Origin: Curvibacter sp. PAE-UM
GTDB taxonomy: Bacteria > Pseudomonadota > Gammaproteobacteria > Burkholderiales > Burkholderiaceae_C
Direction of reading: 5' to 3'
Assembly: GCF_001432305.1 (NCBI RefSeq)
Contig: NZ_KQ483358.1
Location: 1,248,881 to 1,312,880, forward strand
DNA: 64,000 nt
Each line of letters opens with the position of its first letter. The stretch's first letter is position 1. A model generated the notes under the pieces. It had not been told where the DNA came from. It saw only the letters and a list, made by a program, of their open reading frames with translations, and did not search any database. Positions 1-64,000 of this stretch are shown in pieces. A program made the translations under genes and the position numbers.

Positions 1-711
1 ACCGGTATCGATCTCGGGGTGGTGCTGCTCGGGTTGCGGCACGCCCCAGAGGCGGTCCACTTCGGGCAGCAAGCGCTTGAGGGCGCCGCAGGCACGCAGC
101 ACGTCGAACATGCGCGAAGGTTGTTCTTCCATCAGGCCGCGGCTGAGTTCCTGCCAGACGCGCTCGGCCACCAGGTGGTCGACTTCGCCGTCCTCCACCA
201 TGTGGCGCATCAGCGCCATCGTTTCGGGCGCCACGGTGAAGTCGGTGAAGCGCGCGGACAGACGCGCCACGCGCAGGATGCGCACCGGGTCTTCGCGGAA
301 GGCTGGCGTCACGTGGCGGAACACCCGCTGTTCGATGTCGCGCTGCCCGTGGTACGGGTCGGTGAGGTGCGTGGTGTCGAAGGAACCATCGGGCCGGCAC
401 TGGCTGCTGTGCACGGCGATGGCGTTGACGGTCAGGTCGCGCCGCGCCAGGTCTTCCTCCAGCGTCACGTCGGGCGAGGTGTGGATGGCGAAACCCTTGT
501 AGCCGCGTGCCGTCTTGCGCTCGGTACGCGCCAGCGCGTGCTCTTCCTTCGTCACCGGGTGCAGGAAGACCGGGAAGTCCTTGCCCACGGGCACGAAACC
601 CTGGGCGACCATCTCCTCGGGGGTGGTTCCCACCACCACCCAGTCGTGGTCCTGGACCGGCAAGCCGAGCAGGGCGTCGCGCACCGCGCCACCCACCATG
701 TAGATCTGCAT
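1..711 (-). CDS. cca: tRNA CCA-adding enzyme (multifunctional Cca), C-terminus cut by window edge
   Basis: Adds or repairs the 3'-CCA of tRNAs in the cytoplasm. The minus-strand frame opens at 711 and runs off the left edge after 237 codons, against roughly 410 for the family. Visible family marks are the nucleotide-binding GGAVRD near residue 7, the catalytic carboxylates in DHD at residues 21-23, and the later [10 protein letters not shown] and [16 protein letters not shown] segments of the class II nucleotidyltransferase head and neck. The HD phosphohydrolase domain that many proteobacterial Cca proteins carry would lie beyond the edge and cannot be judged. The start was chosen because GGAVRD normally lies 5-10 residues from the N-terminus. 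Confidence 0.95.
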
Positions 712-721
712 GTCCGGAAGT

Positions 722-1405
722 CTAGCGCTTGAGGCGGTACGGTTCTTCGAAGGCGCGGAAGTCGGCCTCGGCTTTGGCGTCGGCGATCCACGCGGCCACG
801 CCCGGCAGGGCGGCGACACGCTCCACGTAGGCGGCGATGGCCGGCGGTACGGGCAGGCCATAGGTCTTCAGGCGCATGCAGACCGGCGCAAAGTAGGCGT
901 CGGCGATGGAGAAGTGGCCGAAGAGCAGCGGTCCGCCATGGGCCTGGAGCAGTTCGCTCCACATGGCCACCAGGCGCTCCACGTCGGCGCGTACGGCCGG
1001 TTGATCGCGCCAGATCAACGTGCCTACCTCGGGCAGGGACGCCTCGATGTTCTGCGGGCAGTGGCTGCGCAGGGCAGAGAAACCTGAGTGCATCTCGGCG
1101 CAGACGCTGCGCGCGCGGGCACGGGCCGCCTTATCGGCTGGCCAGAGTCGTTCCTCGGGGAACTGCTCGGCCAGGTATTCGGCGATGGCCAGGGTGTCCC
1201 AGATGACAAGTTCGCCATCCGTCAGCACCGGCACCTTGCCTACGGGGTTGAGCCGGGCCAGGGTCTGCTTGAACTGCGAGCCGGCGTCGAAGGAGTCGAA
1301 GCGCACCAGCACCTCTTCGAACGGGATGCCGGCCTGGCGCAGCAGCACCCAGGGCCGCATGGACCAGGACGAATAGTTCTTGTTGCCGATGGTGAGCTTG
1401 AGCAT
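722..1405 (-). CDS. glutathione S-transferase family protein
   Basis: A 227-residue cytosolic GST-like protein, the usual length. The N-terminal thioredoxin-like half shows the Ser-rich [10 protein letters not shown] loop (about residues 10-19, glutathione activation region), a cis-proline segment KVPVLTDGE and the SNAIAEYL-like stretch [12 protein letters not shown]. The C-terminal half is the all-helical substrate domain ([13 protein letters not shown]). The substrate cannot be read from sequence. It lies between cca and an SDR gene on the same strand, with 10 bp separating it from the cca start, so it may be co-transcribed with cca. Confidence 0.88.
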
Positions 1406-1438
1406 GGGCCCCTCCTTGTCTGGAGGGCCATGTTAGCG

Positions 1439-2395
1439 CTAGCGGCGCCGGAAGCGGCTGCGCAGCGCCAGCAGCGGGTCGTCGTTGCCGAGGTAAGCCG
1501 GCGCCACAGCAGCCGGCCCGGTGGGCGTGATGCCCAGGGCAGCGAAACCGGGCACACGGCCGGTGAGCACGTTGTCGACTTTCATCGAATCGAGGTTGTC
1601 GCGGCTCATCAGCGGCTGGCCCGGGGTCAACTCCATCATCAGCGCCTGCAGCCGGCCGATGGCCATGGGCAGCGCGATCACGGGGCGCGGCACACCGGCG
1701 GCGCGGCCGGCCAGCTGCACCAGCGCCTTGAGCGTGTGGACGCCGGGGCCGCCGAGTTCGTAGGTCAGGCCGATGGTGCGCGTGTCCTGCAGGCAATGCA
1801 CCATGGCCCGGGCCACGTCCTCGACCCAGACCGGCTGGAAACGGGCGCCGGCACCGGCCAGCGGCATCACGGGGAAGACGCGCTGCAGCGCGGCGAAGAG
1901 GTTGAGGAAGCGGTCGTCGGCGCCGAAGATCACGCTGGGGCGCAACACGGTGAGTTGCAGGCCCTGGGCCGCGGCTTGCTGCAGCGCGGCTTCGCCGCGT
2001 GACTTGCTGCGCAGGTAACGCGAGGGGGCGGTGTCGGTTGCGGCCGGTTCGGCGCCCAGCGCGCTGACATGCACCAGGCGTTTCACGCCGGTGGTCAGGC
2101 AGGCGCGTGCCAGCTTCTCCGGCAGTTCGACATGGCTGCGCTGGAAGGCGGCTTCATCGCCGTGCAGGATGGCCACCAGGTTGATGACCGCATCGTGGCC
2201 GACGAGCAGCTGGCGCAGCGTGGCCTCGTCGTGCACGTCGGCTTCGAGCACCGTGAGGCGCGGCAGGTGTTGCACCGCGCTGGCGTTGGCGGCGCGGCGC
2301 GTGGGCACGGTCATGGACCAGCCCAGGCGCGCCAGATGTTCGCAGATGTGGCGGCCGACGAAACCCGTACCGCCCAGCAGGAGCACACGCTTCAT
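1439..2395 (-). CDS. complex I NDUFA9-like / atypical extended SDR NAD(P)-binding protein
   Basis: 318 residues with an N-terminal Rossmann motif GGTGFVGRH at residues 8-16 and a YLRSK segment that fits the SDR YxxxK pair. It belongs to the NDUFA9-like atypical extended SDRs, bacterial proteins annotated as epimerases or complex I NDUFA9 family and of uncertain substrate. Its ATG overlaps the stop of the upstream lytic transglycosylase gene as ATGA, so translation is probably coupled. No other complex I gene is nearby, so the NDUFA9 name describes homology and not proven function. Confidence 0.88.
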   Translation of the reverse strand: MKRVLLLGGTGFVGRHICEHLARLGWSMTVPTRRAANASAVQHLPRLTVLEADVHDEATLRQLLVGHDAVINLVAILHGDEAAFQRSHVELPEKLARACLTTGVKRLVHVSALGAEPAATDTAPSRYLRSKSRGEAALQQAAAQGLQLTVLRPSVIFGADDRFLNLFAALQRVFPVMPLAGAGARFQPVWVEDVARAMVHCLQDTRTIGLTYELGGPGVHTLKALVQLAGRAAGVPRPVIALPMAIGRLQALMMELTPGQPLMSRDNLDSMKVDNVLTGRVPGFAALGITPTGPAAVAPAYLGNDDPLLALRSRFRRR

Positions 2396-4392
2396 GGCAG
2401 TTCTTCGGCGGGTTCGGGCTTGTCCATTCCCAGCGGGCCGACAAAACCCAGGCGGGCCTTGAGCGATTGGGGCTCGCCCGTCAGCACGGCAGCGTAGTTC
2501 ACCGTGTTGGACAGCACCTTCTTGACGTAGTCGCGTGTTTCGCCGAAGGGGATGTTCTCGGTCCAGATGGCGGCTTCGAGCACCGGATCGCCGGTCTGGC
2601 CGCGCCAGACCTTGGAGCGGCTGGGGCCGGCGTTGTAGGCCGCCGCGGCCAGGGGCATGGAGCCGTCGAAGGCATCGAGCACCAGCTTGAGATAACCCGT
2701 GCCGATGGCGATGTTGGTGTCGCGTTCGGTGATCTGCTTGGGCTTGAAGTTGTTCATGCCGATGCGCCGGGCCGTCCAGCGTGCCGTGGCGGGCATGACC
2801 TGCATCAGGCCGGCCGCGCCCACGCCGGACTTGGCGTCGGGGATGAAGCGGCTTTCCTGACGGATCAGTCCGTAGACAAAGGCCGGCTCCAGGCCTGTGG
2901 AGCTGGCGCGTTGCTGCACTTCCTGTTTGAAGGGGGTGGGGAAACGCTGTGAGACGTCGATCACCGTACGGGTGCGCTCGCTGGCGTTGATGCAGCGGTC
3001 CCAGACGTGCAGTTCGCAGGCCACGGCGGCGGCGGCCAGCAGTTCGCGGTCGCTCATGCCGCCGCGCTGGTGCAGGTTGGTGCTGTAGTTCCACTCACGC
3101 ACGCCTTCCGTGCGCAGGCCGATGCCGATGGCGTGCAGCGCGCGCTTGAGGCCTTCGTTGTCACGGGCGGCCTGCAGCTCCTCTTCGCTCAGCGGCGCCG
3201 GTGCGGCCGGTGCGCTGATGCGCTGGCCGAGCTCTTCCATGGCCAGCTGCTCGTAGAAACCGCGCGGCGAGGCGATGGACTGCAGCAGGGTGCGCGCGCG
3301 CAGTTCGGCGTTGGTGGCCTGCAGCGCGAGCAGGGCGCGGGCGCGCCAGTAGATCCAGGTCGGGTCGCGCATTTGCGATTCGCTTAAAGCGGCGATGCTG
3401 TCGTGCACCTGCTGCCAGTCGTTGGCACGCAGGGCGGCACGCACCTTCCACACGAGGTGGTCGCTGTGCATGTGCATGTCCTGCCCGTTGGCGTAGTAGC
3501 TCAGGGCCTTGTCCGAGAGCGTGCGTGCGGCCCGCTTGCCGATCACCCCCCAGACCCAGCTGCGCTCCTCCTGCGTGAGCTGGGCGCGCCAGCGCAGCTT
3601 GCTCACCTCTTCAGCCGCCGCCTCAGGGTCGCTGGAGGCCAGGCGGATCATGGCCAGGGTCACCCATTCGCGGGTCTTGGGACGGAAGGCGGTGAGCTTT
3701 TCGTCCAGGTAGCGCTTGGGGTTGGTGTAGAGGATGTTGAGGCCGTTGGCCCAGTCCGGGTTGAGCAGGCTGATGGCCTGCTGGGCGATGCGCGGTTTGT
3801 CGAATTCGAAACCCAGGCGAGCGCGGCGCCAGGCCACCATGGGGTCGAGTTTCTCGTCCTTGATCAGGCGCTCGGCGGCGGCGGCGCAGCCGTCATCCGG
3901 GTCGCGCTGGGCCAGCCAGAGCTCCTGCACCTGGGCGGCCACGTCCTCGTTGCTGGTGGCGTAAGCGGCGTGCAGGGCGTGGCAGCGGACTTCCACGTCG
4001 TCGCCCATGCGGTAGCGGGGCAGTTCGGCCGTGAAACGGGTCCAGTCGCGGCGCTTGCCCAGTTGCAGCAGCCAGTCGTTGCGCAGGCGGTCTTCCTGGT
4101 AGGTGCCGGCATAACGGCTCAGGAAGTTCTCGACTTCGGCCGGCTTGGCGTCTTCCAGGCGGGCGCTGAGCTCCCAGTAGGCGGCCCAGGGCTCCAGCAC
4201 ATGGCCCTGGACCTGGGGCAGCAGGGCGGCCAGGCGCTTGTTGTCGGGCTTCTTGTAGGCTTCGGCCATGTCGGTGATCAGCGCGTCCTGATCGGGCTTG
4301 ACCCGGGTCTTCGCTTTGGTCGATGCGGCAGCCGCGGGCAGGGCCAGGCCCAGCGCCAAAGCGATAGCTGTCAGAATGACTTGAAACTGCAT
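2392..4392 (-). CDS. slt: soluble lytic murein transglycosylase (periplasmic)
   Basis: 666 residues; cleaves peptidoglycan glycan strands with formation of 1,6-anhydro-muropeptides. It begins with a Sec signal (MQFQVILTAIALALGLALPA, ending near AAA). A long alpha-superhelical region of about 450 residues precedes the C-terminal SLT domain. That domain shows the catalytic Glu in YGLIRQESRF, followed by GAAGLMQVMPATA and the AYNAGPSR segment. An in-frame ATG lies 39 bases upstream, but the chosen start gives a clean signal peptide. The start lies only 9 bp from the divergent cyclo-ligase gene, so each promoter must lie inside the neighbouring coding region. Confidence 0.93.
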   Translation of the reverse strand: MQFQVILTAIALALGLALPAAAASTKAKTRVKPDQDALITDMAEAYKKPDNKRLAALLPQVQGHVLEPWAAYWELSARLEDAKPAEVENFLSRYAGTYQEDRLRNDWLLQLGKRRDWTRFTAELPRYRMGDDVEVRCHALHAAYATSNEDVAAQVQELWLAQRDPDDGCAAAAERLIKDEKLDPMVAWRRARLGFEFDKPRIAQQAISLLNPDWANGLNILYTNPKRYLDEKLTAFRPKTREWVTLAMIRLASSDPEAAAEEVSKLRWRAQLTQEERSWVWGVIGKRAARTLSDKALSYYANGQDMHMHSDHLVWKVRAALRANDWQQVHDSIAALSESQMRDPTWIYWRARALLALQATNAELRARTLLQSIASPRGFYEQLAMEELGQRISAPAAPAPLSEEELQAARDNEGLKRALHAIGIGLRTEGVREWNYSTNLHQRGGMSDRELLAAAAVACELHVWDRCINASERTRTVIDVSQRFPTPFKQEVQQRASSTGLEPAFVYGLIRQESRFIPDAKSGVGAAGLMQVMPATARWTARRIGMNNFKPKQITERDTNIAIGTGYLKLVLDAFDGSMPLAAAAYNAGPSRSKVWRGQTGDPVLEAAIWTENIPFGETRDYVKKVLSNTVNYAAVLTGEPQSLKARLGFVGPLGMDKPEPAEELP

Positions 4393-4401
4393 GTGGAAAT
4401 T

Positions 4402-5013
4402 ATGGACACATCCGAGGCAAAAAGGGCGCAAGAGAAGAAAAACCTGCGCCAGCGGCTCATTACTGAACGTTTGAACCTGCCCGATCGCCTACAGCGTGCG
4501 GCACTTTTGCAACAGGTCATGCGCATCTGGCTGGTGGGGCGCAGCGATCTCGTGATTGGCGCCTACTGGCCCATCAAGGGCGAATTCGATCCCCTGCCGG
4601 CCCTGCACCGCTGGAAAGAGGACGGCGAGCTGCTCGACAACCCGCAGCCGCGGCGCATCGGCCTGCCCGTGATCGACAAGGTGCACAAGACCCTGACCTT
4701 CCACGCCTGGTACCCCGGTTGCCCGATGGAGGAGGATGCCTACGGCATCCCCAAGCCCAAGGACACGGAGATCATCGTGCCCACCCTGCTCTTCGTGCCC
4801 TGCGTGGGCTACGGGCCGGGCGGCTACCGCCTGGGTTACGGCGGCGGTTTCTACGACCGTACCCTGGCCACCCTGCAGCCCAAACCCTACACCGTGGGGC
4901 TGGGCTACACCCAGGGTTATCTGGACGATTTCGAGCCCGAGCCACACGACGTGCCGCTGGAGGCCATCCTCAACGACAACGGCGTGGTGTGGCCGGTGGC
5001 CGGGATGGCTTGA
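4402..5013 (+). CDS. 5-formyltetrahydrofolate cyclo-ligase
   Basis: 203 residues. ATP-dependent conversion of 5-formyl-THF to 5,10-methenyl-THF, returning a folate storage form to one-carbon metabolism in the cytoplasm. Family marks are the basic N-terminal helix KKNLRQRLITERL, the substrate segment IGAYWPIKGEFDP and the glycine-rich nucleotide loop GYRLGYGGGFYDR near residue 150. The frame is open far upstream, but the first ATG consistent with family length is used. It is divergent from slt with a 9-bp gap. Confidence 0.93.
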   Translation: MDTSEAKRAQEKKNLRQRLITERLNLPDRLQRAALLQQVMRIWLVGRSDLVIGAYWPIKGEFDPLPALHRWKEDGELLDNPQPRRIGLPVIDKVHKTLTFHAWYPGCPMEEDAYGIPKPKDTEIIVPTLLFVPCVGYGPGGYRLGYGGGFYDRTLATLQPKPYTVGLGYTQGYLDDFEPEPHDVPLEAILNDNGVVWPVAGMA

Positions 5014-5102
5014 GCGTCCCGGCGCGGGTTGCGCTATCCGTAATGCGTTACGCCTAAGTAAAATCTGCGTTTTCGCCTCACGGCGTGTCCCCCGGAGTTC
5101 CC

Positions 5103-6092
5103 ATGAGCAAAGCCTTTGCCTCGCAAGCCGACCTGACCGACAAGAAAACCACCTTCGAGCAGCTCAGCCCCCACTGCTGGGCCTACACCACCGAGGGCGA
5201 CCCGAACTCGGGTGTCATCATCGGCGAGCGTTTCATCATGGTCAGCGACGCCACCGCCACCCCGGCCATGGCACGCGACCTGATCGCCAAGATCCGCACC
5301 GTCAGCGACCTGCCCATCAAGTACGTGCTGCTCACGCACTACCACGCGGTGCGCGTGCTGGGTGCCTATGCCTATGCGGCCGAGGGCGCCACCGAGATCA
5401 TTGCCAGCCAGGGCACGCTGGAGCTGATCCGCGAGCGCGGCGCGCAGGACATGAAGAGCGAGATGGAGCGCTTCCCGCGCCTGTTCCGCAACGCCGAGAC
5501 CGTGCCGGGCCTGACCTGGCCCACCATGGTCATCGGCGGCGGCAACCCCGTGAAAGGCGAGGTGCCGGGCAAGCTGTCCATCAACCTGGGCGGCGTGGTG
5601 GTGCAGATCTGGAGCCCCGGCCCCGGCCACACGCGCGGCGACACCATCGCCTGGGTCGAAGAGGAAAAAGTGCTGTATTCGGGCGACCTGGTCGAGTACG
5701 AGGCCGGCGTCTACACGGGCGACGCGCAACTGGCCGAATGGCCGACCACGCTGGAGGCCCTGCGCGCGCTCAAGGCGGAGTACATCGTGCCCGGCCGCGG
5801 CGAGGCCATGAAGGGCCATGCCAACGTCAACAAGGCGCTGGACTACACCAAGCGCTGGGTCGAGACGCTCTACAAGGCGGGCAAGGAAGCCGTGGCGCAA
5901 GGCATGGACCTGAAAGCCGCCATGGCCCACACGCGCAAGAGCATGGATCCGGTGTTCGGCCATGTCTTCATCTACGAGCACTGCCTGCCGTTTGACGTGA
6001 GCCGCGCCTATGACGAGGCCAGCGGCATCAAGAACCCGCGCATCTGGACCGCCGAGCGTGACCAGGCCATGTGGGCCGCGCTGCAAAACTGA
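5103..6092 (+). CDS. metallo-beta-lactamase-fold hydrolase with altered metal motifs
   Basis: 329 residues with the MBL fold. The usual metal motif HxHxDH is here HYHAVR (in LLTHYHAVRVLGA, about residue 80), so the Asp-His pair is replaced by Val-Arg. The GPGHTRGD and YSGDLVEYEAG segments remain, but the usual late PGHG is PGRG. The protein may bind one metal, or none, or act as a non-canonical member. The start at 5103 follows a GGAG ribosome site at about 5094, and an in-frame ATG 18 bases upstream is less well placed. The stop overlaps a 144-bp palindromic repeat. Substrate unknown. Confidence 0.85.
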   Translation: MSKAFASQADLTDKKTTFEQLSPHCWAYTTEGDPNSGVIIGERFIMVSDATATPAMARDLIAKIRTVSDLPIKYVLLTHYHAVRVLGAYAYAAEGATEIIASQGTLELIRERGAQDMKSEMERFPRLFRNAETVPGLTWPTMVIGGGNPVKGEVPGKLSINLGGVVVQIWSPGPGHTRGDTIAWVEEEKVLYSGDLVEYEAGVYTGDAQLAEWPTTLEALRALKAEYIVPGRGEAMKGHANVNKALDYTKRWVETLYKAGKEAVAQGMDLKAAMAHTRKSMDPVFGHVFIYEHCLPFDVSRAYDEASGIKNPRIWTAERDQAMWAALQN

Positions 6093-6235
6093 GAACTTGC
6101 GAATAAATCTACTGCGCGGCCCCATCGCCGCGTTGGGCGGTGCTCGCCATCCTCACGTACCTGAAGTACGTTCCGGTGGCTGCGCTCCGTCCGCCTTGCG
6201 CTAGGGCCGCTCGCTACGATTTCTTCACAAGTTCT
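6092..6235. repeat. 144-bp imperfect palindromic intergenic repeat
   Basis: Nested inverted repeats fill the gap between two convergent genes. The outer arms AGAACTTG...AAATC (6092-6109) and their complement (about 6218-6235) match at about 16 of 18 positions. Inner arms are GCGGCCC (6116) with GGGCCGC (6204), and the centre is ACGTAC..GTACGT around 6155-6171. It could fold in RNA as a long cruciform-like hairpin and may serve as a bidirectional terminator. From memory it resembles dispersed intergenic repeats of Comamonadaceae genomes; that is recollection, not a search. Confidence 0.7.
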
Positions 6236-6249
6236 GCGCCGCTTGCTCC

Positions 6250-6849
6250 TCACTGGCAGGACGCTGCCAGGCCCTTCATCTGCTGCTCGCACTGCGCACG
6301 TGAGGACTCGGGCAGGCTGGCGCAGCGGGCCAGCATCCTGGCCGGGTCCATCTGCTTGCACATGGGGCTGTTCTTGTCGAACTGCATCATCGCATCGCCC
6401 TTGCAGGCGCCGGCGTGGGTGTAGCGGACCTTGAAGCTGCGCTGCTTGCCGTCCTTGCTGACGGTGCTGTCCATCAGGTAGCTCTTCTCGCTCTCGCGCG
6501 TCATGAGCATGCGCGAGCTCCCGCCGTCCTTGCAGCTGACCTCGATCTCGGCCTGGCTGTCGGTGTTGCGCAGGATCTTGGGTGTGCACCGCGGGTCTTC
6601 CGCTGGCGTGTTCCTGGACATCTGCCTGGCCACGTCCATGCACAGGCCGGTCTGGCCCATGGCCGCTGCACCGCGGGCCATCTGCGGGTCGTCGCTGGAG
6701 ATCAGTTCCATGCGCCACAGGCCCTGCCCCATGGGGGTGGACTTGAACAGCTTGAGTTCGGACAGCGGGCCGGCCGCCTGGCCCGTGCCGGCCAGTGTCA
6801 GGCCGACCAGCAGGACAACACGCAGAAGGCCAAGGATGAAACGGTGCAT
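6250..6849 (-). CDS. DUF3617-like exported protein
   Basis: 199 residues with a signal peptide (MHRFILGLLRVVLLVGLTLA, cleavage near GQAA). The exported part has a pattern of cysteines (CMDVA, CTPK, SCKDGG, CKGD, MCKQ, RCA, CEQQ, SCQ) and the layout of DUF3617 proteins, periplasmic proteins of unknown role common in betaproteobacteria. An upstream in-frame ATG (6882) would place the hydrophobic core about 14 residues in, so the later start was preferred. It is convergent with the MBL gene. No function is proposed. Confidence 0.75.
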   Translation of the reverse strand: MHRFILGLLRVVLLVGLTLAGTGQAAGPLSELKLFKSTPMGQGLWRMELISSDDPQMARGAAAMGQTGLCMDVARQMSRNTPAEDPRCTPKILRNTDSQAEIEVSCKDGGSSRMLMTRESEKSYLMDSTVSKDGKQRSFKVRYTHAGACKGDAMMQFDKNSPMCKQMDPARMLARCASLPESSRAQCEQQMKGLAASCQ

Positions 6850-6914
6850 GGCGAACCTCCAGTCTGGATGGGTTCGGACCATTCTCGCAGAGCGATCCTG
6901 GCGTGGCCAGCGTT

Positions 6915-7775
6915 TCAGCCCGGTGCGATAAGGGCCTGCAGGTCGGCCTCGTAGCCCCGCAGCCGCTCGACCAGCCGGCGCCGTTGTGCCTCGCTGGCGC
7001 TGTTGTGCAGGGCGGCGATGGTCTGGCAGCCCTCCTGCAGCATGCGTTCGAACTGCTCGCGCGCGGCGGGCTCGGGCGGCTCCAGGCTGCGTTGCACCAG
7101 GGCCAGCATTTCGGCCTTGATGTGGGCCGGGCGCTCGCCCTGCCGGTGTTCCTGCAGCACGCGCAGCGTGTCCTGCTGGCGGCGCAGGCGCTCGGCCCAG
7201 GCCAGGCGCGCGTCGAAGCTGGAGGCCGTGATGCGCTGGCGCAGCAAGGTGGTCTGGGCCTCACTCAGGCTGCCGTAGAAATCCTCGTAGCGGTCCACGG
7301 TGCGCTCCAGGCGCCGCGTCAGCAACTCGGCCGGGCTGCCGTCCAGCCATTCCTCGCGCCACTTGCGGTTGTGTTTCTCGAATTGCCGGTCCAGGTGGCG
7401 CAACTGCGCGGTCTGCAAGGTGGGCGCCAGCCGGGCCAGGCCTTCGGCGCTTTGTTCCCCCAGGCGCTGCAGGTGCACGCGGACCTGGGCCAGGTGCGTG
7501 CAGACCTGTTCGGGGGTGACCGGCCCGGCCGCCTGTTGCTGCATGCGCTGGAGCAGATCGGCATAGGCGGGCAGTTCCTGGCGGCGGTGCCAGGCATGGA
7601 GGGTGTCCAGACTGTCGCGTACCGGCCGGGCCTGGGCCTCGTTGAAGTCGATGTAGCCGTCCAGCCACCAGTAGAGCAGGGTGGGGGCGTTGTTGTAGCC
7701 GGTTTGCACGGCGCTGCAGCCGGCCAGCACAAGCAGCAGCAGCGCACCGATAATGCGGGGCAGGAAACTCAACAT
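6915..7775 (-). CDS. DUF6279-like lipoprotein
   Basis: 286 residues beginning with a lipoprotein signal (LLLLVLAGC, modified Cys at about residue 20). It is therefore probably anchored to the inner leaflet of the outer membrane. The mature part is helical and charged, with the family-like opening GYNNAPTLLYWWLDGYIDF, and matches the DUF6279 lipoproteins of unknown role. It is divergent from glmU with 16 bp between start codons; an alternative ATG at 7793 would overlap the glmU start. Confidence 0.8.
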   Translation of the reverse strand: MLSFLPRIIGALLLLVLAGCSAVQTGYNNAPTLLYWWLDGYIDFNEAQARPVRDSLDTLHAWHRRQELPAYADLLQRMQQQAAGPVTPEQVCTHLAQVRVHLQRLGEQSAEGLARLAPTLQTAQLRHLDRQFEKHNRKWREEWLDGSPAELLTRRLERTVDRYEDFYGSLSEAQTTLLRQRITASSFDARLAWAERLRRQQDTLRVLQEHRQGERPAHIKAEMLALVQRSLEPPEPAAREQFERMLQEGCQTIAALHNSASEAQRRRLVERLRGYEADLQALIAPG

Positions 7776-7791
7776 CACGGTGGACAAGCGC

Positions 7792-9201
7792 ATGAAGCAG
7801 AACGGACAGGCAGTGGATGTGGCCATCATGGCCGCGGGCAAGGGCACGCGCATGAAAAGCAGGCTGCCCAAAGTGTTGCACCGTTTGGCCGGTCGTGCAT
7901 TGTTGCAGCATGTGGTGGACACGGCGGCAGGGTTGAATGCCCGGCGTGTGGTGGTGATCACGGGCCATGGCGCCGCCGAGGTCGAGGCCGGCGTGGTGCA
8001 CCCGGGCGGTGGTTTGCTGCAGTTCGTGCGCCAGGAGCCGCAGCTGGGCACCGGCCATGCGGTGCAGCAGGCGGTGCCGGCGCTGCCGGATGACGGCATC
8101 GTGGTGGTGCTGTCGGGCGACGTGCCGCTGACGGAAGGCACCACCCTGCGCGCGCTGATCGACGCCTGCGGCGGCGACAAGCTGGCCCTGCTGACCATTG
8201 CCTTCGACGACCCCACGGGTTATGGCCGCATCGTGCGCGCCGCGAATGGCGAAGTACAGGCCATCGTGGAGCACAAGGACGCCAGCGAGGCCCAGCGCGC
8301 CATCCAGGAGATCTACAGCGGCATCATGGCCGTGCCGGCCCGGCTGCTCAAGCCCTGGCTGGCGCAACTCGACAACAAGAACGCACAAGGCGAGTACTAC
8401 CTGACCGACGTGGTGAAGTTCGCGGTGGCACAGGGTGTGCCCGTGGTGGCGCACAAGATCAGCGACGCGCTGCAGGTGGCCGGCATCAACAGCCCGGTGC
8501 AGCTGGCCGAACTGGAGCGCGCGCACCAGCAGCGCGTGGCCAGGACATTGATGGAGCAGGGCGTGCGTCTGGCCGACCCGGCACGCCTGGATGTGCGTGG
8601 CGAACTGCTGTGCGGACAGGACGTGGAGATCGACATCAACTGCATCTTCGCCGGCCGGGTGGAGCTGGGCGAGGGCGTGAAGGTTGGCGCACACTGCACG
8701 ATCAGCAATGCGCGCATCGGCGCCGGTGCGGTGATCCACCCCTATACCCACATCGAAGGCGGCTTCGCCGAGAAGGAGCGTGTCGAGGTCGGCGCCGGTG
8801 CCCTGGTCGGCCCCTACGCCCGGCTGCGCCCCGGCGCCAAGCTGGGCGACGAGGTGCACATCGGCAACTTCGTCGAGATCAAGGCGGCCACGCTGGCCAA
8901 GGGTGCCAAGGCCAACCACCTGGCTTATATCGGCGACACGAAAGTGGGCGAGCGTGTGAACTACGGCGCTGGCAGCATCACGGCCAACTACGACGGCGCC
9001 AACAAGCACACCACGGTGATCGAGGCCGACGTGCACATCGGCAGCAACTGCGTGCTGATCGCCCCCGTCACCATCGGCGCGGGCGGCACGGTGGGCGGCG
9101 GCTCCACCATCACCAAGGACACGGCGCCCGGCGCGCTGACCGTGGCGCGCGCCAAGCAGGTCAGCCTGAGCAACTGGAAGCGGCCCGAGAAGAAGAAATG
9201 A
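7792..9201 (+). CDS. glmU: bifunctional UDP-GlcNAc pyrophosphorylase / GlcN-1-P acetyltransferase
   Basis: 469 residues. Makes UDP-GlcNAc for peptidoglycan and LPS in two steps. The N-terminal uridyltransferase domain opens with AIMAAGKGTRMKSRLPKVLH (about residues 10-29), with the SGDVPLT metal/sugar segment further on. The C-terminal half is a left-handed beta-helix of hexapeptide repeats (GARIGAGAVIHPYTH, VGAGALVGPYARLRPGA, HIGNFVEIK) carrying the acetyl-CoA site. glmS lies 1.4 kb downstream, so two enzymes of the same pathway are near each other. The first ATG giving the normal short N-terminus was chosen. Confidence 0.97.
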   Translation: MKQNGQAVDVAIMAAGKGTRMKSRLPKVLHRLAGRALLQHVVDTAAGLNARRVVVITGHGAAEVEAGVVHPGGGLLQFVRQEPQLGTGHAVQQAVPALPDDGIVVVLSGDVPLTEGTTLRALIDACGGDKLALLTIAFDDPTGYGRIVRAANGEVQAIVEHKDASEAQRAIQEIYSGIMAVPARLLKPWLAQLDNKNAQGEYYLTDVVKFAVAQGVPVVAHKISDALQVAGINSPVQLAELERAHQQRVARTLMEQGVRLADPARLDVRGELLCGQDVEIDINCIFAGRVELGEGVKVGAHCTISNARIGAGAVIHPYTHIEGGFAEKERVEVGAGALVGPYARLRPGAKLGDEVHIGNFVEIKAATLAKGAKANHLAYIGDTKVGERVNYGAGSITANYDGANKHTTVIEADVHIGSNCVLIAPVTIGAGGTVGGGSTITKDTAPGALTVARAKQVSLSNWKRPEKKK

Positions 9202-9211
9202 CGCTGCGCCC

Positions 9212-9964
9212 ATGAGCGAACCCACGCCCGAGCAGGAGATCGCGCGGCTGCAAGCCGAGCTGCACGACGCGCGCGCCGCACTCGGCGACTTTGCCTACGC
9301 GGTCTCGCACGACCTGCGCGCCAGCCTGCGCCACATCATGTCCTATGCGGCTTTGCTGCGCGAGGAGGCCGGGCCCGTGCTGCCGGGTGAAGCGCTGAGC
9401 TACCTGGAGACGGTCCACGGCGCGGCCCGCACGCTGGGCCAGCAGATCGACGGCCTGATGAGCTGGTCGCAGCTGGACCGGGTCGAACTGCAGGTGCGCG
9501 AGTGGGAGGTCGGCACCCTGTTGGCCGAGGCGCAGGCCCAGCTGGCCGAGTTGTGTGCCGGCCGCCGCATCGAATGGCAGGTGCAGGAGGGTTTGCCGAT
9601 CGTCATCGGGGACGGTGCGCTGCTGCGCCAGCTCTTTGTGCACCTGCTGTCCAACGCGCTCAAGTTCACGCGTCCGCGCGACACAGCGGTGATCGAGGTC
9701 GGTGCCGAGGTGAGACCCGAGGGCTTGGCCACCCTCTGCGTGCGCGACAACGGCGTGGGCTTCGACCCGGTGCGCCAGTTCAAGCTCTTCCATGTCTTCC
9801 AGCGTCTGCACAGCGCCAGCCAGTTCGAAGGCCTGGGCCTGGGGCTGGCACTCGCGCGCAAGATCGTCGAACGCCACGGCGGCAGCATCCGTGCCGAAGG
9901 CGCCCTCGACGCCGGCTGCACCGTCAGCTTCACGCTGCCGTGTGCCATGGGCGCGCCCGTTTGA
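9212..9964 (+). CDS. soluble sensor histidine kinase without a visible input domain
   Basis: 250 residues. After a short N-terminal coiled segment comes a HisKA dimerisation domain with phospho-acceptor His33 in FAYAVSHDLRASLRH. A HATPase domain follows with N box LLSNALKFT, G1 box DNGVGFD and G2 box GLGLGLALA. There is no transmembrane segment, PAS or GAF domain, so the input must come from a partner protein or a very short N-terminal region. It starts 10 bp after glmU and may be co-transcribed. No response regulator is adjacent, so the partner is unknown. Confidence 0.88.
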   Translation: MSEPTPEQEIARLQAELHDARAALGDFAYAVSHDLRASLRHIMSYAALLREEAGPVLPGEALSYLETVHGAARTLGQQIDGLMSWSQLDRVELQVREWEVGTLLAEAQAQLAELCAGRRIEWQVQEGLPIVIGDGALLRQLFVHLLSNALKFTRPRDTAVIEVGAEVRPEGLATLCVRDNGVGFDPVRQFKLFHVFQRLHSASQFEGLGLGLALARKIVERHGGSIRAEGALDAGCTVSFTLPCAMGAPV

Positions 9965-9989
9965 GCCGAGCCTGGCGGGTCCGGCCTGG

Positions 9990-10481
9990 CTAGGATTTCG
10001 CCGGCAGCGGCACGCGCGTGCCGAACTTGCTGCGTTTCACGCTGAAAAAGGCTTTCACGTTGCGCACATTGGCGTCGCTGGTGAACAGGCGTTGCGCCAG
10101 CGCCAGGTAGTCCGGCATGTCGCGCGCGTGCACCACCAGCACGAAGTCCGGCCCGGGCGAAACGCGGTAGCACTGCTGCACCGCCTCGTCGGCTGCCACA
10201 CGCAACTCGAAGGCCGTCTGCGCCTCTTCCCCCTGGCGCTCCAGCGTGATCTCCACGATGGCCTGCAGGCCGTGGCCCAACAGGGGCGCGAGCTGGTCCG
10301 TGCTGAGGATGGCGACCTGCTTCTCGATCAGGCCGCCATCGACCAGGCGCTTGACGCGCCGCAGGCAGGTGGGCGGCGAGATGTGGGCCAGCGCGGCCAG
10401 GGCCTGGTTGCTTAGGCTGGCGTCTTTCTGCAGGGCGTCGAGCAGCAGCAGATCCGTGGCATCTATGGTGATTGATTCCAT
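9990..10481 (-). CDS. Lrp/AsnC family transcriptional regulator
   Basis: 163 residues. An N-terminal winged-helix DNA-binding domain (DATDLLLLDALQKDASLSNQALA, then PPTCLRRVKRL) is followed by an AsnC/RAM ligand-binding domain (about residues 70-155). It is divergent from glmS, and the AT-rich gap of 134 bp contains a perfect 12-bp inverted repeat 36 bp upstream of its own start. It is therefore likely to regulate itself and possibly glmS. Two frames upstream extend it, but the ATG at 10481 is preferred by family length. Ligand unknown. Confidence 0.9.
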   Translation of the reverse strand: MESITIDATDLLLLDALQKDASLSNQALAALAHISPPTCLRRVKRLVDGGLIEKQVAILSTDQLAPLLGHGLQAIVEITLERQGEEAQTAFELRVAADEAVQQCYRVSPGPDFVLVVHARDMPDYLALAQRLFTSDANVRNVKAFFSVKRSKFGTRVPLPAKS

Positions 10482-10516
10482 TTGTTTATTATTTTTGAAA
10501 TATTTGGTCTTGTCAT

Positions 10517-10547
10517 GTGGTTTATGAAATTTAAGTTCATAAACCAC
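10517..10547. promoter_or_regulatory. perfect 12-bp inverted repeat between the lrp-like gene and glmS
   Basis: The left arm GTGGTTTATGAA (10517-10528) and right arm TTCATAAACCAC (10536-10547) are exact complements around a 7-nt AT spacer. The site lies 36 bp upstream of the Lrp-type gene and 69 bp upstream of glmS, in a stretch far more AT-rich than its surroundings. It is the best candidate operator for the Lrp-type regulator. Confidence 0.65.
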
Positions 10548-10615
10548 AAAAAATCAATGAGATATTTTTTATTACTGCTTCTACCATCGCCCCATCGAGT
10601 TCAGGAGACACCTCT

Positions 10616-12466
10616 ATGTGTGGCATCGTCGGCGCCGTTTCCAATCACAACATCGTCCCCGTGCTGGTCCAGGGCCTGCAGCGCCTGGAGTACCGCGGTT
10701 ATGACTCCTGCGGTGTGGCCGTGCATGCGGCTGGCGGCCTGCAGCGCGCGCGCAGCACCTCGCGGGTGGCCGAACTGGCCGAGCAGGTGGCCCGCGATAA
10801 CGTGACCGGCTACACCGGCATTGCCCACACCCGCTGGGCCACGCATGGCGTCCCCGCCGTGCACAACGCTCATCCCCACTTCAGCCAGGGTCCGGGCGCC
10901 GACACGGCCCAGCGCGCGGCGCGTGTGGCCCTGGTGCACAACGGCATCATCGAAAACCATGACGAACTGCGCGCCGCCTTGCAGAAGAAGGGTTACGTCT
11001 TCGTCAGCCAGACCGACACCGAGGTCATCGCCCACCTGATCGACTCCATCTACGAAGGCGACCTGTTCGAGGCCGTGAAGGCTGCCACCAAGCAGCTGCA
11101 CGGCGCCTACGCCATCGCCGTCTTCCACAAGGACGAGCCGCACCGTGTGATCGGCGCACGCGCCGGCTCGCCGCTGATCCTGGGCGTGGGCAGCGATGGT
11201 TCGCATTACCTGGCCAGTGATGCCATGGCCCTGGCCGGCGTGACCGACCAGATCGTCTACCTGGAAGAAGGCGACGTGGTGGATCTGCAGCTGGGCAAGT
11301 TCTGGGTGGTGGGGCGCGACCACAAACCCGCGCAGCGCGTCGTCAAGACCGTGTTGGCCCACAGCGGCGCGGCCGAACTCGGCCCCTACCGCCACTACAT
11401 GCAGAAGGAAATCTTCGAGCAGCCGCGCGCCATTGCCGACACGCTCGAAGGCGTGGAAGGCATCGTGCCCGAGCTGTTTGGTGACGGCGCTTACCGCGTC
11501 TTCAAGGACATCGACAACGTGCTCATCCTGGCCTGCGGCACCAGCTACTACAGCGGCTGCGCCGCCAAGTACTGGCTGGAGAGCATTGCCAAGATTCCCA
11601 CGCAGGTCGAGGTGGCCAGCGAATACCGCTACCGCGACTCGGTGCCCAACCCGCGCACGCTGGTGGTCACCATCAGCCAGTCGGGTGAGACGGCGGACAC
11701 CCTGGCCGCCTTGCGCCACGCGCAAAGCCTGGGCATGGCGCAGACGCTGACCATCTGCAATGTGGCGACCAGCGCCATGGTGCGCGAGTGCAAGCTGGCC
11801 TACATCACGCGCGCAGGCGTCGAGATCGGCGTGGCTTCCACCAAGGCCTTCACCACGCAGCTGGCAGGCCTCTTCCTGCTGACGCTGGCGCTGGCCCAGG
11901 TGCGCGGGCATCTGAGTGACGAAGACGAGGCGCAACACCTCAAGGCCATGCGCCACCTGCCCGTGGCCCTGCAGGCCGTGCTGGCGCTGGAGCCGCAGGT
12001 CATGAGCTGGGCCGAGGACTTCGCCCGCATGGAGAACGCGCTCTTCCTGGGCCGTGGCCTGCACTACCCCATCGCGCTCGAAGGCGCGCTCAAGCTCAAG
12101 GAAATCAGCTACATCCACGCCGAGGCTTACCCCGCGGGTGAGCTCAAGCACGGCCCCCTGGCCCTGGTGACCAGCGCCATGCCCGTGGTCACGGTGGCGC
12201 CCAACGACGCGCTGCTGGAAAAACTCAAGAGCAATCTGCACGAGGTGCGCGCGCGTGGTGGCGTGCTCTACGTGCTGGCCGATGCCGACACCCGTATCGA
12301 AAGCGGCGAAGGCCTGCACGTGATCCGCATGCCTGAGCACTACGGGGCGCTGTCACCCCTGCTGCACGTGGTGCCGCTGCAGTTGCTGGCCTATCACACG
12401 GCCTGCGCGCGGGGGACAGATGTGGACAAACCGAGAAATCTGGCCAAGAGTGTCACCGTCGAATGA
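10616..12466 (+). CDS. glmS: glutamine-fructose-6-phosphate aminotransferase (isomerising)
   Basis: 616 residues, normal for GlmS. Makes glucosamine-6-phosphate from fructose-6-P and glutamine, the first step towards UDP-GlcNAc. Cys2 is exposed after Met removal (MCGIVGAV) and is the Ntn glutaminase nucleophile. RWATHG and [12 protein letters not shown] belong to the same domain. Two SIS domains follow ([36 protein letters not shown]), and the C-terminus KSVTVE is the conserved sugar-site tail. The ATG follows AGGAGACAC. The last 12 codons and the stop are repeated 140 bp downstream. Confidence 0.97.
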
Positions 12467-12481
12467 CGGGAAAACTCTGGG

Positions 12482-12563
12482 TGTCGCGTAGCGACAGCGC
12501 CGCAGGCGCGCCAGGCTTCTGGGTTTGGATGTCGCTCACTTCGCGCAGCGAAGTTATGCGACA
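12482..12563. repeat. two stem-loops between glmS and its duplicated tail
   Basis: The first hairpin (12482-12496) is TGTCGC-gta-GCGACA. The second (12530-12563) begins and ends with the same TGTCGC/GCGACA arms and has an inner ACTTCGC-gca-GCGAAGT stem. Neither has a T-run. They fill most of the space between the end of glmS and the repeated copy of its 3' end. Confidence 0.6.
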
Positions 12564-12564
12564 G

Positions 12565-12606
12565 CACAAGCCGCGTAATCTCGCCAAGAGTGTGACGGTC
12601 GAATGA
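12565..12606 (+). pseudogene. duplicated 3' end of glmS (residual tail)
   Basis: These 42 bases translate in frame as [13 protein letters not shown]-stop, matching the true GlmS tail [13 protein letters not shown]-stop at 12425-12466. Several synonymous positions differ between the copies, so it is not a recent slippage product. There is no upstream coding sequence, so it is a remnant. The 3' end of glmS is the well-known recognition target of Tn7-type transposition (attTn7), and a leftover tail is what an exchange or insertion event at this site could leave. No Tn7 ends were seen. Confidence 0.7.
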
Positions 12607-12616
12607 CCGCGACGCG

Positions 12617-13819
12617 TCAGCGCCGCCTCAGATAAACATAACGCCCATGCACCGGACGTTGCTGGTCAAAGCGTATGGCTTCTTCGTGGCTGCTCACCAG
12701 GTCGTAGCCATGCCGCTGCGCGAGCTCCTGCAGATAGGCGGGTGAGTGGGCGTAGCGCAGGCTGGGCAGCAACTGCACGGTTTGCCCGGGCGCAGCGTCC
12801 TCCACGGTGAAGGCCAGCCAGCTACCCTTACGCATGCGGGTCGCCAGCAGGCCAAAGACCTGTTCCAGCGCGCCGACGTAGATGAAGACGTCGGCGGCCA
12901 GCACCAGGTCATACGGTTCCTGCGCGGCGGCCAGGAAGTCGTGGATGTCGCCGACATGCAGCGCGTTGTAGATCGCGCGTTGCCTGGCCTTGTCGACCAT
13001 GGCAGGCGCCAGGTCGATACCCACCAGGTGATCCACGCGTGAGCGCACATGGGCGCCGCACAGGCCGGTGCCGCAGCCCAGATCCAGTGCCCTGGAGAAG
13101 TGCGCGCCGGCCTCGGGCGGCAGGCGGTCGACGAGCAGCTGGTGGCCCTGGTAGCCCAGCTGGCCCACGAGGTGCGCGTCGAATTCCTCGGCGTACTGAT
13201 CGAAGAGTTGCCTGACGTACTGCTGAGGGGGCGTGGGGACGTCGGCCTGTTGCGTCACGGCAGCCAGAAAATAGGCCACCACCTCAGGATCGGCGCCGTT
13301 GTCCAATGCCCGCTGGAAACAGGCTGCCGCCTGTTCGAACTGGCCGGCTTCGCGGTACAGGCTGCCCAGTTCGGTCAGCGCGGCCGTGTGTTTGGCATCG
13401 CGCTCCAGGGCCTCCTGGTAGGCGCGTATGGCATCGGGAATGCGGCCCTGCCGTGCCAGGCACTGCGCATACTGGGCACGCAGCGTGGCCGATGCTTCAC
13501 CCAGGGCAAAGCAGCGCTCGAAGCTGCTGGCGGCTGCCTCGAAATGTGCGAGTTCCAGCTGGGCTTCGGCCAAGGCCAGCCAGGCGCCCAGTTGTTCCGG
13601 CTCGGCCGCCAGCGTGTCGCGCAAGAGGGGCTCCGCTTCGGCATAACGCTTGAGCCTGACCCGGGCGATGCCCAGGTTCTGCATCACCGAGACACGCCCC
13701 GGGGCGAGTTCCAATGCCCGCTCGAAATGGCCTTCGGCCGCCTGCCAGTCGCCGGCTTCCAGGGTGTGCAGGCCTTGCAGGAAAGAGGCCTTGGCTTGTT
13801 CGAGATGGTCTGCGCTCAT
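12617..13819 (-). CDS. TPR-repeat SAM-dependent methyltransferase
   Basis: 400 residues. The N-terminal 190 residues are about five tetratricopeptide repeats (for example AEGHFERALELAPG, LGSLYREAGQFEQAAACFQRAL). A class I methyltransferase domain follows with SAM motif I DLGCGTGLCG near residue 240 and motif II GIDLAPAMVDKA. The methyl acceptor is unknown; TPR-methyltransferases of this layout are usually annotated only as such. It is convergent with glmS and its duplicated tail. A GGGTTTACCC-type palindrome lies about 65 bp upstream of its start. Confidence 0.88.
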   Translation of the reverse strand: MSADHLEQAKASFLQGLHTLEAGDWQAAEGHFERALELAPGRVSVMQNLGIARVRLKRYAEAEPLLRDTLAAEPEQLGAWLALAEAQLELAHFEAAASSFERCFALGEASATLRAQYAQCLARQGRIPDAIRAYQEALERDAKHTAALTELGSLYREAGQFEQAAACFQRALDNGADPEVVAYFLAAVTQQADVPTPPQQYVRQLFDQYAEEFDAHLVGQLGYQGHQLLVDRLPPEAGAHFSRALDLGCGTGLCGAHVRSRVDHLVGIDLAPAMVDKARQRAIYNALHVGDIHDFLAAAQEPYDLVLAADVFIYVGALEQVFGLLATRMRKGSWLAFTVEDAAPGQTVQLLPSLRYAHSPAYLQELAQRHGYDLVSSHEEAIRFDQQRPVHGRYVYLRRR

Positions 13820-13882
13820 GCCGGAATTATCTGGTGCCCCGGACGCAGGAGACGCCTGATCGCACCACGGCTATCGTTTCAT

Positions 13883-13898
13883 GCGGGTTTACCCGGGC
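13883..13898. promoter_or_regulatory. GGGTTTACCC palindromic motif, copy 1
   Basis: The 12-mer CGGGTTTACCCG lies upstream of the TPR-methyltransferase gene. The same 12-mer occurs on the opposite strand at about 57255-57266, between moxR and the cytochrome c4 gene. Two identical 12-mers upstream of genes may be a shared regulator site, or simply a common short palindrome. The rest of the 277-bp gap 13820-14096 shows no gene. Confidence 0.3.
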
Positions 13899-14096
13899 GC
13901 TCATCCATCGCATGATGATATGGAATAGGACGTAATCGGCATTGGACCCAGACCGCTGACGTTTCTAAACTCAGAGCTTGCGACGCAGCCAGCACCCCTC
14001 TACACGAACAATGGCCACAGATAGCAAACAGGCATTGCTCCTCCACTGCGAGTTCCCAGGTCCCTGAGGCCTGGGCCAGCGAGTCTATTCATCACC

Positions 14097-16304
14097 ATGC
14101 CTGACGTCTCCACCTCCCAGCCCCGCGGTTTTGTGATCGACCGCAAGGACGGCCGCCCGCAATTGCCCGGCAGCCTGCACACCAACCGTCGCCTCTCGCA
14201 ATGGCTGGGTTTCGATGAGCCCGGCCGGGTGCATGTGTACACCGGCAAGGTTGAACTGGGGCAGGGCATCCTCACCGCGTTGATGCTCATCGTGGCCGAA
14301 GAGCTGGACGTGCCGCTGGAGAGCGTGCGCATCCGCAGCGCCAGCACCGCGATAGGCCCCGATGAAGGCGTGACCTCGGGCAGCCTGTCGGTGCAGGACA
14401 GCGGTGGCGCCTTGCGCCAGGTCTGTGCCGAGGTGCGTGCCATGGCTCTGCAACATGCGGCGCTGCTGACCGGCCAGAGCGCCGACACGATAGAGGTGCA
14501 GGCCGGGCGCTTCTGCACCGCGCAGGGGCAGGATCTGGGTGACTACACGACCCTGCTCAAGGGCGTGGATCTCAACATCGAGTGCGCGGGCGCGGCACGG
14601 CCCAAGACGGCCGCGCAGCGCAGCCTGCTGGGGCAGGCGCGCCCCGAGCGCATCGATCTGGCCGACAAGGTGTTTGGCCAGGCCCGTTTCATCCAGGACC
14701 TGCGCCTGCCCGGACTGCAACACGGCCGCGTGCTGCGCCCGCCCACACTGGACGCCACGCTGGCCCATTGGCCGGCAGACGAGGCGGCGGCGCTGCCGCC
14801 CGGTGTGCGCTGCTGGGCCGACGGACGTTTCATCGCCATCGTTGCGGCCACTGAGCGCGATGCCGAGACGGCAGCCACCCGACTGGCGGGCAAGATCAAG
14901 TGGCAGGCCGGTGCACCCCTGCCCGACGTACATGCGCTGGACGCTTTTCTCACGTCGGCCCCGCACGAGACCACGAAAACGGCCGAGCGCGGTGAAACCG
15001 CCTGGCCCAGTGACGGCCTGCAGCACCACGCGGTCTACCTCAAACCCTATCTGGCGCATGCCTCCATCGGCACCTCCTGCGCGCTGGCGCTATGGGACGG
15101 CAAGCGCCTGGAGGTCTGGACCCACAGCCAGGGCATCCACAACCTGCGCGACGATCTGGTCAAGGCCCTGGCCCGCGAAACCACGCCCGTGGCCAAGGAA
15201 GACATCGTCGTTCATCACGTCGAGGGCTCGGGCTGTTACGGCCACAACGGCGCCGACGACGTGGCCTTCGATGCCGTGCTGATGGCCCTGCGCTGCCCAG
15301 GCCAACCCGTGCGCGTGTTGTGGTCGCGCGCGGACGAGCTCACACACAGCCCGCTGGGTGCCGCGCACCGCGTAGCGCTGCGTGCCCGGCTCGATGACAC
15401 CGGTCAACTGAGCCACTGGCAACACGAACTCTGGGCCAACGGCTACAGCTCGCGCCCGGGCCGTGCGCCCGTGCCGGCCCTGCTGGCCGCCAGTGAGCGT
15501 GCCGACGCCACGGCCCTGCCCCTGCCCATCAACCCGCCGCTGGCCGCCGGCGGTGGTGCCGAGCGCAATGCGGTGCCGGCGTATGGGGTGCCCAATCTCC
15601 AGGTCATCCACAACCGCCTGACCGTGATGCCCCTGCGCACCTCGGCCATGCGCGCGCTGGGCGCCTATGCGAATGTGTTCGCGATCGAGTCCTTCGTCGA
15701 TGAACTCGCGCTGCAGGCCGGTGAGGCGCCGCTGGCTTTCCGCCAGCGTCACCTGGAAGACCCGCGCGCGCTGGCGGTGCTGCAGGAAGTGGTGCAGCGC
15801 TCCACCTGGTGGGGCCGGCGGGCCGAAGAACCCGAGGGCATAGGCCACGGCCTGGCCTGGGCACGCTACAAGAACACGGGGGCCTGGTGCGCGGTGATTG
15901 CGCGTGTGCAGGTGGACGAACAGGTGCGTGTGCTCAACCTCGATCTCGCGGTCGATGTGGGCATGGTGGTGGACCTCGATGGCGTCATCAACCAGATCGA
16001 AGGCGGCGCCGTCCAGAGCGTGAGCTGGACGACCAAGGAGCAGGTCACCTTTGACCGCGAGGCCATCACCAGCAACGAGTGGCTGAGCTACCCGGTGCTG
16101 CGCTTCAGCGAGGTGCCTGAGGTTCGCGTGCACGTGATCGACCGGCCCGACGAACCCCCGCTGGGTGCTGGCGAAGCCGCCCAGGGCCCGGTGGCCGCGG
16201 CGCTGGCCAATGCCGTGTTCGACGCCCTCGGTGTGCGTGTGCGCGAACTGCCTTTGACCCCCGACACGCTGCTGCGTGCCGTGCATGCCGCGGAGGCCGC
16301 ATGA
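14097..16304 (+). CDS. xanthine dehydrogenase-family molybdopterin subunit
   Basis: 735 residues, the large molybdenum-cofactor subunit of a hydroxylase of the isoquinoline 1-oxidoreductase / nicotinate dehydrogenase type. It begins with a GKVELGQGILTAL cofactor segment. Mid-protein motifs (EGSGCYGHNGADDV, RTSAMRALGAYAN) follow, and the C-terminal GAGEAAQGP carries the catalytic glutamate. There is no Tat or Sec signal and no fused cytochrome domain. The stop overlaps the start of the iron-sulfur subunit as ATGA. No FAD subunit is present in the cluster, which fits the two-subunit Ior-type class. The substrate is probably a N-heterocycle or aldehyde. Confidence 0.9.
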   Translation: MPDVSTSQPRGFVIDRKDGRPQLPGSLHTNRRLSQWLGFDEPGRVHVYTGKVELGQGILTALMLIVAEELDVPLESVRIRSASTAIGPDEGVTSGSLSVQDSGGALRQVCAEVRAMALQHAALLTGQSADTIEVQAGRFCTAQGQDLGDYTTLLKGVDLNIECAGAARPKTAAQRSLLGQARPERIDLADKVFGQARFIQDLRLPGLQHGRVLRPPTLDATLAHWPADEAAALPPGVRCWADGRFIAIVAATERDAETAATRLAGKIKWQAGAPLPDVHALDAFLTSAPHETTKTAERGETAWPSDGLQHHAVYLKPYLAHASIGTSCALALWDGKRLEVWTHSQGIHNLRDDLVKALARETTPVAKEDIVVHHVEGSGCYGHNGADDVAFDAVLMALRCPGQPVRVLWSRADELTHSPLGAAHRVALRARLDDTGQLSHWQHELWANGYSSRPGRAPVPALLAASERADATALPLPINPPLAAGGGAERNAVPAYGVPNLQVIHNRLTVMPLRTSAMRALGAYANVFAIESFVDELALQAGEAPLAFRQRHLEDPRALAVLQEVVQRSTWWGRRAEEPEGIGHGLAWARYKNTGAWCAVIARVQVDEQVRVLNLDLAVDVGMVVDLDGVINQIEGGAVQSVSWTTKEQVTFDREAITSNEWLSYPVLRFSEVPEVRVHVIDRPDEPPLGAGEAAQGPVAAALANAVFDALGVRVRELPLTPDTLLRAVHAAEAA

Positions 16305-16786
16305 GCGAAAAGAAACAGACCATGTTCCACGTCAACCAGCAGCCTGTCCACTTTGGTGGCGACGAGAAGGCTACCTTGCTCTCGGTGCTGCGTGATGAAT
16401 TGAACCTGAGCGGTCCCAAGTTCGGCTGCGGCCAGGGCGAATGCGGCGCCTGCATGGTGCTGGTGGACGGCCAGCCGCAGACCTCCTGCAATCTGCCGGT
16501 CTGGTCCATCCAGGGCCGGCAGGTAACCACACTCGAAGGCCTGGGCACGCCGGCCCAGCCGCACCCGGTGCAAACCGCTTTCATCGAAGAGCGCGCCGCC
16601 CAGTGCGGTTACTGCGTGGCCGGCATCATCACTTCGGCCTGCGCGCTGCTGGCGCGTAACCCTCAGCCCAGCCGCGACGACATCGTGTTGGGCCTGGAAA
16701 AACACCTCTGCCGTTGCGGCGCCCAGACGCGCATGGTGCGCGCCATCGAGCGCGCAGCAGCTTCCCCCATTTTCAAAAAATCCTGA
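16301..16786 (+). CDS. (2Fe-2S) small subunit of the molybdenum hydroxylase
   Basis: 161 residues, the electron-transfer partner of the preceding gene. The N-terminal plant-type ferredoxin domain has its cluster ligands in FGCGQGECGACMV and a later TSCN. The C-terminal helical domain binds the second cluster through QCGYCVAGI and HLCRCGA. The length and both cysteine sets are complete. Its ATG overlaps the large-subunit stop, so the two are translationally coupled. Electrons from this enzyme class often go to a membrane cytochrome, which is not in the cluster. Confidence 0.93.
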   Translation: MSEKKQTMFHVNQQPVHFGGDEKATLLSVLRDELNLSGPKFGCGQGECGACMVLVDGQPQTSCNLPVWSIQGRQVTTLEGLGTPAQPHPVQTAFIEERAAQCGYCVAGIITSACALLARNPQPSRDDIVLGLEKHLCRCGAQTRMVRAIERAAASPIFKKS

Positions 16787-16796
16787 CCCTTCACCC

Positions 16797-17915
16797 ATGC
16801 TCAAGAACTGGCTCTCCCCCAAAACCCACGCCCAAGGCTGCAACGGCTTCTGGTTCTGCAGCTGCGCGGGCCTGCCCATCGTGCCCGGCGGGGGCGGTGG
16901 CAGCACCACCGCCACGGGCCGCGCGCCGGTGATCATCCGCGGCAAGCGCGCACGCACGGTGGACGCGCACGCGCACTGCTACTTCCAGGCCGGCCTGGAC
17001 CTCATGGGCGCCGAGGCCAAGGGCGTACTACCCCCGGTCAAGGGCGTGCCCGAGCACTTTTTGCAGATGGACCAGCAGCTGGCCGCGCGCTTCGAGGCCA
17101 TGGACGCCATGGGCATCGACCTGCAGGTGCTGAGCATCAACCCCTTCTGGTACAAAAAAGATCGCGAGACCGCCGAGGCGATCTGCCGCGTGCACAACGA
17201 GAGCTTTGCCGAGCTGTGCGCGAACCACCCCAAGCGCCTGGCCGCCTTCGCCTCGCTGCCCATGCAGTTCCCCGAGCTTGCCGTGCAGATGCTCGAAGAA
17301 GCCGTCAAGAAACACGGCCTCAAGGGTGCAGCCATCGGCGGCAGCGTGGCCGGTGACGACTTCGCCAATCCGCAATACCACCCCGTGCTGGCCAAGGCGC
17401 AGGAACTGGGGGTGATGCTTTTCATCCACCCCCAGAGCACGCCCGAGCTGGCGGCCCGCCTCAAGGGCAATGGCTGGCTGTCCAACGTCATCGGCAACCC
17501 GCTGGACACCACCATCGCGCTGCAGAAGCTGATCTTCGAAGGCGTGTTCGACAAATACCCCGAGCTCAAGGTGCTGGGTGCCCACGGCGGCGGCTTCCTC
17601 GGTTCCTACGCGCCGCGCATGGACCGCAGCTGCTTCGTCTCGCCGCAGAATTGCAACCCCGAGATCGTGCTGAAGAAGAAGCCGACCGAGTACATCCGGC
17701 AGATCTACTTCGACTCGCTGGTCTTCACGGGTGAGGCGCTGCGCCACCTTGCAGCCGAGGTGGGCGCGAGCCAGATCATGATCGGCACCGACCACCCCAT
17801 CCCCTGGGTGGAGGACCCGGTGGGCCACGTGATGGCCACCCCTGAACTCAGCGACGAAGACCGCCTGGCCATCCTCGGCGAGAACGCGATCCGCGTGCTG
17901 GGGCTCACGGTCTGA
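16797..17915 (+). CDS. amidohydrolase family (ACMSD-like) with a Cys-rich N-terminal extension
   Basis: 372 residues in the amidohydrolase_2 / ACMSD branch of TIM-barrel hydrolases and decarboxylases. Metal ligands are visible as HAHCYF (H58, H60), FIHPQS, LGAHGGGF and the Asp in GTDHPIPW. Ahead of the barrel is an unusual N-terminal segment with Cys15, Cys21 and Cys23 (GCNGFWFCSCAG) and a five-glycine linker. It starts 10 bp after the iron-sulfur subunit, so it probably acts on the hydroxylated product, by ring or carboxyl cleavage. The exact reaction is not readable. Confidence 0.85.
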   Translation: MLKNWLSPKTHAQGCNGFWFCSCAGLPIVPGGGGGSTTATGRAPVIIRGKRARTVDAHAHCYFQAGLDLMGAEAKGVLPPVKGVPEHFLQMDQQLAARFEAMDAMGIDLQVLSINPFWYKKDRETAEAICRVHNESFAELCANHPKRLAAFASLPMQFPELAVQMLEEAVKKHGLKGAAIGGSVAGDDFANPQYHPVLAKAQELGVMLFIHPQSTPELAARLKGNGWLSNVIGNPLDTTIALQKLIFEGVFDKYPELKVLGAHGGGFLGSYAPRMDRSCFVSPQNCNPEIVLKKKPTEYIRQIYFDSLVFTGEALRHLAAEVGASQIMIGTDHPIPWVEDPVGHVMATPELSDEDRLAILGENAIRVLGLTV

Positions 17916-17959
17916 AGGCCGGCGGCCCACCCTCTACATACAACCACGAAGGAGACACC

Positions 17960-18952
17960 ATGAAACAACTTTCCACCTGCACGCGACGCTTCGCGCTCAC
18001 CTTGGCCGCCGCGGCCGGCCTGACCCTGGCCGCCCCCGTGCTGGCCCAGAGCGGCTATCCCAACAAGCCGATCCGCATGATCGTGCCGCTGGGCGCGGGC
18101 AGCGCGGTCGATGTGGCGGCGCGCCTGCTGGCGCAGAAGATGTCGGAGAACATGGGCCAGGCCATCGTGGTCGAGAACATCACGGGTGCTGCGGGCATCA
18201 TCGGTGCCGACCGGCTGGCCAAGGCCGCGCCGGACGGCTACACCATCGGCGGCTTCAACGACAGCGTGCTGACCATGGTGCCCAACCTGAACAAGAACAC
18301 GCCGTTCAACCCGGTCACCGACTTCGCCCACATCTCGCAGGTCGCCACCATCGAGTTCAGCGTGGCCGTGCCCGCCGACTCCAAGTACAAGACCGCCGCC
18401 GAACTGGTGGCCGCAGCCAAGGCTGCGCCGGGTCAGATCACCTATGCCTCGGGTGGCAACGGCAGCCCGCAGCACCTGGGCGGCGCGCTGTTTGCCGCGC
18501 ACACCGGCATCGACATCAAGCACGTGCCCTACCGCGACGCCAGCCAGGCGGCCCAGGGTGTGGCCGGCAACCAGGTCGACATGACGGTGCAGGGCATCGC
18601 CACGGTGGCCGCCCTGGCCAAGGGCGGCAAACTGCGCCTGGTGGGCGTGATGGCCGATGCGCGCCAGCCCGAGTACCCGGACACCATGACGCTCAAGGAG
18701 CAGGGCATCCAGGGTTTCGACTTCAGCACCTGGTTTGCACTGACCTCGCCCAAGGGCACGCCCAAGGAGATCGTCGAGCGCCTGCAGCGTGAAGTGGTCA
18801 AGGCGCTGGCCGACCCCATGGTCAAGGAGCGCTACGCCGGCCTGGGCCTCCGGCCCAACGGCACCACCCCGGAGCAGCTGACGGCGCTCGTAGGGAACCA
18901 GCTGGCCCGTTACGGCAAGGCCATCCGCGACAACAACATCAAGGCCGAGTAA
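17960..18952 (+). CDS. Bug/TctC-type periplasmic solute-binding protein
   Basis: 330 residues with a Sec signal (cleavage near APVLAQS). The fold is the tripartite tricarboxylate transporter receptor type, with the typical opening YPNKPIRMIVPLGAGSAVD and the ASGGNGSPQHLGG and VPYRDASQAAQ segments. It binds small carboxylates in the periplasm. No tctA or tctB membrane genes are adjacent, so it must share a transporter encoded elsewhere. Position downstream of the molybdenum hydroxylase and amidohydrolase suggests it captures the substrate of that pathway. An ATG with GGAGA upstream fixes the start. Confidence 0.92.
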   Translation: MKQLSTCTRRFALTLAAAAGLTLAAPVLAQSGYPNKPIRMIVPLGAGSAVDVAARLLAQKMSENMGQAIVVENITGAAGIIGADRLAKAAPDGYTIGGFNDSVLTMVPNLNKNTPFNPVTDFAHISQVATIEFSVAVPADSKYKTAAELVAAAKAAPGQITYASGGNGSPQHLGGALFAAHTGIDIKHVPYRDASQAAQGVAGNQVDMTVQGIATVAALAKGGKLRLVGVMADARQPEYPDTMTLKEQGIQGFDFSTWFALTSPKGTPKEIVERLQREVVKALADPMVKERYAGLGLRPNGTTPEQLTALVGNQLARYGKAIRDNNIKAE

Positions 18953-18960
18953 AACGCCGT

Positions 18961-18991
18961 CACAGCATGCGCCGTGCAGGCGCATGCTGTG
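18961..18991 (+). terminator. stem-loop at the end of the catabolic operon
   Basis: CACAGCATGCGCC and GGCGCATGCTGTG form a perfect 13-bp stem around GTGCA, 9 bp after the stop of the binding-protein gene. No U-run follows, so it may be a 3'-end stabiliser or a Rho-assisted end and not a classical intrinsic terminator. Confidence 0.55.
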
Positions 18992-19116
18992 GCCAGGCCT
19001 GCGGCAAAGACGGTGTCCGCCCGTCAGGGTTTCTACGCAAGAGCATTTCCCTAGTAAGAATACGGACGCACTGACCTAAGATTCCGGCTTCGTTGGGTTA
19101 GTTGATTCATATAAAA

Positions 19117-19458
19117 ATGTTCAGTGCTGCGACCAGATTCCTCTCCACCATGCAGGAGAGGCTCAATCCTTTGCGCGACGACACCGTTGTTGCCGCATTC
19201 CATATTGACGACATACGCCAGGCTATGCTCAAGTGCCTGGACGCGGAGTGCGCCGAGCGTTTTCCGCAGGTCGAGCGACGCATCCTCATGGCGTCCAATG
19301 TGCCGGCCCTGTGGTTCCTGCGGCCCGAACTGCTGATGGCGGTGGCGACACGCTGCGGCGAGCAGGCTGCGCACCAGGTGGTCGACGAGATCTCGGCCAT
19401 GTTCGAAGGCCTGCTGCCCAAGAGCCTGAACTCCAGGCCGAGCCGGTTGCAGCGCTGA
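19117..19458 (+). CDS. hypothetical protein
   Basis: 113 residues from the ATG at 19117; a TTG at 19102 is an alternative. Largely helical, with a basic N-terminus, no signal peptide and no membrane segment. One segment (MASNVPALWFLRPELLMAVATRCGEQAAHQVVDEIS) looks structured, and the tail SRPSRLQR is basic. I do not recognise a family. An AT-rich run precedes it (about 19101-19115), giving a plausible promoter/ribosome-site region. It is single, not obviously in an operon, at the edge of the accessory patch. Confidence 0.6.
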   Translation: MFSAATRFLSTMQERLNPLRDDTVVAAFHIDDIRQAMLKCLDAECAERFPQVERRILMASNVPALWFLRPELLMAVATRCGEQAAHQVVDEISAMFEGLLPKSLNSRPSRLQR

Positions 19459-19746
19459 GGCAGCGGCGCAGCGGCAGGCTGCTTTCGACCTGTGGGCCGG
19501 TTGTATTGGACAGACCTTTTTTTCTAGCGGCTGCTTAATGCCAGAGGACCTGTAGTCGATCTCTGAAAGATGCGCGGTGGGCAGTATGCGGCGGCCTGGC
19601 TTTTAGGACTGCGTTGCCTGCTCAGAGGCTGGAGCTGCCTAATGGTTGAAACCCGGGCCCGCGCGTGCGGCAGCGAAGCTGACACGCGCATGCACCAGAC
19701 TGGGCAGGCGTAGCGTCATTCGGCCGGAGAGGGGCTTCTTGCACTC

Positions 19747-19900
19747 TTACCCGCGTGCCGAGTTGTCCACCGCGTCACAGAAAGCGCTTTCTTCGTCAGA
19801 GCCGAGCATGGCGCGGGTGCCGGAATTCGTCCGATGAAGCACTCGTCTCCGTCGCAGTACTCCACCTTGGCGGTGTAGCCCTTGTAGGTATTTGCGTTCG
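19747..19900 (-). pseudogene. remnant of a HicB-type antitoxin gene
   Basis: Read on the minus strand, NTYKGYTAKVEY followed by GDECFIGRI matches the N-terminal beta-hairpin of HicB antitoxins. The downstream part, in another frame, reads SDEESAFCDAVDN and resembles the following HicB helix. There is no start codon, the frame is broken, and the C-terminal ribbon-helix-helix region is missing. It lies directly after the antitoxin gene of the intact toxin-antitoxin pair. The rest of 19459-19746 shows no gene that I can support. Confidence 0.6.
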
Positions 19901-19909
19901 TTGTGTCAC

Positions 19910-20212
19910 TCAGGCCAATGCCACCTTCAACCGCTTGCCCGCCCGGGTGGCGAGGGTAATGAGCATGTCCAGGCTGAACTTATCCCACTTGCCACGCACC
20001 AGGTCGCTCACCCGCGACTGCCCAATACCCAACTGCTCAGCCGCTTGCACCTGGCTCCAACCCCGCTCTTCGATCAGCAGCCGCAGCCGCCCCATCAAGT
20101 GAGCGCGCAGCGCCAATACCGCCGCCTCGCCAGGCGCAAAGCCCAGGTCGGCAAACACATTGCCGCTCGATGCGGTCACTTGCGCATCAGGATCGATTTT
20201 CTTTCGTGCCAT
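19910..20212 (-). CDS. XRE-family antitoxin of a HigBA-like pair
   Basis: 100 residues. A helix-turn-helix of the Cro/CI type occupies about residues 45-80 (SQVQAAEQLGIGQSRVSDLVRGK). The N-terminal segment (SSGNVFADLGF) is typical of antitoxins partnered with phage Gp49-like toxins. It overlaps the toxin gene by 26 bp and is downstream of it, the HigBA order. It should bind and neutralise the toxin and repress the shared promoter. Start chosen by overlap and length. Confidence 0.85.
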   Translation of the reverse strand: MARKKIDPDAQVTASSGNVFADLGFAPGEAAVLALRAHLMGRLRLLIEERGWSQVQAAEQLGIGQSRVSDLVRGKWDKFSLDMLITLATRAGKRLKVALA

Positions 20213-20540
20213 GCTGCACTCCAAACAGTTCGTATCGTTTCGCTGACGAGTCAATGTCGGGTTGTGCCGTCTTGGGCGTGGTCTTGTAAAAACAATGCAG
20301 CACATACACCGCATCAGCATGCTTGGCGACATAGATCACACGCCACTGGCCTTGCGTCTTCACCCGCATCTCATAGGCACCCGCACCCACTGTGGGCATG
20401 GGTTTGAAGTCCGACGGCATCAGACCCAGTTGAACCTGCCACAGCTCAAACCCCGCCTCACGCTTGGCATTCAAAGGGAAGTTTGCCATAGCCGTTTGGC
20501 TGTCTCCCACGAACTTAAGCGTTTCATGCCATGCCGACAT
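20187..20540 (-). CDS. RelE/ParE-superfamily (phage Gp49-like) toxin
   Basis: 117 residues. The core KPMPTVGAGAYEMRV..QWRVIYVAKHADAVYVLHCFYKTT is the Gp49-like branch of the RelE superfamily, whose members cleave mRNA at the ribosome. It is the first gene of the pair. A perfect 9-bp inverted repeat lies 16 bp upstream of its start and is a likely autoregulatory operator. Base composition is somewhat lower in GC than the neighbours, consistent with an acquired module. Confidence 0.82.
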   Translation of the reverse strand: MSAWHETLKFVGDSQTAMANFPLNAKREAGFELWQVQLGLMPSDFKPMPTVGAGAYEMRVKTQGQWRVIYVAKHADAVYVLHCFYKTTPKTAQPDIDSSAKRYELFGVQHGTKENRS

Positions 20541-20555
20541 TTATCCAAATACGAT

Positions 20556-20578
20556 GATATCGAGTCAAGCTCGATATC
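20556..20578. promoter_or_regulatory. palindromic operator upstream of the toxin-antitoxin genes
   Basis: GATATCGAG (20556-20564) and CTCGATATC (20570-20578) are exact complements around TCAAG. Extending outwards, 12 of 14 positions still match. It sits immediately upstream of the toxin start and divergent from the small ORF at 20620. It is probably the site bound by the XRE antitoxin. Confidence 0.65.
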
Positions 20579-20619
20579 AGCATGAGGCTCATCATTTACG
20601 GAAACGGAAGGCGCAAGCC

Positions 20620-20715
20620 ATGGCAGCTTTCACGCCGCCAGCCGCTGGTCAGACCACCTTGCCGGAAAACTACGCTGCAACCCTGATCCCGGTGATCGCG
20701 GCGAACTGGCAATAG
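20620..20715 (+). CDS. possible 31-residue peptide gene
   Basis: A short frame encoding MAAFTPPAAGQTTLPENY and then a mildly hydrophobic end (AATLIPVIAANWQ). A GGAAG element lies 9 bases upstream of the ATG, and a strong intrinsic terminator begins 26 bases after the stop, so it looks like a complete tiny transcription unit. It is divergent from the toxin-antitoxin pair and shares its palindromic upstream region. I do not recognise it. It could instead be a non-coding transcript with a chance frame. Confidence 0.35.
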   Translation: MAAFTPPAAGQTTLPENYAATLIPVIAANWQ

Positions 20716-20740
20716 GAGTCCTTCGACTCAGGCAGATCCC

Positions 20741-20777
20741 AAGGGCGCCCGGCCACCAGCCGGGCGCCCTTGTTTTT
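20741..20777 (+). terminator. strong intrinsic terminator
   Basis: AAGGGCGCCCGGC and GCCGGGCGCCCTT form a perfect 13-bp stem around CACCA, followed by GTTTTT. It ends whatever transcript covers the possible 31-residue peptide gene. The remaining gap to 20957 carries the sigma-28-like promoter. Confidence 0.85.
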
Positions 20778-20872
20778 GGCTGAAATGAGCTAAAAAGTCC
20801 AGCAATGACCGGTTGAGCGACATTCCACGGGGTTTCGGAGCGCCCAAGCCCCAAGTTTTTTGAAAATAGGCC

Positions 20873-20899
20873 TAAATAAGCCCCCATTTCTGCCGTTAA
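20873..20899 (+). promoter_or_regulatory. sigma-28 (FliA)-type promoter
   Basis: TAAA at 20873-20876, 15 bases, then GCCGTTAA at 20892-20899. The flagellar sigma-28 pattern in proteobacteria is TAAA-N15-GCCGATAA; this site differs at one position of the -10 element. Predicted transcription would begin near 20907, 50 bases before the ATG of the downstream gene. Confidence 0.65.
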
Positions 20900-20956
20900 C
20901 CAATGTACGTAACAGGATAAAAGCCTCCCGCTTCCGGGCTGAGGTGAATAGCCATC

Positions 20957-21481
20957 ATGCAACTACCTAACATTGAGCGAACAGCCATCCGGCCGGCCGG
21001 CTCGGAGGTAGTTGCGCCTGCCGCTGCCAGGGTGATCCCGGTGGCGCCGGTGAATCCGCCGGCGCCCGTGCAGGAGTCTGCCGGCGTGGTGAACGACATC
21101 AACCCCGTAGTGCAGGCCCAGGCCAACCAGGCGGCCGCCAAGGCCGACCCGCTGCAAGGTGGCAGCCAGGCCGACAACTCGTCCAAGGACTGGACGCAGC
21201 GCAAGGAAACCGTGGCCCGGCAGGAAGAGGCGCCGCCCAAGGAACCCCTGTCCAAGATGCTGATCGACCATATGCACGCGGTCTGGAGCGCCAGCGCGCG
21301 CGTGGTCGAGATCTGGATGCAGAACAACCCGGCCCAGAATCCGGGTGTGAACCAGCAGATCCAGGCGCAGAGCCAGGCCGCCAGCCGCAATGCGGATCCC
21401 ATGGCCACACCAGGTGTGATTGCCAAGGAAGTGCTGACTTATTCGCCGAACCGGATCAAGAAGACCGAGAAGCCGGAGTAA
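20957..21481 (+). CDS. hypothetical protein behind a sigma-28-like promoter
   Basis: 174 residues, with no signal peptide and no membrane segment. The first 50 residues are Ala/Pro/Val-rich and probably disordered ([19 protein letters not shown]). The middle is charged ([19 protein letters not shown]) and there is a short amphipathic helix ([23 protein letters not shown]). A Gln/Asn/Ala-rich tail follows. No family recognised. The upstream promoter suggests expression with late flagellar, chemotaxis or c-di-GMP genes. No flagellar gene is in the window, so the link rests on the promoter alone. Confidence 0.7.
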
Positions 21482-21536
21482 GCCGGGCCCAGCAAGGGCC
21501 GCACGGTTCCTGCCAAGGGGGCGATACCATAGGCTC

Positions 21537-22247
21537 ATGCTGCACAAGACCGCCCTCGTCCTTTTCTCCGGCGGGCAGGATTCCACCACCTGCCTGGCCC
21601 ACGCCCTCAAGACTTACGAGCGCGTCGAAACCATCGCCTTTGACTACCGCCAGCGCCACCATGTGGAGCTGGAAGCCCGCGTGCAGGTGCTGGCCGAGAT
21701 CCGTCGCCAGTTCCCGCACTGGGCGCCCAAGCTGGGCCAGGACCACATGCTGGACCTGGCCGTGCTGGGCGCCGTGAGCGAGACATCTCTCACGCGCGAG
21801 ACCGCTTTCAAGATGGAGTCCAGCGGCCTGCCCAACACCTTCGTGCCCGGGCGCAACCTGCTGTTCCTCACGCTGGCCGCTGCCGTGGCCTACCGGCGCG
21901 ACCTGCAGGTCATCGTGACGGGCGTGTGCGAGACCGATTTCTCGGGTTACCCCGATTGCCGCGACGACACCATGAAGGCCATGCAACTGGCGCTGTCACT
22001 GGGCATGGACAAGCGCTATCTGATCGAGACGCCGCTGATGTGGATCGACAAGGCCGACACCTGGCGTTTGGCCGAGGCCCTGGGCGGCAAGGCGCTGGTG
22101 GACCTGATCGTCGAGCACACCCACACCTGCTACCTGGGCGACCGCGCCCACCGCCACGCCTGGGGCTACGGCTGTGGCACCTGCCCGGCTTGCGAGCTGC
22201 GCGCGCGGGGGTGGGAGCGCTACCGGGCAGGTGGCGCGACGACTTAA
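21537..22247 (+). CDS. queC: 7-cyano-7-deazaguanine synthase
   Basis: 236 residues. ATP-dependent conversion of 7-carboxy-7-deazaguanine to preQ0 in the queuosine pathway. The PP-loop motif FSGGQDSTT is at residues 10-18. The zinc site is formed by cysteines in the C-terminal CYLGDR and [11 protein letters not shown] segments. Length and motifs are complete. Its stop overlaps by a few bases the stop of the convergent ABC transporter gene. Confidence 0.96.
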
Positions 22248-24007
22248 GCCTGCTTCAACTCGAAGCGCGCCACGGATTCGTCGCTGGACTTTTCCAGTGT
22301 CCAGGTGTGGTCGTGGAAAGCGGCCACGGTCTGCCGGTGTGCTATTGAAACAATAGCGCCGTTGCCGGCCTTCACCAGTTCGATCAGCTTGCGGTAGAGG
22401 GTCTTCTCGGCTTCCTCGTCCAGCGCGCTGGTGGCTTCGTCGGCAAAGATCCAGGCTGGCTTCTTCAGGAACACGCGCGCCAGCGCCAGGCGCTGCAGTT
22501 CGCCCCCCGAGAGTTTCTGGCCCCAGGCGTCGATTACGTCGAGCTGGTCCACCAGTTGCGGCAGCAGGGCCTCGCGCAGGGCCTGTTTCAGCGTTTCCTC
22601 GTCATAGTTCCCGGCCGCTTCGGGGTAGGCCAGGGCATCGCGCAGGCTGGCATTGGGGAAGTAGGGGTGCTGCGGGATGAACATGCTGGACGCGGGCAGC
22701 GTCACGTGGCCCGAGGCCAGCGGCCAGATGCCGGCGAGTGCGCGAAACAGCGTGGACTTGCCGCTGCCCGAGGGACCGCGCAGCAGGATGCTGTCGCCCG
22801 CCCTGACCTGCAGTGCGGTGTGCGCCAGCAGGCGGCTGCCCGTGGGCAGGTCCAGCGAGAGGTTGCTGACCTGCAGGCCGCTGCCGTTGCCGGGCTCGTG
22901 GTGCAGCTTGGCGGGGCGGCTGGCGGCCACGATGGCGGCCTCGAAATGCGTCAGGCGGTCGGTGGTGGCGCGCCAGGCCGCGAGGTTGTCGTAGTTGTCG
23001 ATGAACCAGGAGAGCGAGTCCTGCACACGGCTGAAGGCCGAGGCGATCTGCATCATGGCGCCGAGCTGGATGGCGCCGCTGAAGAAACGTGGCGCCGCCA
23101 CCAGGAAGGGGAACACCGAAGAGGCCTGGTAGAAGGTGGAGGTGAACATGGTCAGGCGCTTCTTGGCGTCGATCAGCTGCAGATAGTTGCGCAGCACATG
23201 GTCGAAGCGCAGCTTGAGCTGCTGGTTCTCCACCGCCTCGCCGCGGTCCAGGGCGATGGCTTCGCTGTACTCGCGCACGCGCACCAGGTGGTGGCGGAAG
23301 TCGGCCTCGCGGCGCTGCTGCTCGTAGTTCAGCGGGATCAGTTTGCGGCCCACGTAGTGGGTGAGCACGGTGCCCACGGCGCAGTAGAGGATGGCCACCC
23401 AGAGCATGAAGCCGGGGATGGCGAATTCCGTGCCGCCCCAGTTGAAGGTGAACTCACCGCTCAGGGCCCACAGGATGCCCACGAAGCTGATGAAGGTCAC
23501 CACCGCGTTGAGCAGCTCCATGCTCAGGCTCACGGTGCGGGTGGTGAAGAGGTTCAGGTCTTCCTGCACGCGCTGGTCCGGGTTGTCGGGTGACTGGTCG
23601 GGCGCCAGCTGGGCGTAGCGCGTGAGTTCCAGGTGGTAATAGACCTGATGGCCGAGCCAGCGCTTCACGTAGTGGCGCGTCATCCAGGCACGCCAGCGGA
23701 TTTCCAGCTGCTGGGTCAGGTAGAACTTGTAGACCGCGATGATGATGTAGATGAAGGCCAGCACCGTGTAGCGCAGCAGCTGCTCCAGGAACACGGGGTA
23801 GTTCTTTTCCTGCAGCGCGTCGTAGAAAAAGCGGTTCCACTCGTTGAACAGCACCAGCGTGTAGACGAAACCGAGGTTGAGTCCGATGATGGACGCGAGC
23901 AGGGCGCGCGCCTTCCATTTCTCCTCGGACTTGAAGTAGGGCAGCGACAGCGCCCAGGTGCGGACGAGGAAGGTCTTGAACTCCGCCGCCTTCTTGAGCA
24001 GGGACAT
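22244..24007 (-). CDS. SbmA/YddA-like ABC transporter, fused membrane and ATPase domains
   Basis: 587 residues. The N-terminal half is a membrane domain of the SbmA/BacA-type (ABC_membrane_2) with about six hydrophobic helices, from [20 protein letters not shown] onward. The cytosolic ATPase half has Walker [10 protein letters not shown], signature [13 protein letters not shown] and Walker [15 protein letters not shown]. As in YddA, both halves are fused, so a homodimer would make the full transporter. It lies 20 bp downstream of a 5'-nucleotidase gene on the same strand. The substrate (peptides, cofactors or lipids in relatives) is not readable. Confidence 0.88.
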
Positions 24008-24027
24008 GAATGTGCCTCGCGGAAAAA

Positions 24028-24936
24028 TCAGGGGTTGGAGACGCCGCTGGCCACATGTCCCGAGGGCACGTGCTGTGCAGCCGATTCGATGTGGCCGGTC
24101 TGGTCGTCGAAGAAGAAATCGGGTTCGAACTCGCGCAGGAACTCGCCCTTGGGCAGGCCGCCCAGGAACATCGCCTCGTCGACCTCGATGTGCCAGTCCA
24201 TCAGGGTGCGGATGGCGCGTTCATGCGCCGGGGCGCTGCGTGCCGTCACCAGCGCGGTGCGGATGCGCATGCTGGGTGTGCCCTCCTGCTGCAACCGGTG
24301 CAGCGCGGCCAGCAGGGGCTTGAAGGGGCCGGCCAGCAGGGGCTGGTGCGCCTTGTCGCGCTCGTGCTGCTGGAAGGCGTTGAGCCCTTCGGCCTGGAAC
24401 ACGCGTTCGGCCTCGTCGCTGAACAGCACAGCGTCGCCGTCGAAGGCGATGCGCACCTCGTGCGGGTGGTTGTCCTGGGCGCGCACCGAATGCGTGGCCA
24501 CGGTGGCCGCCGGAAAGCCCTGGGCCAGGGCCGCGCGCACGTCCTCGGGGTTGGCCGAGAGGAAGAGGTTGGCGTGCAGGGGCTTGAGGTAGCGCCAGGG
24601 CGACTGGCCGCGCGTGAAGCTGCCACGCTCGATGGGCAGGCCGTAGTGCTGGGCCGAGCGGAACACGCGCATGCCCGAGACCGGGTCGTTGCGCGAGAGG
24701 ATCACCACCTCCACGCGCTGGGCGTTGCTGTCGTTGAAGGCCAGCAGTTTTTTGACCATGGAGAAGGCCACGCCGGGCTTGGCCGGTTCGTCGAGCTTGT
24801 CGAGCTGCAGCTTCATGTAGGCGCGGTCCTTGTGCGGGCCGTGGCCGTGCTCGAAGACCTTGTTCTCTTCCTCGAAGTCGAACAGGGCCCGCGAGGAAAT
24901 GGCGACGACGAGCTTGCCGTCCAGTGATGCACCCAT
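24028..24936 (-). CDS. 5'-nucleotidase (cytosolic NT5C1-like)
   Basis: 302 residues of the bacterial family related to cytosolic 5'-nucleotidase I. The N-terminus KLVVAISSRALFDFEEEN, VVILSRNDPVSGMRVF and IAFDGDAVLFSDEAERVF carry the HAD-like acid residues, and the C-terminus FLGGLPKGEFLREFEPDFFFDDQ is typical. It probably dephosphorylates nucleoside monophosphates in the cytoplasm. It lies upstream of the ABC transporter gene on the same strand and may form an operon with it. Confidence 0.87.
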   Translation of the reverse strand: MGASLDGKLVVAISSRALFDFEEENKVFEHGHGPHKDRAYMKLQLDKLDEPAKPGVAFSMVKKLLAFNDSNAQRVEVVILSRNDPVSGMRVFRSAQHYGLPIERGSFTRGQSPWRYLKPLHANLFLSANPEDVRAALAQGFPAATVATHSVRAQDNHPHEVRIAFDGDAVLFSDEAERVFQAEGLNAFQQHERDKAHQPLLAGPFKPLLAALHRLQQEGTPSMRIRTALVTARSAPAHERAIRTLMDWHIEVDEAMFLGGLPKGEFLREFEPDFFFDDQTGHIESAAQHVPSGHVASGVSNP

Positions 24937-24964
24937 GGTGTCTGCCCTTTGTTATTGCCGGATT

Positions 24965-25528
24965 TCAGGCGGCCCAGCGTGCCAGCAGTTCCACGTCTTC
25001 CGGGAAGAGCTGGCCTTTTTCGGCCTGCAGCAGCCGGCCGTCGCGCCCGCGGATCAGGGTGATGGGCAGGCCCCTGGGTTTGGGCAAGACACGATGGATC
25101 GCCGGGGTGACGAAGCCCACGGGGAAGGTATAGCCCTTTTTTTTCAGATAGGCCAGCGCGTCTTCGGGCTTGCGGTCGATGGACAGGGTGAGCAGCTGCA
25201 GGCCCTTGCCACCCAGGGCGCGCTGTGAGTCCCAGAGCTTCTGCATCTCCGGGCTTTGCAGCGCGCAGAAGGGGCAGGTGCTGGCCCACCAGTAGATGGC
25301 CAGCACCCGGCCTTCGGCCTGGGCCGGGCGGAACACCGTGCCGTCGAGCAGCGGCACGTCGGGCAGGACCAGCGGCGTGCCCACGGAGGGCAGAGGGCCG
25401 GCCTTGGCCTCGACCCCGGGCGAGGAGGGCGCGGCTGCGGCAGTCTGCGCTCCTGCGGACCGGCCCAGGGCCAGGCTGCCGGCGAAGAGGGCGCTGCCGG
25501 CGACCAAGTGTCTGCGTTGCGGATTCAT
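24965..25528 (-). CDS. TlpA-like periplasmic thiol-disulfide protein
   Basis: 187 residues. The N-terminus has a twin-arginine-like signal (PQRRHLVAGSALFAG followed by a hydrophobic stretch). The mature part is a thioredoxin fold of the TlpA/ResA type with active site CPFC in WWASTCPFCALQSP, and the cis-Pro loop is near RGLPITLIRG. It probably reduces cysteines in the periplasm, for example apocytochromes, which would suit the many c-type cytochromes here. The start at 25528 was chosen because it begins the signal; the open frame extends 36 bases upstream. Confidence 0.85.
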   Translation of the reverse strand: MNPQRRHLVAGSALFAGSLALGRSAGAQTAAAAPSSPGVEAKAGPLPSVGTPLVLPDVPLLDGTVFRPAQAEGRVLAIYWWASTCPFCALQSPEMQKLWDSQRALGGKGLQLLTLSIDRKPEDALAYLKKKGYTFPVGFVTPAIHRVLPKPRGLPITLIRGRDGRLLQAEKGQLFPEDVELLARWAA

Positions 25529-25576
25529 GCCGATGATCTTAGCGCCTGACCAGGGCGGCGCCATCGGGGTGAGCCC

Positions 25577-26380
25577 TCAGGCCCGGCGGCGCGCCAGCAG
25601 TTGACCACCGCGTACGGCCACGGTTTCGCCCTCGGCCAGCGCCAACCAGGGTTCCTGGCTCAGCGGCACGCTGGCCAGCAGCAGCACCTGCTGGTAACCG
25701 CAGCCCACGCAGACGCCATCGGCCAGCAGCGGCTCGCTCTCCTGTGCGCAGCTGCGCTGCAGCCAGTGCAGGCCCGGTGGGGCGATGCGCCCGTCGGCCT
25801 GGGTGCGGCGGTGGCTGTGGGCAAACAAGGTCTCGCCATCGGCGTAGAGGAAATTGGCCGGACCGTAGGCCTGCAGTTCGGCCGCAAAGCCGGCGACGGC
25901 GTCGAGCCGCTCCTGCAGGCCGGGCGTGCCTGCCTGCCACAGGGGTGCCAGACGCGCCAGCAGGGCGCAAAAAGCATGTTCGGAGTCGGTGTCGCCGACC
26001 GGCTCGAAACGTCCGGGTGTGTAGCGTGGGTCAGCGGCCAGGCCGGGCAGATCGCCATTGTGGGCAAAGACATGGCTGCGACCGCCGAGTTCACGCACGA
26101 AGGGCTGGGTGTTGGCCAGCGTGCGGGCGCCACGCGTGGCATGGCGGATGTGCGAGATGGCCAGTGTCGTGGGCGGCCCTGCGCTGGCGAGCTGCCTGGC
26201 CAGGGGGCTGTCGCTGGCCGGCCCGGCTTCACGGTGCAGCACCACCTGGCGGTCTTCGTACCAGGCCACACCCCAACCGTCGCGCGCGCTGTGGCCGGGC
26301 GTGCTGTGTCCGGCCAGCGCCGTGAGCGAGAAGCTCAGGCGGGTGGCCTGCCGGCTGGAGATGGCAAGCAGTTCACACAT
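25577..26380 (-). CDS. class II glutamine amidotransferase (YafJ-like)
   Basis: 267 residues. Met-Cys2 (MCELLAISS) provides the Ntn nucleophile once Met is removed. GWGVAWY, SHIRHATRG and HVFAHNGDL are the conserved glutaminase segments, so this is a single glutaminase domain without a synthase partner domain. The acceptor is unknown in this family. It is convergent with no gene and divergent from the FNR-like regulator, with 93 bp between the start codons, so both promoters lie in that gap. Confidence 0.88.
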   Translation of the reverse strand: MCELLAISSRQATRLSFSLTALAGHSTPGHSARDGWGVAWYEDRQVVLHREAGPASDSPLARQLASAGPPTTLAISHIRHATRGARTLANTQPFVRELGGRSHVFAHNGDLPGLAADPRYTPGRFEPVGDTDSEHAFCALLARLAPLWQAGTPGLQERLDAVAGFAAELQAYGPANFLYADGETLFAHSHRRTQADGRIAPPGLHWLQRSCAQESEPLLADGVCVGCGYQQVLLLASVPLSQEPWLALAEGETVAVRGGQLLARRRA

Positions 26381-26473
26381 GCGGTGTCGGGTTCTGGTGG
26401 CGATCCAGACAGGATGGGAGGGTCCACTATACACTTGGGGGTATCCTGGGGCGATCCCATCCACGATGCAGCC

Positions 26474-27181
26474 ATGATTCCGATCAAGACCGAATCCGCC
26501 TGGCGCGGCACCTCCGATTGCCGCAGCTGCGGCATCCGCGACATGGTGCTGTTCGCCGACCTGAACGAGCAGGATTTCGGCATGATCCATGCGCCGATCG
26601 ACGATCTCGAATTCGCAGCCGGCGAGGCGCTGTACACCGAGGGATCGCGGGCCCAGGGGATCTACACGCTGCGCCGCGGCATGATCAAGCTGGTGCGGGT
26701 CACGGCCGACGGGCGCCAGCGCATCGTGCGCGTACTGCGGCCGGGCGACGTGGCGGGGCTGGAGGCTCTGGGCGGCGGGCATTTCGACTGTGATGCCGTG
26801 GCCCTGACCGGGATCGCCGTCTGTCGCATTCCGCTGGAGGTGATCCACACCCTGGGCGCGAGCAGCCCGCGCCTGCACCTGCGGCTGATGCAGAAGTGGC
26901 AGGGGGCGCTGAAGGACGCCGACGACTGGCTGGCCGACCTGAACTTTGGCACGGCGCGCCAGCGTGTCTCCAACTTCATTCTCAAGATGCGCAGCCCGAC
27001 CGACGGCCATACCGTCACCCTGTTCGCGCGCGACGACATGGGCGCCATGCTGGACCTGAAGCTCGAAACCGTGAGCCGCGAGGTCAGCCGCCTGGTGCGG
27101 GAAGCGGTGATTGAGCCGCTGGACAAGCAGGGCCGCGTCTACCGCCTGCACGAGCCGCAGCGCCTGCTGCAGGCGGCCTGA
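26474..27181 (+). CDS. Crp/Fnr family regulator, FNR-like with three candidate cluster cysteines
   Basis: 235 residues. A cyclic-nucleotide-binding-like beta-barrel (about 40-130) is followed by a long dimer helix and a C-terminal winged helix. The recognition helix reads LETVSREVSRL, with Glu198, Ser201 and Arg202 in the E..SR arrangement that reads TTGAT half-sites. Cys16 and Cys19 (CRSC) and Cys117 align with FNR cluster ligands. The third N-terminal FNR cysteine is Val25 here, so oxygen sensing by a normal 4Fe-4S cluster is uncertain. Cys106 is an extra cysteine. A candidate target box lies before the cytochrome c4 gene. Confidence 0.88.
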   Translation: MIPIKTESAWRGTSDCRSCGIRDMVLFADLNEQDFGMIHAPIDDLEFAAGEALYTEGSRAQGIYTLRRGMIKLVRVTADGRQRIVRVLRPGDVAGLEALGGGHFDCDAVALTGIAVCRIPLEVIHTLGASSPRLHLRLMQKWQGALKDADDWLADLNFGTARQRVSNFILKMRSPTDGHTVTLFARDDMGAMLDLKLETVSREVSRLVREAVIEPLDKQGRVYRLHEPQRLLQAA

Positions 27182-27196
27182 TCGGGCGCGGGGCGC

Positions 27197-28108
27197 TCAG
27201 GCCCAGGAGTCGATCAGCGGCTCGGCCTGTTCGATCAGGAATTTCTTGAACGATTGCGCCGCGGGCGAGAGCTTTTTCTGGCTCAGGTGGGTGACGTACC
27301 ACTTGCCGACGATGGGCATGCCGCTGATGTCCAGCAGGGCCAGGTGGCCGGCGGCCAGTTCGTGGCGCACCGTGCGCATGGAGAGGAAGGCCAGGCCCAT
27401 GCCGGCCATGACGGCCTGCTTGATGGTCTCGTTGCTGGGCATCTCCATGGCCACCTTGATCGGCATCTCGTACTGCTCGAACAGGCGCTCCATGGCCGCG
27501 CGCGTGCCGGAACCCTGCTCGCGCACGACAAAGGGGTGGTCCTTGAGGATGTCGAAAGCCATGCGCTTGCGGCGCACCAGCGGGTGGTCCGGCGGCGCCA
27601 CGATGCCCAGCGGGTTGCTGGCAAAAGGCGTGGCCTCGCAGTCGAGGTTGGCCGGGGCGCGCCCCATGATCACCAGATCCAGCTCGTTGCGCGAGAGCAT
27701 GCCCAGGATGTTGTCGCGGTTGTCGATGTGCAGCGCGATGTCGATGCCCGGCATCAGCCTGGTGAAGCGCACCAGCAGCATGGGCACGAAGTACTTCGCG
27801 GTGCTGACGATGCCCAGTTCGATGCGGCCTTTCTTGGCGCCCACATGCTCGGCCATGCTGGCTTCCAGGTCCTTGAGCTTACCCAGGGCGGCGATGGCGT
27901 GGGTCAGGAACTCCAGACCGGCATGCGTGAGCTGGATGTTACGGCCGACCGGTTCTATCAGCGAAAGGCCGAAGGCCTCTTCCAGCTGGCGGATCTGCAT
28001 GGACACGGCGGGTTGCGTGACAAAAAGGCGTTCGGCTGCCCGGGAGACCGATTTTTCGCGGGCGACTTCAATGAAGGTCTGCAGCTGCTTGAGCGTGTAG
28101 TTGCGCAT
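27197..28108 (-). CDS. cbbR: LysR-family regulator, CbbR type (first copy)
   Basis: 303 residues. An N-terminal winged helix (LKQLQTFIEVAREKSVSRAAERLFVTQPAVSMQIRQLEE) is followed by the effector domain with CbbR-like segments STAKYFVPMLL and VREQGSGTRAAMERLF. CbbR activates Calvin-cycle operons in response to metabolites such as NADPH or RuBP. It lies downstream of and in the same orientation as a second CbbR; only the second is directly divergent from cbbL. An inverted repeat ATCAGT-aaat-ACTGAT sits 9 bp upstream of its start. Confidence 0.9.
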   Translation of the reverse strand: MRNYTLKQLQTFIEVAREKSVSRAAERLFVTQPAVSMQIRQLEEAFGLSLIEPVGRNIQLTHAGLEFLTHAIAALGKLKDLEASMAEHVGAKKGRIELGIVSTAKYFVPMLLVRFTRLMPGIDIALHIDNRDNILGMLSRNELDLVIMGRAPANLDCEATPFASNPLGIVAPPDHPLVRRKRMAFDILKDHPFVVREQGSGTRAAMERLFEQYEMPIKVAMEMPSNETIKQAVMAGMGLAFLSMRTVRHELAAGHLALLDISGMPIVGKWYVTHLSQKKLSPAAQSFKKFLIEQAEPLIDSWA

Positions 28109-28116
28109 GAACTCGA

Positions 28117-28132
28117 ATCAGTAAATACTGAT
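28117..28132. promoter_or_regulatory. inverted repeat upstream of the first cbbR-type gene
   Basis: ATCAGT (28117-28122) and ACTGAT (28127-28132) are perfect complements around AAAT in an AT-rich gap between the two cbbR genes. It lies very close to the start codon and fits a LysR-type autoregulatory site. Confidence 0.5.
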
Positions 28133-28172
28133 ATTAACTAGAGCAAATATTATATTTTATTGATGGGTTGCT

Positions 28173-29123
28173 TCAGGCTGGCGGTGCGGCCGGGTCCATG
28201 CGGATATGGCGGCCGAACTGCCCGGCCAGGAAGACCTCGCCGCGCTCGAGGATGAAGTAGCGGAAGGCCTCGGCTGGCGGCGACAGCAGCTTGGACAGGG
28301 TGTGCACCACGTTCCAGGCGCGCACCACCGGGCTGCCCTCGACTTCCAGGATGGACAGCAGCTGGTTGTCCAGTTCCAGGCCGATGGTGTGCAAGGAGAG
28401 GAAGCTCAGGCCCATGCCGGCCATGACGGCCTGCTTGATGGTTTCGTTGCTCGACATTTCCATGTTCACCTTGGGCTCGAAATGGGCCGCCTCGAAGAAC
28501 TTCTCCATGGCCGCACGCGTGCCCGAGCCCTGCTCGCGCACGATGAAGCTGTAGGGCTGCAGGGCTGGCACCGTCAGGTGGCCGCGCCGCAGCAGGGGGT
28601 GGTCCACCGGTGCCACGAAGACGTGCGGGTGGGCAGCAAAGGGCTCGGCGCGCGTGGCCATCTCCTTCGGGGGGCGGCCCATGATGGCAATGTCCACCTC
28701 GTTGCCCTGCAGCATCTGGATCAGCCGTTCGCGGTTGCCGACGATCAGCTTGACCTCGATGCCCTCGTGCTCACGCTGGAACTCGGCCAGCAGGCGCGGC
28801 AGGAAGTACTTGGCCGTGCTGACCATGCCGATGGTCAGCGTGCCCACTTCCAGCTTCTGCAGGCGCGCGGCGGCGTCCTCGGCGTCCTTGAGCGTGGCGA
28901 GGATCTTGCGCGCATAGACCAGCATGTATTCACCCGCCGTGGTCAGCGCCACCTGACGGCCGCTGCGCTCGAACAGCGGCAGGCCGACATGGCCTTCGAG
29001 CTCCTTGATCTGCATGGTCACGGCCGGCGGCGACAGGTGCAGCGCCTGCGCAGCCTTGCTGAAGCTGAGCTGGCGCGCGACCTCGTTGAACACCCGGAGT
29101 TGGCGAAAGGTGGCGTTCTTCAT
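28173..29123 (-). CDS. cbbR: LysR-family regulator CbbR, divergent from cbbL
   Basis: 316 residues. The winged helix (TFRQLRVFNEVARQLSFSKAAQALHLSPPAVTMQIKELEGH) and effector domain (STAKYFLPRLLAEF, VREQGSGTRAAMEKFFE) are those of CbbR. Its position, divergent from cbbL with 105 bp between starts, is the classical place of the CbbR that activates the operon. It is similar to the upstream CbbR across the whole length, so the two are paralogues. An ATTAAG inverted repeat overlaps its start codon. Confidence 0.94.
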   Translation of the reverse strand: MKNATFRQLRVFNEVARQLSFSKAAQALHLSPPAVTMQIKELEGHVGLPLFERSGRQVALTTAGEYMLVYARKILATLKDAEDAAARLQKLEVGTLTIGMVSTAKYFLPRLLAEFQREHEGIEVKLIVGNRERLIQMLQGNEVDIAIMGRPPKEMATRAEPFAAHPHVFVAPVDHPLLRRGHLTVPALQPYSFIVREQGSGTRAAMEKFFEAAHFEPKVNMEMSSNETIKQAVMAGMGLSFLSLHTIGLELDNQLLSILEVEGSPVVRAWNVVHTLSKLLSPPAEAFRYFILERGEVFLAGQFGRHIRMDPAAPPA

Positions 29124-29139
29124 TAAGCAATCACTTAAT
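29122..29139. promoter_or_regulatory. inverted repeat overlapping the cbbR start in the cbb promoter region
   Basis: ATTAAG (29122-29127) and CTTAAT (29134-29139) are exact complements around CAATCA; the site also fits the LysR T-N11-A pattern. It overlaps the cbbR start codon and is the best candidate CbbR-binding site in the AT-rich 105-bp gap before cbbL. Confidence 0.6.
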
Positions 29140-29159
29140 CAAAAGCAAATAAAGTTTGA

Positions 29160-30686
<1,527 letters not shown>

Positions 30687-30712
30687 AACCACGCATACAG
30701 GAGAACCGAATC

Positions 30713-31147
30713 ATGATGAGCAACCCCACCGGCCGCCTGACCCAGGGCCAGTTCAGCTTCCTGCCCGACCTGAGCGACGCCGAGATCACGCTGCAGATCG
30801 AATACGGCCTCAAGAAGGGCTACGCCTGGAGCGTGGAATACACCGACGATCCGCACCCGCGCAACACCTACTGGGAAATGTTCGGCATGCCCATGTTCGA
30901 CCTGCAGGATGCCGCCGGCGTGCTGATGGAAGTGAAGAACTGCCGCAAGGCTTTCCCCAGCCACTACATCCGCCTGATGGCCTTCGACTCCACCCGTGGC
31001 GTCGAGTCCATCGTGATGAGCTTCATCGTCAACCGGCCCAAGGACGAGCCCGGCTTCATGCTGGAGCGCCAGGAAATGCAGGGCCGCTCGCTGCGCTATA
31101 CCACGCGCGGTTACGGTGCCGACAAGCCCGAAGGCAAGCGCTATTAA
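30713..31147 (+). CDS. cbbS: RuBisCO small subunit, red-type
   Basis: 144 residues. Caps the L8 core of form I RuBisCO. The opening RLTQGQFSFLPDLSDAEI, the YWEMFGMPMFDLQD core and the C-terminal extension DEPGFMLERQEMQGRSLRYT are typical of the red-type small subunit, which is longer at the C-terminus than the green type. It is 26 bp from cbbL with a GGAGA ribosome site; a second in-frame ATG is the next codon. It is followed by a strong stem-loop before cbbX. Confidence 0.96.
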   Translation: MMSNPTGRLTQGQFSFLPDLSDAEITLQIEYGLKKGYAWSVEYTDDPHPRNTYWEMFGMPMFDLQDAAGVLMEVKNCRKAFPSHYIRLMAFDSTRGVESIVMSFIVNRPKDEPGFMLERQEMQGRSLRYTTRGYGADKPEGKRY

Positions 31148-31160
31148 TCAAGTAGCAGAT

Positions 31161-31189
31161 CAGCCCTGGTGTCACAAGCACCAGGGCTG
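31161..31189 (+). terminator. stem-loop between cbbS and cbbX
   Basis: CAGCCCTGGTG and CACCAGGGCTG form a perfect 11-bp stem around TCACAAG, with no U-run. In a polycistronic cbb mRNA this could stabilise the cbbLS message or cause partial termination, so that RuBisCO is made in excess of the downstream enzymes. Confidence 0.65.
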
Positions 31190-31212
31190 ACGCGACAGGA
31201 CAGCTTCGATCT

Positions 31213-32184
31213 ATGAGTGCCCCCAGCTATTCCATTCCCGGCGTCGTGGCGGCCGCCCCCGCGGGTCAGGCCGACACGGCTGCCGATGCCACCGCCTCCA
31301 TGGCGATGGTGGACAGCGGCGCGCGCAGCGTGGCGCAGGTGCTGGCGCAATCGCAGGTCGAAGATGTCTTGGCCGAGCTGGAGCGCGATCTGGTCGGCCT
31401 GGCGCCGGTCAAGGCGCGCATCCGCGACATCGCCGCGCTGCTGGTGATCGACAAGCTGCGCATCAACCTGGGGCTGACCAGTCAGGCGCCGAGCCTGCAC
31501 ATGAGCTTCACCGGCAACCCGGGCACGGGCAAGACCACGGTGGCCATGCGCATGGCGCAGATCCTGCACCGGCTGGGTTATGTGCGCAAAGGCCATCTCG
31601 TTGCCGTCACGCGTGACGACCTGGTGGGCCAGTACATCGGCCACACGGCACCCAAGACCAAGGAAGTGCTCAAGAAGGCGATGGGGGGGGTGCTCTTCAT
31701 CGATGAGGCTTATTACCTCTACCGCCCCGAGAACGAGCGTGACTACGGGCAGGAGGCCATCGAGATCCTGCTGCAGGTGATGGAGAACCAGCGCGACGAT
31801 CTGGTGGTGATCCTGGCCGGCTACAAGGACCGGATGGACACATTCTTCCAGTCCAACCCCGGCATGTCCTCGCGCATCGCCCACCATCTGGACTTTCCCG
31901 ACTACTCGGTGGGCGAGCTGATGCAGATTTCCGGGAAAATGCTGGGGACGCAGAATTACCGCTTCGGCCCCGGTGCGGCCGAGGCCTTCGACCGGTACCT
32001 GCAATTGCGCATCAGCCAGCCGCATTTCGCCAACGCACGCAGCGTGCGCAACGCGCTGGACCGGGCCCGTCTGCGCCAGGCCAGCCGCCTGTTTGCCGAG
32101 CGCGACCGCGAACTGACCCGGGACGACCTGACGACCATCGAGGCGCAGGACATCCTGGCCAGCCGATTGTTTAAAACCGAGTGA
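31213..32184 (+). CDS. cbbX: CbbX, red-type RuBisCO activase
   Basis: 323 residues, AAA+ ATPase that remodels inhibited red-type RuBisCO. Walker [10 protein letters not shown] is near residue 98, Walker [13 protein letters not shown] near 160, and the sensor/arginine region [17 protein letters not shown] follows. The N-terminus has a low-complexity extension of about 35 residues before the helical region. The stop overlaps a GTG in the next gene, and cbbY starts 8 bp further on, so these genes are likely one operon. Confidence 0.96.
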
Positions 32185-32192
32185 GGTTCACC

Positions 32193-32948
32193 ATGACCCA
32201 GCCCACGCTACAAGCCCTGATCTTCGACGTCGACGGCACCATTGCCGATACCGAGAGCCTGCATCTGGAGGCCTTCAACTACGCCTTCAATGAGCTGGAC
32301 CTGGGCTGGCACTGGGACGCCGCGCTGTACACAGAGCTGCTGGAAGTTTCCGGCGGCAAGGAGCGCGTGCAGCATTACTGGAAGCAGATCAACCCCGACA
32401 TCAAGGCCATCGATTCCCAGGGCGTCCAGGACACGGTCAATCGCATCCACGAGCTCAAGACCGCCTACTACGAAGGTGCCATCAACGCCGGTGCCGTCGG
32501 CCTGCGCCCGGGCATCCTCGAACTGTTCGATGAAGCCGCTGGCGCCGGCGTGCAGCTGGCCATTGCCACCACCACCTCGCCGGTCAACATCGCGGCCCTG
32601 CTGCGCCGTGCCATGGGGCCGGGCTGGCGCCACGCCTTCGCGGCCATTGGCGACGGCTCCACGGCACCGCTGAAGAAGCCGCACCCCATGGTCTACGTAC
32701 AGATCCTGCAGACCCTGCAACTCGATCCGCGGGCCTGCCTGGCCTTCGAGGACTCTGGCAACGGCCTGAAGGCTGCCACCCTGGCCGGCCTGGCCACGGT
32801 GATCACGCCCACGCAGTACACGCGCCACCACGATTTCAGCCGCGCGATGCACGTGCTGCCCGACCTGGGCAACGTGCACCTGGCCGATCTGCGGTTATGG
32901 CACCAGGCGCACTGGTCCGGCGAACGTCTCCTGACCGTCGATCAATAA
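32193..32948 (+). CDS. cbbY: CbbY, HAD-family sugar-phosphate phosphatase
   Basis: 251 residues. HAD motif I FDVDGTIADTES is at residues 11-22, motif II is in IATTTSPVN, and the motif IV region is LAFEDSGNGLKAA. CbbY hydrolyses xylulose-1,5-bisphosphate, a misfire product that inhibits RuBisCO. A GTG 12 bases upstream is a possible earlier start but overlaps cbbX; the ATG at 32193 follows GAGGT. The position after cbbX is the usual one. Confidence 0.93.
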   Translation: MTQPTLQALIFDVDGTIADTESLHLEAFNYAFNELDLGWHWDAALYTELLEVSGGKERVQHYWKQINPDIKAIDSQGVQDTVNRIHELKTAYYEGAINAGAVGLRPGILELFDEAAGAGVQLAIATTTSPVNIAALLRRAMGPGWRHAFAAIGDGSTAPLKKPHPMVYVQILQTLQLDPRACLAFEDSGNGLKAATLAGLATVITPTQYTRHHDFSRAMHVLPDLGNVHLADLRLWHQAHWSGERLLTVDQ

Positions 32949-32963
32949 AGAGAAACCTCCATC

Positions 32964-34058
32964 ATGCCGCTGTCCAAACGCACCACCCTGACCCAGTTCC
33001 TGATCGAGGAGCGCCGTCGTTTCCCGGATGCCCGGGGCGATTTCAATGCGCTGATCCTCGACGTGGCGCTGGCCTGCAAGGCCATCGCGCGCGCCGTGGC
33101 CTTCGGCGAACTCGGCGGTGTTCTGGGCAACCAGGCCAGCGAAGCCGGAGGCTCTGTCAATGTGCAGGGCGAGACGCAGAAGAAGCTCGACGTGTTGAGC
33201 AACGACCTGTTCACGCACCTCAACGAGTGGGGCGGGCACCTGGCGGGCATGGCATCCGAGGAGATGGACCTGCCCTACCAGATCCCGGCCAAGCAGCCGC
33301 GCGGCAAGTACCTGCTGGTGTTCGATCCGCTCGATGGTTCCAGCAACATCGACGTCAACGTCTCGGTGGGCAGCATCTTCTCCATCCTGCGTGCACCGCA
33401 GGAGGTGGTGGCCAGCGGCCGCGACGTGACGGAAGCCGACTTCCTGCAGCCCGGCACGCAGCAGGTGGCGGCAGGTTATGCGCTCTACGGCCCCACCACC
33501 ATGCTGGTGCTGACGGTGGGCAACGGCGTCAACGGCTTCACGCTCGACCCCAACCTGGGCGAGTTCATGCTGACGCACCCGCAACTGCAGATTCCGGCCG
33601 ATACCCAGGAATTTGCCATCAACGCGTCCAACAGCCGTTTCTGGGAGTCGCCGATCCGGCGTTATGTGGACGAGTGCCTGGCCGGCAAGACGGGTGCGCG
33701 CGGCAAGGACTTCAACATGCGCTGGATCGCCTCCATGGTGGCCGAGGCGCACCGCATCCTGATGCGCGGCGGCGTTTTCATGTACCCCAAGGACAGCAAG
33801 GAACCGGCCAAGAACGGTCGCCTGCGCCTGCTGTACGAGGCCAACCCCGTGGGCTTCATCATGGAGCAGGCCGGTGGCCGCGCCAGCACCGGTCGCCAGC
33901 CCATGCTGGCGGTGCAGCCGAGCTCGCTGCACCAGCGCATCGGCCTGGTGTTCGGCTCGAAGAACGAGGTCGAGCGCATCGAGCGCTACCACGCCGAGCC
34001 CATCGCGATCGAGAACGAGAGCCCGCTGTTTCACGAGCGCGGTCTGTTCCGCGTCTGA
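32964..34058 (+). CDS. cbbF: class I fructose-1,6-bisphosphatase
   Basis: 364 residues. Dephosphorylates fructose-1,6-bisphosphate (and often sedoheptulose-1,7-bisphosphate) in the regenerative phase of the Calvin cycle. The metal and phosphate motif [13 protein letters not shown] is near residue 115, with [16 protein letters not shown] and [10 protein letters not shown] at the C-terminus. It is separated by 15 bp from cbbY. In many related operons cbbE comes before it; here it is absent from this position. Confidence 0.95.
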
Positions 34059-34101
34059 ACCTCGTTGCCGCGCAAAGAATTCTTAGCTCCAGGAGACCTC
34101 C

Positions 34102-34986
34102 GTGTCTGAACGTCATCCCATCATCGCGATCACCGGTTCGTCCGGCGCGGGCACGTCCACCGTGACGCGCACCTTCGCCAACATCTTTCGCCGCGAAGGC
34201 GTAAAGGCCGCCATCATCGAAGGCGACAGCTTTCACCGCTTCGACCGCAAGGAGATGAAGCGCAAGGCAGCCGAGGCCGAGAAGGCGGGCAACAAGCACT
34301 TCAGCCACTTCGGCTCCGACAACAACCTGTTCGGCGAGCTCGAGAGCCTGTTCGCCACCTATGCCAGATCCGGGACCGGGAAAGCGCGCAAATACCTGCA
34401 CAGCGACGAAGAAGCCGCGCCCTACAAACAGGATCCGGGCACCTTCACGCCCTGGGAAGACCTGCCGGCCGACACCGACATGCTGTTCTACGAAGGCCTG
34501 CACGGCGCCGTGGTCACGCCCGAACACAACATCGCCCAGCACCCGGACCTGCGCATCGGCGTGGTGCCGGTGATCAACCTGGAGTGGATCCAGAAGCTGT
34601 GGCGCGACAAGCACCAGCGCGGCTACAGCACGGAAGCGGTGACCGACACCATCCTGCGCCGTATGCCGGACTACGTGAACTACATCGTGCCGCAGTTCGC
34701 CCACACGCACGTGAACTTCCAGCGCGTGCCCATGGTGGACACCTCCAACCCCTTCATCTCGCGCGACATCCCCTCGGCCGACGAGAGCATGGTGGTGATC
34801 CGCTTTGCCAACCCCAAGGGCATCGACTTTCCCTACCTGCTGAACATGATCGACAACTCCTGGATGAGCCGCGCCAACACCATCTGCGTGCCTGGCGGCA
34901 AGATGGAACTGGCCATGCAACTGATCTTCACACCCTTTGTCTGGCGCATGATGGAGCGACGCAAGCGCGCGCTGGGAGCGAACTGA
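34102..34986 (+). CDS. cbbP: phosphoribulokinase
   Basis: 294 residues, the length of proteobacterial class I PRK. Makes ribulose-1,5-bisphosphate from ribulose-5-phosphate, the reaction specific to the cycle. The P-loop region [12 protein letters not shown] is at about residues 12-23. [16 protein letters not shown] segment carries the catalytic acidic residue region, and the family tail [16 protein letters not shown] is present. Translation starts at GTG 34102, with AGGAG 6 bases upstream. Confidence 0.96.
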
Positions 34987-34987
34987 G

Positions 34988-37036
34988 ATGAGCGTTTTGA
35001 AGACTCCTCCCACGCCTGAACTCGCCCGCCGCATGGCCAACGCCATCCGCATGCTGGCGGTCGACGCCGTCGAGCAGGCCAAGTCCGGCCACCCCGGTGC
35101 GCCCATGGGCATGGCCGACATTGCCGAAGTGCTGTGGAACCGCCACCTGCGCCACAACCCGGTCAACCCGCAATGGGCCGACCGCGACCGTTTCGTGCTC
35201 TCCAACGGCCATGGCTCCATGCTGCTGTACGCCTTGCTGCACCTCACCGGTTATGACCTGCCGATGGAGGAGATCAAACGCTTCCGCCAGCTGCACAGCA
35301 AGACCGCCGGTCACCCCGAAGTGGGCGTGACGCCCGGCGTGGAAACCACCACCGGCCCCCTGGGCCAGGGCATCGCCAATGCCGTGGGCATGGCGCTGGC
35401 CGAGAAGCTGATGGCGCAGGAATTCAACCGCGACGAGCTGACCATCGTGGATCACCACACCTACACCTTCCTCGGTGACGGTTGCATGATGGAGGGTATC
35501 AGCCACGAGGCCTGCTCGCTGGCCGGTACGCTGCGCCTGTCCAAGCTCATCGCGCTCTACGACGACAACGGCATCTCCATCGACGGCCATGTCGAAGGCT
35601 GGTTTACCGACGACACGCCGGCGCGTTTCCGCGCTTACGGCTGGCATGTGATTCCTGGTGTCGACGGCCACGATCCCGCCGCCATCGACCGCGCCATCAC
35701 CGAGGCGCGCGCGCAGGCGCAGCGCCCCGATGGCAAGCCCACCCTGATCTGCTGCAAGACCGTGATCGGCCAGGGTTCGCCCAACAAGGCCGGCACCCAC
35801 GACGTGCACGGCGCCGCACTCGGTGCGGCCGAGGTCGCCGCCACGCGCGAAGCGCTGGGCTGGACCGCTGCGCCTTTCGAGATCCCCGCCGACGTGGCCC
35901 AGGCCTGGAATGCCGTGACACGCGGCCAGGCCCTGCAGGAAGAGTGGCGGCAGCGTTTCGAGCGTTACCGCACGCTCTATCCGGAGGATGCGGCCGAGTT
36001 CGAGCGCCGCATGCAGGGTGACCTGCTGCCCGCATTCGGCGAGCGCCTGTCGCAGATCTTCGAGACCGTCGCCGCGCGCGCGGACGCCGTGGCCACGCGC
36101 AAGGCCAGCCAGAATGCGCTGGACCTGCTTAGCCCCCTGCTGCCCGAGTTCTTCGGCGGCAGCGCCGACCTGACCGGCTCCAACCTGACCAATTTCAAGA
36201 ACTGCACGCTGGCCGGACGTGATGTCTGGGGTAACCACCTGTCCTACGGCGTGCGCGAGTTCGGCATGGCCGCCATCATGAATGGCATCGGCCTGCACGG
36301 GGGCTACATCCCTTTTGGGGGCACCTTCCTGACCTTCAGCGACTACAGCCGCAACGCCATCCGCATGGCCGCGCTGATGAAGCAGCGTGTGGTGCATGTG
36401 TTCACGCACGACTCCATCGGCCTGGGCGAAGACGGCCCCACGCACCAGTCGGTCGAACACGTGCCCTCGCTGCGCATCATTCCCAACCTCGACGTCTGGC
36501 GCCCGGCCGACAGCCTGGAGACGACGGTGGCCTGGGTCTGCGCCATCGAACGCCGGGACGGCCCCAGCGCGCTGGCCCTGTCGCGGCAGAACCTGCCGCG
36601 CCTGGCCGACCGCGCCGAGCTGGCCGCGCGCATCCGTCGCGGTGGCTACATCCTGGCCGAGCAGGTCGAACCCGAGGCCGTGATCATCGCCACCGGCTCC
36701 GAAACCTCGCTGGCCATGCTGGCGCATGCGCAACTGGCCAAGGAAGGCATCAGGACGCGTGTGGTGTCCATGCCCTGCAGCAATGTGTTCGACCGCCAGC
36801 CCCGGATCTACCAGGACACCGTGCTGCCGCTGGACCTGCCCGCCGTAGCCGTGGAGGCCGCGCATCCGGATTTCTGGCGCAAGTACGTCGGACGCCGCGG
36901 TCACGTGGTGGGCATCGCCAGCTTCGGCGAGTCGGCGCCGGCCAAGGACCTGTACCCGCACTTTGGCATCACGGTGGAAGCCATCGTGCAGGCCGTGCGG
37001 GGGCTGGTGCGTGAAGGTGCCGCAGCGGTCGCCTGA
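34988..37036 (+). CDS. cbbT: transketolase
   Basis: 682 residues. Thiamine-diphosphate enzyme of the regenerative phase. [17 protein letters not shown] near the N-terminus, the ThDP/Mg segment [14 protein letters not shown], the acceptor site and the C-terminal domain [14 protein letters not shown] are present. The ATG is one base after the cbbP stop, so the two genes are tightly linked. The nearly complete identity of the motif set with the plasmid/chromosomal cbbT group is expected for the operon. Confidence 0.96.
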
Positions 37037-37057
37037 TTTTTTGTCAGATTTACTTCC

Positions 37058-38762
<1,705 letters not shown>

Positions 38763-38774
38763 TCGGAGCCAAGC

Positions 38775-39968
38775 ATGAACTTCCTCCGATTCCAGACCCT
38801 GTGCGAGCAGGGCAAAGCCAAGGGCCAGCGCGTCTTCATCCGCGCCGACCTCAACGTCCCGCAGGACGACCGTGGCGCCATCACCGAAGACACCCGCATC
38901 CGCGCCAGCCTGCCCTGCATCCGCATGGCCCTGGACGTCGGTGCTGCCGTTTTGGTCACCTCCCACCTGGGCCGCCCTGTGGAGGGCGAATTCAAACCCG
39001 AAGACAGCCTGGCCCCCGTGGCCCGGCGCATGGCCGAACTGCTGGGTCGCGAGGTGCCCCTGGTGGCCAACTGGGTCGACGGCGTCAGCGTGGCCCCCGG
39101 CCAGCTCGTGCTGCTGGAGAATTGCCGTTTAAATAAGGGCGAGAAAAAGAACAGCGAAGAACTGAGCAAAAAGATGGCCGCCCTGTGCGACATCTTCGTG
39201 CACGACGCCTTTGGCACCGCCCACCGCGCCGAAGCCAGTACTTACGGCATCGCCCAGTACGCCAAGACCGCCTGCGCCGGCCCCCTGTTGGCGGCCGAGA
39301 TGGACGCCATCGGCAAGGCCCTGAGCGCCCCCAAACGCCCCCTGGTGGCGATTGTTGCCGGCTCCAAGGTCAGCACCAAACTCACCATCCTGAAGTCCCT
39401 GGCTGACAAGGTCGACCAGCTCATCGTGGGCGGCGGCATTGCCAACACCTTCATGCTGGCCGCCGGCCTGAAGATCGGCAAGAGCCTGGCCGAGCCCGAC
39501 CTGCTGGCGGAAGCCCGGGCCGTGATCGAAGCCATGAAAGCCCGGGGCGCCGAAGTGCCGATCCCCGTGGACGTCGTCACGGCCAAGGAATTCAAGGCCG
39601 ATGCCAAAGCCACCATCAAGAAAGCCACTGAAGTCGAAGCCGATGACCTGATCCTGGACATCGGGCCCGAGACCGCGAAGAAATTGGCCGAACAACTCAA
39701 AGCCGCCGGCACCATCGTCTGGAACGGCCCGGTGGGCGTGTTCGAGTTCGCGGCCTTCGAGAACGGCACGAAAGAGATCGCCAAGGCGATTGCCCAGTCC
39801 AGCGCCTTCAGCATCGCCGGCGGTGGCGACACCCTGGCGGCGATTGCCAAGTACGGCATCGAGAAGAACGTGGGCTACATCTCCACGGGCGGGGGCGCCT
39901 TCCTGGAGGTGCTGGAGGGCAAGACCCTGCCGGCTTTCGAGATCCTGGAGAAACGCGCCCGGGGTTGA
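38775..39968 (+). CDS. cbbK: phosphoglycerate kinase
   Basis: 397 residues. Phosphorylates 3-phosphoglycerate. The N-domain opens with [20 protein letters not shown] is the substrate loop, and the C-domain carries [12 protein letters not shown], the nucleotide-binding [10 protein letters not shown] and the closing [12 protein letters not shown]. It starts 12 bp after cbbG. The following 85-bp gap before cbbA has no strong terminator. Confidence 0.97.
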
Positions 39969-40053
39969 ATCATTTCCGTTCGGTTCACGACGACCTCCGC
40001 GTGAGGCCGCAGGGGACTGTTTTTCAAAATTTCATACACGACAGGACGACACC

Positions 40054-41091
40054 ATGGCATTCGCATCCCTTCGACAGGTTCTCGATCACGCCGCCGAGCA
40101 CGGTTACGGCGTGCCGGCCTTCAACGTCAACAACCTCGAACAGGTGCTGGCCATCATGGAAGCGGCCCAGGAAACCGACAGCCCGGTCATCCTGCAGGCC
40201 TCGGCGGGCGCGCGCAAATACGCGGGTGAGCCCTACCTGCGCCACCTGATGCTGGCGGCCGTTGAGTCGCACCCGGACATCCCGGTGGTGGTGCACCAGG
40301 ACCACGGCACCTCGGCGGCGGTCTGCCAGCAGTCGATCCGCTCCGGTTTCACCAGCGTGATGATGGACGGCTCGCTGATGACGGACGGCAAGACCCCGGC
40401 GAGTTACGACTACAACGTGGACATCACGCGCCGTGTCTGCGAGATGGCGCATCCGGTGGGTGTGTCGGTCGAAGGCGAGCTCGGTTGCCTGGGGTCGCTG
40501 GAGACCGGTGAGGCGGGTGAAGAAGACGGTGTGGGCGCCGAGGGCAAGCTCACGCACGACATGATGCTGACCGACCCGGTGCAGGCCAAGGACTTCGTCG
40601 CGAAGACCGGTGTCGATGCGCTGGCCATTGCCATCGGCACCAGCCACGGCGCCTACAAGTTCACGCGCAAGCCCACCGGTGACATCCTGGCCATCGACCG
40701 CATCGCGGCCATCCACGCGCAGATCCCGAACACGCATCTGGTGATGCATGGTTCGTCCAGCGTGCCGCAGGAGTGGCTGGCCATCATCCGCCAGTACGGC
40801 GGCGACATCAAGGAAACCTACGGCGTGCCGGTGGAGGAGATCCAGCGCGGCATCAAGAGCGGTGTGCGCAAGATCAACATCGACACCGACATCCGCCTGG
40901 CCATGACCGGCGCCATGCGCGAGATCTTCGCCAGGCAGCCCAGCGAGTTCGATCCGCGCAAGGCGCTGGCCGCTGCCAAGAAGGCTGCGCGCGGTGTGGT
41001 CAAGGCGCGTTTCGAGGCCTTCGGCTGCGCCGGCATGGCCTCGAAGATGAAGCCCATCGCTCTGGAAGTCATGGCTGCGCGTTACGCCTGA
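40054..41091 (+). CDS. cbbA: class II fructose-bisphosphate aldolase
   Basis: 345 residues. Metal-dependent condensation of triose phosphates in the cycle. VHQDHGTS carries the catalytic Asp and a zinc His, [18 protein letters not shown] the loop, and the HGAYKF and MHGSSSVP segments zinc and phosphate ligands. Preceded by an 85-bp gap after cbbK and by AGGACGACACC. It is the last gene of the cbb operon. Confidence 0.96.
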
Positions 41092-41122
41092 GAATTTTCA
41101 ACAACCCACCCGAAGAGACCCC

Positions 41123-41431
41123 ATGAAATTGATCCCCATCGTCCTGGCTGCCACCGTACTGGTGTCGATGCCCGCCTTCGCCAGCAAGGAAATCGCCAGC
41201 AAGAACGCCTGTCTGGCGTGTCACGCGGTCGATCGCAAGATGGTCGGCCCGTCCTTCCAGGATGTGGCCAGGAAGTACAAGGACCAGAAGGATGCCGAGG
41301 CCATGCTGGCCGGCAGCATCAAGAAGGGTGGGGCCGGCAAGTGGGGCCCGGTGCCCATGCCGGCGCAGGCCGCCCTGGCCGAAGTCGATGCCAAGACCCT
41401 GGCGACCTGGGTGCTGGCCGGCGCCAGATAA
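41123..41431 (+). CDS. class I c-type cytochrome, close to the SoxD C-terminal haem domain
   Basis: 102 residues with a Sec signal (cleavage near AFASKE). The mature protein of about 80 residues has the haem site CLACH and the axial Met region WGPVPMPAQ. By eye more than half of the residues match the second haem domain of SoxD in this window (SKYSCTACHAMDKKLVGPSF), with the same MPAQ and C-terminal helix. It lies 31 bp after cbbA, between the autotrophy and sulfur islands. It could be the electron acceptor of the sulfur-oxidising complex. Confidence 0.9.
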   Translation: MKLIPIVLAATVLVSMPAFASKEIASKNACLACHAVDRKMVGPSFQDVARKYKDQKDAEAMLAGSIKKGGAGKWGPVPMPAQAALAEVDAKTLATWVLAGAR

Positions 41432-41458
41432 GTTTCGTACAGAGACGGAAAAGAAGAA

Positions 41459-41490
41459 GGGGCGGTCCTGCGGGACCGCCCCTTGCATTT
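41459..41490. terminator. bidirectional hairpin between convergent genes
   Basis: GGGGCGGTCC and GGACCGCCCC form a 10-bp stem around TGCG between the cytochrome gene and the convergent CsoR-like gene. T-rich sequence follows on the minus strand (TTCTTCTTTT) and TTGCATTT on the plus strand. Confidence 0.65.
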
Positions 41491-41500
41491 CAGCGCTGGC

Positions 41501-41818
41501 TTAGCCGAATCTTTCCAGCAGGCGGGCCGACTTCTCGACTTCCTGCATGGCGTGTTCCTCGTTCTCGGCGTCGTAGACGGCCTCCATCACGGTGCAGGCC
41601 ATCATGCGGTAGAAGGCCTTGTCCATGGCCTTGCGGGCGGCCGACATCTGCAGCGCCACGTCTTCGCAACTGCGGCCCTCCTGAATCATCTCCACCAGAC
41701 CACGCACCTGGCCCTCGATGCGGCGCAGGCGGTTGACCACGTCTTTCTGGTGGTCGGCGCGGTAAATGGCGGACTTGGAGGCTTCTGCTGCGGGGGCGGC
41801 GGCTGGCTTTCTCGGCAT
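41501..41818 (-). CDS. CsoR/FrmR-family transcriptional repressor with atypical cysteines
   Basis: 105 residues, all-helical DUF156-type repressor (KDVVNRLRRIEGQVRGLVEMIQEGRSCEDV). Family sensors use a Cys near residue 36 and a His and second Cys at fixed spacing (copper), or two Cys 29 apart (persulfide-sensing CstR). Here the first is Cys51 and the second Cys75 comes only 24 residues later, one place before the family His, with Thr and Ala where His and Cys are expected. It may sense a thiol, persulfide or aldehyde. Perfect CsoR-type palindromes lie upstream. Divergent from the DUF302 gene. Confidence 0.85.
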   Translation of the reverse strand: MPRKPAAAPAAEASKSAIYRADHQKDVVNRLRRIEGQVRGLVEMIQEGRSCEDVALQMSAARKAMDKAFYRMMACTVMEAVYDAENEEHAMQEVEKSARLLERFG

Positions 41819-41895
41819 GGACGGCTCTCAGATACAGGCTGCAAGGCATTCAGTGTGCCAGATTTCAGCGGGTGGGGCACCTGGGTGTGGGGGTT

Positions 41896-41918
41896 TATAC
41901 CCTACCCCATAGGGTATA
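41896..41918. promoter_or_regulatory. CsoR-type operator 1
   Basis: TATACCCTA (41896-41904) and TAGGGTATA (41910-41918) are exact complements around CCCCA, the C-tract/G-tract layout of CsoR-family operators. It lies 78 bp upstream of the repressor start and about 120 bp before the divergent DUF302 gene. Confidence 0.7.
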
Positions 41919-41975
41919 GGGTAGGTCCCTATGGTCGTAACCGTGAACTTGTTGCACGATGATGACAGCCGTACT

Positions 41976-41989
41976 TACCCTAGGGGGTA
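41976..41989. promoter_or_regulatory. CsoR-type operator 2
   Basis: TACCC-TAGG-GGGTA resembles operator 1 and lies about 50 bp before the start of the DUF302 lipoprotein gene. Two sites suggest control of both divergent transcripts. Confidence 0.55.
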
Positions 41990-42038
41990 GGGCTTCCAGT
42001 TTCTGTATATTTTCATGAAGGGTATTCAAGTGAGTTTT

Positions 42039-42605
42039 ATGAACCGAATTCTTCGCCGCCTGCCTCTGCTGGCTCTCGTTGTCCTGACCACCGGCTGCGG
42101 CACGATCAGCACGATCGGCAAGCTGGAGGACGGAGCGGGTGCCGAAGCCAGCCGCATGTGGGACCGCTGGGTCGACGCTGAGGGCGACATCGCCGTGGCC
42201 ACGACCTGGGAGCGCAAGGTCAAGGCGGGTGTGACGATCAACGATCTGGAACAGGCGCTGACCCAGATCGCCGCCGAACGCAATATGAAGGGTGTTGGCG
42301 ATCTGCCGCTGTCCAAGGAGCTGGAGGCGCGCACCGGCAAGCCGCAGAAGTTCCTCAAGGTCTACTCCTTCTGCACACCCGCCACCGCTCGCATGATGGT
42401 GGATTTCAGCCCGCACATGGCAGCCTATCTGCCCTGCCGCATCACCGTGGTGGAGAAGGAAGACGGCCTGTGGATGTACACGCTGAACATGGACATGATG
42501 GTCAAGATGGGACGCAAGCTGCCGTCTCCCTTGAAGGAAGAAGCCTGGAAAGTGCGCGAAACCATCTGGGACATGATGGAACGCGGCTCCAAGGGCGAGT
42601 TTTGA
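42039..42605 (+). CDS. DUF302-family lipoprotein
   Basis: 188 residues. A lipoprotein signal ends VLTTGC (modified Cys20). The C-terminal part has the DUF302 pattern FLKVYSFCTPATARMMVDF..LPCRITVVEKEDGLWMYTLN. DUF302 proteins are often found with sulfur-oxidation genes, function unproven. Starts at 42015 or 42039 are possible; the latter begins the signal peptide. It follows the CsoR-type operators, so it is probably the first gene controlled by the repressor, with the FadL gene next. Confidence 0.8.
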   Translation: MNRILRRLPLLALVVLTTGCGTISTIGKLEDGAGAEASRMWDRWVDAEGDIAVATTWERKVKAGVTINDLEQALTQIAAERNMKGVGDLPLSKELEARTGKPQKFLKVYSFCTPATARMMVDFSPHMAAYLPCRITVVEKEDGLWMYTLNMDMMVKMGRKLPSPLKEEAWKVRETIWDMMERGSKGEF

Positions 42606-42648
42606 GCGAAGAGTCAGCTAGACAAATTCATACAAACCAGGAGACAAC

Positions 42649-43959
42649 ATGAGCAAAACCAAACTTTTCCGCAACACGGCCATCGCCATGGTCGTGGCCG
42701 GCCCGCTGACGACCGCCATGGCCACCAACGGCTATTTCTCGCACGGTTACGGCATGAAGGCCAAGGGCATGGGCGGCGCGGCCGTGGCCATGACCGACAG
42801 CGCCTTTGCCGGGGCCAACAACCCGGCGGCCGCCGCTTTTGCCGGTAATCGCCTGGAGCTCGGCCTGGACGTCTTCATGCCCAAGCGTGGCTTCAGCCGG
42901 ACCGGCAGCGGCGGTTTCGGTGCGGGCAGTATCGACGTGGCGCAGGACAGCGACAGCAATACCTTCTACGTGCCCGAGTTCGGCTACAACCGTGCCGTCA
43001 GCGACACGATCGGCGTCGGCCTGGCCGTTTACGGCAACGGTGGCCTGAACACCGAATATTCTGGCGGCAAGGTCAACTGCGGCGCCGGTGCGGGCACTGC
43101 CAATGCGCTGTGCGGCTCGGGCAAGCTGGGCGTCGACATGATGCAGCTCGTGGTGGCGCCGACGTTTGCCTACAAGCTCAATCCCAGCCACTCGCTGGGC
43201 GTGTCGCCGTTGCTGGTGCATCAGCAGTTCAAGGCTGACGGCCTGCAGGCATTCGACAACGCTGCTGGTTTCCCGGCCATGACGAGCGCCAAGGGCAGCG
43301 TGACGAACAATGGCTATGACTCCAGCAACGGCTTCGGTGTGCGTCTGGGTTACCTGGGCAAGTTGAGCAACACGTTGAATGTGGGCGCTTCGTATTCGCC
43401 CAAGATCAGCATGTCCAAGTTCGACAAGTACAAGGGCCTGTTTGCCGATGGCGGCAACTTCGACATTCCCGAGAATTATTCGGCTGGCCTCAGTTTCCAG
43501 GCGACGCCGGCTGTCCTGGTGGCTTTCGACTACAGCTTCATCAAGTACAGCGGCGTGCCCTCAGTGGGTAATCCGAGCACCAATACTGGTTTGCTGGGCA
43601 CCGCGAATGGCAAGGGTTTCGGCTGGTCCGACATCAATGTGTACAAGCTGGGTATCGAGTGGCAGCAGTCGGGCAACCTGACGATGCGCGCCGGCGTGAA
43701 CGTGGGTGACAACCCGGTCAAGAGCCGCGATGTGACCTTCAACATCATCGCCCCGGGTGTCATCACGACCCATTACACCCTGGGTGGCACCTATGCATTG
43801 TCCAAGCAATCGGAAGTGACGCTGGCCTACATGTATGCGCCCGAGAACTCTGTTTCCGGCTCTTCGATGTTTAACGGCATCCAGGCTGGATCCGGGGGTA
43901 CCGAAACCATCAAGATGTCCCAGCAGTCCCTGGGTATCCAGTTCGGCTGGAAGTACTGA
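42649..43959 (+). CDS. FadL/OmpP1-family outer-membrane channel
   Basis: 436 residues, beta-barrel with signal peptide (cleavage near AMATNG). The N-terminal motif NGYFSHGYGMKAKGMGG and the hatch region NNPAAAAF are typical of OmpP1/FadL/TodX proteins, which pass hydrophobic compounds across the outer membrane. The last residue region QSLGIQFGWKY is the C-terminal beta-strand with final aromatic. It lies in the DUF302 transcript, in front of the sox genes. Import of sulfur or organic sulfur compounds is a plausible but untested role. Confidence 0.87.
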   Translation: MSKTKLFRNTAIAMVVAGPLTTAMATNGYFSHGYGMKAKGMGGAAVAMTDSAFAGANNPAAAAFAGNRLELGLDVFMPKRGFSRTGSGGFGAGSIDVAQDSDSNTFYVPEFGYNRAVSDTIGVGLAVYGNGGLNTEYSGGKVNCGAGAGTANALCGSGKLGVDMMQLVVAPTFAYKLNPSHSLGVSPLLVHQQFKADGLQAFDNAAGFPAMTSAKGSVTNNGYDSSNGFGVRLGYLGKLSNTLNVGASYSPKISMSKFDKYKGLFADGGNFDIPENYSAGLSFQATPAVLVAFDYSFIKYSGVPSVGNPSTNTGLLGTANGKGFGWSDINVYKLGIEWQQSGNLTMRAGVNVGDNPVKSRDVTFNIIAPGVITTHYTLGGTYALSKQSEVTLAYMYAPENSVSGSSMFNGIQAGSGGTETIKMSQQSLGIQFGWKY

Positions 43960-43980
43960 TCGGGTCTGAGACCCAAGGTC

Positions 43981-44011
43981 AAAGGGCCGGGCTTGCCCCG
44001 GCCCTTTTTTT
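43981..44011 (+). terminator. intrinsic terminator after the FadL-type gene
   Basis: AAAGGGCCGGG and CCCGGCCCTTT form an 11-bp stem around CTTGC, followed by seven T. It ends the DUF302-FadL unit before the next cytochrome gene. Confidence 0.9.
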
Positions 44012-44064
44012 GCCGTTTGCACGGGTGGTTGCCCGCTGTCCCCGTCTTCGCTAATCTAGTCACC

Positions 44065-44382
44065 ATGCACAAATACCTCGCCATCCCGTTTTTCATGCTT
44101 GGCAGTGTGGCCGGGGCCCAGGTTCCCCACGAATTCCGGGGCGCCGATCTGAAGCTGGGCGAGAAGCTGATTGCCGAGAGCAAATGCGTGGCTTGTCACC
44201 AGCAGAAGGTGGGGGGCGACGGCAGCGCCATCTACAAGCCGGCCGGACGCATCAACACGGCGGGTTACCTGCGCGGCATGGTCGAGCAGTGCAATACGGA
44301 GCTCAATCTGGGCTTTTTCCCGGAAGAGGTCACGGCCGTTGCCGCTGTACTGAACCGGGATCATTACCGTTTCACAAAGTAA
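44065..44382 (+). CDS. small c-type cytochrome next to the sox genes
   Basis: 105 residues with a signal peptide (cleavage near VAGAQV). One haem site CVACH at residues 41-45 (SKCVACHQQKVGG) and an extra Cys near residue 75. The C-terminal part (VEQCNTELNLGFFPEEVTAV) differs from classical class I cytochromes, and no clear axial methionine follows the haem site, except Met72. It is recognised only as a c-type cytochrome of the type found near sox genes. It is not SoxX, which lies at 49129. Confidence 0.75.
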   Translation: MHKYLAIPFFMLGSVAGAQVPHEFRGADLKLGEKLIAESKCVACHQQKVGGDGSAIYKPAGRINTAGYLRGMVEQCNTELNLGFFPEEVTAVAAVLNRDHYRFTK

Positions 44383-44386
44383 AAAA

Positions 44387-44404
44387 TAAACCCCCGGGGG
44401 TTTA
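44387..44404. promoter_or_regulatory. 18-bp perfect palindrome upstream of the ArsR-type gene
   Basis: TAAACCCCC is followed directly by GGGGGTTTA, so the 18 bases are a perfect palindrome. The C-tract/G-tract layout resembles the CsoR-type sites at 41.9 kb, so the same repressor could act here as well. It begins 5 bp after the cytochrome stop and lies 80 bp before the ArsR-type gene. Confidence 0.55.
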
Positions 44405-44450
44405 GTCGGGATACGCGTAAACACCTAGGGACATATTTCGTGGAATCTAT

Positions 44451-44470
44451 ATATTCGCGTATGTGAATAT
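44451..44470. promoter_or_regulatory. ArsR-type operator before the repressor and sox genes
   Basis: ATATTC (44451-44456) and GAATAT (44465-44470) are exact complements around 8 bases. The site overlaps the AT-rich region 14 bp upstream of the ArsR-type gene, which is the usual place of an autoregulatory operator. soxC follows in the same direction. Confidence 0.65.
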
Positions 44471-44483
44471 TTAGATGTAGCAA

Positions 44484-44819
44484 ATGAGTAACGGGACGGC
44501 AGCACAAACAACGATCGCCGGCTACGAGGCAGCCGCCGAGTTGTTCGGCGTGCTGTCCACGCCGATCCGGCTGCGCATCATCGGTGCGCTGTGCGGGGGT
44601 GAGAAGAACGTTTCGCAGCTGCTGCAGGAGATCGAGGTGTCGCAGCCCAATATGTCGCAGCAGCTCAATGTGCTGTACCGGGCGGGCGTGGTGGACAAGC
44701 GGCGCGACGGCGCGCAGATGTATTACCGCATCGCGGACGAGACGGTGGTGCGGGTCTGCAAGGCGGTGTGTGCGCGAACGGACGATGGAACAGAAGGGCG
44801 CGAGGCTCAGGCGAACTGA
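44484..44819 (+). CDS. ArsR-family repressor upstream of sox genes
   Basis: 111 residues, winged-helix ArsR fold (ELFGVLSTPIRLRIIGALCGGEKNVSQLL, QPNMSQQLNVLYRAGVVDKRRDGAQMYYRI). It is the probable sox repressor. Relatives such as SqrR and BigR sense persulfide with two cysteines. Here there are Cys37, Cys92 and Cys96, and by hand alignment none falls on the BigR positions, which places the sensing chemistry in doubt. The gene is 56 bp upstream of soxC in the same direction, and a palindrome precedes it. Confidence 0.87.
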   Translation: MSNGTAAQTTIAGYEAAAELFGVLSTPIRLRIIGALCGGEKNVSQLLQEIEVSQPNMSQQLNVLYRAGVVDKRRDGAQMYYRIADETVVRVCKAVCARTDDGTEGREAQAN

Positions 44820-44875
44820 GTCGAGCGTGGGCAGAGGAATCGCCAGCTGATGGCAACGATAGCAAGGAGAGTGTG

Positions 44876-46240
44876 ATGCAGGACAACTTGAGTTCGGGCA
44901 GGATCCGCAAGGCGCCCGAGAATTATCTGGACCGCGACGGGATCCAGACCGTCGTGGCGGAGGCCAAACAGGGTCGCCGCAATTTCATCCGCAACGCGTT
45001 TGCTGCGGCTGCCGCGGGTGCCGCCGGCACCGCTGCGCTGGCCCAGGGCAATCCGGTGCCCACCGAAGGCGGGGACCCCAACATCCTGAACCTGCCCGAG
45101 CACAGCAAGAGCCTGGGCCAGGGCGTGGCCGCCGATGACGGCTACGGCAAGCCCTCGAAATTCGAATCCAATGTGCAGCGCCGCCAGAGCCCGGGCCTGA
45201 CCCAGACCACGCAGGCTTCGGTCTCGTTCGCACCTTTGCAGTCGCTGTTCGGCATCGTCACGCCCAGCGGCCTGCACTTCGAGCGTCACCACCAGGGCTG
45301 GTGGGACATCGATCCGTCCAAGCATCGTCTGATGGTCAACGGCATGGTCAAGGCCAACAAGGTCTTCACCATGGACGAGATCATGCGCCTGCCGGCCGTC
45401 TCGCGCTTCCACTTCATCGAGTGCGGCGCCAACACCGCCGTCGAGTGGGGCAACGTGGCCGTGCCGACCGTGCAGTACACCCACGGCATGATTTCCTGCA
45501 GCGAATTCACCGGCGTGCCGCTGATCACCCTGCTGGAGCTGGCCGGGGCCGACCTGAAGAAGGGCAAGTTCGTGCTGGCCGAGGGCGCCGACGGCTCCTC
45601 CATGACCCGCACCATCCCGATGGAACTGATCACCTCAGGTGAAGTGATCGTGGCCTATGGCCAGAACGGCGAGATGCTGCGCCCCGAGCAGGGCTACCCG
45701 CTGCGCCTCGTGGTGCCGGGCGTGCAGGGTGTGAGCTGGGTCAAGTACCTGCGCCGCATCGAGGTGGGCGACATGCCTTATGCGGCCAAGGACGAGGCCG
45801 TGCACTACATGGACCTGCAGCCCAGCGGCCTGCATCGCCAGTACACCAACCTCCAGGAATGCAAGAGCGTGGTGACCACGCCCTCCGGCGGCCAGGTGCT
45901 GCTGGACAAGGGTTTCTACAACATCTCCGGTCTGGCCTGGTCGGGTCGCGGCAAGGTGAAGCACGTGGACGTGTCGGCTGACGGTGGCCGCAACTGGCGC
46001 CGCGCGCGCCTGGAAAACCCCGTGATGTCCAAGGCGCTGACGCGCTTCAACATCGACTGGGTGTGGGACGGCAAGCCGGCCATCATCCAGAGCCGTGCGA
46101 CCGACGAGACGGGTTATGTCCAGCCCACGTACAAGCAGTTGCGCGCCGTGCGCGGCACGCGTTCGATCTATCACAACAATGCCATCCAGTCGTGGCTGGT
46201 GCAGGAAAGCGGTGAGGTGAAAAATGTCCAGGTTTCGTAA
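44876..46240 (+). CDS. soxC: SoxC, molybdenum subunit of sulfane dehydrogenase
   Basis: 454 residues. With SoxD it oxidises the sulfane sulfur bound to SoxY. A Tat-type signal RRNFIRNAF lies near residue 34 and is followed by an Ala-rich hydrophobic region. The sulfite-oxidase-type molybdenum domain shows FHFIECGANTAVEWG with the Cys ligand, then SPGWVG-like and dimerisation domain segments (GLAWSGRGKVKHVDVSADGG). A GTG one codon earlier is possible; the ATG with AAGGAG is used. It overlaps soxD by 17 bp. Confidence 0.95.
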   Translation: MQDNLSSGRIRKAPENYLDRDGIQTVVAEAKQGRRNFIRNAFAAAAAGAAGTAALAQGNPVPTEGGDPNILNLPEHSKSLGQGVAADDGYGKPSKFESNVQRRQSPGLTQTTQASVSFAPLQSLFGIVTPSGLHFERHHQGWWDIDPSKHRLMVNGMVKANKVFTMDEIMRLPAVSRFHFIECGANTAVEWGNVAVPTVQYTHGMISCSEFTGVPLITLLELAGADLKKGKFVLAEGADGSSMTRTIPMELITSGEVIVAYGQNGEMLRPEQGYPLRLVVPGVQGVSWVKYLRRIEVGDMPYAAKDEAVHYMDLQPSGLHRQYTNLQECKSVVTTPSGGQVLLDKGFYNISGLAWSGRGKVKHVDVSADGGRNWRRARLENPVMSKALTRFNIDWVWDGKPAIIQSRATDETGYVQPTYKQLRAVRGTRSIYHNNAIQSWLVQESGEVKNVQVS

Positions 46241-47342
46241 TGCCGTTCTGACGGTCGCCCTCCTGGCGGTGGCTGGTGTCGCAGCTGCCCAGTCGACCAA
46301 ATACCCGGGTGTGGGCCGCAATGCCACGCCCAAGGAAGTGGCAGCCTGGGACATCGACGTGCGCCCCGACTTCAAGGGCCTGCCCGCCGGTTCCGGCAGC
46401 GTGGCCAAGGGCCAGGACGTGTGGGAGGGCAAGTGCGCCCACTGCCACGGCATCTTCGGTGAGTCCGGCGAAGTGTTCAGTCCCCTGGTGGGCGGCACCA
46501 CGGCCGAGGACATCAAGACCGGCCGCGTGGCCAAGCTGACCGACCCTTCTTTCCCGGGTCGTACCACCCTGATGAAGGTGCCCACCGTCTCGACGCTGTG
46601 GGACTACATCAACCGCGCCATGCCCTGGAATGCGCCCAAGTCGCTGAGCACCGATGAGGTGTACGCCGTGACGGCCTTCCTGCTGAATCTCGGCGGCATC
46701 GTGCCTGACAACTACGTGCTGTCGGACAAGAACATCCGCGACGTGCAGGCCCGCATGCCCAACCGCAACGGCATGACGACCGAGCACAACATGTGGCCCG
46801 GCCCGGAGTTCAGCAAGGTCAAGAAGGCCGACACCAGCAATGTGGCCTGCATGAAGGATTGCACGCCGGAGCCCAAGGTGGCCTCCTTCCTGCCGGACTA
46901 TGCGCGTAATGCCCACGGCAATCTGGCCGAGCAGAACCGCCTGGTCGGCCCGCAGCATGGTGCCGATACCACCAAGCCCGAGCCCAAGGGCGCGGGTGCC
47001 GCGGCGGTCGCTGCCCCCGTGGCCGCAGCCGCCCCTGCCAAGGAGCAAGCCAAGCCCGCAGTGGCGGCCAAGCCGGCGGCTGGCGGTGCAGACAACAAGG
47101 CGACCCTGGCGCTGCTCTCCAAGTACAGCTGCACGGCCTGCCATGCCATGGACAAGAAACTGGTGGGTCCGAGCTTTGCGGACATCGCCAAGAAGCATGC
47201 CGGCAAGGCTGACTACCTGGCCGGCAAGATCAAGAACGGCGGCTCGGGTGTCTGGGGTCCGATCCCGATGCCGGCGCAGTCCTTGAGCGAGGCGGAGGCC
47301 AAGACCATCGCCGCCTGGTTGGCTGCAGGCGCGGGAAAATAA
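46224..47342 (+). CDS. soxD: SoxD, dihaem cytochrome subunit of sulfane dehydrogenase
   Basis: 372 residues with a signal peptide (cleavage near AAAQST). The first haem domain has CAHCH near residue 71 and the family N-terminal part. A 60-residue Ala/Pro/Lys linker follows, then the second haem domain with CTACH and MPAQ. It takes electrons from SoxC. The second domain is highly similar to the separate cytochrome at 41123. The reading frame begins inside the soxC 3' end. Confidence 0.95.
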   Translation: MSRFRNAVLTVALLAVAGVAAAQSTKYPGVGRNATPKEVAAWDIDVRPDFKGLPAGSGSVAKGQDVWEGKCAHCHGIFGESGEVFSPLVGGTTAEDIKTGRVAKLTDPSFPGRTTLMKVPTVSTLWDYINRAMPWNAPKSLSTDEVYAVTAFLLNLGGIVPDNYVLSDKNIRDVQARMPNRNGMTTEHNMWPGPEFSKVKKADTSNVACMKDCTPEPKVASFLPDYARNAHGNLAEQNRLVGPQHGADTTKPEPKGAGAAAVAAPVAAAAPAKEQAKPAVAAKPAAGGADNKATLALLSKYSCTACHAMDKKLVGPSFADIAKKHAGKADYLAGKIKNGGSGVWGPIPMPAQSLSEAEAKTIAAWLAAGAGK

Positions 47343-47361
47343 GGTATTAAGTACAAATACC
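47343..47361. promoter_or_regulatory. inverted repeat upstream of soxY
   Basis: GGTATT (47343-47348) and AATACC (47356-47361) are exact complements around AAGTACA directly after the soxD stop, in an AT-rich gap of 72 bp. It may be a regulatory site or a weak 3' hairpin. Confidence 0.4.
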
Positions 47362-47414
47362 GATAGGTCAGGGTAGATTTTTTCATTAGCATGGACTTAT
47401 TCAAGGAGCATCAC

Positions 47415-47870
47415 ATGCAAACTCGTCGCGAGACACTGAAACAAAGCGCCGTGGTGGCGGGCCTGCTGGCCTCTGCCGGCCTGATCCCGCAGCAGGCTGC
47501 GGCTTACGAGAAGGTTGCCTTCGACGCCAAGACCGCGGCCGAAGTGGCCAAGGCCCTGGGCGCTGGCGCTCCGGTGGAGAGCAAGGACGTGACCATTGGT
47601 GGTCCGGACATTGCCGAGAACGGTGCGGTGGTGCCGCTGACGGCCAGCACCACGCTGGCTGGTGTCAAGCGCATGCTGATCCTGGTGGAGAAGAACCCGG
47701 CGGCGATGGTGGCCATGTTCAACGTGAGCGATGCGGTGGAAGCCAACTTTGCCACGCGCGCCAAGATGGGGCAGTCCTCCGATGTGTACGCCGTGGCCAT
47801 CATGAACGACGGCAAGGCCTTCTTTGCGAAGAAGGAAGTCAAGGTCACGCTGGGCGGCTGCGGCGGTTAA
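47415..47870 (+). CDS. soxY: SoxY, sulfur carrier subunit
   Basis: 151 residues with a Tat-type signal (MQTRRETLKQSAVVAG). The C-terminal GGCGG places the carrier Cys149 on a flexible tail, where thiosulfate is attached. It forms the SoxYZ carrier with SoxZ, which starts 53 bp downstream. Preceded by AAGGAG. Full family length. Confidence 0.96.
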   Translation: MQTRRETLKQSAVVAGLLASAGLIPQQAAAYEKVAFDAKTAAEVAKALGAGAPVESKDVTIGGPDIAENGAVVPLTASTTLAGVKRMLILVEKNPAAMVAMFNVSDAVEANFATRAKMGQSSDVYAVAIMNDGKAFFAKKEVKVTLGGCGG

Positions 47871-47923
47871 GCGCTGACGGACCCATCCACCCACAGTATT
47901 CATACAGATTTAGGAGTATCAAA

Positions 47924-48235
47924 ATGGCAGATCCGATGCGCATTCGCGCGCAAGCCGCTGGCGACAAGGCCACCGTGCGCGTACTCATGAGCCACGAAAT
48001 GGAATCCGGACAACGCAAGGACTCGGCAGGCAAGGTTGTGCCGGCCTGGTTCATCCAGGACGTCAGCGCGTCTCTCAACGGCAAGGTTGTGATGACCGCC
48101 GAGTGGGGCCCGGCCGTGTCCAAGAACCCGTTCATGCAGTTTGTGGTCAAGGGCGCCAAGGCCGGTGACAAGATTGCCGTGACCTGGAAGGACAACAAGG
48201 GCGACAGCCGCACCGACGAAGCCACGGTGTCCTGA
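47924..48235 (+). CDS. soxZ: SoxZ, carrier partner of SoxY
   Basis: 103 residues with no signal of its own, as expected because it is exported with SoxY. The opening MRIRAQAAGDKATVRVLMSHEME and the FIQDVSASLNGKVVM segment are typical of SoxZ. Ribosome site TAGGAG lies 7 bases upstream. A strong terminator follows it. Confidence 0.96.
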   Translation: MADPMRIRAQAAGDKATVRVLMSHEMESGQRKDSAGKVVPAWFIQDVSASLNGKVVMTAEWGPAVSKNPFMQFVVKGAKAGDKIAVTWKDNKGDSRTDEATVS

Positions 48236-48255
48236 TCCCGGAAAAGGGAATAATG

Positions 48256-48288
48256 AATGGAGAAGGGTAAGACCCTTCTCCATTTTTT
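48256..48288 (+). terminator. intrinsic terminator between soxZ and soxA
   Basis: AATGGAGAAGGGT and ACCCTTCTCCATT form a perfect 13-bp stem around AAG, followed by a T-run. It would end a soxYZ message and leave soxAX to a separate promoter or to read-through. Confidence 0.88.
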
Positions 48289-48318
48289 GCTTTCACAACA
48301 ACCGACGAGGTGACGAAC

Positions 48319-49113
48319 ATGAAACGTTGGACCCTGGCGCTTGCCGCCACCCTGATCGGCGGGGCTGCGCTGGCGCAGAAATCCGCCAGTGACGGCATCG
48401 CCGAATACCGCGCGATGCTGGCCGACGGCAACCCGGCCGAGTTGTTCGAAGCCAAGGGGGAAGACCTGTGGAAGCAGAAGCGTGGGCCGAAGAACGTCTC
48501 GCTGGAAAAATGTGATCTGGGCAAGGGCCCGGGCGTGGTCAAGGGGGCTTTTGTCGAGCTGCCGCGCCACTTTGCTGACACCAACAAGGTGCAGGACCTG
48601 GAGTCCCGCCTGGTGAGCTGCATGGAAACCCTGCAGGGCTTCAACGGCGCGGAGATCGCCAAGACGGCCTTCGGGCGCGGCGAGCAGGCCAACGTGACGG
48701 CGCTGGCGACCTGGATCGCTGCCGAATCGCGTGGTATGAAGTTCAACCTGCCCAACAGCCACCAGCAGGAAAAGGTCATGTACGAAGTGGGCAAGCGCCT
48801 GTTCTTCATGCGCAGCGGCACGCACGACTTCTCCTGCGCCTCCTGCCACGGCGAAGACGGCAAGCGCATCCGCCTGCAGGACCTGCCCAACCTGACCAAG
48901 AACCCGGGCGACGGCATCGGTTTTGCTGCCTGGCCGGCCTACCGCGTCTCCAATGGCCAGATGTGGAGCATGCAGCTGCGCCTGAACGACTGCTACCGCC
49001 AGCAGCGTTTCCCCTACCCGCTGTTTGGCAGCGACGCCACCGTCGCCCTGGGCGCCTACATGGGTGTCAATGCCAAGGGGGCCGAGAACATTGCCCCGGC
49101 CATCAAGCGCTAA
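48319..49113 (+). CDS. soxA: SoxA, monohaem thiosulfate-binding cytochrome
   Basis: 264 residues with a signal peptide (cleavage near ALAQKS). One haem site CASCH is in DFSCASCHGEDGKRI. The first pair of cysteines (EKCDLG and LVSCMET) is not a haem motif and probably forms a disulfide, so this is the monohaem SoxA class. The haem ligand / nucleophilic Cys is in RLNDCYRQQRF near the C-terminus. A GTG start 9 bases upstream is possible. It pairs with SoxX, encoded 15 bp downstream. Confidence 0.95.
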   Translation: MKRWTLALAATLIGGAALAQKSASDGIAEYRAMLADGNPAELFEAKGEDLWKQKRGPKNVSLEKCDLGKGPGVVKGAFVELPRHFADTNKVQDLESRLVSCMETLQGFNGAEIAKTAFGRGEQANVTALATWIAAESRGMKFNLPNSHQQEKVMYEVGKRLFFMRSGTHDFSCASCHGEDGKRIRLQDLPNLTKNPGDGIGFAAWPAYRVSNGQMWSMQLRLNDCYRQQRFPYPLFGSDATVALGAYMGVNAKGAENIAPAIKR

Positions 49114-49128
49114 GAGGAGACCGATACC

Positions 49129-49785
49129 ATGAAGAAACAGACCCAACTCCTCATCGCTGCCGGCGTGGCTGCTGTCGTGCTGGTGGCTGGCTGCTCCAGC
49201 ATGCCCAGCAGCGCCGAACTCGACAAGCTGAGCCAGGACATCGCCAAGGCGTCCTTCCGCGACCAGGGCCAGGCCAAGGTCGACCGCCTGGTGCTGGACG
49301 ACGCCAACCTCGAATGCATGAAGGCCGACGTGGCGGGCCAGCCCATCGAAGAGAAGACGGCCAAGGCCATCGAGGCGGCCAACTTCGCCAGCATCAAGTG
49401 GCCCGCGGGCGGCCAGTACATCGGTGACTGGAAAGAGGGCGAGAAGATCGCCCAGAGCGGCCGTGGCATGACCTGGAGTGATGCGGCCGGCAGCGAGAAC
49501 GGCGGCAACTGCTACAACTGCCACCAGATCAGCAAGGCCGAGATCTCCTTCGGCACGCTGGGCCCGAGCCTGTACAACTACGGCAAGATGCGTGGCGTGA
49601 AGGATCTGTATGCGCCCGAGTCGGCGGCCATCATCCAGTACACCTGGGGCAAGATCTGGAACGCACGTGCCTACAACGCCTGCTCGCAGATGCCGCGCGC
49701 CGGCCACAAGGGCATCCTCACCGAACAGCAGGTCAGGCACATCATGGCCCTGCTGCTCGACCCCAAGTCGCCCGTCAACCAGTAA
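49129..49785 (+). CDS. soxX: SoxX, monohaem cytochrome partner of SoxA, lipoprotein-like N-terminus
   Basis: 218 residues. The signal ends VLVAGC, a lipobox with Cys22, where most SoxX proteins have an ordinary Sec signal. The haem site is CYNCH in NGGNCYNCHQI, and the axial Met is in ACSQMPRAGH. The protein is longer than the simplest SoxX because of an N-terminal extension of about 70 residues. Together with SoxA it joins thiosulfate to SoxY. A terminator follows it. Confidence 0.93.
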   Translation: MKKQTQLLIAAGVAAVVLVAGCSSMPSSAELDKLSQDIAKASFRDQGQAKVDRLVLDDANLECMKADVAGQPIEEKTAKAIEAANFASIKWPAGGQYIGDWKEGEKIAQSGRGMTWSDAAGSENGGNCYNCHQISKAEISFGTLGPSLYNYGKMRGVKDLYAPESAAIIQYTWGKIWNARAYNACSQMPRAGHKGILTEQQVRHIMALLLDPKSPVNQ

Positions 49786-49799
49786 TTCCTCTACCATCG

Positions 49800-49828
49800 G
49801 CCCGGGGTGCGTCCCCGGGCTCTTTTTT
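49800..49828 (+). terminator. intrinsic terminator between soxX and soxB
   Basis: GCCCGGGG and CCCCGGGC form an 8-bp stem around TGCGT, followed by TCTTTTTT. It lies 15 bp after the soxX stop and 27 bp before soxB, so soxB expression needs read-through or a nearby promoter. Confidence 0.88.
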
Positions 49829-49855
49829 CCTCTAAACATCAGTGGATGCGAAAAC

Positions 49856-51592
49856 ATGAATCTTTCAAAACGTGAATTCATGCAGGTGCTCGGCGCGGGC
49901 ACCATGGCTGGTTTGGGCATGGGCACCTACGCAGAGGCCGACGCGGCCACGGCGGCCCAGGGCCTGTACGACATTCCCAAGTTCGGCAATGTGTCCTTCC
50001 TGCACATGACCGACTGCCACGCGCAGCTCAAGCCCATCTACTTCCGTGAGCCCAACGTGAATCTGGGTATCGGCAGCATGAAGGGCAATCTGCCGCACCT
50101 GGTGGGCGAGCATCTGCTCAAGGTGGCCAAGGTGCGCCCCGGCACGGCCGAAGCGCATGCCCTGACCTACCTCGACTTCGAGAAGGCCGCCAAGCGCTAC
50201 GGCAAGGTGGGCGGTTTCGCGCACCTGGCCACCCTGGTCAAACGCATGAAGGCCAGCCGTCCCGGCGCGCTGCTGCTCGACGGCGGCGACACCTGGCAGG
50301 GTTCGGCCACCTCGCTGTGGACCAACGCCCAGGACATGGTCGACGCCTGCAAGCTGCTGGGCGTGGACGTGATGACCGGCCACTGGGAGTTCACCTACGG
50401 CATGGAGCGCGTCAAGGAGATCGTCGAGAAGGACTTCGCCGGCAAGATCGACTTCGTGGCACAGAACGTCAAGACCAACGACTTCGGCGACCAGGTTTTC
50501 AAGCCCTACGTGATCCGCGAGATCAATGGCGTGCCCTGCGCCATCATCGGCCAGGCCTTCCCCTACACCCCCATCGCCAACCCGCGCTACATGGTGGCTG
50601 ACTGGGCCTTCGGCATCCAGGACGAGAACATGCAGGCCATGGTCAACGAGGCGCGCGGCAAGGGCGCCCAGGTCGTGGTGGTGATCTCGCACAACGGCAT
50701 GGACGTGGACCTGAAGATGGCCAGCCGGGTCTCCGGCATCGACGCCATCATGGGCGGCCACACCCACGACGGCATGCCCGTGGCCAGCATCGTGAGCAAC
50801 AAGGGCGGCAAGACCATCGTCACCAACGCCGGCTCCAACAGCAAGTTCCTGGGCGTGCTGGACTTCGAGGTCAAGGACAAGAAGGTCACCGACTTCCGCT
50901 ACAAGCTGCTGCCGGTTTTCTCCAACATGCTGCCGGCCGACAGGGAAATGGACGCGCTGATCAACAAGATCCGTTCGCCCTATGAAAGCAAGCTCAATGA
51001 AGTGCTGGGCGTGACCGAGGGCACGCTGTACCGCCGCGGCAACTTCAACGGCACCGGCGACCAGCTGCTGCTCGACGCATTGCTGGACGTGCAGGGCGCC
51101 GACATCGCCTTCTCGCCGGGCTTCCGCTGGGGCACCAGCCTGCTGCCGGGCCAGGCCCTCACGCGCGAGTGGCTGATGGACATGACCGCCACCACCTACT
51201 CCTACGCCACCGTCAGCCAGATGAGTGGCGCCACCATCAAGACCGTGCTGGAAGACGTCTGCGACAACCTGTTCAACCCCGATCCCTACTACCAGCAGGG
51301 CGGCGACATGGTGCGCGTGGGCGGCTTGAGCTACAGCTGCAATCCGCTGGAAAGCATGGGCAAGCGCATCTACGACATGCGCCTGAACGGCAAGCTGATC
51401 GAAGCCGACAAGAGCTACAAGGTGGCCGGCTGGGCCCCGGTGGCCGAGGAGGCCAGGAACGCCGGCAACAAGCAGGTCTGGGACGTGGTCGAGACCTGGC
51501 TCAAGGCGCGCGGCGGCAAGATCAGCGCCCGCAAACTCAACATGCCCAAGGTCGATGGCGTGCTGCCCAACCCGGGGTACGCCGCGCTGTAA
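49856..51592 (+). CDS. soxB: SoxB, sulfate thiohydrolase
   Basis: 578 residues. Releases sulfate from SoxY-bound intermediates in the periplasm, with a dinuclear manganese site. The calcineurin-like domain shows HMTDCHAQLKP, DGGDTWQGSATS and MGGHTHDGMP. The C-terminal 5'-nucleotidase domain has RGGNFNGTGDQLLLD-like segments. The Tat-type signal reads SKREFMQ, with Lys-Arg in place of Arg-Arg. The frame opens upstream, but the ATG at 49856 begins the signal. Confidence 0.95.
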   Translation: MNLSKREFMQVLGAGTMAGLGMGTYAEADAATAAQGLYDIPKFGNVSFLHMTDCHAQLKPIYFREPNVNLGIGSMKGNLPHLVGEHLLKVAKVRPGTAEAHALTYLDFEKAAKRYGKVGGFAHLATLVKRMKASRPGALLLDGGDTWQGSATSLWTNAQDMVDACKLLGVDVMTGHWEFTYGMERVKEIVEKDFAGKIDFVAQNVKTNDFGDQVFKPYVIREINGVPCAIIGQAFPYTPIANPRYMVADWAFGIQDENMQAMVNEARGKGAQVVVVISHNGMDVDLKMASRVSGIDAIMGGHTHDGMPVASIVSNKGGKTIVTNAGSNSKFLGVLDFEVKDKKVTDFRYKLLPVFSNMLPADREMDALINKIRSPYESKLNEVLGVTEGTLYRRGNFNGTGDQLLLDALLDVQGADIAFSPGFRWGTSLLPGQALTREWLMDMTATTYSYATVSQMSGATIKTVLEDVCDNLFNPDPYYQQGGDMVRVGGLSYSCNPLESMGKRIYDMRLNGKLIEADKSYKVAGWAPVAEEARNAGNKQVWDVVETWLKARGGKISARKLNMPKVDGVLPNPGYAAL

Positions 51593-51610
51593 GGCCTGGT
51601 ATCCCAATGA

Positions 51611-51640
51611 AAAACGGGCCCCGTCGGGCCCGTTTTTTTA
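51611..51640. terminator. bidirectional terminator between soxB and dsrE-like gene
   Basis: AAAACGGGCCC and GGGCCCGTTTT form an 11-bp stem around CGTC, with T-runs on both strands. It separates the convergent soxB and DsrE-like genes. Confidence 0.9.
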
Positions 51641-51651
51641 TGCGCAGGACG

Positions 51652-52188
51652 TCAGCGGATCTGCTCGATCGAAATTTTCTTGTCCAACACGACAGCCGGG
51701 ATCAGCGCATAACCCTGGTTCTGCCAGTGCATCAGCTCGGTGATGGCCGAGGGCGTGACCTCCACGAAGTCCTGCATGTCGGCGGCGCTGTAGCCGTAGT
51801 CCTGCAGGGCCAGGCCGCAGACCTTGAACTTCACGCCCATGTCCGCGTAGTAGCGCATGCGCTGCAGCACTTCCTGGTAACGCTCCTGGTTCTTCCTGGC
51901 CAACGTCACGATCTCGGTGCCGTGCATGAGCACGATGATGCTCATGTCTTCGGGGAACATGCTGTAGGGCGCCTCGGTCAGCGGGTTGACCAGGCTGCGT
52001 ACCCAGTACAGAGCCGCCCCCAGCTTGGCCGGGTCGTCGAGAAAGATGTCGACCAGGGCCTTGGGGTTCTTGTAAGGGGTCTGCACCACCTTGGCCTGGG
52101 CCTGGGCCGGGACCGTGTGAAAGACGGTGGCGAGCAAGACCGCGCAACACAACGCGAGCAGGCTGCCGTGGAGTCGGGATGGGGTCAT
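51652..52188 (-). CDS. exported DsrE/DsrF-like protein
   Basis: 178 residues with a signal peptide (cleavage near AQAQAK), so it works in the periplasm. The core has the DsrE-like fold, with segments IIVLMHGTEIVTLARKN and ALIPAVVL. One conserved-looking Cys lies in FKVCGLALQDYGYS. DsrE-type proteins in the cytoplasm carry sulfur; this exported form beside sox genes may relay sulfur or oppose it, but that is inference. It is convergent with soxB. Confidence 0.8.
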   Translation of the reverse strand: MTPSRLHGSLLALCCAVLLATVFHTVPAQAQAKVVQTPYKNPKALVDIFLDDPAKLGAALYWVRSLVNPLTEAPYSMFPEDMSIIVLMHGTEIVTLARKNQERYQEVLQRMRYYADMGVKFKVCGLALQDYGYSAADMQDFVEVTPSAITELMHWQNQGYALIPAVVLDKKISIEQIR

Positions 52189-52302
52189 GAGTCGCTCCTG
52201 GGCGCAGGTGGCACGCAGCCGAAGGGAACTAGGGTGTGCCAATGCCGTCGTTTTGTGTGCGCCATGTTTGACATTGTGCGCAATATTACGTAACTTGGGC
52301 GC

Positions 52303-52917
52303 ATGTCATATCGCATCCGCAGCAGGTCTTCTGGATGCAGCAAGCATTTGATGCTTGCCGGCGTGCTTGCGCTGACGCTGCTGACCAGCGGGTGCGCATC
52401 ACTGCTACCCGAGTCTCACACCAACACGACGTCGTTTCAGAGTTTCGACGAAGCCCGGGCCGCCGTTGAAGCCCTGGTGCCGATGAAGTCGGACCGGCAG
52501 GCGCTGGAGAAAAACGGTTTCAATCCGGCGAAGCATCCGAACACCACCCTCCTGACCCATGCGGACGTGGCGCGCCGTTTCCTGCCCAGCGCATTGCTCA
52601 GGCGCGAAGATCTGGATCCCGGCATCTGGATTTGTCTTGAGGCGCGCGACGCCTGCCGCGGGCTGGAGATCGTCGGGGTCAAGATCGACAAGGTCCGCAA
52701 GGGAAATTTCTTCTCGGACTTCTTCAACTTCGAGCGCCGCAGCCATACCAGCGGGTGGCGCTTCAACGCGGTGGTCCTGCTGGTCAATGATCTGGTCGTG
52801 TACCGCTCATGGGGCGGGCAGCCCGAGATCAACGAACTGGAAAACACACGCAACCCGCTGGGGCCCTTCCAGGATATCGGACCGCCGACCGCGAACAGTG
52901 CGGTACCGATCAAGTAG
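52303..52917 (+). CDS. hypothetical lipoprotein
   Basis: 204 residues with a lipoprotein signal ending LLTSGC (Cys31); the n-region of 17 residues is basic, and an ATG at 52351 would begin just before the hydrophobic core. The mature part is charged and globular (FLPSALLRREDLDPGIWICLEARDACRGLEIVG) with no motif I know. It is a single gene followed by tRNA-Arg on the opposite strand. No function proposed. Confidence 0.75.
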   Translation: MSYRIRSRSSGCSKHLMLAGVLALTLLTSGCASLLPESHTNTTSFQSFDEARAAVEALVPMKSDRQALEKNGFNPAKHPNTTLLTHADVARRFLPSALLRREDLDPGIWICLEARDACRGLEIVGVKIDKVRKGNFFSDFFNFERRSHTSGWRFNAVVLLVNDLVVYRSWGGQPEINELENTRNPLGPFQDIGPPTANSAVPIK

Positions 52918-52922
52918 GGATC

Positions 52923-52997
52923 TGGTGCCCCCGACAGGAATCGAACCTGTATCTGCCCCTTAGGAGGGGGCCGTTCTATCCATTGAACTACGGTGGC
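52923..52997 (-). tRNA. tRNA-Arg (CCU anticodon)
   Basis: The minus strand folds as a tRNA: anticodon stem GCCCC/GGGGC with loop CUCCUAA (anticodon CCU, Arg AGG codon), T-arm ACAGG-UUCGAUU-CCUGU, and encoded CCA at the 3' end. The acceptor 5' strand is GCCACCG and the 3' strand CGGGGGC, so pair 4-69 is an A/G mismatch where C/G is expected. The 5' end is part of a long hairpin with the flanking DNA. Confidence 0.92.
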
Positions 52998-53041
52998 CGA
53001 CCAGAGCGCCATTGTAAATGGCGCTCTGGTCAGCCACCGTA
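52989..53041. repeat. 25-bp near-perfect hairpin containing the tRNA-Arg 5' end
   Basis: Left arm 52989-53013 and right arm 53017-53041 complement each other at 24 of 25 positions around GTA. The left arm includes the first nine bases of the tRNA gene, so its 5' acceptor strand is duplicated inversely in the flank. It would form in the tRNA precursor's 5' leader. Confidence 0.85.
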
Positions 53042-53201
53042 CGGTTGCATGTGGGCACCTCCCTCCCGGCCTCCCTCCGCCCGCGGAAGGAGGAGAGGGT
53101 TCAACCGCGCGCGGCGCGGCCGGCAACGGAGGCTGTCATTCTGGCGTTAGCCCTCATATGGACAGGTTTAGACTCGCGAAAAACATGCTCTGGGAGGACT
53201 C

Positions 53202-53960
53202 ATGAAAGCGATTCACCGGATTGCGTTTGGTTTCGTGATGGTGGGGCTTGCTCTGCGGGTACATGCCGATCCGGAAGCAGGGAGAGCGCCACAGATTCAA
53301 TCTTTTCGTATCACGAGCAAGGCGGGCAAGCAGAGCATGACCGTGATACGAGACAAGGCGCGCGCGGCCGAGTTGGGCCTGGAGGGATATGGGAAGCCCT
53401 GTGTCAACAACGTCGCGAGTCCGCGCTGGACGGCATCCATGGGCAGCGAAATACTGGCCGTCTTTGACTGCCCTGCCGCCAATGATGGTGGGGCGGATTC
53501 CATCATCGCGAGGTTTGAGAAAGGGGATGCCGAGGCTCCGACCTGCTTTGGCCGGATCAGCCTGATGCGGGATTCCAGCTCTTACTACTATGGGCAGATT
53601 CGCTCGATTCAGGCTAGGTCGCTACCCGATCGCAGTTTCATGCTGGCAATCAGCATGTCTGGTGGCGACGCCGGCGCCAATTGGGAGAGTCACGCTTTCG
53701 TTCATATCGATCAATCATGTCGTCCGACGTTGCTAGCCCAGTACCGGGCCGGCATGGCTCACCACGAAACCGAAGATGACGTTTGCAGTGGAACGCACCT
53801 CAAGTACCAGTTCATCTCTGATTCGGTGGTGTCGCTGAATCGTTTCAGGGTGACCCGGTGCAAAGGGCTGGATCCGGTGCTCGATGGGCGTGAGTCGACA
53901 CAGCAGCTGGATTTGCAGGAACTGTTGCGCAACCCTAAATTACGCATCGCCAAGCCCTGA
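53202..53960 (+). CDS. hypothetical exported protein
   Basis: 252 residues with a signal peptide (cleavage near RVHADP) and five or more cysteines spread over the mature part (GKPCVNN, VFDCPAA, TCFGRI, QSCRPT, DVCSGT, TRCKG), which suggests disulfides in the periplasm. No family recognised. Base composition looks lower in GC than the neighbours, with rarer codons (AGG, CGA), consistent with transfer. The upstream region has CTCATATGGAC and a ribosome site GGGAGGA. It is convergent with the VWA gene. Confidence 0.65.
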   Translation: MKAIHRIAFGFVMVGLALRVHADPEAGRAPQIQSFRITSKAGKQSMTVIRDKARAAELGLEGYGKPCVNNVASPRWTASMGSEILAVFDCPAANDGGADSIIARFEKGDAEAPTCFGRISLMRDSSSYYYGQIRSIQARSLPDRSFMLAISMSGGDAGANWESHAFVHIDQSCRPTLLAQYRAGMAHHETEDDVCSGTHLKYQFISDSVVSLNRFRVTRCKGLDPVLDGRESTQQLDLQELLRNPKLRIAKP

Positions 53961-53989
53961 GGCATCGGTGGCCCGAGGAACCTTGGCCG

Positions 53990-55201
53990 CTATTTCGTCA
54001 GCAGCCGCATGGCTTCCTCGATGCCCTTGATGGTCAGCGGGTACATGCGGTTGCTTACCAGCTGCTGCATGATGCTGATGCTCTGGCGGTACTGCCAGAC
54101 GCCCTGAGGCTCGGGGTTGATCCAGACGAACTTGGGGAAGGCGTGGGTCAGGCGCTGCAGCCATTCGGCGCCGGCTTCCTCGTTGTTGTATTCCACGCTG
54201 CCGCCGGGTTGCAGGATCTCGTAGGGGCTCATGGTGGCGTCGCCCACGAAGATCAGCTTGTAGTCCTTGTTGTACTTGCGGATGATGTCCCAGGTCGGGA
54301 ACTTCTCGCTGTAGCGCCGGCGGTTGTTCTTCCACATGAAGTCGTAGACGCAGTTGTGGAAGTAATAGAACTCCAGGTGCTTGAACTCGGTCTTGGTGGC
54401 GCTGAACAGCTCTTCCACGCGCGCGATGTGCTCGTCCATGGTGCCGCCCACGTCCATCAGCAGCAGCACCTTCACGTTGTTGTGCCGCTCGGGCACCATC
54501 TTGATGTCCAGGTAACCGGCGTTCTCGGCGGTGGCGCGTATGGTGTCGGGCAGGTCCAGTTCCAGCTCGTGGCCCTCGCGCGCAAAACGGCGCAGGCGGC
54601 GCAGCGCGACCTTGATGTTGCGCGTGCCCAGTTCCTGCGTGTCGTCGTAGTCCTTGTAGGCGCGCTGGTCCCAGACTTTCACCGCGCTCTTGTTGCGGCT
54701 CTTGTCCTGGCCTATGCGTATGCCCTGGGGGTTGTAGCCATTGGCGCCGAAGGGGCTGGTGCCACCCGTGCCGATCCACTTGCTGCCGCCCTCGTGGCGC
54801 TCCTTCTGCTCCTCGAAGCGCTTCTTGAGCGTCTCCATCAGCTCGTCCCAGCCCAGCTTCTCGATCGCGGCCTTTTCCTCGGGGCTGAGGTTGAGCTCCA
54901 GGTTCTTGCGCAGCCACTCGAGCGGGACGTCCTTGGTGAAGTCGGTCAGCATCTCCACGCCCTTGAAGTAGGCGGCGAAGGCGCGGTCGAACTTGTCGTA
55001 GTGTTTCTCGTCCTTGACCAGCGTGGTGCGGCTCAGGTAGTAGAAGTCGTCCATCGAATAGCCGCTGGTGGCTGCGTCGTCATCGGCCACCGCCTTGGGG
55101 CCGACCACGCCCGCCTGAAGCGCCTCCAGCAGGGTCAGGTACTCCTTGACCGAGACCGGCAGCTTGGCGGCGCGCAGGGTGTAGAAGAAGTCGATCAGCA
55201 T
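53990..55201 (-). CDS. VWA-domain protein paired with a MoxR ATPase (CoxE-like)
   Basis: 403 residues. The C-terminal VWA domain has a modified metal-ion site: LLLMDVGGTMDEH has D-x-G-x-T in place of the common D-x-S-x-S. The N-terminal part is charged and helical (LNLSPEEKAAIEKLGWDELMETLKKRFEEQKE). MoxR/VWA pairs act as chaperones in metal-enzyme maturation, for example CoxD/CoxE. The partner ATPase is 1.2 kb upstream, with a membrane protein gene, a GNAT gene and a MITE-like element between them. Confidence 0.87.
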   Translation of the reverse strand: MLIDFFYTLRAAKLPVSVKEYLTLLEALQAGVVGPKAVADDDAATSGYSMDDFYYLSRTTLVKDEKHYDKFDRAFAAYFKGVEMLTDFTKDVPLEWLRKNLELNLSPEEKAAIEKLGWDELMETLKKRFEEQKERHEGGSKWIGTGGTSPFGANGYNPQGIRIGQDKSRNKSAVKVWDQRAYKDYDDTQELGTRNIKVALRRLRRFAREGHELELDLPDTIRATAENAGYLDIKMVPERHNNVKVLLLMDVGGTMDEHIARVEELFSATKTEFKHLEFYYFHNCVYDFMWKNNRRRYSEKFPTWDIIRKYNKDYKLIFVGDATMSPYEILQPGGSVEYNNEEAGAEWLQRLTHAFPKFVWINPEPQGVWQYRQSISIMQQLVSNRMYPLTIKGIEEAMRLLTK

Positions 55202-55212
55202 GGGGTTCTCCA

Positions 55213-55478
55213 GGGCCGGTTCACACCGATTTCACAAGTGCGAACGTGCTTAAAACCGCGCCAATCTAGGCGCGCGACGACGCCCAGGCTGGCCGCCTGG
55301 GCGAGGAGTGCAACAACGAGTGGCGCGGTTTTAAGCACGTTCCCTTCGGGTTGCGGCCAAAAAAGCCATGCGGGGTGTTGCGCGGACTTGCCGGAGATTA
55401 CTCCGGCGGCGTCCACGCGCCTACCGCATGACATTTTTGATCCGCAACGCATCTTGAGAAATCGGTGTGAACAGGCCC
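55213..55478. mobile_element. 266-bp MITE-like element with terminal and nested inverted repeats
   Basis: The ends are 21-bp terminal inverted repeats that match at 20 of 21 positions and share the core TTCACACCGATTTC (left about 55220-55233, complement at 55458-55471). Inside is a perfect 22-bp inverted repeat (55242-55263 with 55321-55342) and a smaller hairpin around 55281-55303. There is no gene of useful length inside. The left end is 12 bp from the VWA start codon, and the right end touches the GNAT stop codon. No clear target duplication was found. Confidence 0.75.
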
Positions 55479-56072
55479 TCAGCGCGGCTTGTCCAGCAGG
55501 TAGAGCAGCTGGGCCCGGACTTCGGGCCACTCGCCGCTACGCAGGCTGTACATCACGGTGTCGCGGATGGTGCCGTCGCGTCGCAGGGCGTGGCCGCGGA
55601 TCACGCCGTCTCTTTTTGCGCCCAGGCGCTCGATGGCGGCCTGTGAGGCGAAGTTGAAGTTGTCGGTGCGCCAGCCCACGACGTGGCAGCCCAGGGTCTC
55701 GAAGGCGTGCGTGAGCATGAGCAGCTTGCAGGTGGTGTTGACGTGGGTGCGTTGCACGCTTTTCGCGTACCAGGTGTAGCCGATCTCTACGCGTTTCACG
55801 GCCGGCAGGATGTCGTGGTAGCTGGTGCAACCCAGCACGCGGCCGCTGAGTTCGTCGAGCACGGCAAAGGCGAAGCGGCTGCCCTCCGCGCGCATAGTCA
55901 GCGCGGTCTCGATGTAGCCGCGGGTTTCCTCGGGCCGGGGCACACCGGTCACGCGCAGGTTCCAGAGTTCGCCGTCTGCTGCTGCGGCACGCAGTCCGGC
56001 CTCGTGGTCCAGGCCCAGCGGCACCAGCTGCACGCCACGTTGCGCCAGGGTGACGGGCTCGACGAAAGGCAT
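55479..56072 (-). CDS. GNAT-family N-acetyltransferase
   Basis: 197 residues of the RimJ/RimL-like branch (GCTSYHDILPAVKRVEIGYTWYAKSVQRTHVN), a type that acetylates ribosomal or small-molecule amines. The acetyl-CoA site region is VGWRTDNFNFASQAAIERLGAKRDG. The start at 56072 gives the normal length. It is on the same strand as moxR and the VWA gene and sits between them. Its stop codon touches the MITE-like element. Confidence 0.88.
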   Translation of the reverse strand: MPFVEPVTLAQRGVQLVPLGLDHEAGLRAAAADGELWNLRVTGVPRPEETRGYIETALTMRAEGSRFAFAVLDELSGRVLGCTSYHDILPAVKRVEIGYTWYAKSVQRTHVNTTCKLLMLTHAFETLGCHVVGWRTDNFNFASQAAIERLGAKRDGVIRGHALRRDGTIRDTVMYSLRSGEWPEVRAQLLYLLDKPR

Positions 56073-56081
56073 ATCAGTCGC

Positions 56082-56157
56082 CGCCGGGCCGCCCCAAGGC
56101 GACGATGGCCCCCTCGGGGGGCAGCGCAGTACACGAAGTGACAAGCGTGGGGGTCAT
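56082..56157. repeat. dispersed palindromic intergenic repeat (Comamonadaceae type)
   Basis: A C/G-rich block that includes CGGGCCGCCCC, GGCCCCCTCGGGGGGC (a small perfect hairpin) and GTGGGGGTC. I recall nearly the same block between many genes of Comamonadaceae genomes; this is from memory. It lies between the GNAT gene and the small membrane protein gene. Confidence 0.6.
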
Positions 56158-56158
56158 C

Positions 56159-56380
56159 TCAGGCCTCGCGGTCCTTGCGGCTGCGCAACCAGCGGCGCGC
56201 CCCTTGCAGGCCGAGGCCGCCGCCCAGGCCCACCAGCACGATGGCGCCGATGCTGGCGTTGTCGTAACCCTCGGAAAAAATGTTCCAGCCCAGCAGATGG
56301 CCGATCCAGTAGCCGGCCAGGGCACCGCCGACGAAACCGATGGCGTCGGACAGGCCTTCAAGGAGTAGCTTGTTCGTCAT
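56159..56380 (-). CDS. small membrane protein
   Basis: 73 residues with two hydrophobic segments (DAIGFVGGALAGYWIGHLLG and SIGAIVLVGLGGGLGLQGA) and a strongly basic C-terminus (RRWLRSRKDREA). It starts 8 bp after the moxR stop on the same strand, so it may be co-transcribed. No named family recognised. It resembles small inner-membrane proteins of unknown role, and the Gly-rich segments suggest packed helices. Confidence 0.65.
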   Translation of the reverse strand: MTNKLLLEGLSDAIGFVGGALAGYWIGHLLGWNIFSEGYDNASIGAIVLVGLGGGLGLQGARRWLRSRKDREA

Positions 56381-56388
56381 GGCGGGCC

Positions 56389-57231
56389 TCAGCGGTTGTT
56401 GCGTTGCATGAAGACCAGCTTTTCGAACAGGCTCACGTCCTGCTCGTTCTTGAGCAGGGCGCCCACCAGCGGCGGCACGGCCACCTTCTCGTCCTTGCTC
56501 TGCAAGGCCTCGGCCGGAATGTCCTCGGCCAGCAGCAGTTTGAGCCAGTCCAGCAGCTCGCTGGTGGAGGGTTTCTTTTTGAGGCCGGGCAGGTTGCGCA
56601 CGTCGAAGAAGGTCTTCATCGCCGCGCCCAGCAGCTCCTGCTTGAGGCCGGGGAAGTGCACGGCCACGATCTTGGCCATGGTCTCGGCGTCGGGGAACTT
56701 GATGTAGTGGAAGAAGCAGCGGCGCAGGAAGGCGTCGGGCAACTCCTTCTCGTTGTTGGAGGTGATGAAGACCAGGGGCCGGTGCTTGGCCTTGACGAGT
56801 TCACGCGTCTCGTAGCAATAGAACTCCATGCGGTCGATTTCGCGCAGCAGGTCGTTGGGGAATTCGATGTCGGCCTTGTCGATCTCGTCGATCAGCAGGG
56901 CCACCGGCTGATCCGCCGTGAAAGCCTGCCACAACACGCCCTTGACGATGTAGTTGTGGATGTCCTTGACCTTCTCGTCGCCCAGCTGGCTGTCGCGCAG
57001 GCGGCTCACCGCGTCGTACTCGTACAGGCCCTGCTGCGCCTTGGTGGTGGACTTGATGTGCCACTGCAGCAGGGGCAGCTTCAGGGCCGCGGCCACTTCC
57101 TCGGCCAGCATGGTCTTGCCGGTGCCAGGCTCGCCCTTGACCAGCAAAGGCCGTTTGAGTGTGATGGCGGCGTTGACCGACAGCATCAGATCCTGGGTGG
57201 CGACGTAATTCGAGGTTCCTTGGAATTTCAT
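56389..57231 (-). CDS. MoxR-type AAA+ ATPase
   Basis: 280 residues. Walker A GEPGTGKTMLAEE is at about residues 33-45, Walker B LLIDEIDKAD near 112, and sensor/arginine segments (ITSNNEKELPDAFLRRCFFHYI) follow. With the VWA protein at 53990 it would form a MoxR/VWA pair that remodels or inserts metals in a target enzyme. It opens the minus-strand unit moxR, small membrane protein, GNAT, VWA. The GGGTTTACCC-type palindrome precedes it. Confidence 0.92.
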   Translation of the reverse strand: MKFQGTSNYVATQDLMLSVNAAITLKRPLLVKGEPGTGKTMLAEEVAAALKLPLLQWHIKSTTKAQQGLYEYDAVSRLRDSQLGDEKVKDIHNYIVKGVLWQAFTADQPVALLIDEIDKADIEFPNDLLREIDRMEFYCYETRELVKAKHRPLVFITSNNEKELPDAFLRRCFFHYIKFPDAETMAKIVAVHFPGLKQELLGAAMKTFFDVRNLPGLKKKPSTSELLDWLKLLLAEDIPAEALQSKDEKVAVPPLVGALLKNEQDVSLFEKLVFMQRNNR

Positions 57232-57253
57232 GGGGCGGCAGGGGCGTTCTGGT

Positions 57254-57269
57254 GCGGGTAAACCCGGGG
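57254..57269. promoter_or_regulatory. GGGTTTACCC palindromic motif, copy 2
   Basis: CGGGTAAACCCG is the reverse complement of the 12-mer at about 13884. It lies 23 bp upstream of moxR and 78 bp upstream of the cytochrome c4 gene, in a divergent intergenic region. Confidence 0.3.
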
Positions 57270-57281
57270 AATGGCGGCAGA

Positions 57282-57307
57282 TATAATGTCAGGCTGATTT
57301 ATATCAA
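57282..57307 (+). promoter_or_regulatory. -10 element and FNR-type box before the cytochrome c4 gene
   Basis: TATAAT (57282-57287) is a consensus -10 element. CTGAT-TTAT-ATCAA (57294-57307) matches the FNR pattern TTGAT-N4-ATCAA at 9 of 10 positions and would lie on the start site, where binding represses. The start codon is 25 bp further. Direct copies of CAGGCTGATT occur twice here (57290 and 57311). Confidence 0.5.
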
Positions 57308-57331
57308 CCACAGGCTGATTGTCCTCGCAAA

Positions 57332-57994
57332 ATGAACAAACTGTTGCTGACGCTCTCTTCCATGCTTGTCGCTTCTGCGACGGCGTTTTCCGCCCATGCC
57401 CAGGAAGCCAAGGGTGATGCCAAGGCTGGCGAGGGCAAAGTTGCCATGTGCATCGGCTGCCACGGCATCCATGGCTACCAGGCCAGCTTCCCGGAGATCT
57501 ACCGCGTGCCCATGATCTCGGGCCAGAACGCGAAGTTCATCGCTTCCGCGCTGAACGCCTACAAGAAGGGCGAGCGCAAGCATCCGTCCATGCGCGCCAT
57601 CGCCGAGAGCCTGAGCGATCAGGACATCGCCGATGTGTCGGCCTACTACGAAGGCCATGGCAAGGGCGCTGCTGCGGCCCCCGCCAAGGCACCCTCTCCC
57701 TCGGCCAAGGTGGCGGAGCTGTTGAACAAGGGTGGTTGCGTGGCCTGCCACGGCGACAACTTCAACAAGCCGATCGACCCGAGCTACCCCAAGGTGGGTG
57801 GCCAGCCGGCTGATTACCTGTTCGTCGCGCTCAAGTCCTACAAGACCGAAGGCAACGCCACCTGGGGCCGTGCCAATGGCATCATGGGCGGCATTGCCAA
57901 GCAGTTCTCCAACGCCGAGTTGAAGGAACTGGCCGGCTACGTCAGCAGCCTGCCGGGCGAACTCAAGACCGTGCCCCAGAGCCGCTTCCGCTAA
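57332..57994 (+). CDS. dihaem cytochrome c4
   Basis: 220 residues with a signal peptide (cleavage near AHAQEA). Two haem sites, CIGCH near residue 35 and CVACH near 137, each in a class I domain of about 95 residues. The first axial Met is in VPMISGQ and the second in NGIMGGIAKQFS. This is the cytochrome c4 type, a periplasmic electron carrier to terminal oxidases. Its promoter carries an FNR-type box, and an intrinsic terminator follows it. Confidence 0.93.
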   Translation: MNKLLLTLSSMLVASATAFSAHAQEAKGDAKAGEGKVAMCIGCHGIHGYQASFPEIYRVPMISGQNAKFIASALNAYKKGERKHPSMRAIAESLSDQDIADVSAYYEGHGKGAAAAPAKAPSPSAKVAELLNKGGCVACHGDNFNKPIDPSYPKVGGQPADYLFVALKSYKTEGNATWGRANGIMGGIAKQFSNAELKELAGYVSSLPGELKTVPQSRFR

Positions 57995-58008
57995 GCGCTT
58001 CACACTCG

Positions 58009-58040
58009 ATAAAAAAGCCGCTCATCGAGCGGCTTTTTTT
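58009..58040. terminator. terminator between cytochrome c4 and the DUF1841 gene
   Basis: AAAAAAGCCGCTC and GAGCGGCTTTTTTT form a stem of 10 or more bp around ATC, with T-runs on both strands. It serves the two convergent genes. Confidence 0.9.
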
Positions 58041-58056
58041 ATGCGGTGTAGCGAAC

Positions 58057-58494
58057 TCAGTCCTTCGTGGCTCGCTGCTGAACGCAATCGATATAGGCCG
58101 CCCCATCCGGGGGACGGCCCGCGCGCTGGCTTTCCCAGACCATGCGGCCCAGGCAGTCCATCACCTCGTGATGGGCCGCATGCAGGTCATTGCGCTTGGC
58201 CGCCAGCAGTTCCACGGCCTGGCGGATGCCGCGTGGCTGGTCGATGCTGCACTGCTCGCTGATGGACAGGTGCATGGACAGATGCAGGAAGGGGTTGGTG
58301 CGCTCGGGCTCCACTTTCGTCATGCTGGCCAGGGCCGCGTCCAGATCGGCCAGTTCGGCATGGAATTCCGGGTGCTCGGCGATCCACTGGCTGGCCAGCA
58401 GCTCGATGGCCTCCATCGGCTGGCCGGTGCAGGCCTTGGCATGGACTCCGCAGAAGAAGCGCCGCACATCGGCTTGGGAGGGCTGGAACATCAT
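58057..58494 (-). CDS. DUF1841-family protein
   Basis: 145 residues with the family segments FQPSQADVRRFFCGVHAK, WIAEHPEFHAELADLDAAL and NPFLHLSMHLSISEQCSIDQPRGIR. Cytoplasmic, no membrane segment, function unknown. Two adjacent ATG codons (58494 and 58491) are possible starts. It is downstream of the IclR-type gene on the same strand with 14 bp between them, so it may share its transcript. Confidence 0.85.
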   Translation of the reverse strand: MMFQPSQADVRRFFCGVHAKACTGQPMEAIELLASQWIAEHPEFHAELADLDAALASMTKVEPERTNPFLHLSMHLSISEQCSIDQPRGIRQAVELLAAKRNDLHAAHHEVMDCLGRMVWESQRAGRPPDGAAYIDCVQQRATKD

Positions 58495-58508
58495 GGCCCG
58501 ATTATCGA

Positions 58509-59294
58509 TTACGAGAGTCGCTGCGAGATCGTGCGCGCCGCCTGCAGCAGGGCAGGCAGCAGGGTTTCCTGTGCCACCTTGGCATTGGTGCGGTTGGCCT
58601 GGCCGCTGATGTTGAGCGCGGCGATGCAGTGGCCGGCACGGTTCGTGATGGGCGCGGCCAGCGAGATCAAGCCCTCCTCCAGTTCCTGGTTCACCAGGCA
58701 CCAGCCCTGGCGGCGCACCTGCTGGACCTTGGCCAGCAGGGCATCCAGATCGGTGACCGTATGTTTGGTCAGGGCCTTGGGGCGAGAGGTTTTCAGTCGT
58801 TTCACCAGTTCATCGTCGGGCAGGTCGGCCAGCAGCACACGACCCAGCGAGGTGCAGTAGGCCGGCAGGCGCGAACCCACACCCAGGGTGTTGCGCATGA
58901 TCTTGTGGGTGGGCACGCGCAGCACGTAGACGATGTCCGTGCCTTCGAGCACGGCGGCCGAGCAGGATTCCTTCACTTCCTCCACCAGCGCTTCCATCAC
59001 CGGCTCGGCCAGGTTCCAGATCGGCATGGAGGAGAGGTAAGCGAAGCCCAGGTCCAGGATGCGCGCGGTGAGCCTGAACAGCCGGCCGTCGCTTTCCACG
59101 TAGCCCAGGGTCTGCAGCGTCAGCAGGATGCGGCGGGCGCCGGCGCGCGTGAGGCCGGTGCGGGCCGCCACCTCGCTGAGCGTCTGCTGTGGCGCTTCGG
59201 CGCTGAAGGAGCGGATCACCTCCAGCCCGCGCGCGAAGGACTGCACATAGCTGTCGCCGGGCTGGGGCGCTGTCGCGGGTGTGGCAGGGGGCAT
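58509..59294 (-). CDS. pcaR: IclR-family regulator (PcaR/PobR type)
   Basis: 261 residues. An N-terminal winged helix (TLSEVAARTGLTRAGARRILLTLQTLGYV) and a C-terminal GAF-like effector domain (PAYCTSLGRVLLADLPDDE). It is divergent from pcaI with 75 bp between starts. Activators of this group respond to beta-ketoadipate or protocatechuate and bind repeated 10-bp sites; three such half-sites lie in the gap. Family assignment is firm, and the symbol is inferred from the neighbouring pca genes. Confidence 0.88.
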   Translation of the reverse strand: MPPATPATAPQPGDSYVQSFARGLEVIRSFSAEAPQQTLSEVAARTGLTRAGARRILLTLQTLGYVESDGRLFRLTARILDLGFAYLSSMPIWNLAEPVMEALVEEVKESCSAAVLEGTDIVYVLRVPTHKIMRNTLGVGSRLPAYCTSLGRVLLADLPDDELVKRLKTSRPKALTKHTVTDLDALLAKVQQVRRQGWCLVNQELEEGLISLAAPITNRAGHCIAALNISGQANRTNAKVAQETLLPALLQAARTISQRLS

Positions 59295-59330
59295 GAGGCG
59301 GCTGTCGAGGGCTTGGATTAGAATTCATTA

Positions 59331-59357
59331 TACGAACAAATGTTCGACATACGAACA
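59331..59357. promoter_or_regulatory. triple half-site for the IclR-type regulator
   Basis: TACGAACA occurs at 59331-59338 and again at 59350-59357, and TGTTCG, its complement, lies between them (59341-59346). IclR-type Pca/Pob regulators bind such paired and repeated half-sites. It lies 13 bp upstream of pcaI. Confidence 0.6.
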
Positions 59358-59369
59358 GGAGCGAATTTC

Positions 59370-60071
59370 ATGATCAACAAGATCGCGGCCTCGGTGGCCG
59401 AGGCATTGGCCGGCGTGAAGGACGGCTCCACCGTCATGATCGGCGGCTTCGGCACGGCGGGCATCCCGCTGGAGCTGATCGATGGCCTGATCGCGCAGGG
59501 GGCGAAAGACCTCACGGTGGTCAACAACAACGCCGGCAATGGCGACACGGGCCTGGCCGCGTTGCTGGCCACGGGCCGCGTGCGCAAGATCATCTGCAGC
59601 TTCCCGCGCCAGGCCGACAGCTTTGTCTTCGATGGCCTGTACCGCAGCGGCAAGCTGGAACTCGAACTGGTACCCCAGGGCAATCTGTCCGAACGCATCC
59701 GCGCCGCGGGTGCCGGCATCGGTGGTTTCTTCACGCCGACGGGCTACGGTACGGACCTGGCCAAGGGCAAGGAAACGCGCGTGATCGACGGCAAGGGGTA
59801 TGTGCTGGAGTCGCCCATCCACGGCGACGTGGCGCTGATCAAGGCTGAGTGTGGCGACCGCTGGGGCAACCTGACCTACCGCAAGACCGCGCGCAACTTC
59901 GGCCCCAGCATGGCGATGGCCTGCAAACAGACCATCGCCAGCGTGCACGAGATCGTCGAGCTCGGCGGGCTGGACCCGGAGGCCGTGGTGACACCGGCCA
60001 TCTATGTCAGCAAGATCGTGAAGATCGCACGCCAGGCCACGCAGGCCGGCGGTTTCAAGAAGGCGGTATGA
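59370..60071 (+). CDS. pcaI: 3-oxoadipate CoA-transferase subunit A
   Basis: 233 residues. With PcaJ transfers CoA from succinyl-CoA to beta-ketoadipate. The opening segment STVMIGGFGTAGIPLELIDGL and GFFTPTGYGTDLAKGKE are typical of the A subunit. The ATG follows a GGAG ribosome site (AACAGGAGCG), and an ATG 30 bases earlier is inside the operator. The stop is next to the pcaJ start. Confidence 0.94.
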   Translation: MINKIAASVAEALAGVKDGSTVMIGGFGTAGIPLELIDGLIAQGAKDLTVVNNNAGNGDTGLAALLATGRVRKIICSFPRQADSFVFDGLYRSGKLELELVPQGNLSERIRAAGAGIGGFFTPTGYGTDLAKGKETRVIDGKGYVLESPIHGDVALIKAECGDRWGNLTYRKTARNFGPSMAMACKQTIASVHEIVELGGLDPEAVVTPAIYVSKIVKIARQATQAGGFKKAV

Positions 60072-60072
60072 G

Positions 60073-60714
60073 ATGAGCTATCAAAAACGTAGCAAAGACC
60101 AGTTGGCCGCGCGTGTGGCCCAGGACATCCCAGAGGGGGCGGTGGTCAACCTGGGCATCGGCCAGCCCACGCTGGTGGCCAACCACATCCCGAAAGAGCG
60201 CGAGGTGCTGCTGCACAGCGAGAACGGCCTGCTGGGCATGGGCCCGGCGCCGGTCGCGGGGCAGGAGGACTACGACCTCATCAACGCGGGCAAACAACCG
60301 GTCACGCTGCTGCCCGGGGGCTCCTACTTCCACCACACCGACAGCTTCGCCATGATGCGCGGCGGCCACCTGGACATCTGCGTGCTGGGCGCCTTCCAGG
60401 TCAGTGCCACCGGTGACCTGGCCAACTGGCACACGGGCGAGAAGGATGCGATCCCCGCCGTGGGCGGCGCCATGGACCTGGCAGTCGGCGCCAGGCAGAC
60501 CTGGGTCATGATGGACCTGCTGACCAAGCAGGGCGAGAGCAAGATCGTGCAGGCCTGCAGCTATCCATTGACCGGCATCGCCTGTGTCAAGCGTGTCTAC
60601 ACCGACGTCTGCACGCTGGACTGCACGCCGCAGGGCTTGAAGCTCGTCGATCTGGTCGACGGCCTGACACACGCCGAACTCGAAAAGATGATCGGCTTGC
60701 CGATCGCGAAATGA
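60073..60714 (+). CDS. pcaJ: 3-oxoadipate CoA-transferase subunit B
   Basis: 213 residues. The catalytic glutamate is in LHSENGLLGMGPAP near residue 50, and GIGQPTLVANHIPKE is the family opening. It starts one base after the pcaI stop codon, so the two subunits are translated together. It forms the A2B2 enzyme of the beta-ketoadipate pathway. Confidence 0.95.
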   Translation: MSYQKRSKDQLAARVAQDIPEGAVVNLGIGQPTLVANHIPKEREVLLHSENGLLGMGPAPVAGQEDYDLINAGKQPVTLLPGGSYFHHTDSFAMMRGGHLDICVLGAFQVSATGDLANWHTGEKDAIPAVGGAMDLAVGARQTWVMMDLLTKQGESKIVQACSYPLTGIACVKRVYTDVCTLDCTPQGLKLVDLVDGLTHAELEKMIGLPIAK

Positions 60715-60733
60715 ACCGAATCAAGGAAACGTC

Positions 60734-61936
60734 ATGAATCAAGCCTATATCTGCGACGCCATCCGTACCCCCTTCGGCCGTTACGGCGGCGTGCTGTCCA
60801 GCGTGCGCGCCGACGACCTCGGTGCCATCCCGATCGCCGCGCTGATGGCGCGCAACCCGAAAGTGGACTGGGCGGCCTTGACCGACCTGATCTACGGCTG
60901 TGTCAACCAGGCCGGCGAGGACAACCGCAACGTGGGTCGCATGGCGGCTCTCCTGGCGGGCCTGCCGCCTGAAGTGTCGGCCTCCACCGTGAACCGCCTC
61001 TGTGGTTCGGGGCTGGACGCGCTGGGCAGCGCCGCGCGCGCCATCAAGGCCGGTGAGGCCACGATGATGATCGCCGGCGGTGTGGAGAGCATGAGCCGCG
61101 CGCCTTTTGTGATGGGCAAGGCCGAAAGCGCCTTCAGCCGCAGCGCCGAGATCTTCGACACCACCATCGGCTGGCGCTTCGTCAACAAGCTCATGAAGCA
61201 GAAGTACGGCACGGACTCCATGCCCGAGACGGCCGAGAACGTGGCCGACGAGTACAAGATCAACCGCGAAGACCAGGACAAGATGGCCCTGGCCTCGCAG
61301 CTCAAGGCCGTGGCCGCGCAGAAAGCAGGCTACTTTGACGCCGAGATCACCCCCGTGACCATTGCGCAGAAGAAGGGCGATGCCATCGTCGTGAGCAAGG
61401 ACGAGCACCCGCGCGAGACCTCGCTGGAGGCCCTGGCCAAGCTCAAGCCCATCGTGCGCGAAGGCGGCACGGTGACGGCGGGCAACGCCTCGGGTGTCAA
61501 CGACGGCGCCTGTGCCCTGCTGCTGGCGAGTGAGGATGCCGCCAAGAAGCACGGCCTGACACCACGTGCCCGCATCGTGGGCATGGCCACCGCCGGTGTG
61601 GCCCCGCGCATCATGGGCATCGGCCCCGCGCCTGCTACGCAGAAAGTGCTGGCACTCACTGGCCTGACGATGGCGCAGATGGACGTGATCGAGTTGAACG
61701 AGGCCTTTGCCGCCCAGGGTCTGGCCGTGCTGCGCCAGTTGGGTGTGCGCGACGACGATCCGCGTGTCAACCCGAATGGCGGCGCTATCGCTCTGGGCCA
61801 TCCGCTGGGCGCTTCGGGTGCGCGTCTGGCCACCACCGCTTTGAACCAATTGCAAAAGACCGGCGGCCGTTATGCCCTGTGCACCATGTGCATCGGCGTG
61901 GGGCAGGGCATTGCGGTGATCATCGAGCGCGTCTGA
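60734..61936 (+). CDS. pcaF: 3-oxoadipyl-CoA thiolase
   Basis: 400 residues. Cleaves beta-ketoadipyl-CoA to succinyl-CoA and acetyl-CoA. The nucleophile Cys is in VNRLCGSGLDALGSA near residue 90, and the general bases are in GGAIALGHPLGASGAR and CIGVGQG at the C-terminus. Full family length. It starts 19 bp after pcaJ, with a terminator after it, so pcaIJF is one operon. Confidence 0.96.
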   Translation: MNQAYICDAIRTPFGRYGGVLSSVRADDLGAIPIAALMARNPKVDWAALTDLIYGCVNQAGEDNRNVGRMAALLAGLPPEVSASTVNRLCGSGLDALGSAARAIKAGEATMMIAGGVESMSRAPFVMGKAESAFSRSAEIFDTTIGWRFVNKLMKQKYGTDSMPETAENVADEYKINREDQDKMALASQLKAVAAQKAGYFDAEITPVTIAQKKGDAIVVSKDEHPRETSLEALAKLKPIVREGGTVTAGNASGVNDGACALLLASEDAAKKHGLTPRARIVGMATAGVAPRIMGIGPAPATQKVLALTGLTMAQMDVIELNEAFAAQGLAVLRQLGVRDDDPRVNPNGGAIALGHPLGASGARLATTALNQLQKTGGRYALCTMCIGVGQGIAVIIERV

Positions 61937-61957
61937 GTCGGGGCTAACCCTGATGCG

Positions 61958-61982
61958 AGCCGGGCTTTGCCCGGCTTTTTTT
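61958..61982 (+). terminator. intrinsic terminator after pcaF
   Basis: AGCCGGGC and GCCCGGCT form an 8-bp stem around TTT with a T-run after it. It ends the pcaIJF transcript. Confidence 0.9.
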
Positions 61983-62096
61983 CGCCCATCGGAAAACTGA
62001 TTTTCCTGGGCCGCCTTGTACCCGGGCCGTCTTTGCTCAACACTGCGGGATTCAGGATGCGACGCATCCACTACCCATGAACGAGGAGACACTTTG

Positions 62097-63020
62097 ATGA
62101 GCAAGAAGATCGGCTGGATCGGCCTGGGTCGTATGGGCGAGGCGATGGTGACCAAGCTGCTGAAGGCCGGCCACGCCGTCCACGTCTGGAACCGCACCGC
62201 CTCCAAGGCCGCCCACCTGGCCGAGTACGGCGCCAAGATCGAAACGAACAAGATCGACCTGGCCAGCTGCGACGTGGTTTTCACCATGGTCTCCACCACC
62301 GACGACCTCAAGGAAGTGCTGTTCGGCCCCGGCGGCCTCGTGACGGGCGCCAAGAAACCCCAGGTGGTGGTGGACAGCTCCTCCATCTCGCAGGAGGGTT
62401 CGGCCGAGATCCGTGCCCAGCTCGAAGGCATGGGCGTGGGTTATCTCTGCACCCCGGTTTCGGGCAATGCCAAGGTCGCCAAGGCCGGCAAGCTGCTGAC
62501 GGTGTCGTCCGGCCCCAAGGCGCTGTACGAGCAGGTCGAGCCCTATCTGCAGGCCATGGCGCGCAAGGTCATGTGGGTGGGCGAGGGCGAACTGGCCCGC
62601 ATCTGGAAGATCGCGCACAACACCATGTTCGGCGTGATCATCCAGAACCTGTGCGAGATCACCGTGCTGGCCGAGAAGGCCGGCATTCCGCGCAATGTCT
62701 TCCTCGAAAGCATCAACGATTCGGTGCTGGGCTCCATGTACACGCGTTACAAGACGCCGGTGCTGAGCAACCTGAACTTCGACCAGGTGACCTTTACCCC
62801 GAAGCTCCTGCTCAAGGACATGGACCTGGGCATGAGCGCGGCCAAGGCCCATGGCGTGCCCATGCCATCGGCGGCCGCCACGCGCGAGTCGATCGCACGC
62901 ATGGTGGGCCACGGCCATGACAACGTGGACTTCGCCATCCTGCTGCAGGAGACGGCGAACGACGCCGGTCTGCAGATCAAGCCGCTGAACCTGCAGATCC
63001 CCGACGGCCTGTCGTCCTGA
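62097..63020 (+). CDS. NAD(P)-dependent beta-hydroxyacid dehydrogenase
   Basis: 307 residues of the 3-hydroxyisobutyrate dehydrogenase / tartronate semialdehyde reductase superfamily. The cofactor motif GLGRMGEAM is at residues 9-17, and GNRTASKAAH-like HVWNRTASK follows. The substrate loop is TPVSGNAKVAKAG, and the catalytic Lys is in IWKIAHNTMFG. A GxGxxG cofactor motif is complete. The specific substrate cannot be told. It starts 114 bp after the pcaF terminator and is followed by an amidohydrolase gene. Confidence 0.88.
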   Translation: MSKKIGWIGLGRMGEAMVTKLLKAGHAVHVWNRTASKAAHLAEYGAKIETNKIDLASCDVVFTMVSTTDDLKEVLFGPGGLVTGAKKPQVVVDSSSISQEGSAEIRAQLEGMGVGYLCTPVSGNAKVAKAGKLLTVSSGPKALYEQVEPYLQAMARKVMWVGEGELARIWKIAHNTMFGVIIQNLCEITVLAEKAGIPRNVFLESINDSVLGSMYTRYKTPVLSNLNFDQVTFTPKLLLKDMDLGMSAAKAHGVPMPSAAATRESIARMVGHGHDNVDFAILLQETANDAGLQIKPLNLQIPDGLSS

Positions 63021-63028
63021 GCGTAGAG

Positions 63029-64000
63029 ATGTCTGCTGTGCGCACCCTGATCCGCGGCGCCACCGTCATCACCATGGACGCGCTGGGTGACCTGCCGCGT
63101 GGCGACGTGCTGGTGACGGGTGACCGCATCACGGAGATTGCACCCACCCTCCACGCCGACGATGCACAGGTGGTGGACGCCACCGGCTGCATCCTCATCC
63201 CCGGCCTGGTCAACGCGCACATGCACACCTGGCAGACCGCACTGCGCGGCCTGGCCGCCAACTGGACGCTGCTGGAGTATTTCAAGAACATGCACGCGGG
63301 CCTGGCCACGGTGTTCGAGCCGCAGGACCTGCACATCGCCACCCTGGTGGGCGCGCTGAACCAGCTCAACTGCGGCACCACCACCCTGGGCGACTGGTGC
63401 CACAACAACAAGACGCCGGCGCACAACGACGCGGCCATCACCGGTTTGCTGGAGTCCGGCATCCGCGCCGCCTTTTTCCATGGCACACCCAAGCCCGATC
63501 CCAAGCCGGGCGAGCGCCCCTTCTGGGAAGTTCCGCACCCGCGTGCCGAGGTCGAGCGCCTGCTGAAAAGCCATCAGGGCAAGGCCCTGCTGAGCGTGCA
63601 CGCCGCCGTGCTGGGCCCGCACTACTCCACGCTGGACGTGGCCCTGCACGATTTCCGCATGGTCCGGGAGTTGGGCATCATCGGCTCCCTGCACCAGGGC
63701 GGTGGCGCAGCGCGCACCCCGGACGGCTGGGAAAAGCTCGAAGCCGAGGGCCTGCTGGGCCCGCAGATCAACATCGTGCACGGCCACGCGCTGAGCGACG
63801 AACAACTGAAGCGCTTCTGCGAACTCGGCATGAGCTTCTCGGCCGCGGCCGAGAACGAGATGACGCAGGGCCACGGCCACCCCATCACCGGCCGCCTGCG
63901 CGCTTACGGCAAGGCCCCCTCGCTGGGCGTGGACCTGGAAAGCGTGCTCAGCGGCGACATGCTGACGCAGGCGCGCGTGGCCCTGGGCATGCAGCGCAGC
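63029..64000 (+). CDS. amidohydrolase of the cytosine/guanine deaminase type, cut by window edge
   Basis: 324 codons are visible and the frame runs off the right edge; related proteins are about 450 residues. Metal ligands are NAHMHTWQT (HxH) near residue 63, HAAVLGPHYS and VHGHALSDEQ. This is the SsnA/AtzA-like deaminase branch (for example guanine, 8-oxoguanine or cytosine deaminase). It starts 8 bp after the dehydrogenase stop, so both may share a transcript. The substrate is open until the C-terminus is seen. Confidence 0.85.
   Translation, partial: MSAVRTLIRGATVITMDALGDLPRGDVLVTGDRITEIAPTLHADDAQVVDATGCILIPGLVNAHMHTWQTALRGLAANWTLLEYFKNMHAGLATVFEPQDLHIATLVGALNQLNCGTTTLGDWCHNNKTPAHNDAAITGLLESGIRAAFFHGTPKPDPKPGERPFWEVPHPRAEVERLLKSHQGKALLSVHAAVLGPHYSTLDVALHDFRMVRELGIIGSLHQGGGAARTPDGWEKLEAEGLLGPQINIVHGHALSDEQLKRFCELGMSFSAAAENEMTQGHGHPITGRLRAYGKAPSLGVDLESVLSGDMLTQARVALGMQRS

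Follow-up and report, generated by a model that had tools for sequence, protein, structure and literature searches.

A CsoR-type branch with a displaced second cysteine and its likely DUF302-FadL target beside the sox genes of Curvibacter sp. PAE-UM

The window analyzed here, the whole 64,000-nucleotide stretch from Curvibacter sp. PAE-UM, contains, between its cbb and sox genes, a gene for a CsoR/RcnR-family repressor whose two cysteines, Cys51 and Cys75, are 24 residues apart. Across a gap that holds two perfect palindromic operators, this gene faces genes for a DUF302 lipoprotein and a FadL-family channel. Judged from alignments, a cysteine at +24 relative to the first cysteine of the family, without His at +25 or Cys at +29, marks a wider branch of CsoR-type proteins, which we name C24 and of which the window protein is a member. 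By analogy with the repressors CstR and ScCsoR, it is on balance probable that the window repressor comes off its DNA in response to persulfide or polysulfide, using a second thiol other than theirs, and that it controls the DUF302-FadL pair.

The repressor and its cysteine pair

The repressor gene (41501..41818, minus strand, 105 aa) is assigned to its family by the Pfam profile PF02583 (E=1.6e-20, 73.7 bits against a cut-off of 22.8); no NCBIfam model scores above its cut-off for the product, and the nearest ones, RicR, FrmR and RcnR, all fall far below. Alignment to solved members and relatives places Cys51 at the first cysteine of the family, Thr76 at the family histidine (+25) and Ala80 at the second cysteine (+29), with Cys75 as the residue immediately preceding the histidine position. 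The copper site (Cys, His at +25, Cys at +29) is absent from the protein, which has Thr76 and Ala80 instead, as are the CstR cysteine pair at +29 (here +24, with Ala at +29) and the RcnR/InrS-type histidine at +25, where a Thr is found. The alignment thus bears out the original prediction that the cysteines are 24 apart, that Thr and Ala replace the family histidine and second cysteine, and that neither the copper layout nor that of CstR is present; the spacing, described there as new, is real but is conserved across a wider branch rather than being a one-off. Copper CsoR, the nickel and cobalt sensors RcnR/InrS and the formaldehyde sensor FrmR share the fold and the Pfam family. In the alignment, the +25 position is His in CsoR (4m1p) and InrS and Thr or Ser in C24; RcnR and FrmR also carry His at +25.

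AlphaFold2 predicts three helices (15-46, 51-82 and 87-104; mean pLDDT 86.7) from an input of 30 hand-picked orthologs, in all of which both cysteines are invariant and none of which has Thr or Ser at position 75. The predicted structure matches the three-helix fold of solved CsoR/RcnR members; the best Foldseek matches in the PDB are to S. pneumoniae CstR (E 8e-4, 26-27% identity), followed by InrS, FrmR and CsoR, all with modest E-values. Both cysteines fall in the same predicted helix (51-82), about 36 A apart if that helix is straight, so that they would pair between subunits rather than within one. The protein is taken to be a DNA-binding repressor tetramer, as is typical of the family, and GC-rich palindromes are present and conserved near its gene.

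Among 112 ortholog rows (80 loci from named genome contigs and 32 from sampled genomes, with some species present twice and the window gene counted twice), Cys51 is found in 111 and Cys75 in 104. The single row lacking Cys51 (L104) is a mis-called open reading frame that shows both cysteines upon realignment. Position 75 is Thr in five rows and Ser in two; these seven rows (L025, L032, L033, L034, L052, L055 and L090), mostly from Hydrogenophaga, have neither a DUF302 neighbor nor a TACCC operator, and the four of them that are included in the tree form one branch (support 99/88). Given the lack of both DUF302 and the operator, either Cys75 is dispensable in these proteins or their function has changed, and the rows are consistent with a relaxed or changed function. 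The four Thr/Ser75 loci for which upstream DNA was read (L025, L032, L034 and L052) have in common a GTAC-rich stretch upstream of csoR.

Operators and the DUF302-FadL genes

Operator 1 (41896..41918), the one nearer to csoR, is a perfect 9-bp inverted repeat, TATACCCTA-N5-TAGGGTATA, with the core TACCCCATAGGGTA at 41903-41916; operator 2, TACCCTAGGGGGTA (41976..41989), identified by pattern search, lies 25 bp ahead of the listed DUF302 start codon. No other perfect TACCC-N4-GGGTA site exists in the 3,632,663-base genome, in which the same pattern read backwards, used as a control, occurs 14 times. Two CsoR-type operators ahead of the divergent DUF302 and FadL genes had been proposed from the sequence, and both prove to be perfect and unique in the genome. 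When two mismatches are allowed, the window contains 14 sites against a shuffle mean of 11.3, which is no excess, so that sites carry information only when they are perfect or nearly so.

Operator 1 is kept in most relatives with a divergent DUF302 gene. Within 330 bases of csoR, the 42 loci with DUF302 beside csoR show a perfect site in 31 cases, one mismatch in seven and two mismatches in four, whereas among the 37 loci without DUF302 there is one perfect site (L030) and one with two mismatches, with at least three mismatches in all others (p 1.3e-11 without correction for kinship; 79 of the 80 loci, L064 being dropped for having too little upstream DNA). The pattern occurs 40 times in 78 ortholog loci, compared to at most two occurrences for any of 19 permuted half-sites, six times in the 29 other C24 loci, compared to none for permuted half-sites, and never in 88 loci of family members with His+25. 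These counts indicate that the operator goes with the C24 branch and that its main partner in the present group is DUF302. Perfect sites exist somewhere in 94 of 200 family genomes, so that mere presence in a genome is not diagnostic.

The Curvibacter genome contains 30 one-mismatch sites, of which 28 were examined (all except the one at window position 26430 and, for a site that is repeated, its third copy at 3626711), and only one of these (L123) is convincing. It lies about 25 bp before the first gene (MFP) of an MFP-RND-OsmC operon that ends with a second PF02583 gene of this genome, which also encodes Cys+24, and the window repressor and this paralog may share operators. The paralog is located at G000:C1:844928-845173 (L131:10839-11192). 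Other one-mismatch sites, for example those at L126, L275 and L281, lie shortly before genes with no evident link to sulfur. A gene for a PhsA-like molybdoprotein (NCBIfam match below cut-off) is preceded, at L284:2064-2240, by a pair of operator-like sites, each with one mismatch and spaced 120 bp from the other; a gene read as TauE-like lies downstream of this molybdopterin oxidoreductase gene. As a second target this locus is weak and was set aside, the sites being absent from the sole ortholog checked (L285).

The DUF302 lipoprotein (196 aa; 42015..42605, plus strand), identified by Pfam and alignment, retains its lipobox Cys28 in all 49 aligned rows and Cys120 and Cys141 in 48 of the 49 (the window protein being counted twice). 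The gene for the outer-membrane channel of the FadL/OMPP1/TodX family (Pfam FadL/Toluene_X; 42649..43959, plus strand) follows after 43 bp, and the two are probably in the same operon. A terminator-like hairpin with a T run follows fadL (43989..44004, plus strand), which suggests that DUF302-FadL is probably a separate two-gene transcript; another, with 12 pairs of which nine are GC, follows csoR (41457..41484, minus strand). The scan detected four hairpins in the region against a shuffle mean of 3.0 and is hence weak evidence by itself. Together, these features make DUF302-FadL the likely two-gene target of the repressor.

The sox side begins with a small cytochrome gene and a gene for an ArsR-family repressor (44484..44819, plus strand; Pfam, NCBIfam), which is perhaps a separate sox regulator. 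Next come soxC, a cytochrome gene in the place of soxD, soxY and soxZ (44768..48235, plus strand; Pfam, NCBIfam); soxC, soxY and soxZ score above NCBIfam cut-offs, and the cytochrome in the place of soxD has two c-type domains and no NCBIfam model above cut-off. Direct control of sox by the CsoR-type protein was considered and rejected in view of the terminator-like hairpin after fadL, the ArsR gene ahead of soxC, and the absence of the operator at loci where csoR adjoins the sox-side cytochrome gene (L010, L011, L012, L014, L016, L084 and L086, some of which probably belong to the same species; L018 is masked there). Regulation of the cbb genes, which are named in the window from translations alone, was likewise rejected: csoR is transcribed away from DUF302 and toward the last cbb-side gene, which converges on it, and the operators are in the csoR/DUF302 gap. 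A second soxYZ copy with sox-like neighbors and a GAP gene is located at G000:C1:718000-736000 (L132; compare window 34988-48235); the copies are near-identical to those of the window over the first 110 residues compared, and no csoR, DUF302 or FadL gene is found there.

DUF302 orthologs (E below 1e-80) are present in 17 of 200 family genomes, nine of which also carry a close csoR ortholog. In seven of the remaining eight, read at the sox cluster (L218-L224), DUF302 is 5 to 6 kb from soxY, which identifies DUF302, mostly with fadL, as a sox-linked module. A perfect site precedes DUF302 at L218 and L221, and both of these genomes carry other C24 genes (L250-L253). No site precedes DUF302 at L219 (two mismatches at best), L220, L222 and L223 (four), and the genomes concerned yielded no match to the csoR ortholog, save for a 25% match in G036. 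At L224 the site is degenerate (three mismatches) although the genome has a C24 gene (L254). Conversely, of the 21 sampled family genomes in which a close CsoR ortholog was found, 12 have no DUF302 ortholog (two of these 12 are 80% complete or less), so that in these organisms the regulator must either control different genes or have no target at all; one csoR-bearing genome (G038) has no SoxY match. At several loci without DUF302 (L024, L135 and L267), csoR is flanked by a putative epimerase gene and a putative tRNA CCA-transferase gene, and no operator is found.

Extent and genomic neighborhoods of the C24 branch

None of 245 PF02583 rows (repeats included; three are gapped at +29) combines Cys+24 with His+25 or Cys+29. 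A phylum-wide search detected PF02583 in 74 of 249 genomes, at 88 places; five of the 82 places read encode Cys+24 (L183, L189, L191, L192 and L193), all within the class of the window organism, and the six places left out comprise two of its own, one already included and three that are short or broken. A search of the class seeded with the relative at L109 matched 22 of 229 genomes and added L226, L227, L228, L230 and L231 to C24. In these searches the branch was seen only in this class, Gammaproteobacteria in the GTDB sense, where C24 members bearing Cys75 were found in eight families besides that of Curvibacter. The literature search turned up no description of a Cys+24 branch; Fakhoury 2021, on CsoR persulfide sensors, was outside the reach of that search and may describe such a cluster.

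In the tree built from all columns, 58 rows with Cys+24 and five without it form one branch (97/86, with the bootstrap not settled), and the single CstR row falls outside this branch, on a long branch of its own. A quick tree computed without the trait columns and four long rows requires two changes. The AU test, run likewise without these four rows, gives no reason to reject C24 as one branch (p 0.616), and the tree that holds C24 together scores 11.5 log units higher. Given the small number of alignment columns, we regard C24 as only a probable clade.

The genomic context of the branch was compared with that of family members with His+25. Among 29 C24 loci outside the immediate branch of the window protein, 12 have sulfur-oxidation genes nearby, 12 have RND or OsmC genes, five have neither, and none has CopA/CopZ; the 88 His+25 loci include 12 with CopA/CopZ, one with RND and none with sulfur genes. 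The difference in sulfur neighbors (12 of 29 versus 0 of 88, p=7e-9) persists when the loci that supplied query genes are excluded (8 of 24 versus 0 of 88, p=1.5e-6), although both p values ignore kinship, and the 12 sulfur-linked loci are not independent since eight come from the family of the window organism and the other four from four families. The genes scored were persulfide dioxygenase/rhodanese, YeeE/YedE, SQR and Sox, within at most 3.5 kb and, at many loci, only about 1.5 kb on each side; genes were called SQR or dioxygenase from Pfam superfamily matches, NCBIfam matches below cut-off, and context.

At L259, csoR is accompanied by two YeeE/YedE-type genes, an operator, and SQR-like, TauE and MBL-fold dioxygenase-like genes, with the TACCC-N4-GGGTA core directly before the SQR-like/YedE genes. 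At L260, dioxygenase-like and YeeE/YedE genes lie about 1 kb from csoR and an operator precedes this YedE-YeeE-dioxygenase-like operon. At L262, where csoR is accompanied by YeeE/YedE, SQR-like and dioxygenase-like genes, the operator separates the SQR-like gene from the dioxygenase-like one. A dioxygenase-rhodanese fusion is encoded near csoR at L109, L255, L251, L253 and L254. At L263, csoR adjoins genes for SoxB (NCBIfam equivalog, 851.9 bits against a cut-off of 550), SoxA, SoxZ and SoxY, and a perfect operator is absent from the 9 kb examined.

Candidate signal and mechanism

The absence of metal-binding residues, the displaced second cysteine and the frequent sulfur-gene neighbors, taken together, suggest that C24 proteins are probably reactive-sulfur sensors. 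Under the mechanism that we propose, the CsoR-fold protein would repress the divergent DUF302-FadL operon and perhaps, via operator 1, its own gene, with the reduced repressor occupying both TACCC-N4-GGGTA sites. When persulfide or polysulfide accumulates in the cytoplasm as sulfur is oxidized, Cys51, where helix 2 begins, would become persulfidated, and Cys75' of the partner subunit, near the far end of helix 2, would join it, either in a di- or polysulfide bridge or by stabilizing the persulfide. The DNA would then be released and DUF302-FadL produced; these two proteins may act on a sulfur compound at the outer membrane. From helix geometry, position +24 is about 100 degrees around the helix from +25 and is not on the +25/+29 face; by heptad reasoning, it might lie next to the same core layer but across from +29.

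The persulfidation step is proposed because, in the available text of the published accounts, CstR links its two cysteines and ScCsoR needs both. CstR of S. aureus and S. pneumoniae has the CsoR fold, two cysteines and control of sulfane-sulfur genes, as is proposed here for the window protein. In S. aureus CstR, Cys31 and Cys60 (+29, as against +24 in the window protein) form di- to tetrasulfide links between neighboring subunits (PMC9774590, available in part), and the CstR homolog YrkD is described as the regulator of a gene cluster that includes rhodanese-like, sqr and pdo genes (PMC9918477, PMC9774590). According to the accessible parts of PMC7533328, ScCsoR of Streptomyces coelicolor is a sulfane-sulfur repressor with cysteines at 37 and 66 (again +29), its gene adjoins dioxygenase, rhodanese and sulfite-transporter genes, and it binds ATACC-n6-GGTAT, which fits the TACCC-N4-GGGTA core in the window. 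Since copper CsoR sites are reported there to be similar, the operator does not name the ligand. TTHA1953 of Thermus thermophilus, a CsoR-family protein with two cysteines that controls sox and whose DNA binding is weakened by oxidation, differs in its cysteines (Cys39/Cys68, +29), its site (TACNNTACNNNNGTANNGTA) and the location of its regulon far from its own gene; it is reported, in the portion of the paper available, to be unresponsive to NaHS, which counts against a sulfur signal (PMC10318464).

A variant in which Cys51 alone senses a persulfide, an electrophile or an oxidant, with Cys75 structural or a bystander, seems unlikely. Its best argument is the Hydrogenophaga branch, which has Thr or Ser at position 75 while Cys51 is invariant; FrmR, too, functions with a single cysteine. 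Cys75, however, is otherwise kept across the eight additional families, and the seven exceptional rows lack the DUF302 neighbor and the operator. The ScCsoR precedent cuts both ways, as only Cys37 is persulfidated but release needs both cysteines (PMC7533328, in the text available). Still less probable is a general sensor of peroxide, hypochlorite or disulfide stress, in which an interprotomer disulfide would cause release with no specificity for sulfane sulfur. The OsmC family includes peroxidase members, and OsmC or RND genes are found beside 12 of the 29 other C24 loci (OsmC being the only peroxide-defense gene in the neighbor search). TTHA1953 is likewise weakened by disulfides driven by peroxide or Cu(II) (PMC10318464, same portion), but sulfide or persulfide oxidation and sulfur transport genes are neighbors in four other families in addition to that of the window organism.

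Linear binding of Cu(I) by Cys51 and Cys75' with release of DNA would agree with the CsoR fold and the GC-rich CsoR-type operators but is very improbable given the loss of both the family histidine and the second cysteine and the distribution of CopA/CopZ, found near none of the other C24 loci and near 12 of the His+25 loci. Formaldehyde is hardly a credible signal: FrmR operates through a Pro2-Cys cross-link formed by formaldehyde, and the window protein does start with Met-Pro, but Pro2 is poorly kept (16 of 112 rows, with script-called starts) and the NCBIfam FrmR model scores 28.7 bits against a cut-off of 133.

Returning to release by persulfide or polysulfide, the genomic context supports the part of the original prediction that invoked a sulfur or thiol signal but not the suggestion that this signal is one not yet described, given that 12 of the 29 other C24 loci lie near known sulfur genes. 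With persulfide dioxygenase, rhodanese, SQR, YeeE/YedE and Sox as neighbors, the C24 proteins appear to respond to known sulfane-sulfur signals via a different placement of thiols; an undescribed signal is probably not involved, and the branch rather represents another way of placing two thiols on the CsoR scaffold. A bolder scenario, which we put forward tentatively as possible but less than likely, is that a second CsoR branch reached a two-thiol sulfane-sulfur switch separately from CstR, with the partner cysteine one residue before the lost metal histidine and perhaps flanking the same helix layer from the other side, and that in sulfur-oxidizing Comamonadaceae this switch controls a DUF302-FadL system importing elemental sulfur or polysulfide across the outer membrane to Sox. 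In Acidithiobacillia, a DUF302 gene of 191 aa and unknown function is located between soxA and soxB, with no CsoR or FadL partner mentioned in the available text (PMC5037610, PMC5248467), whereas in the window the DUF302 gene has fadL as its partner and lies opposite the repressor gene.

The sulfur-responsive repressors of sox and sqr genes described in the literature, as far as its accessible text extends, are the ArsR-type SoxR and SqrR and one CsoR-type protein in Thermus. What the present analysis contributes is a further CsoR-type branch, for which both the operator sequence and the likely target, two genes at the sox locus, are specified. The natural rearrangement of the thiol pair offers a test of how the CsoR scaffold converts sulfur chemistry into DNA release, and the association with the repressor provides a lead to the function of DUF302 and of the sox-linked FadL. 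The simple rule of Cys+24 and no His+25 would prevent the misannotation of such proteins as copper sensors.
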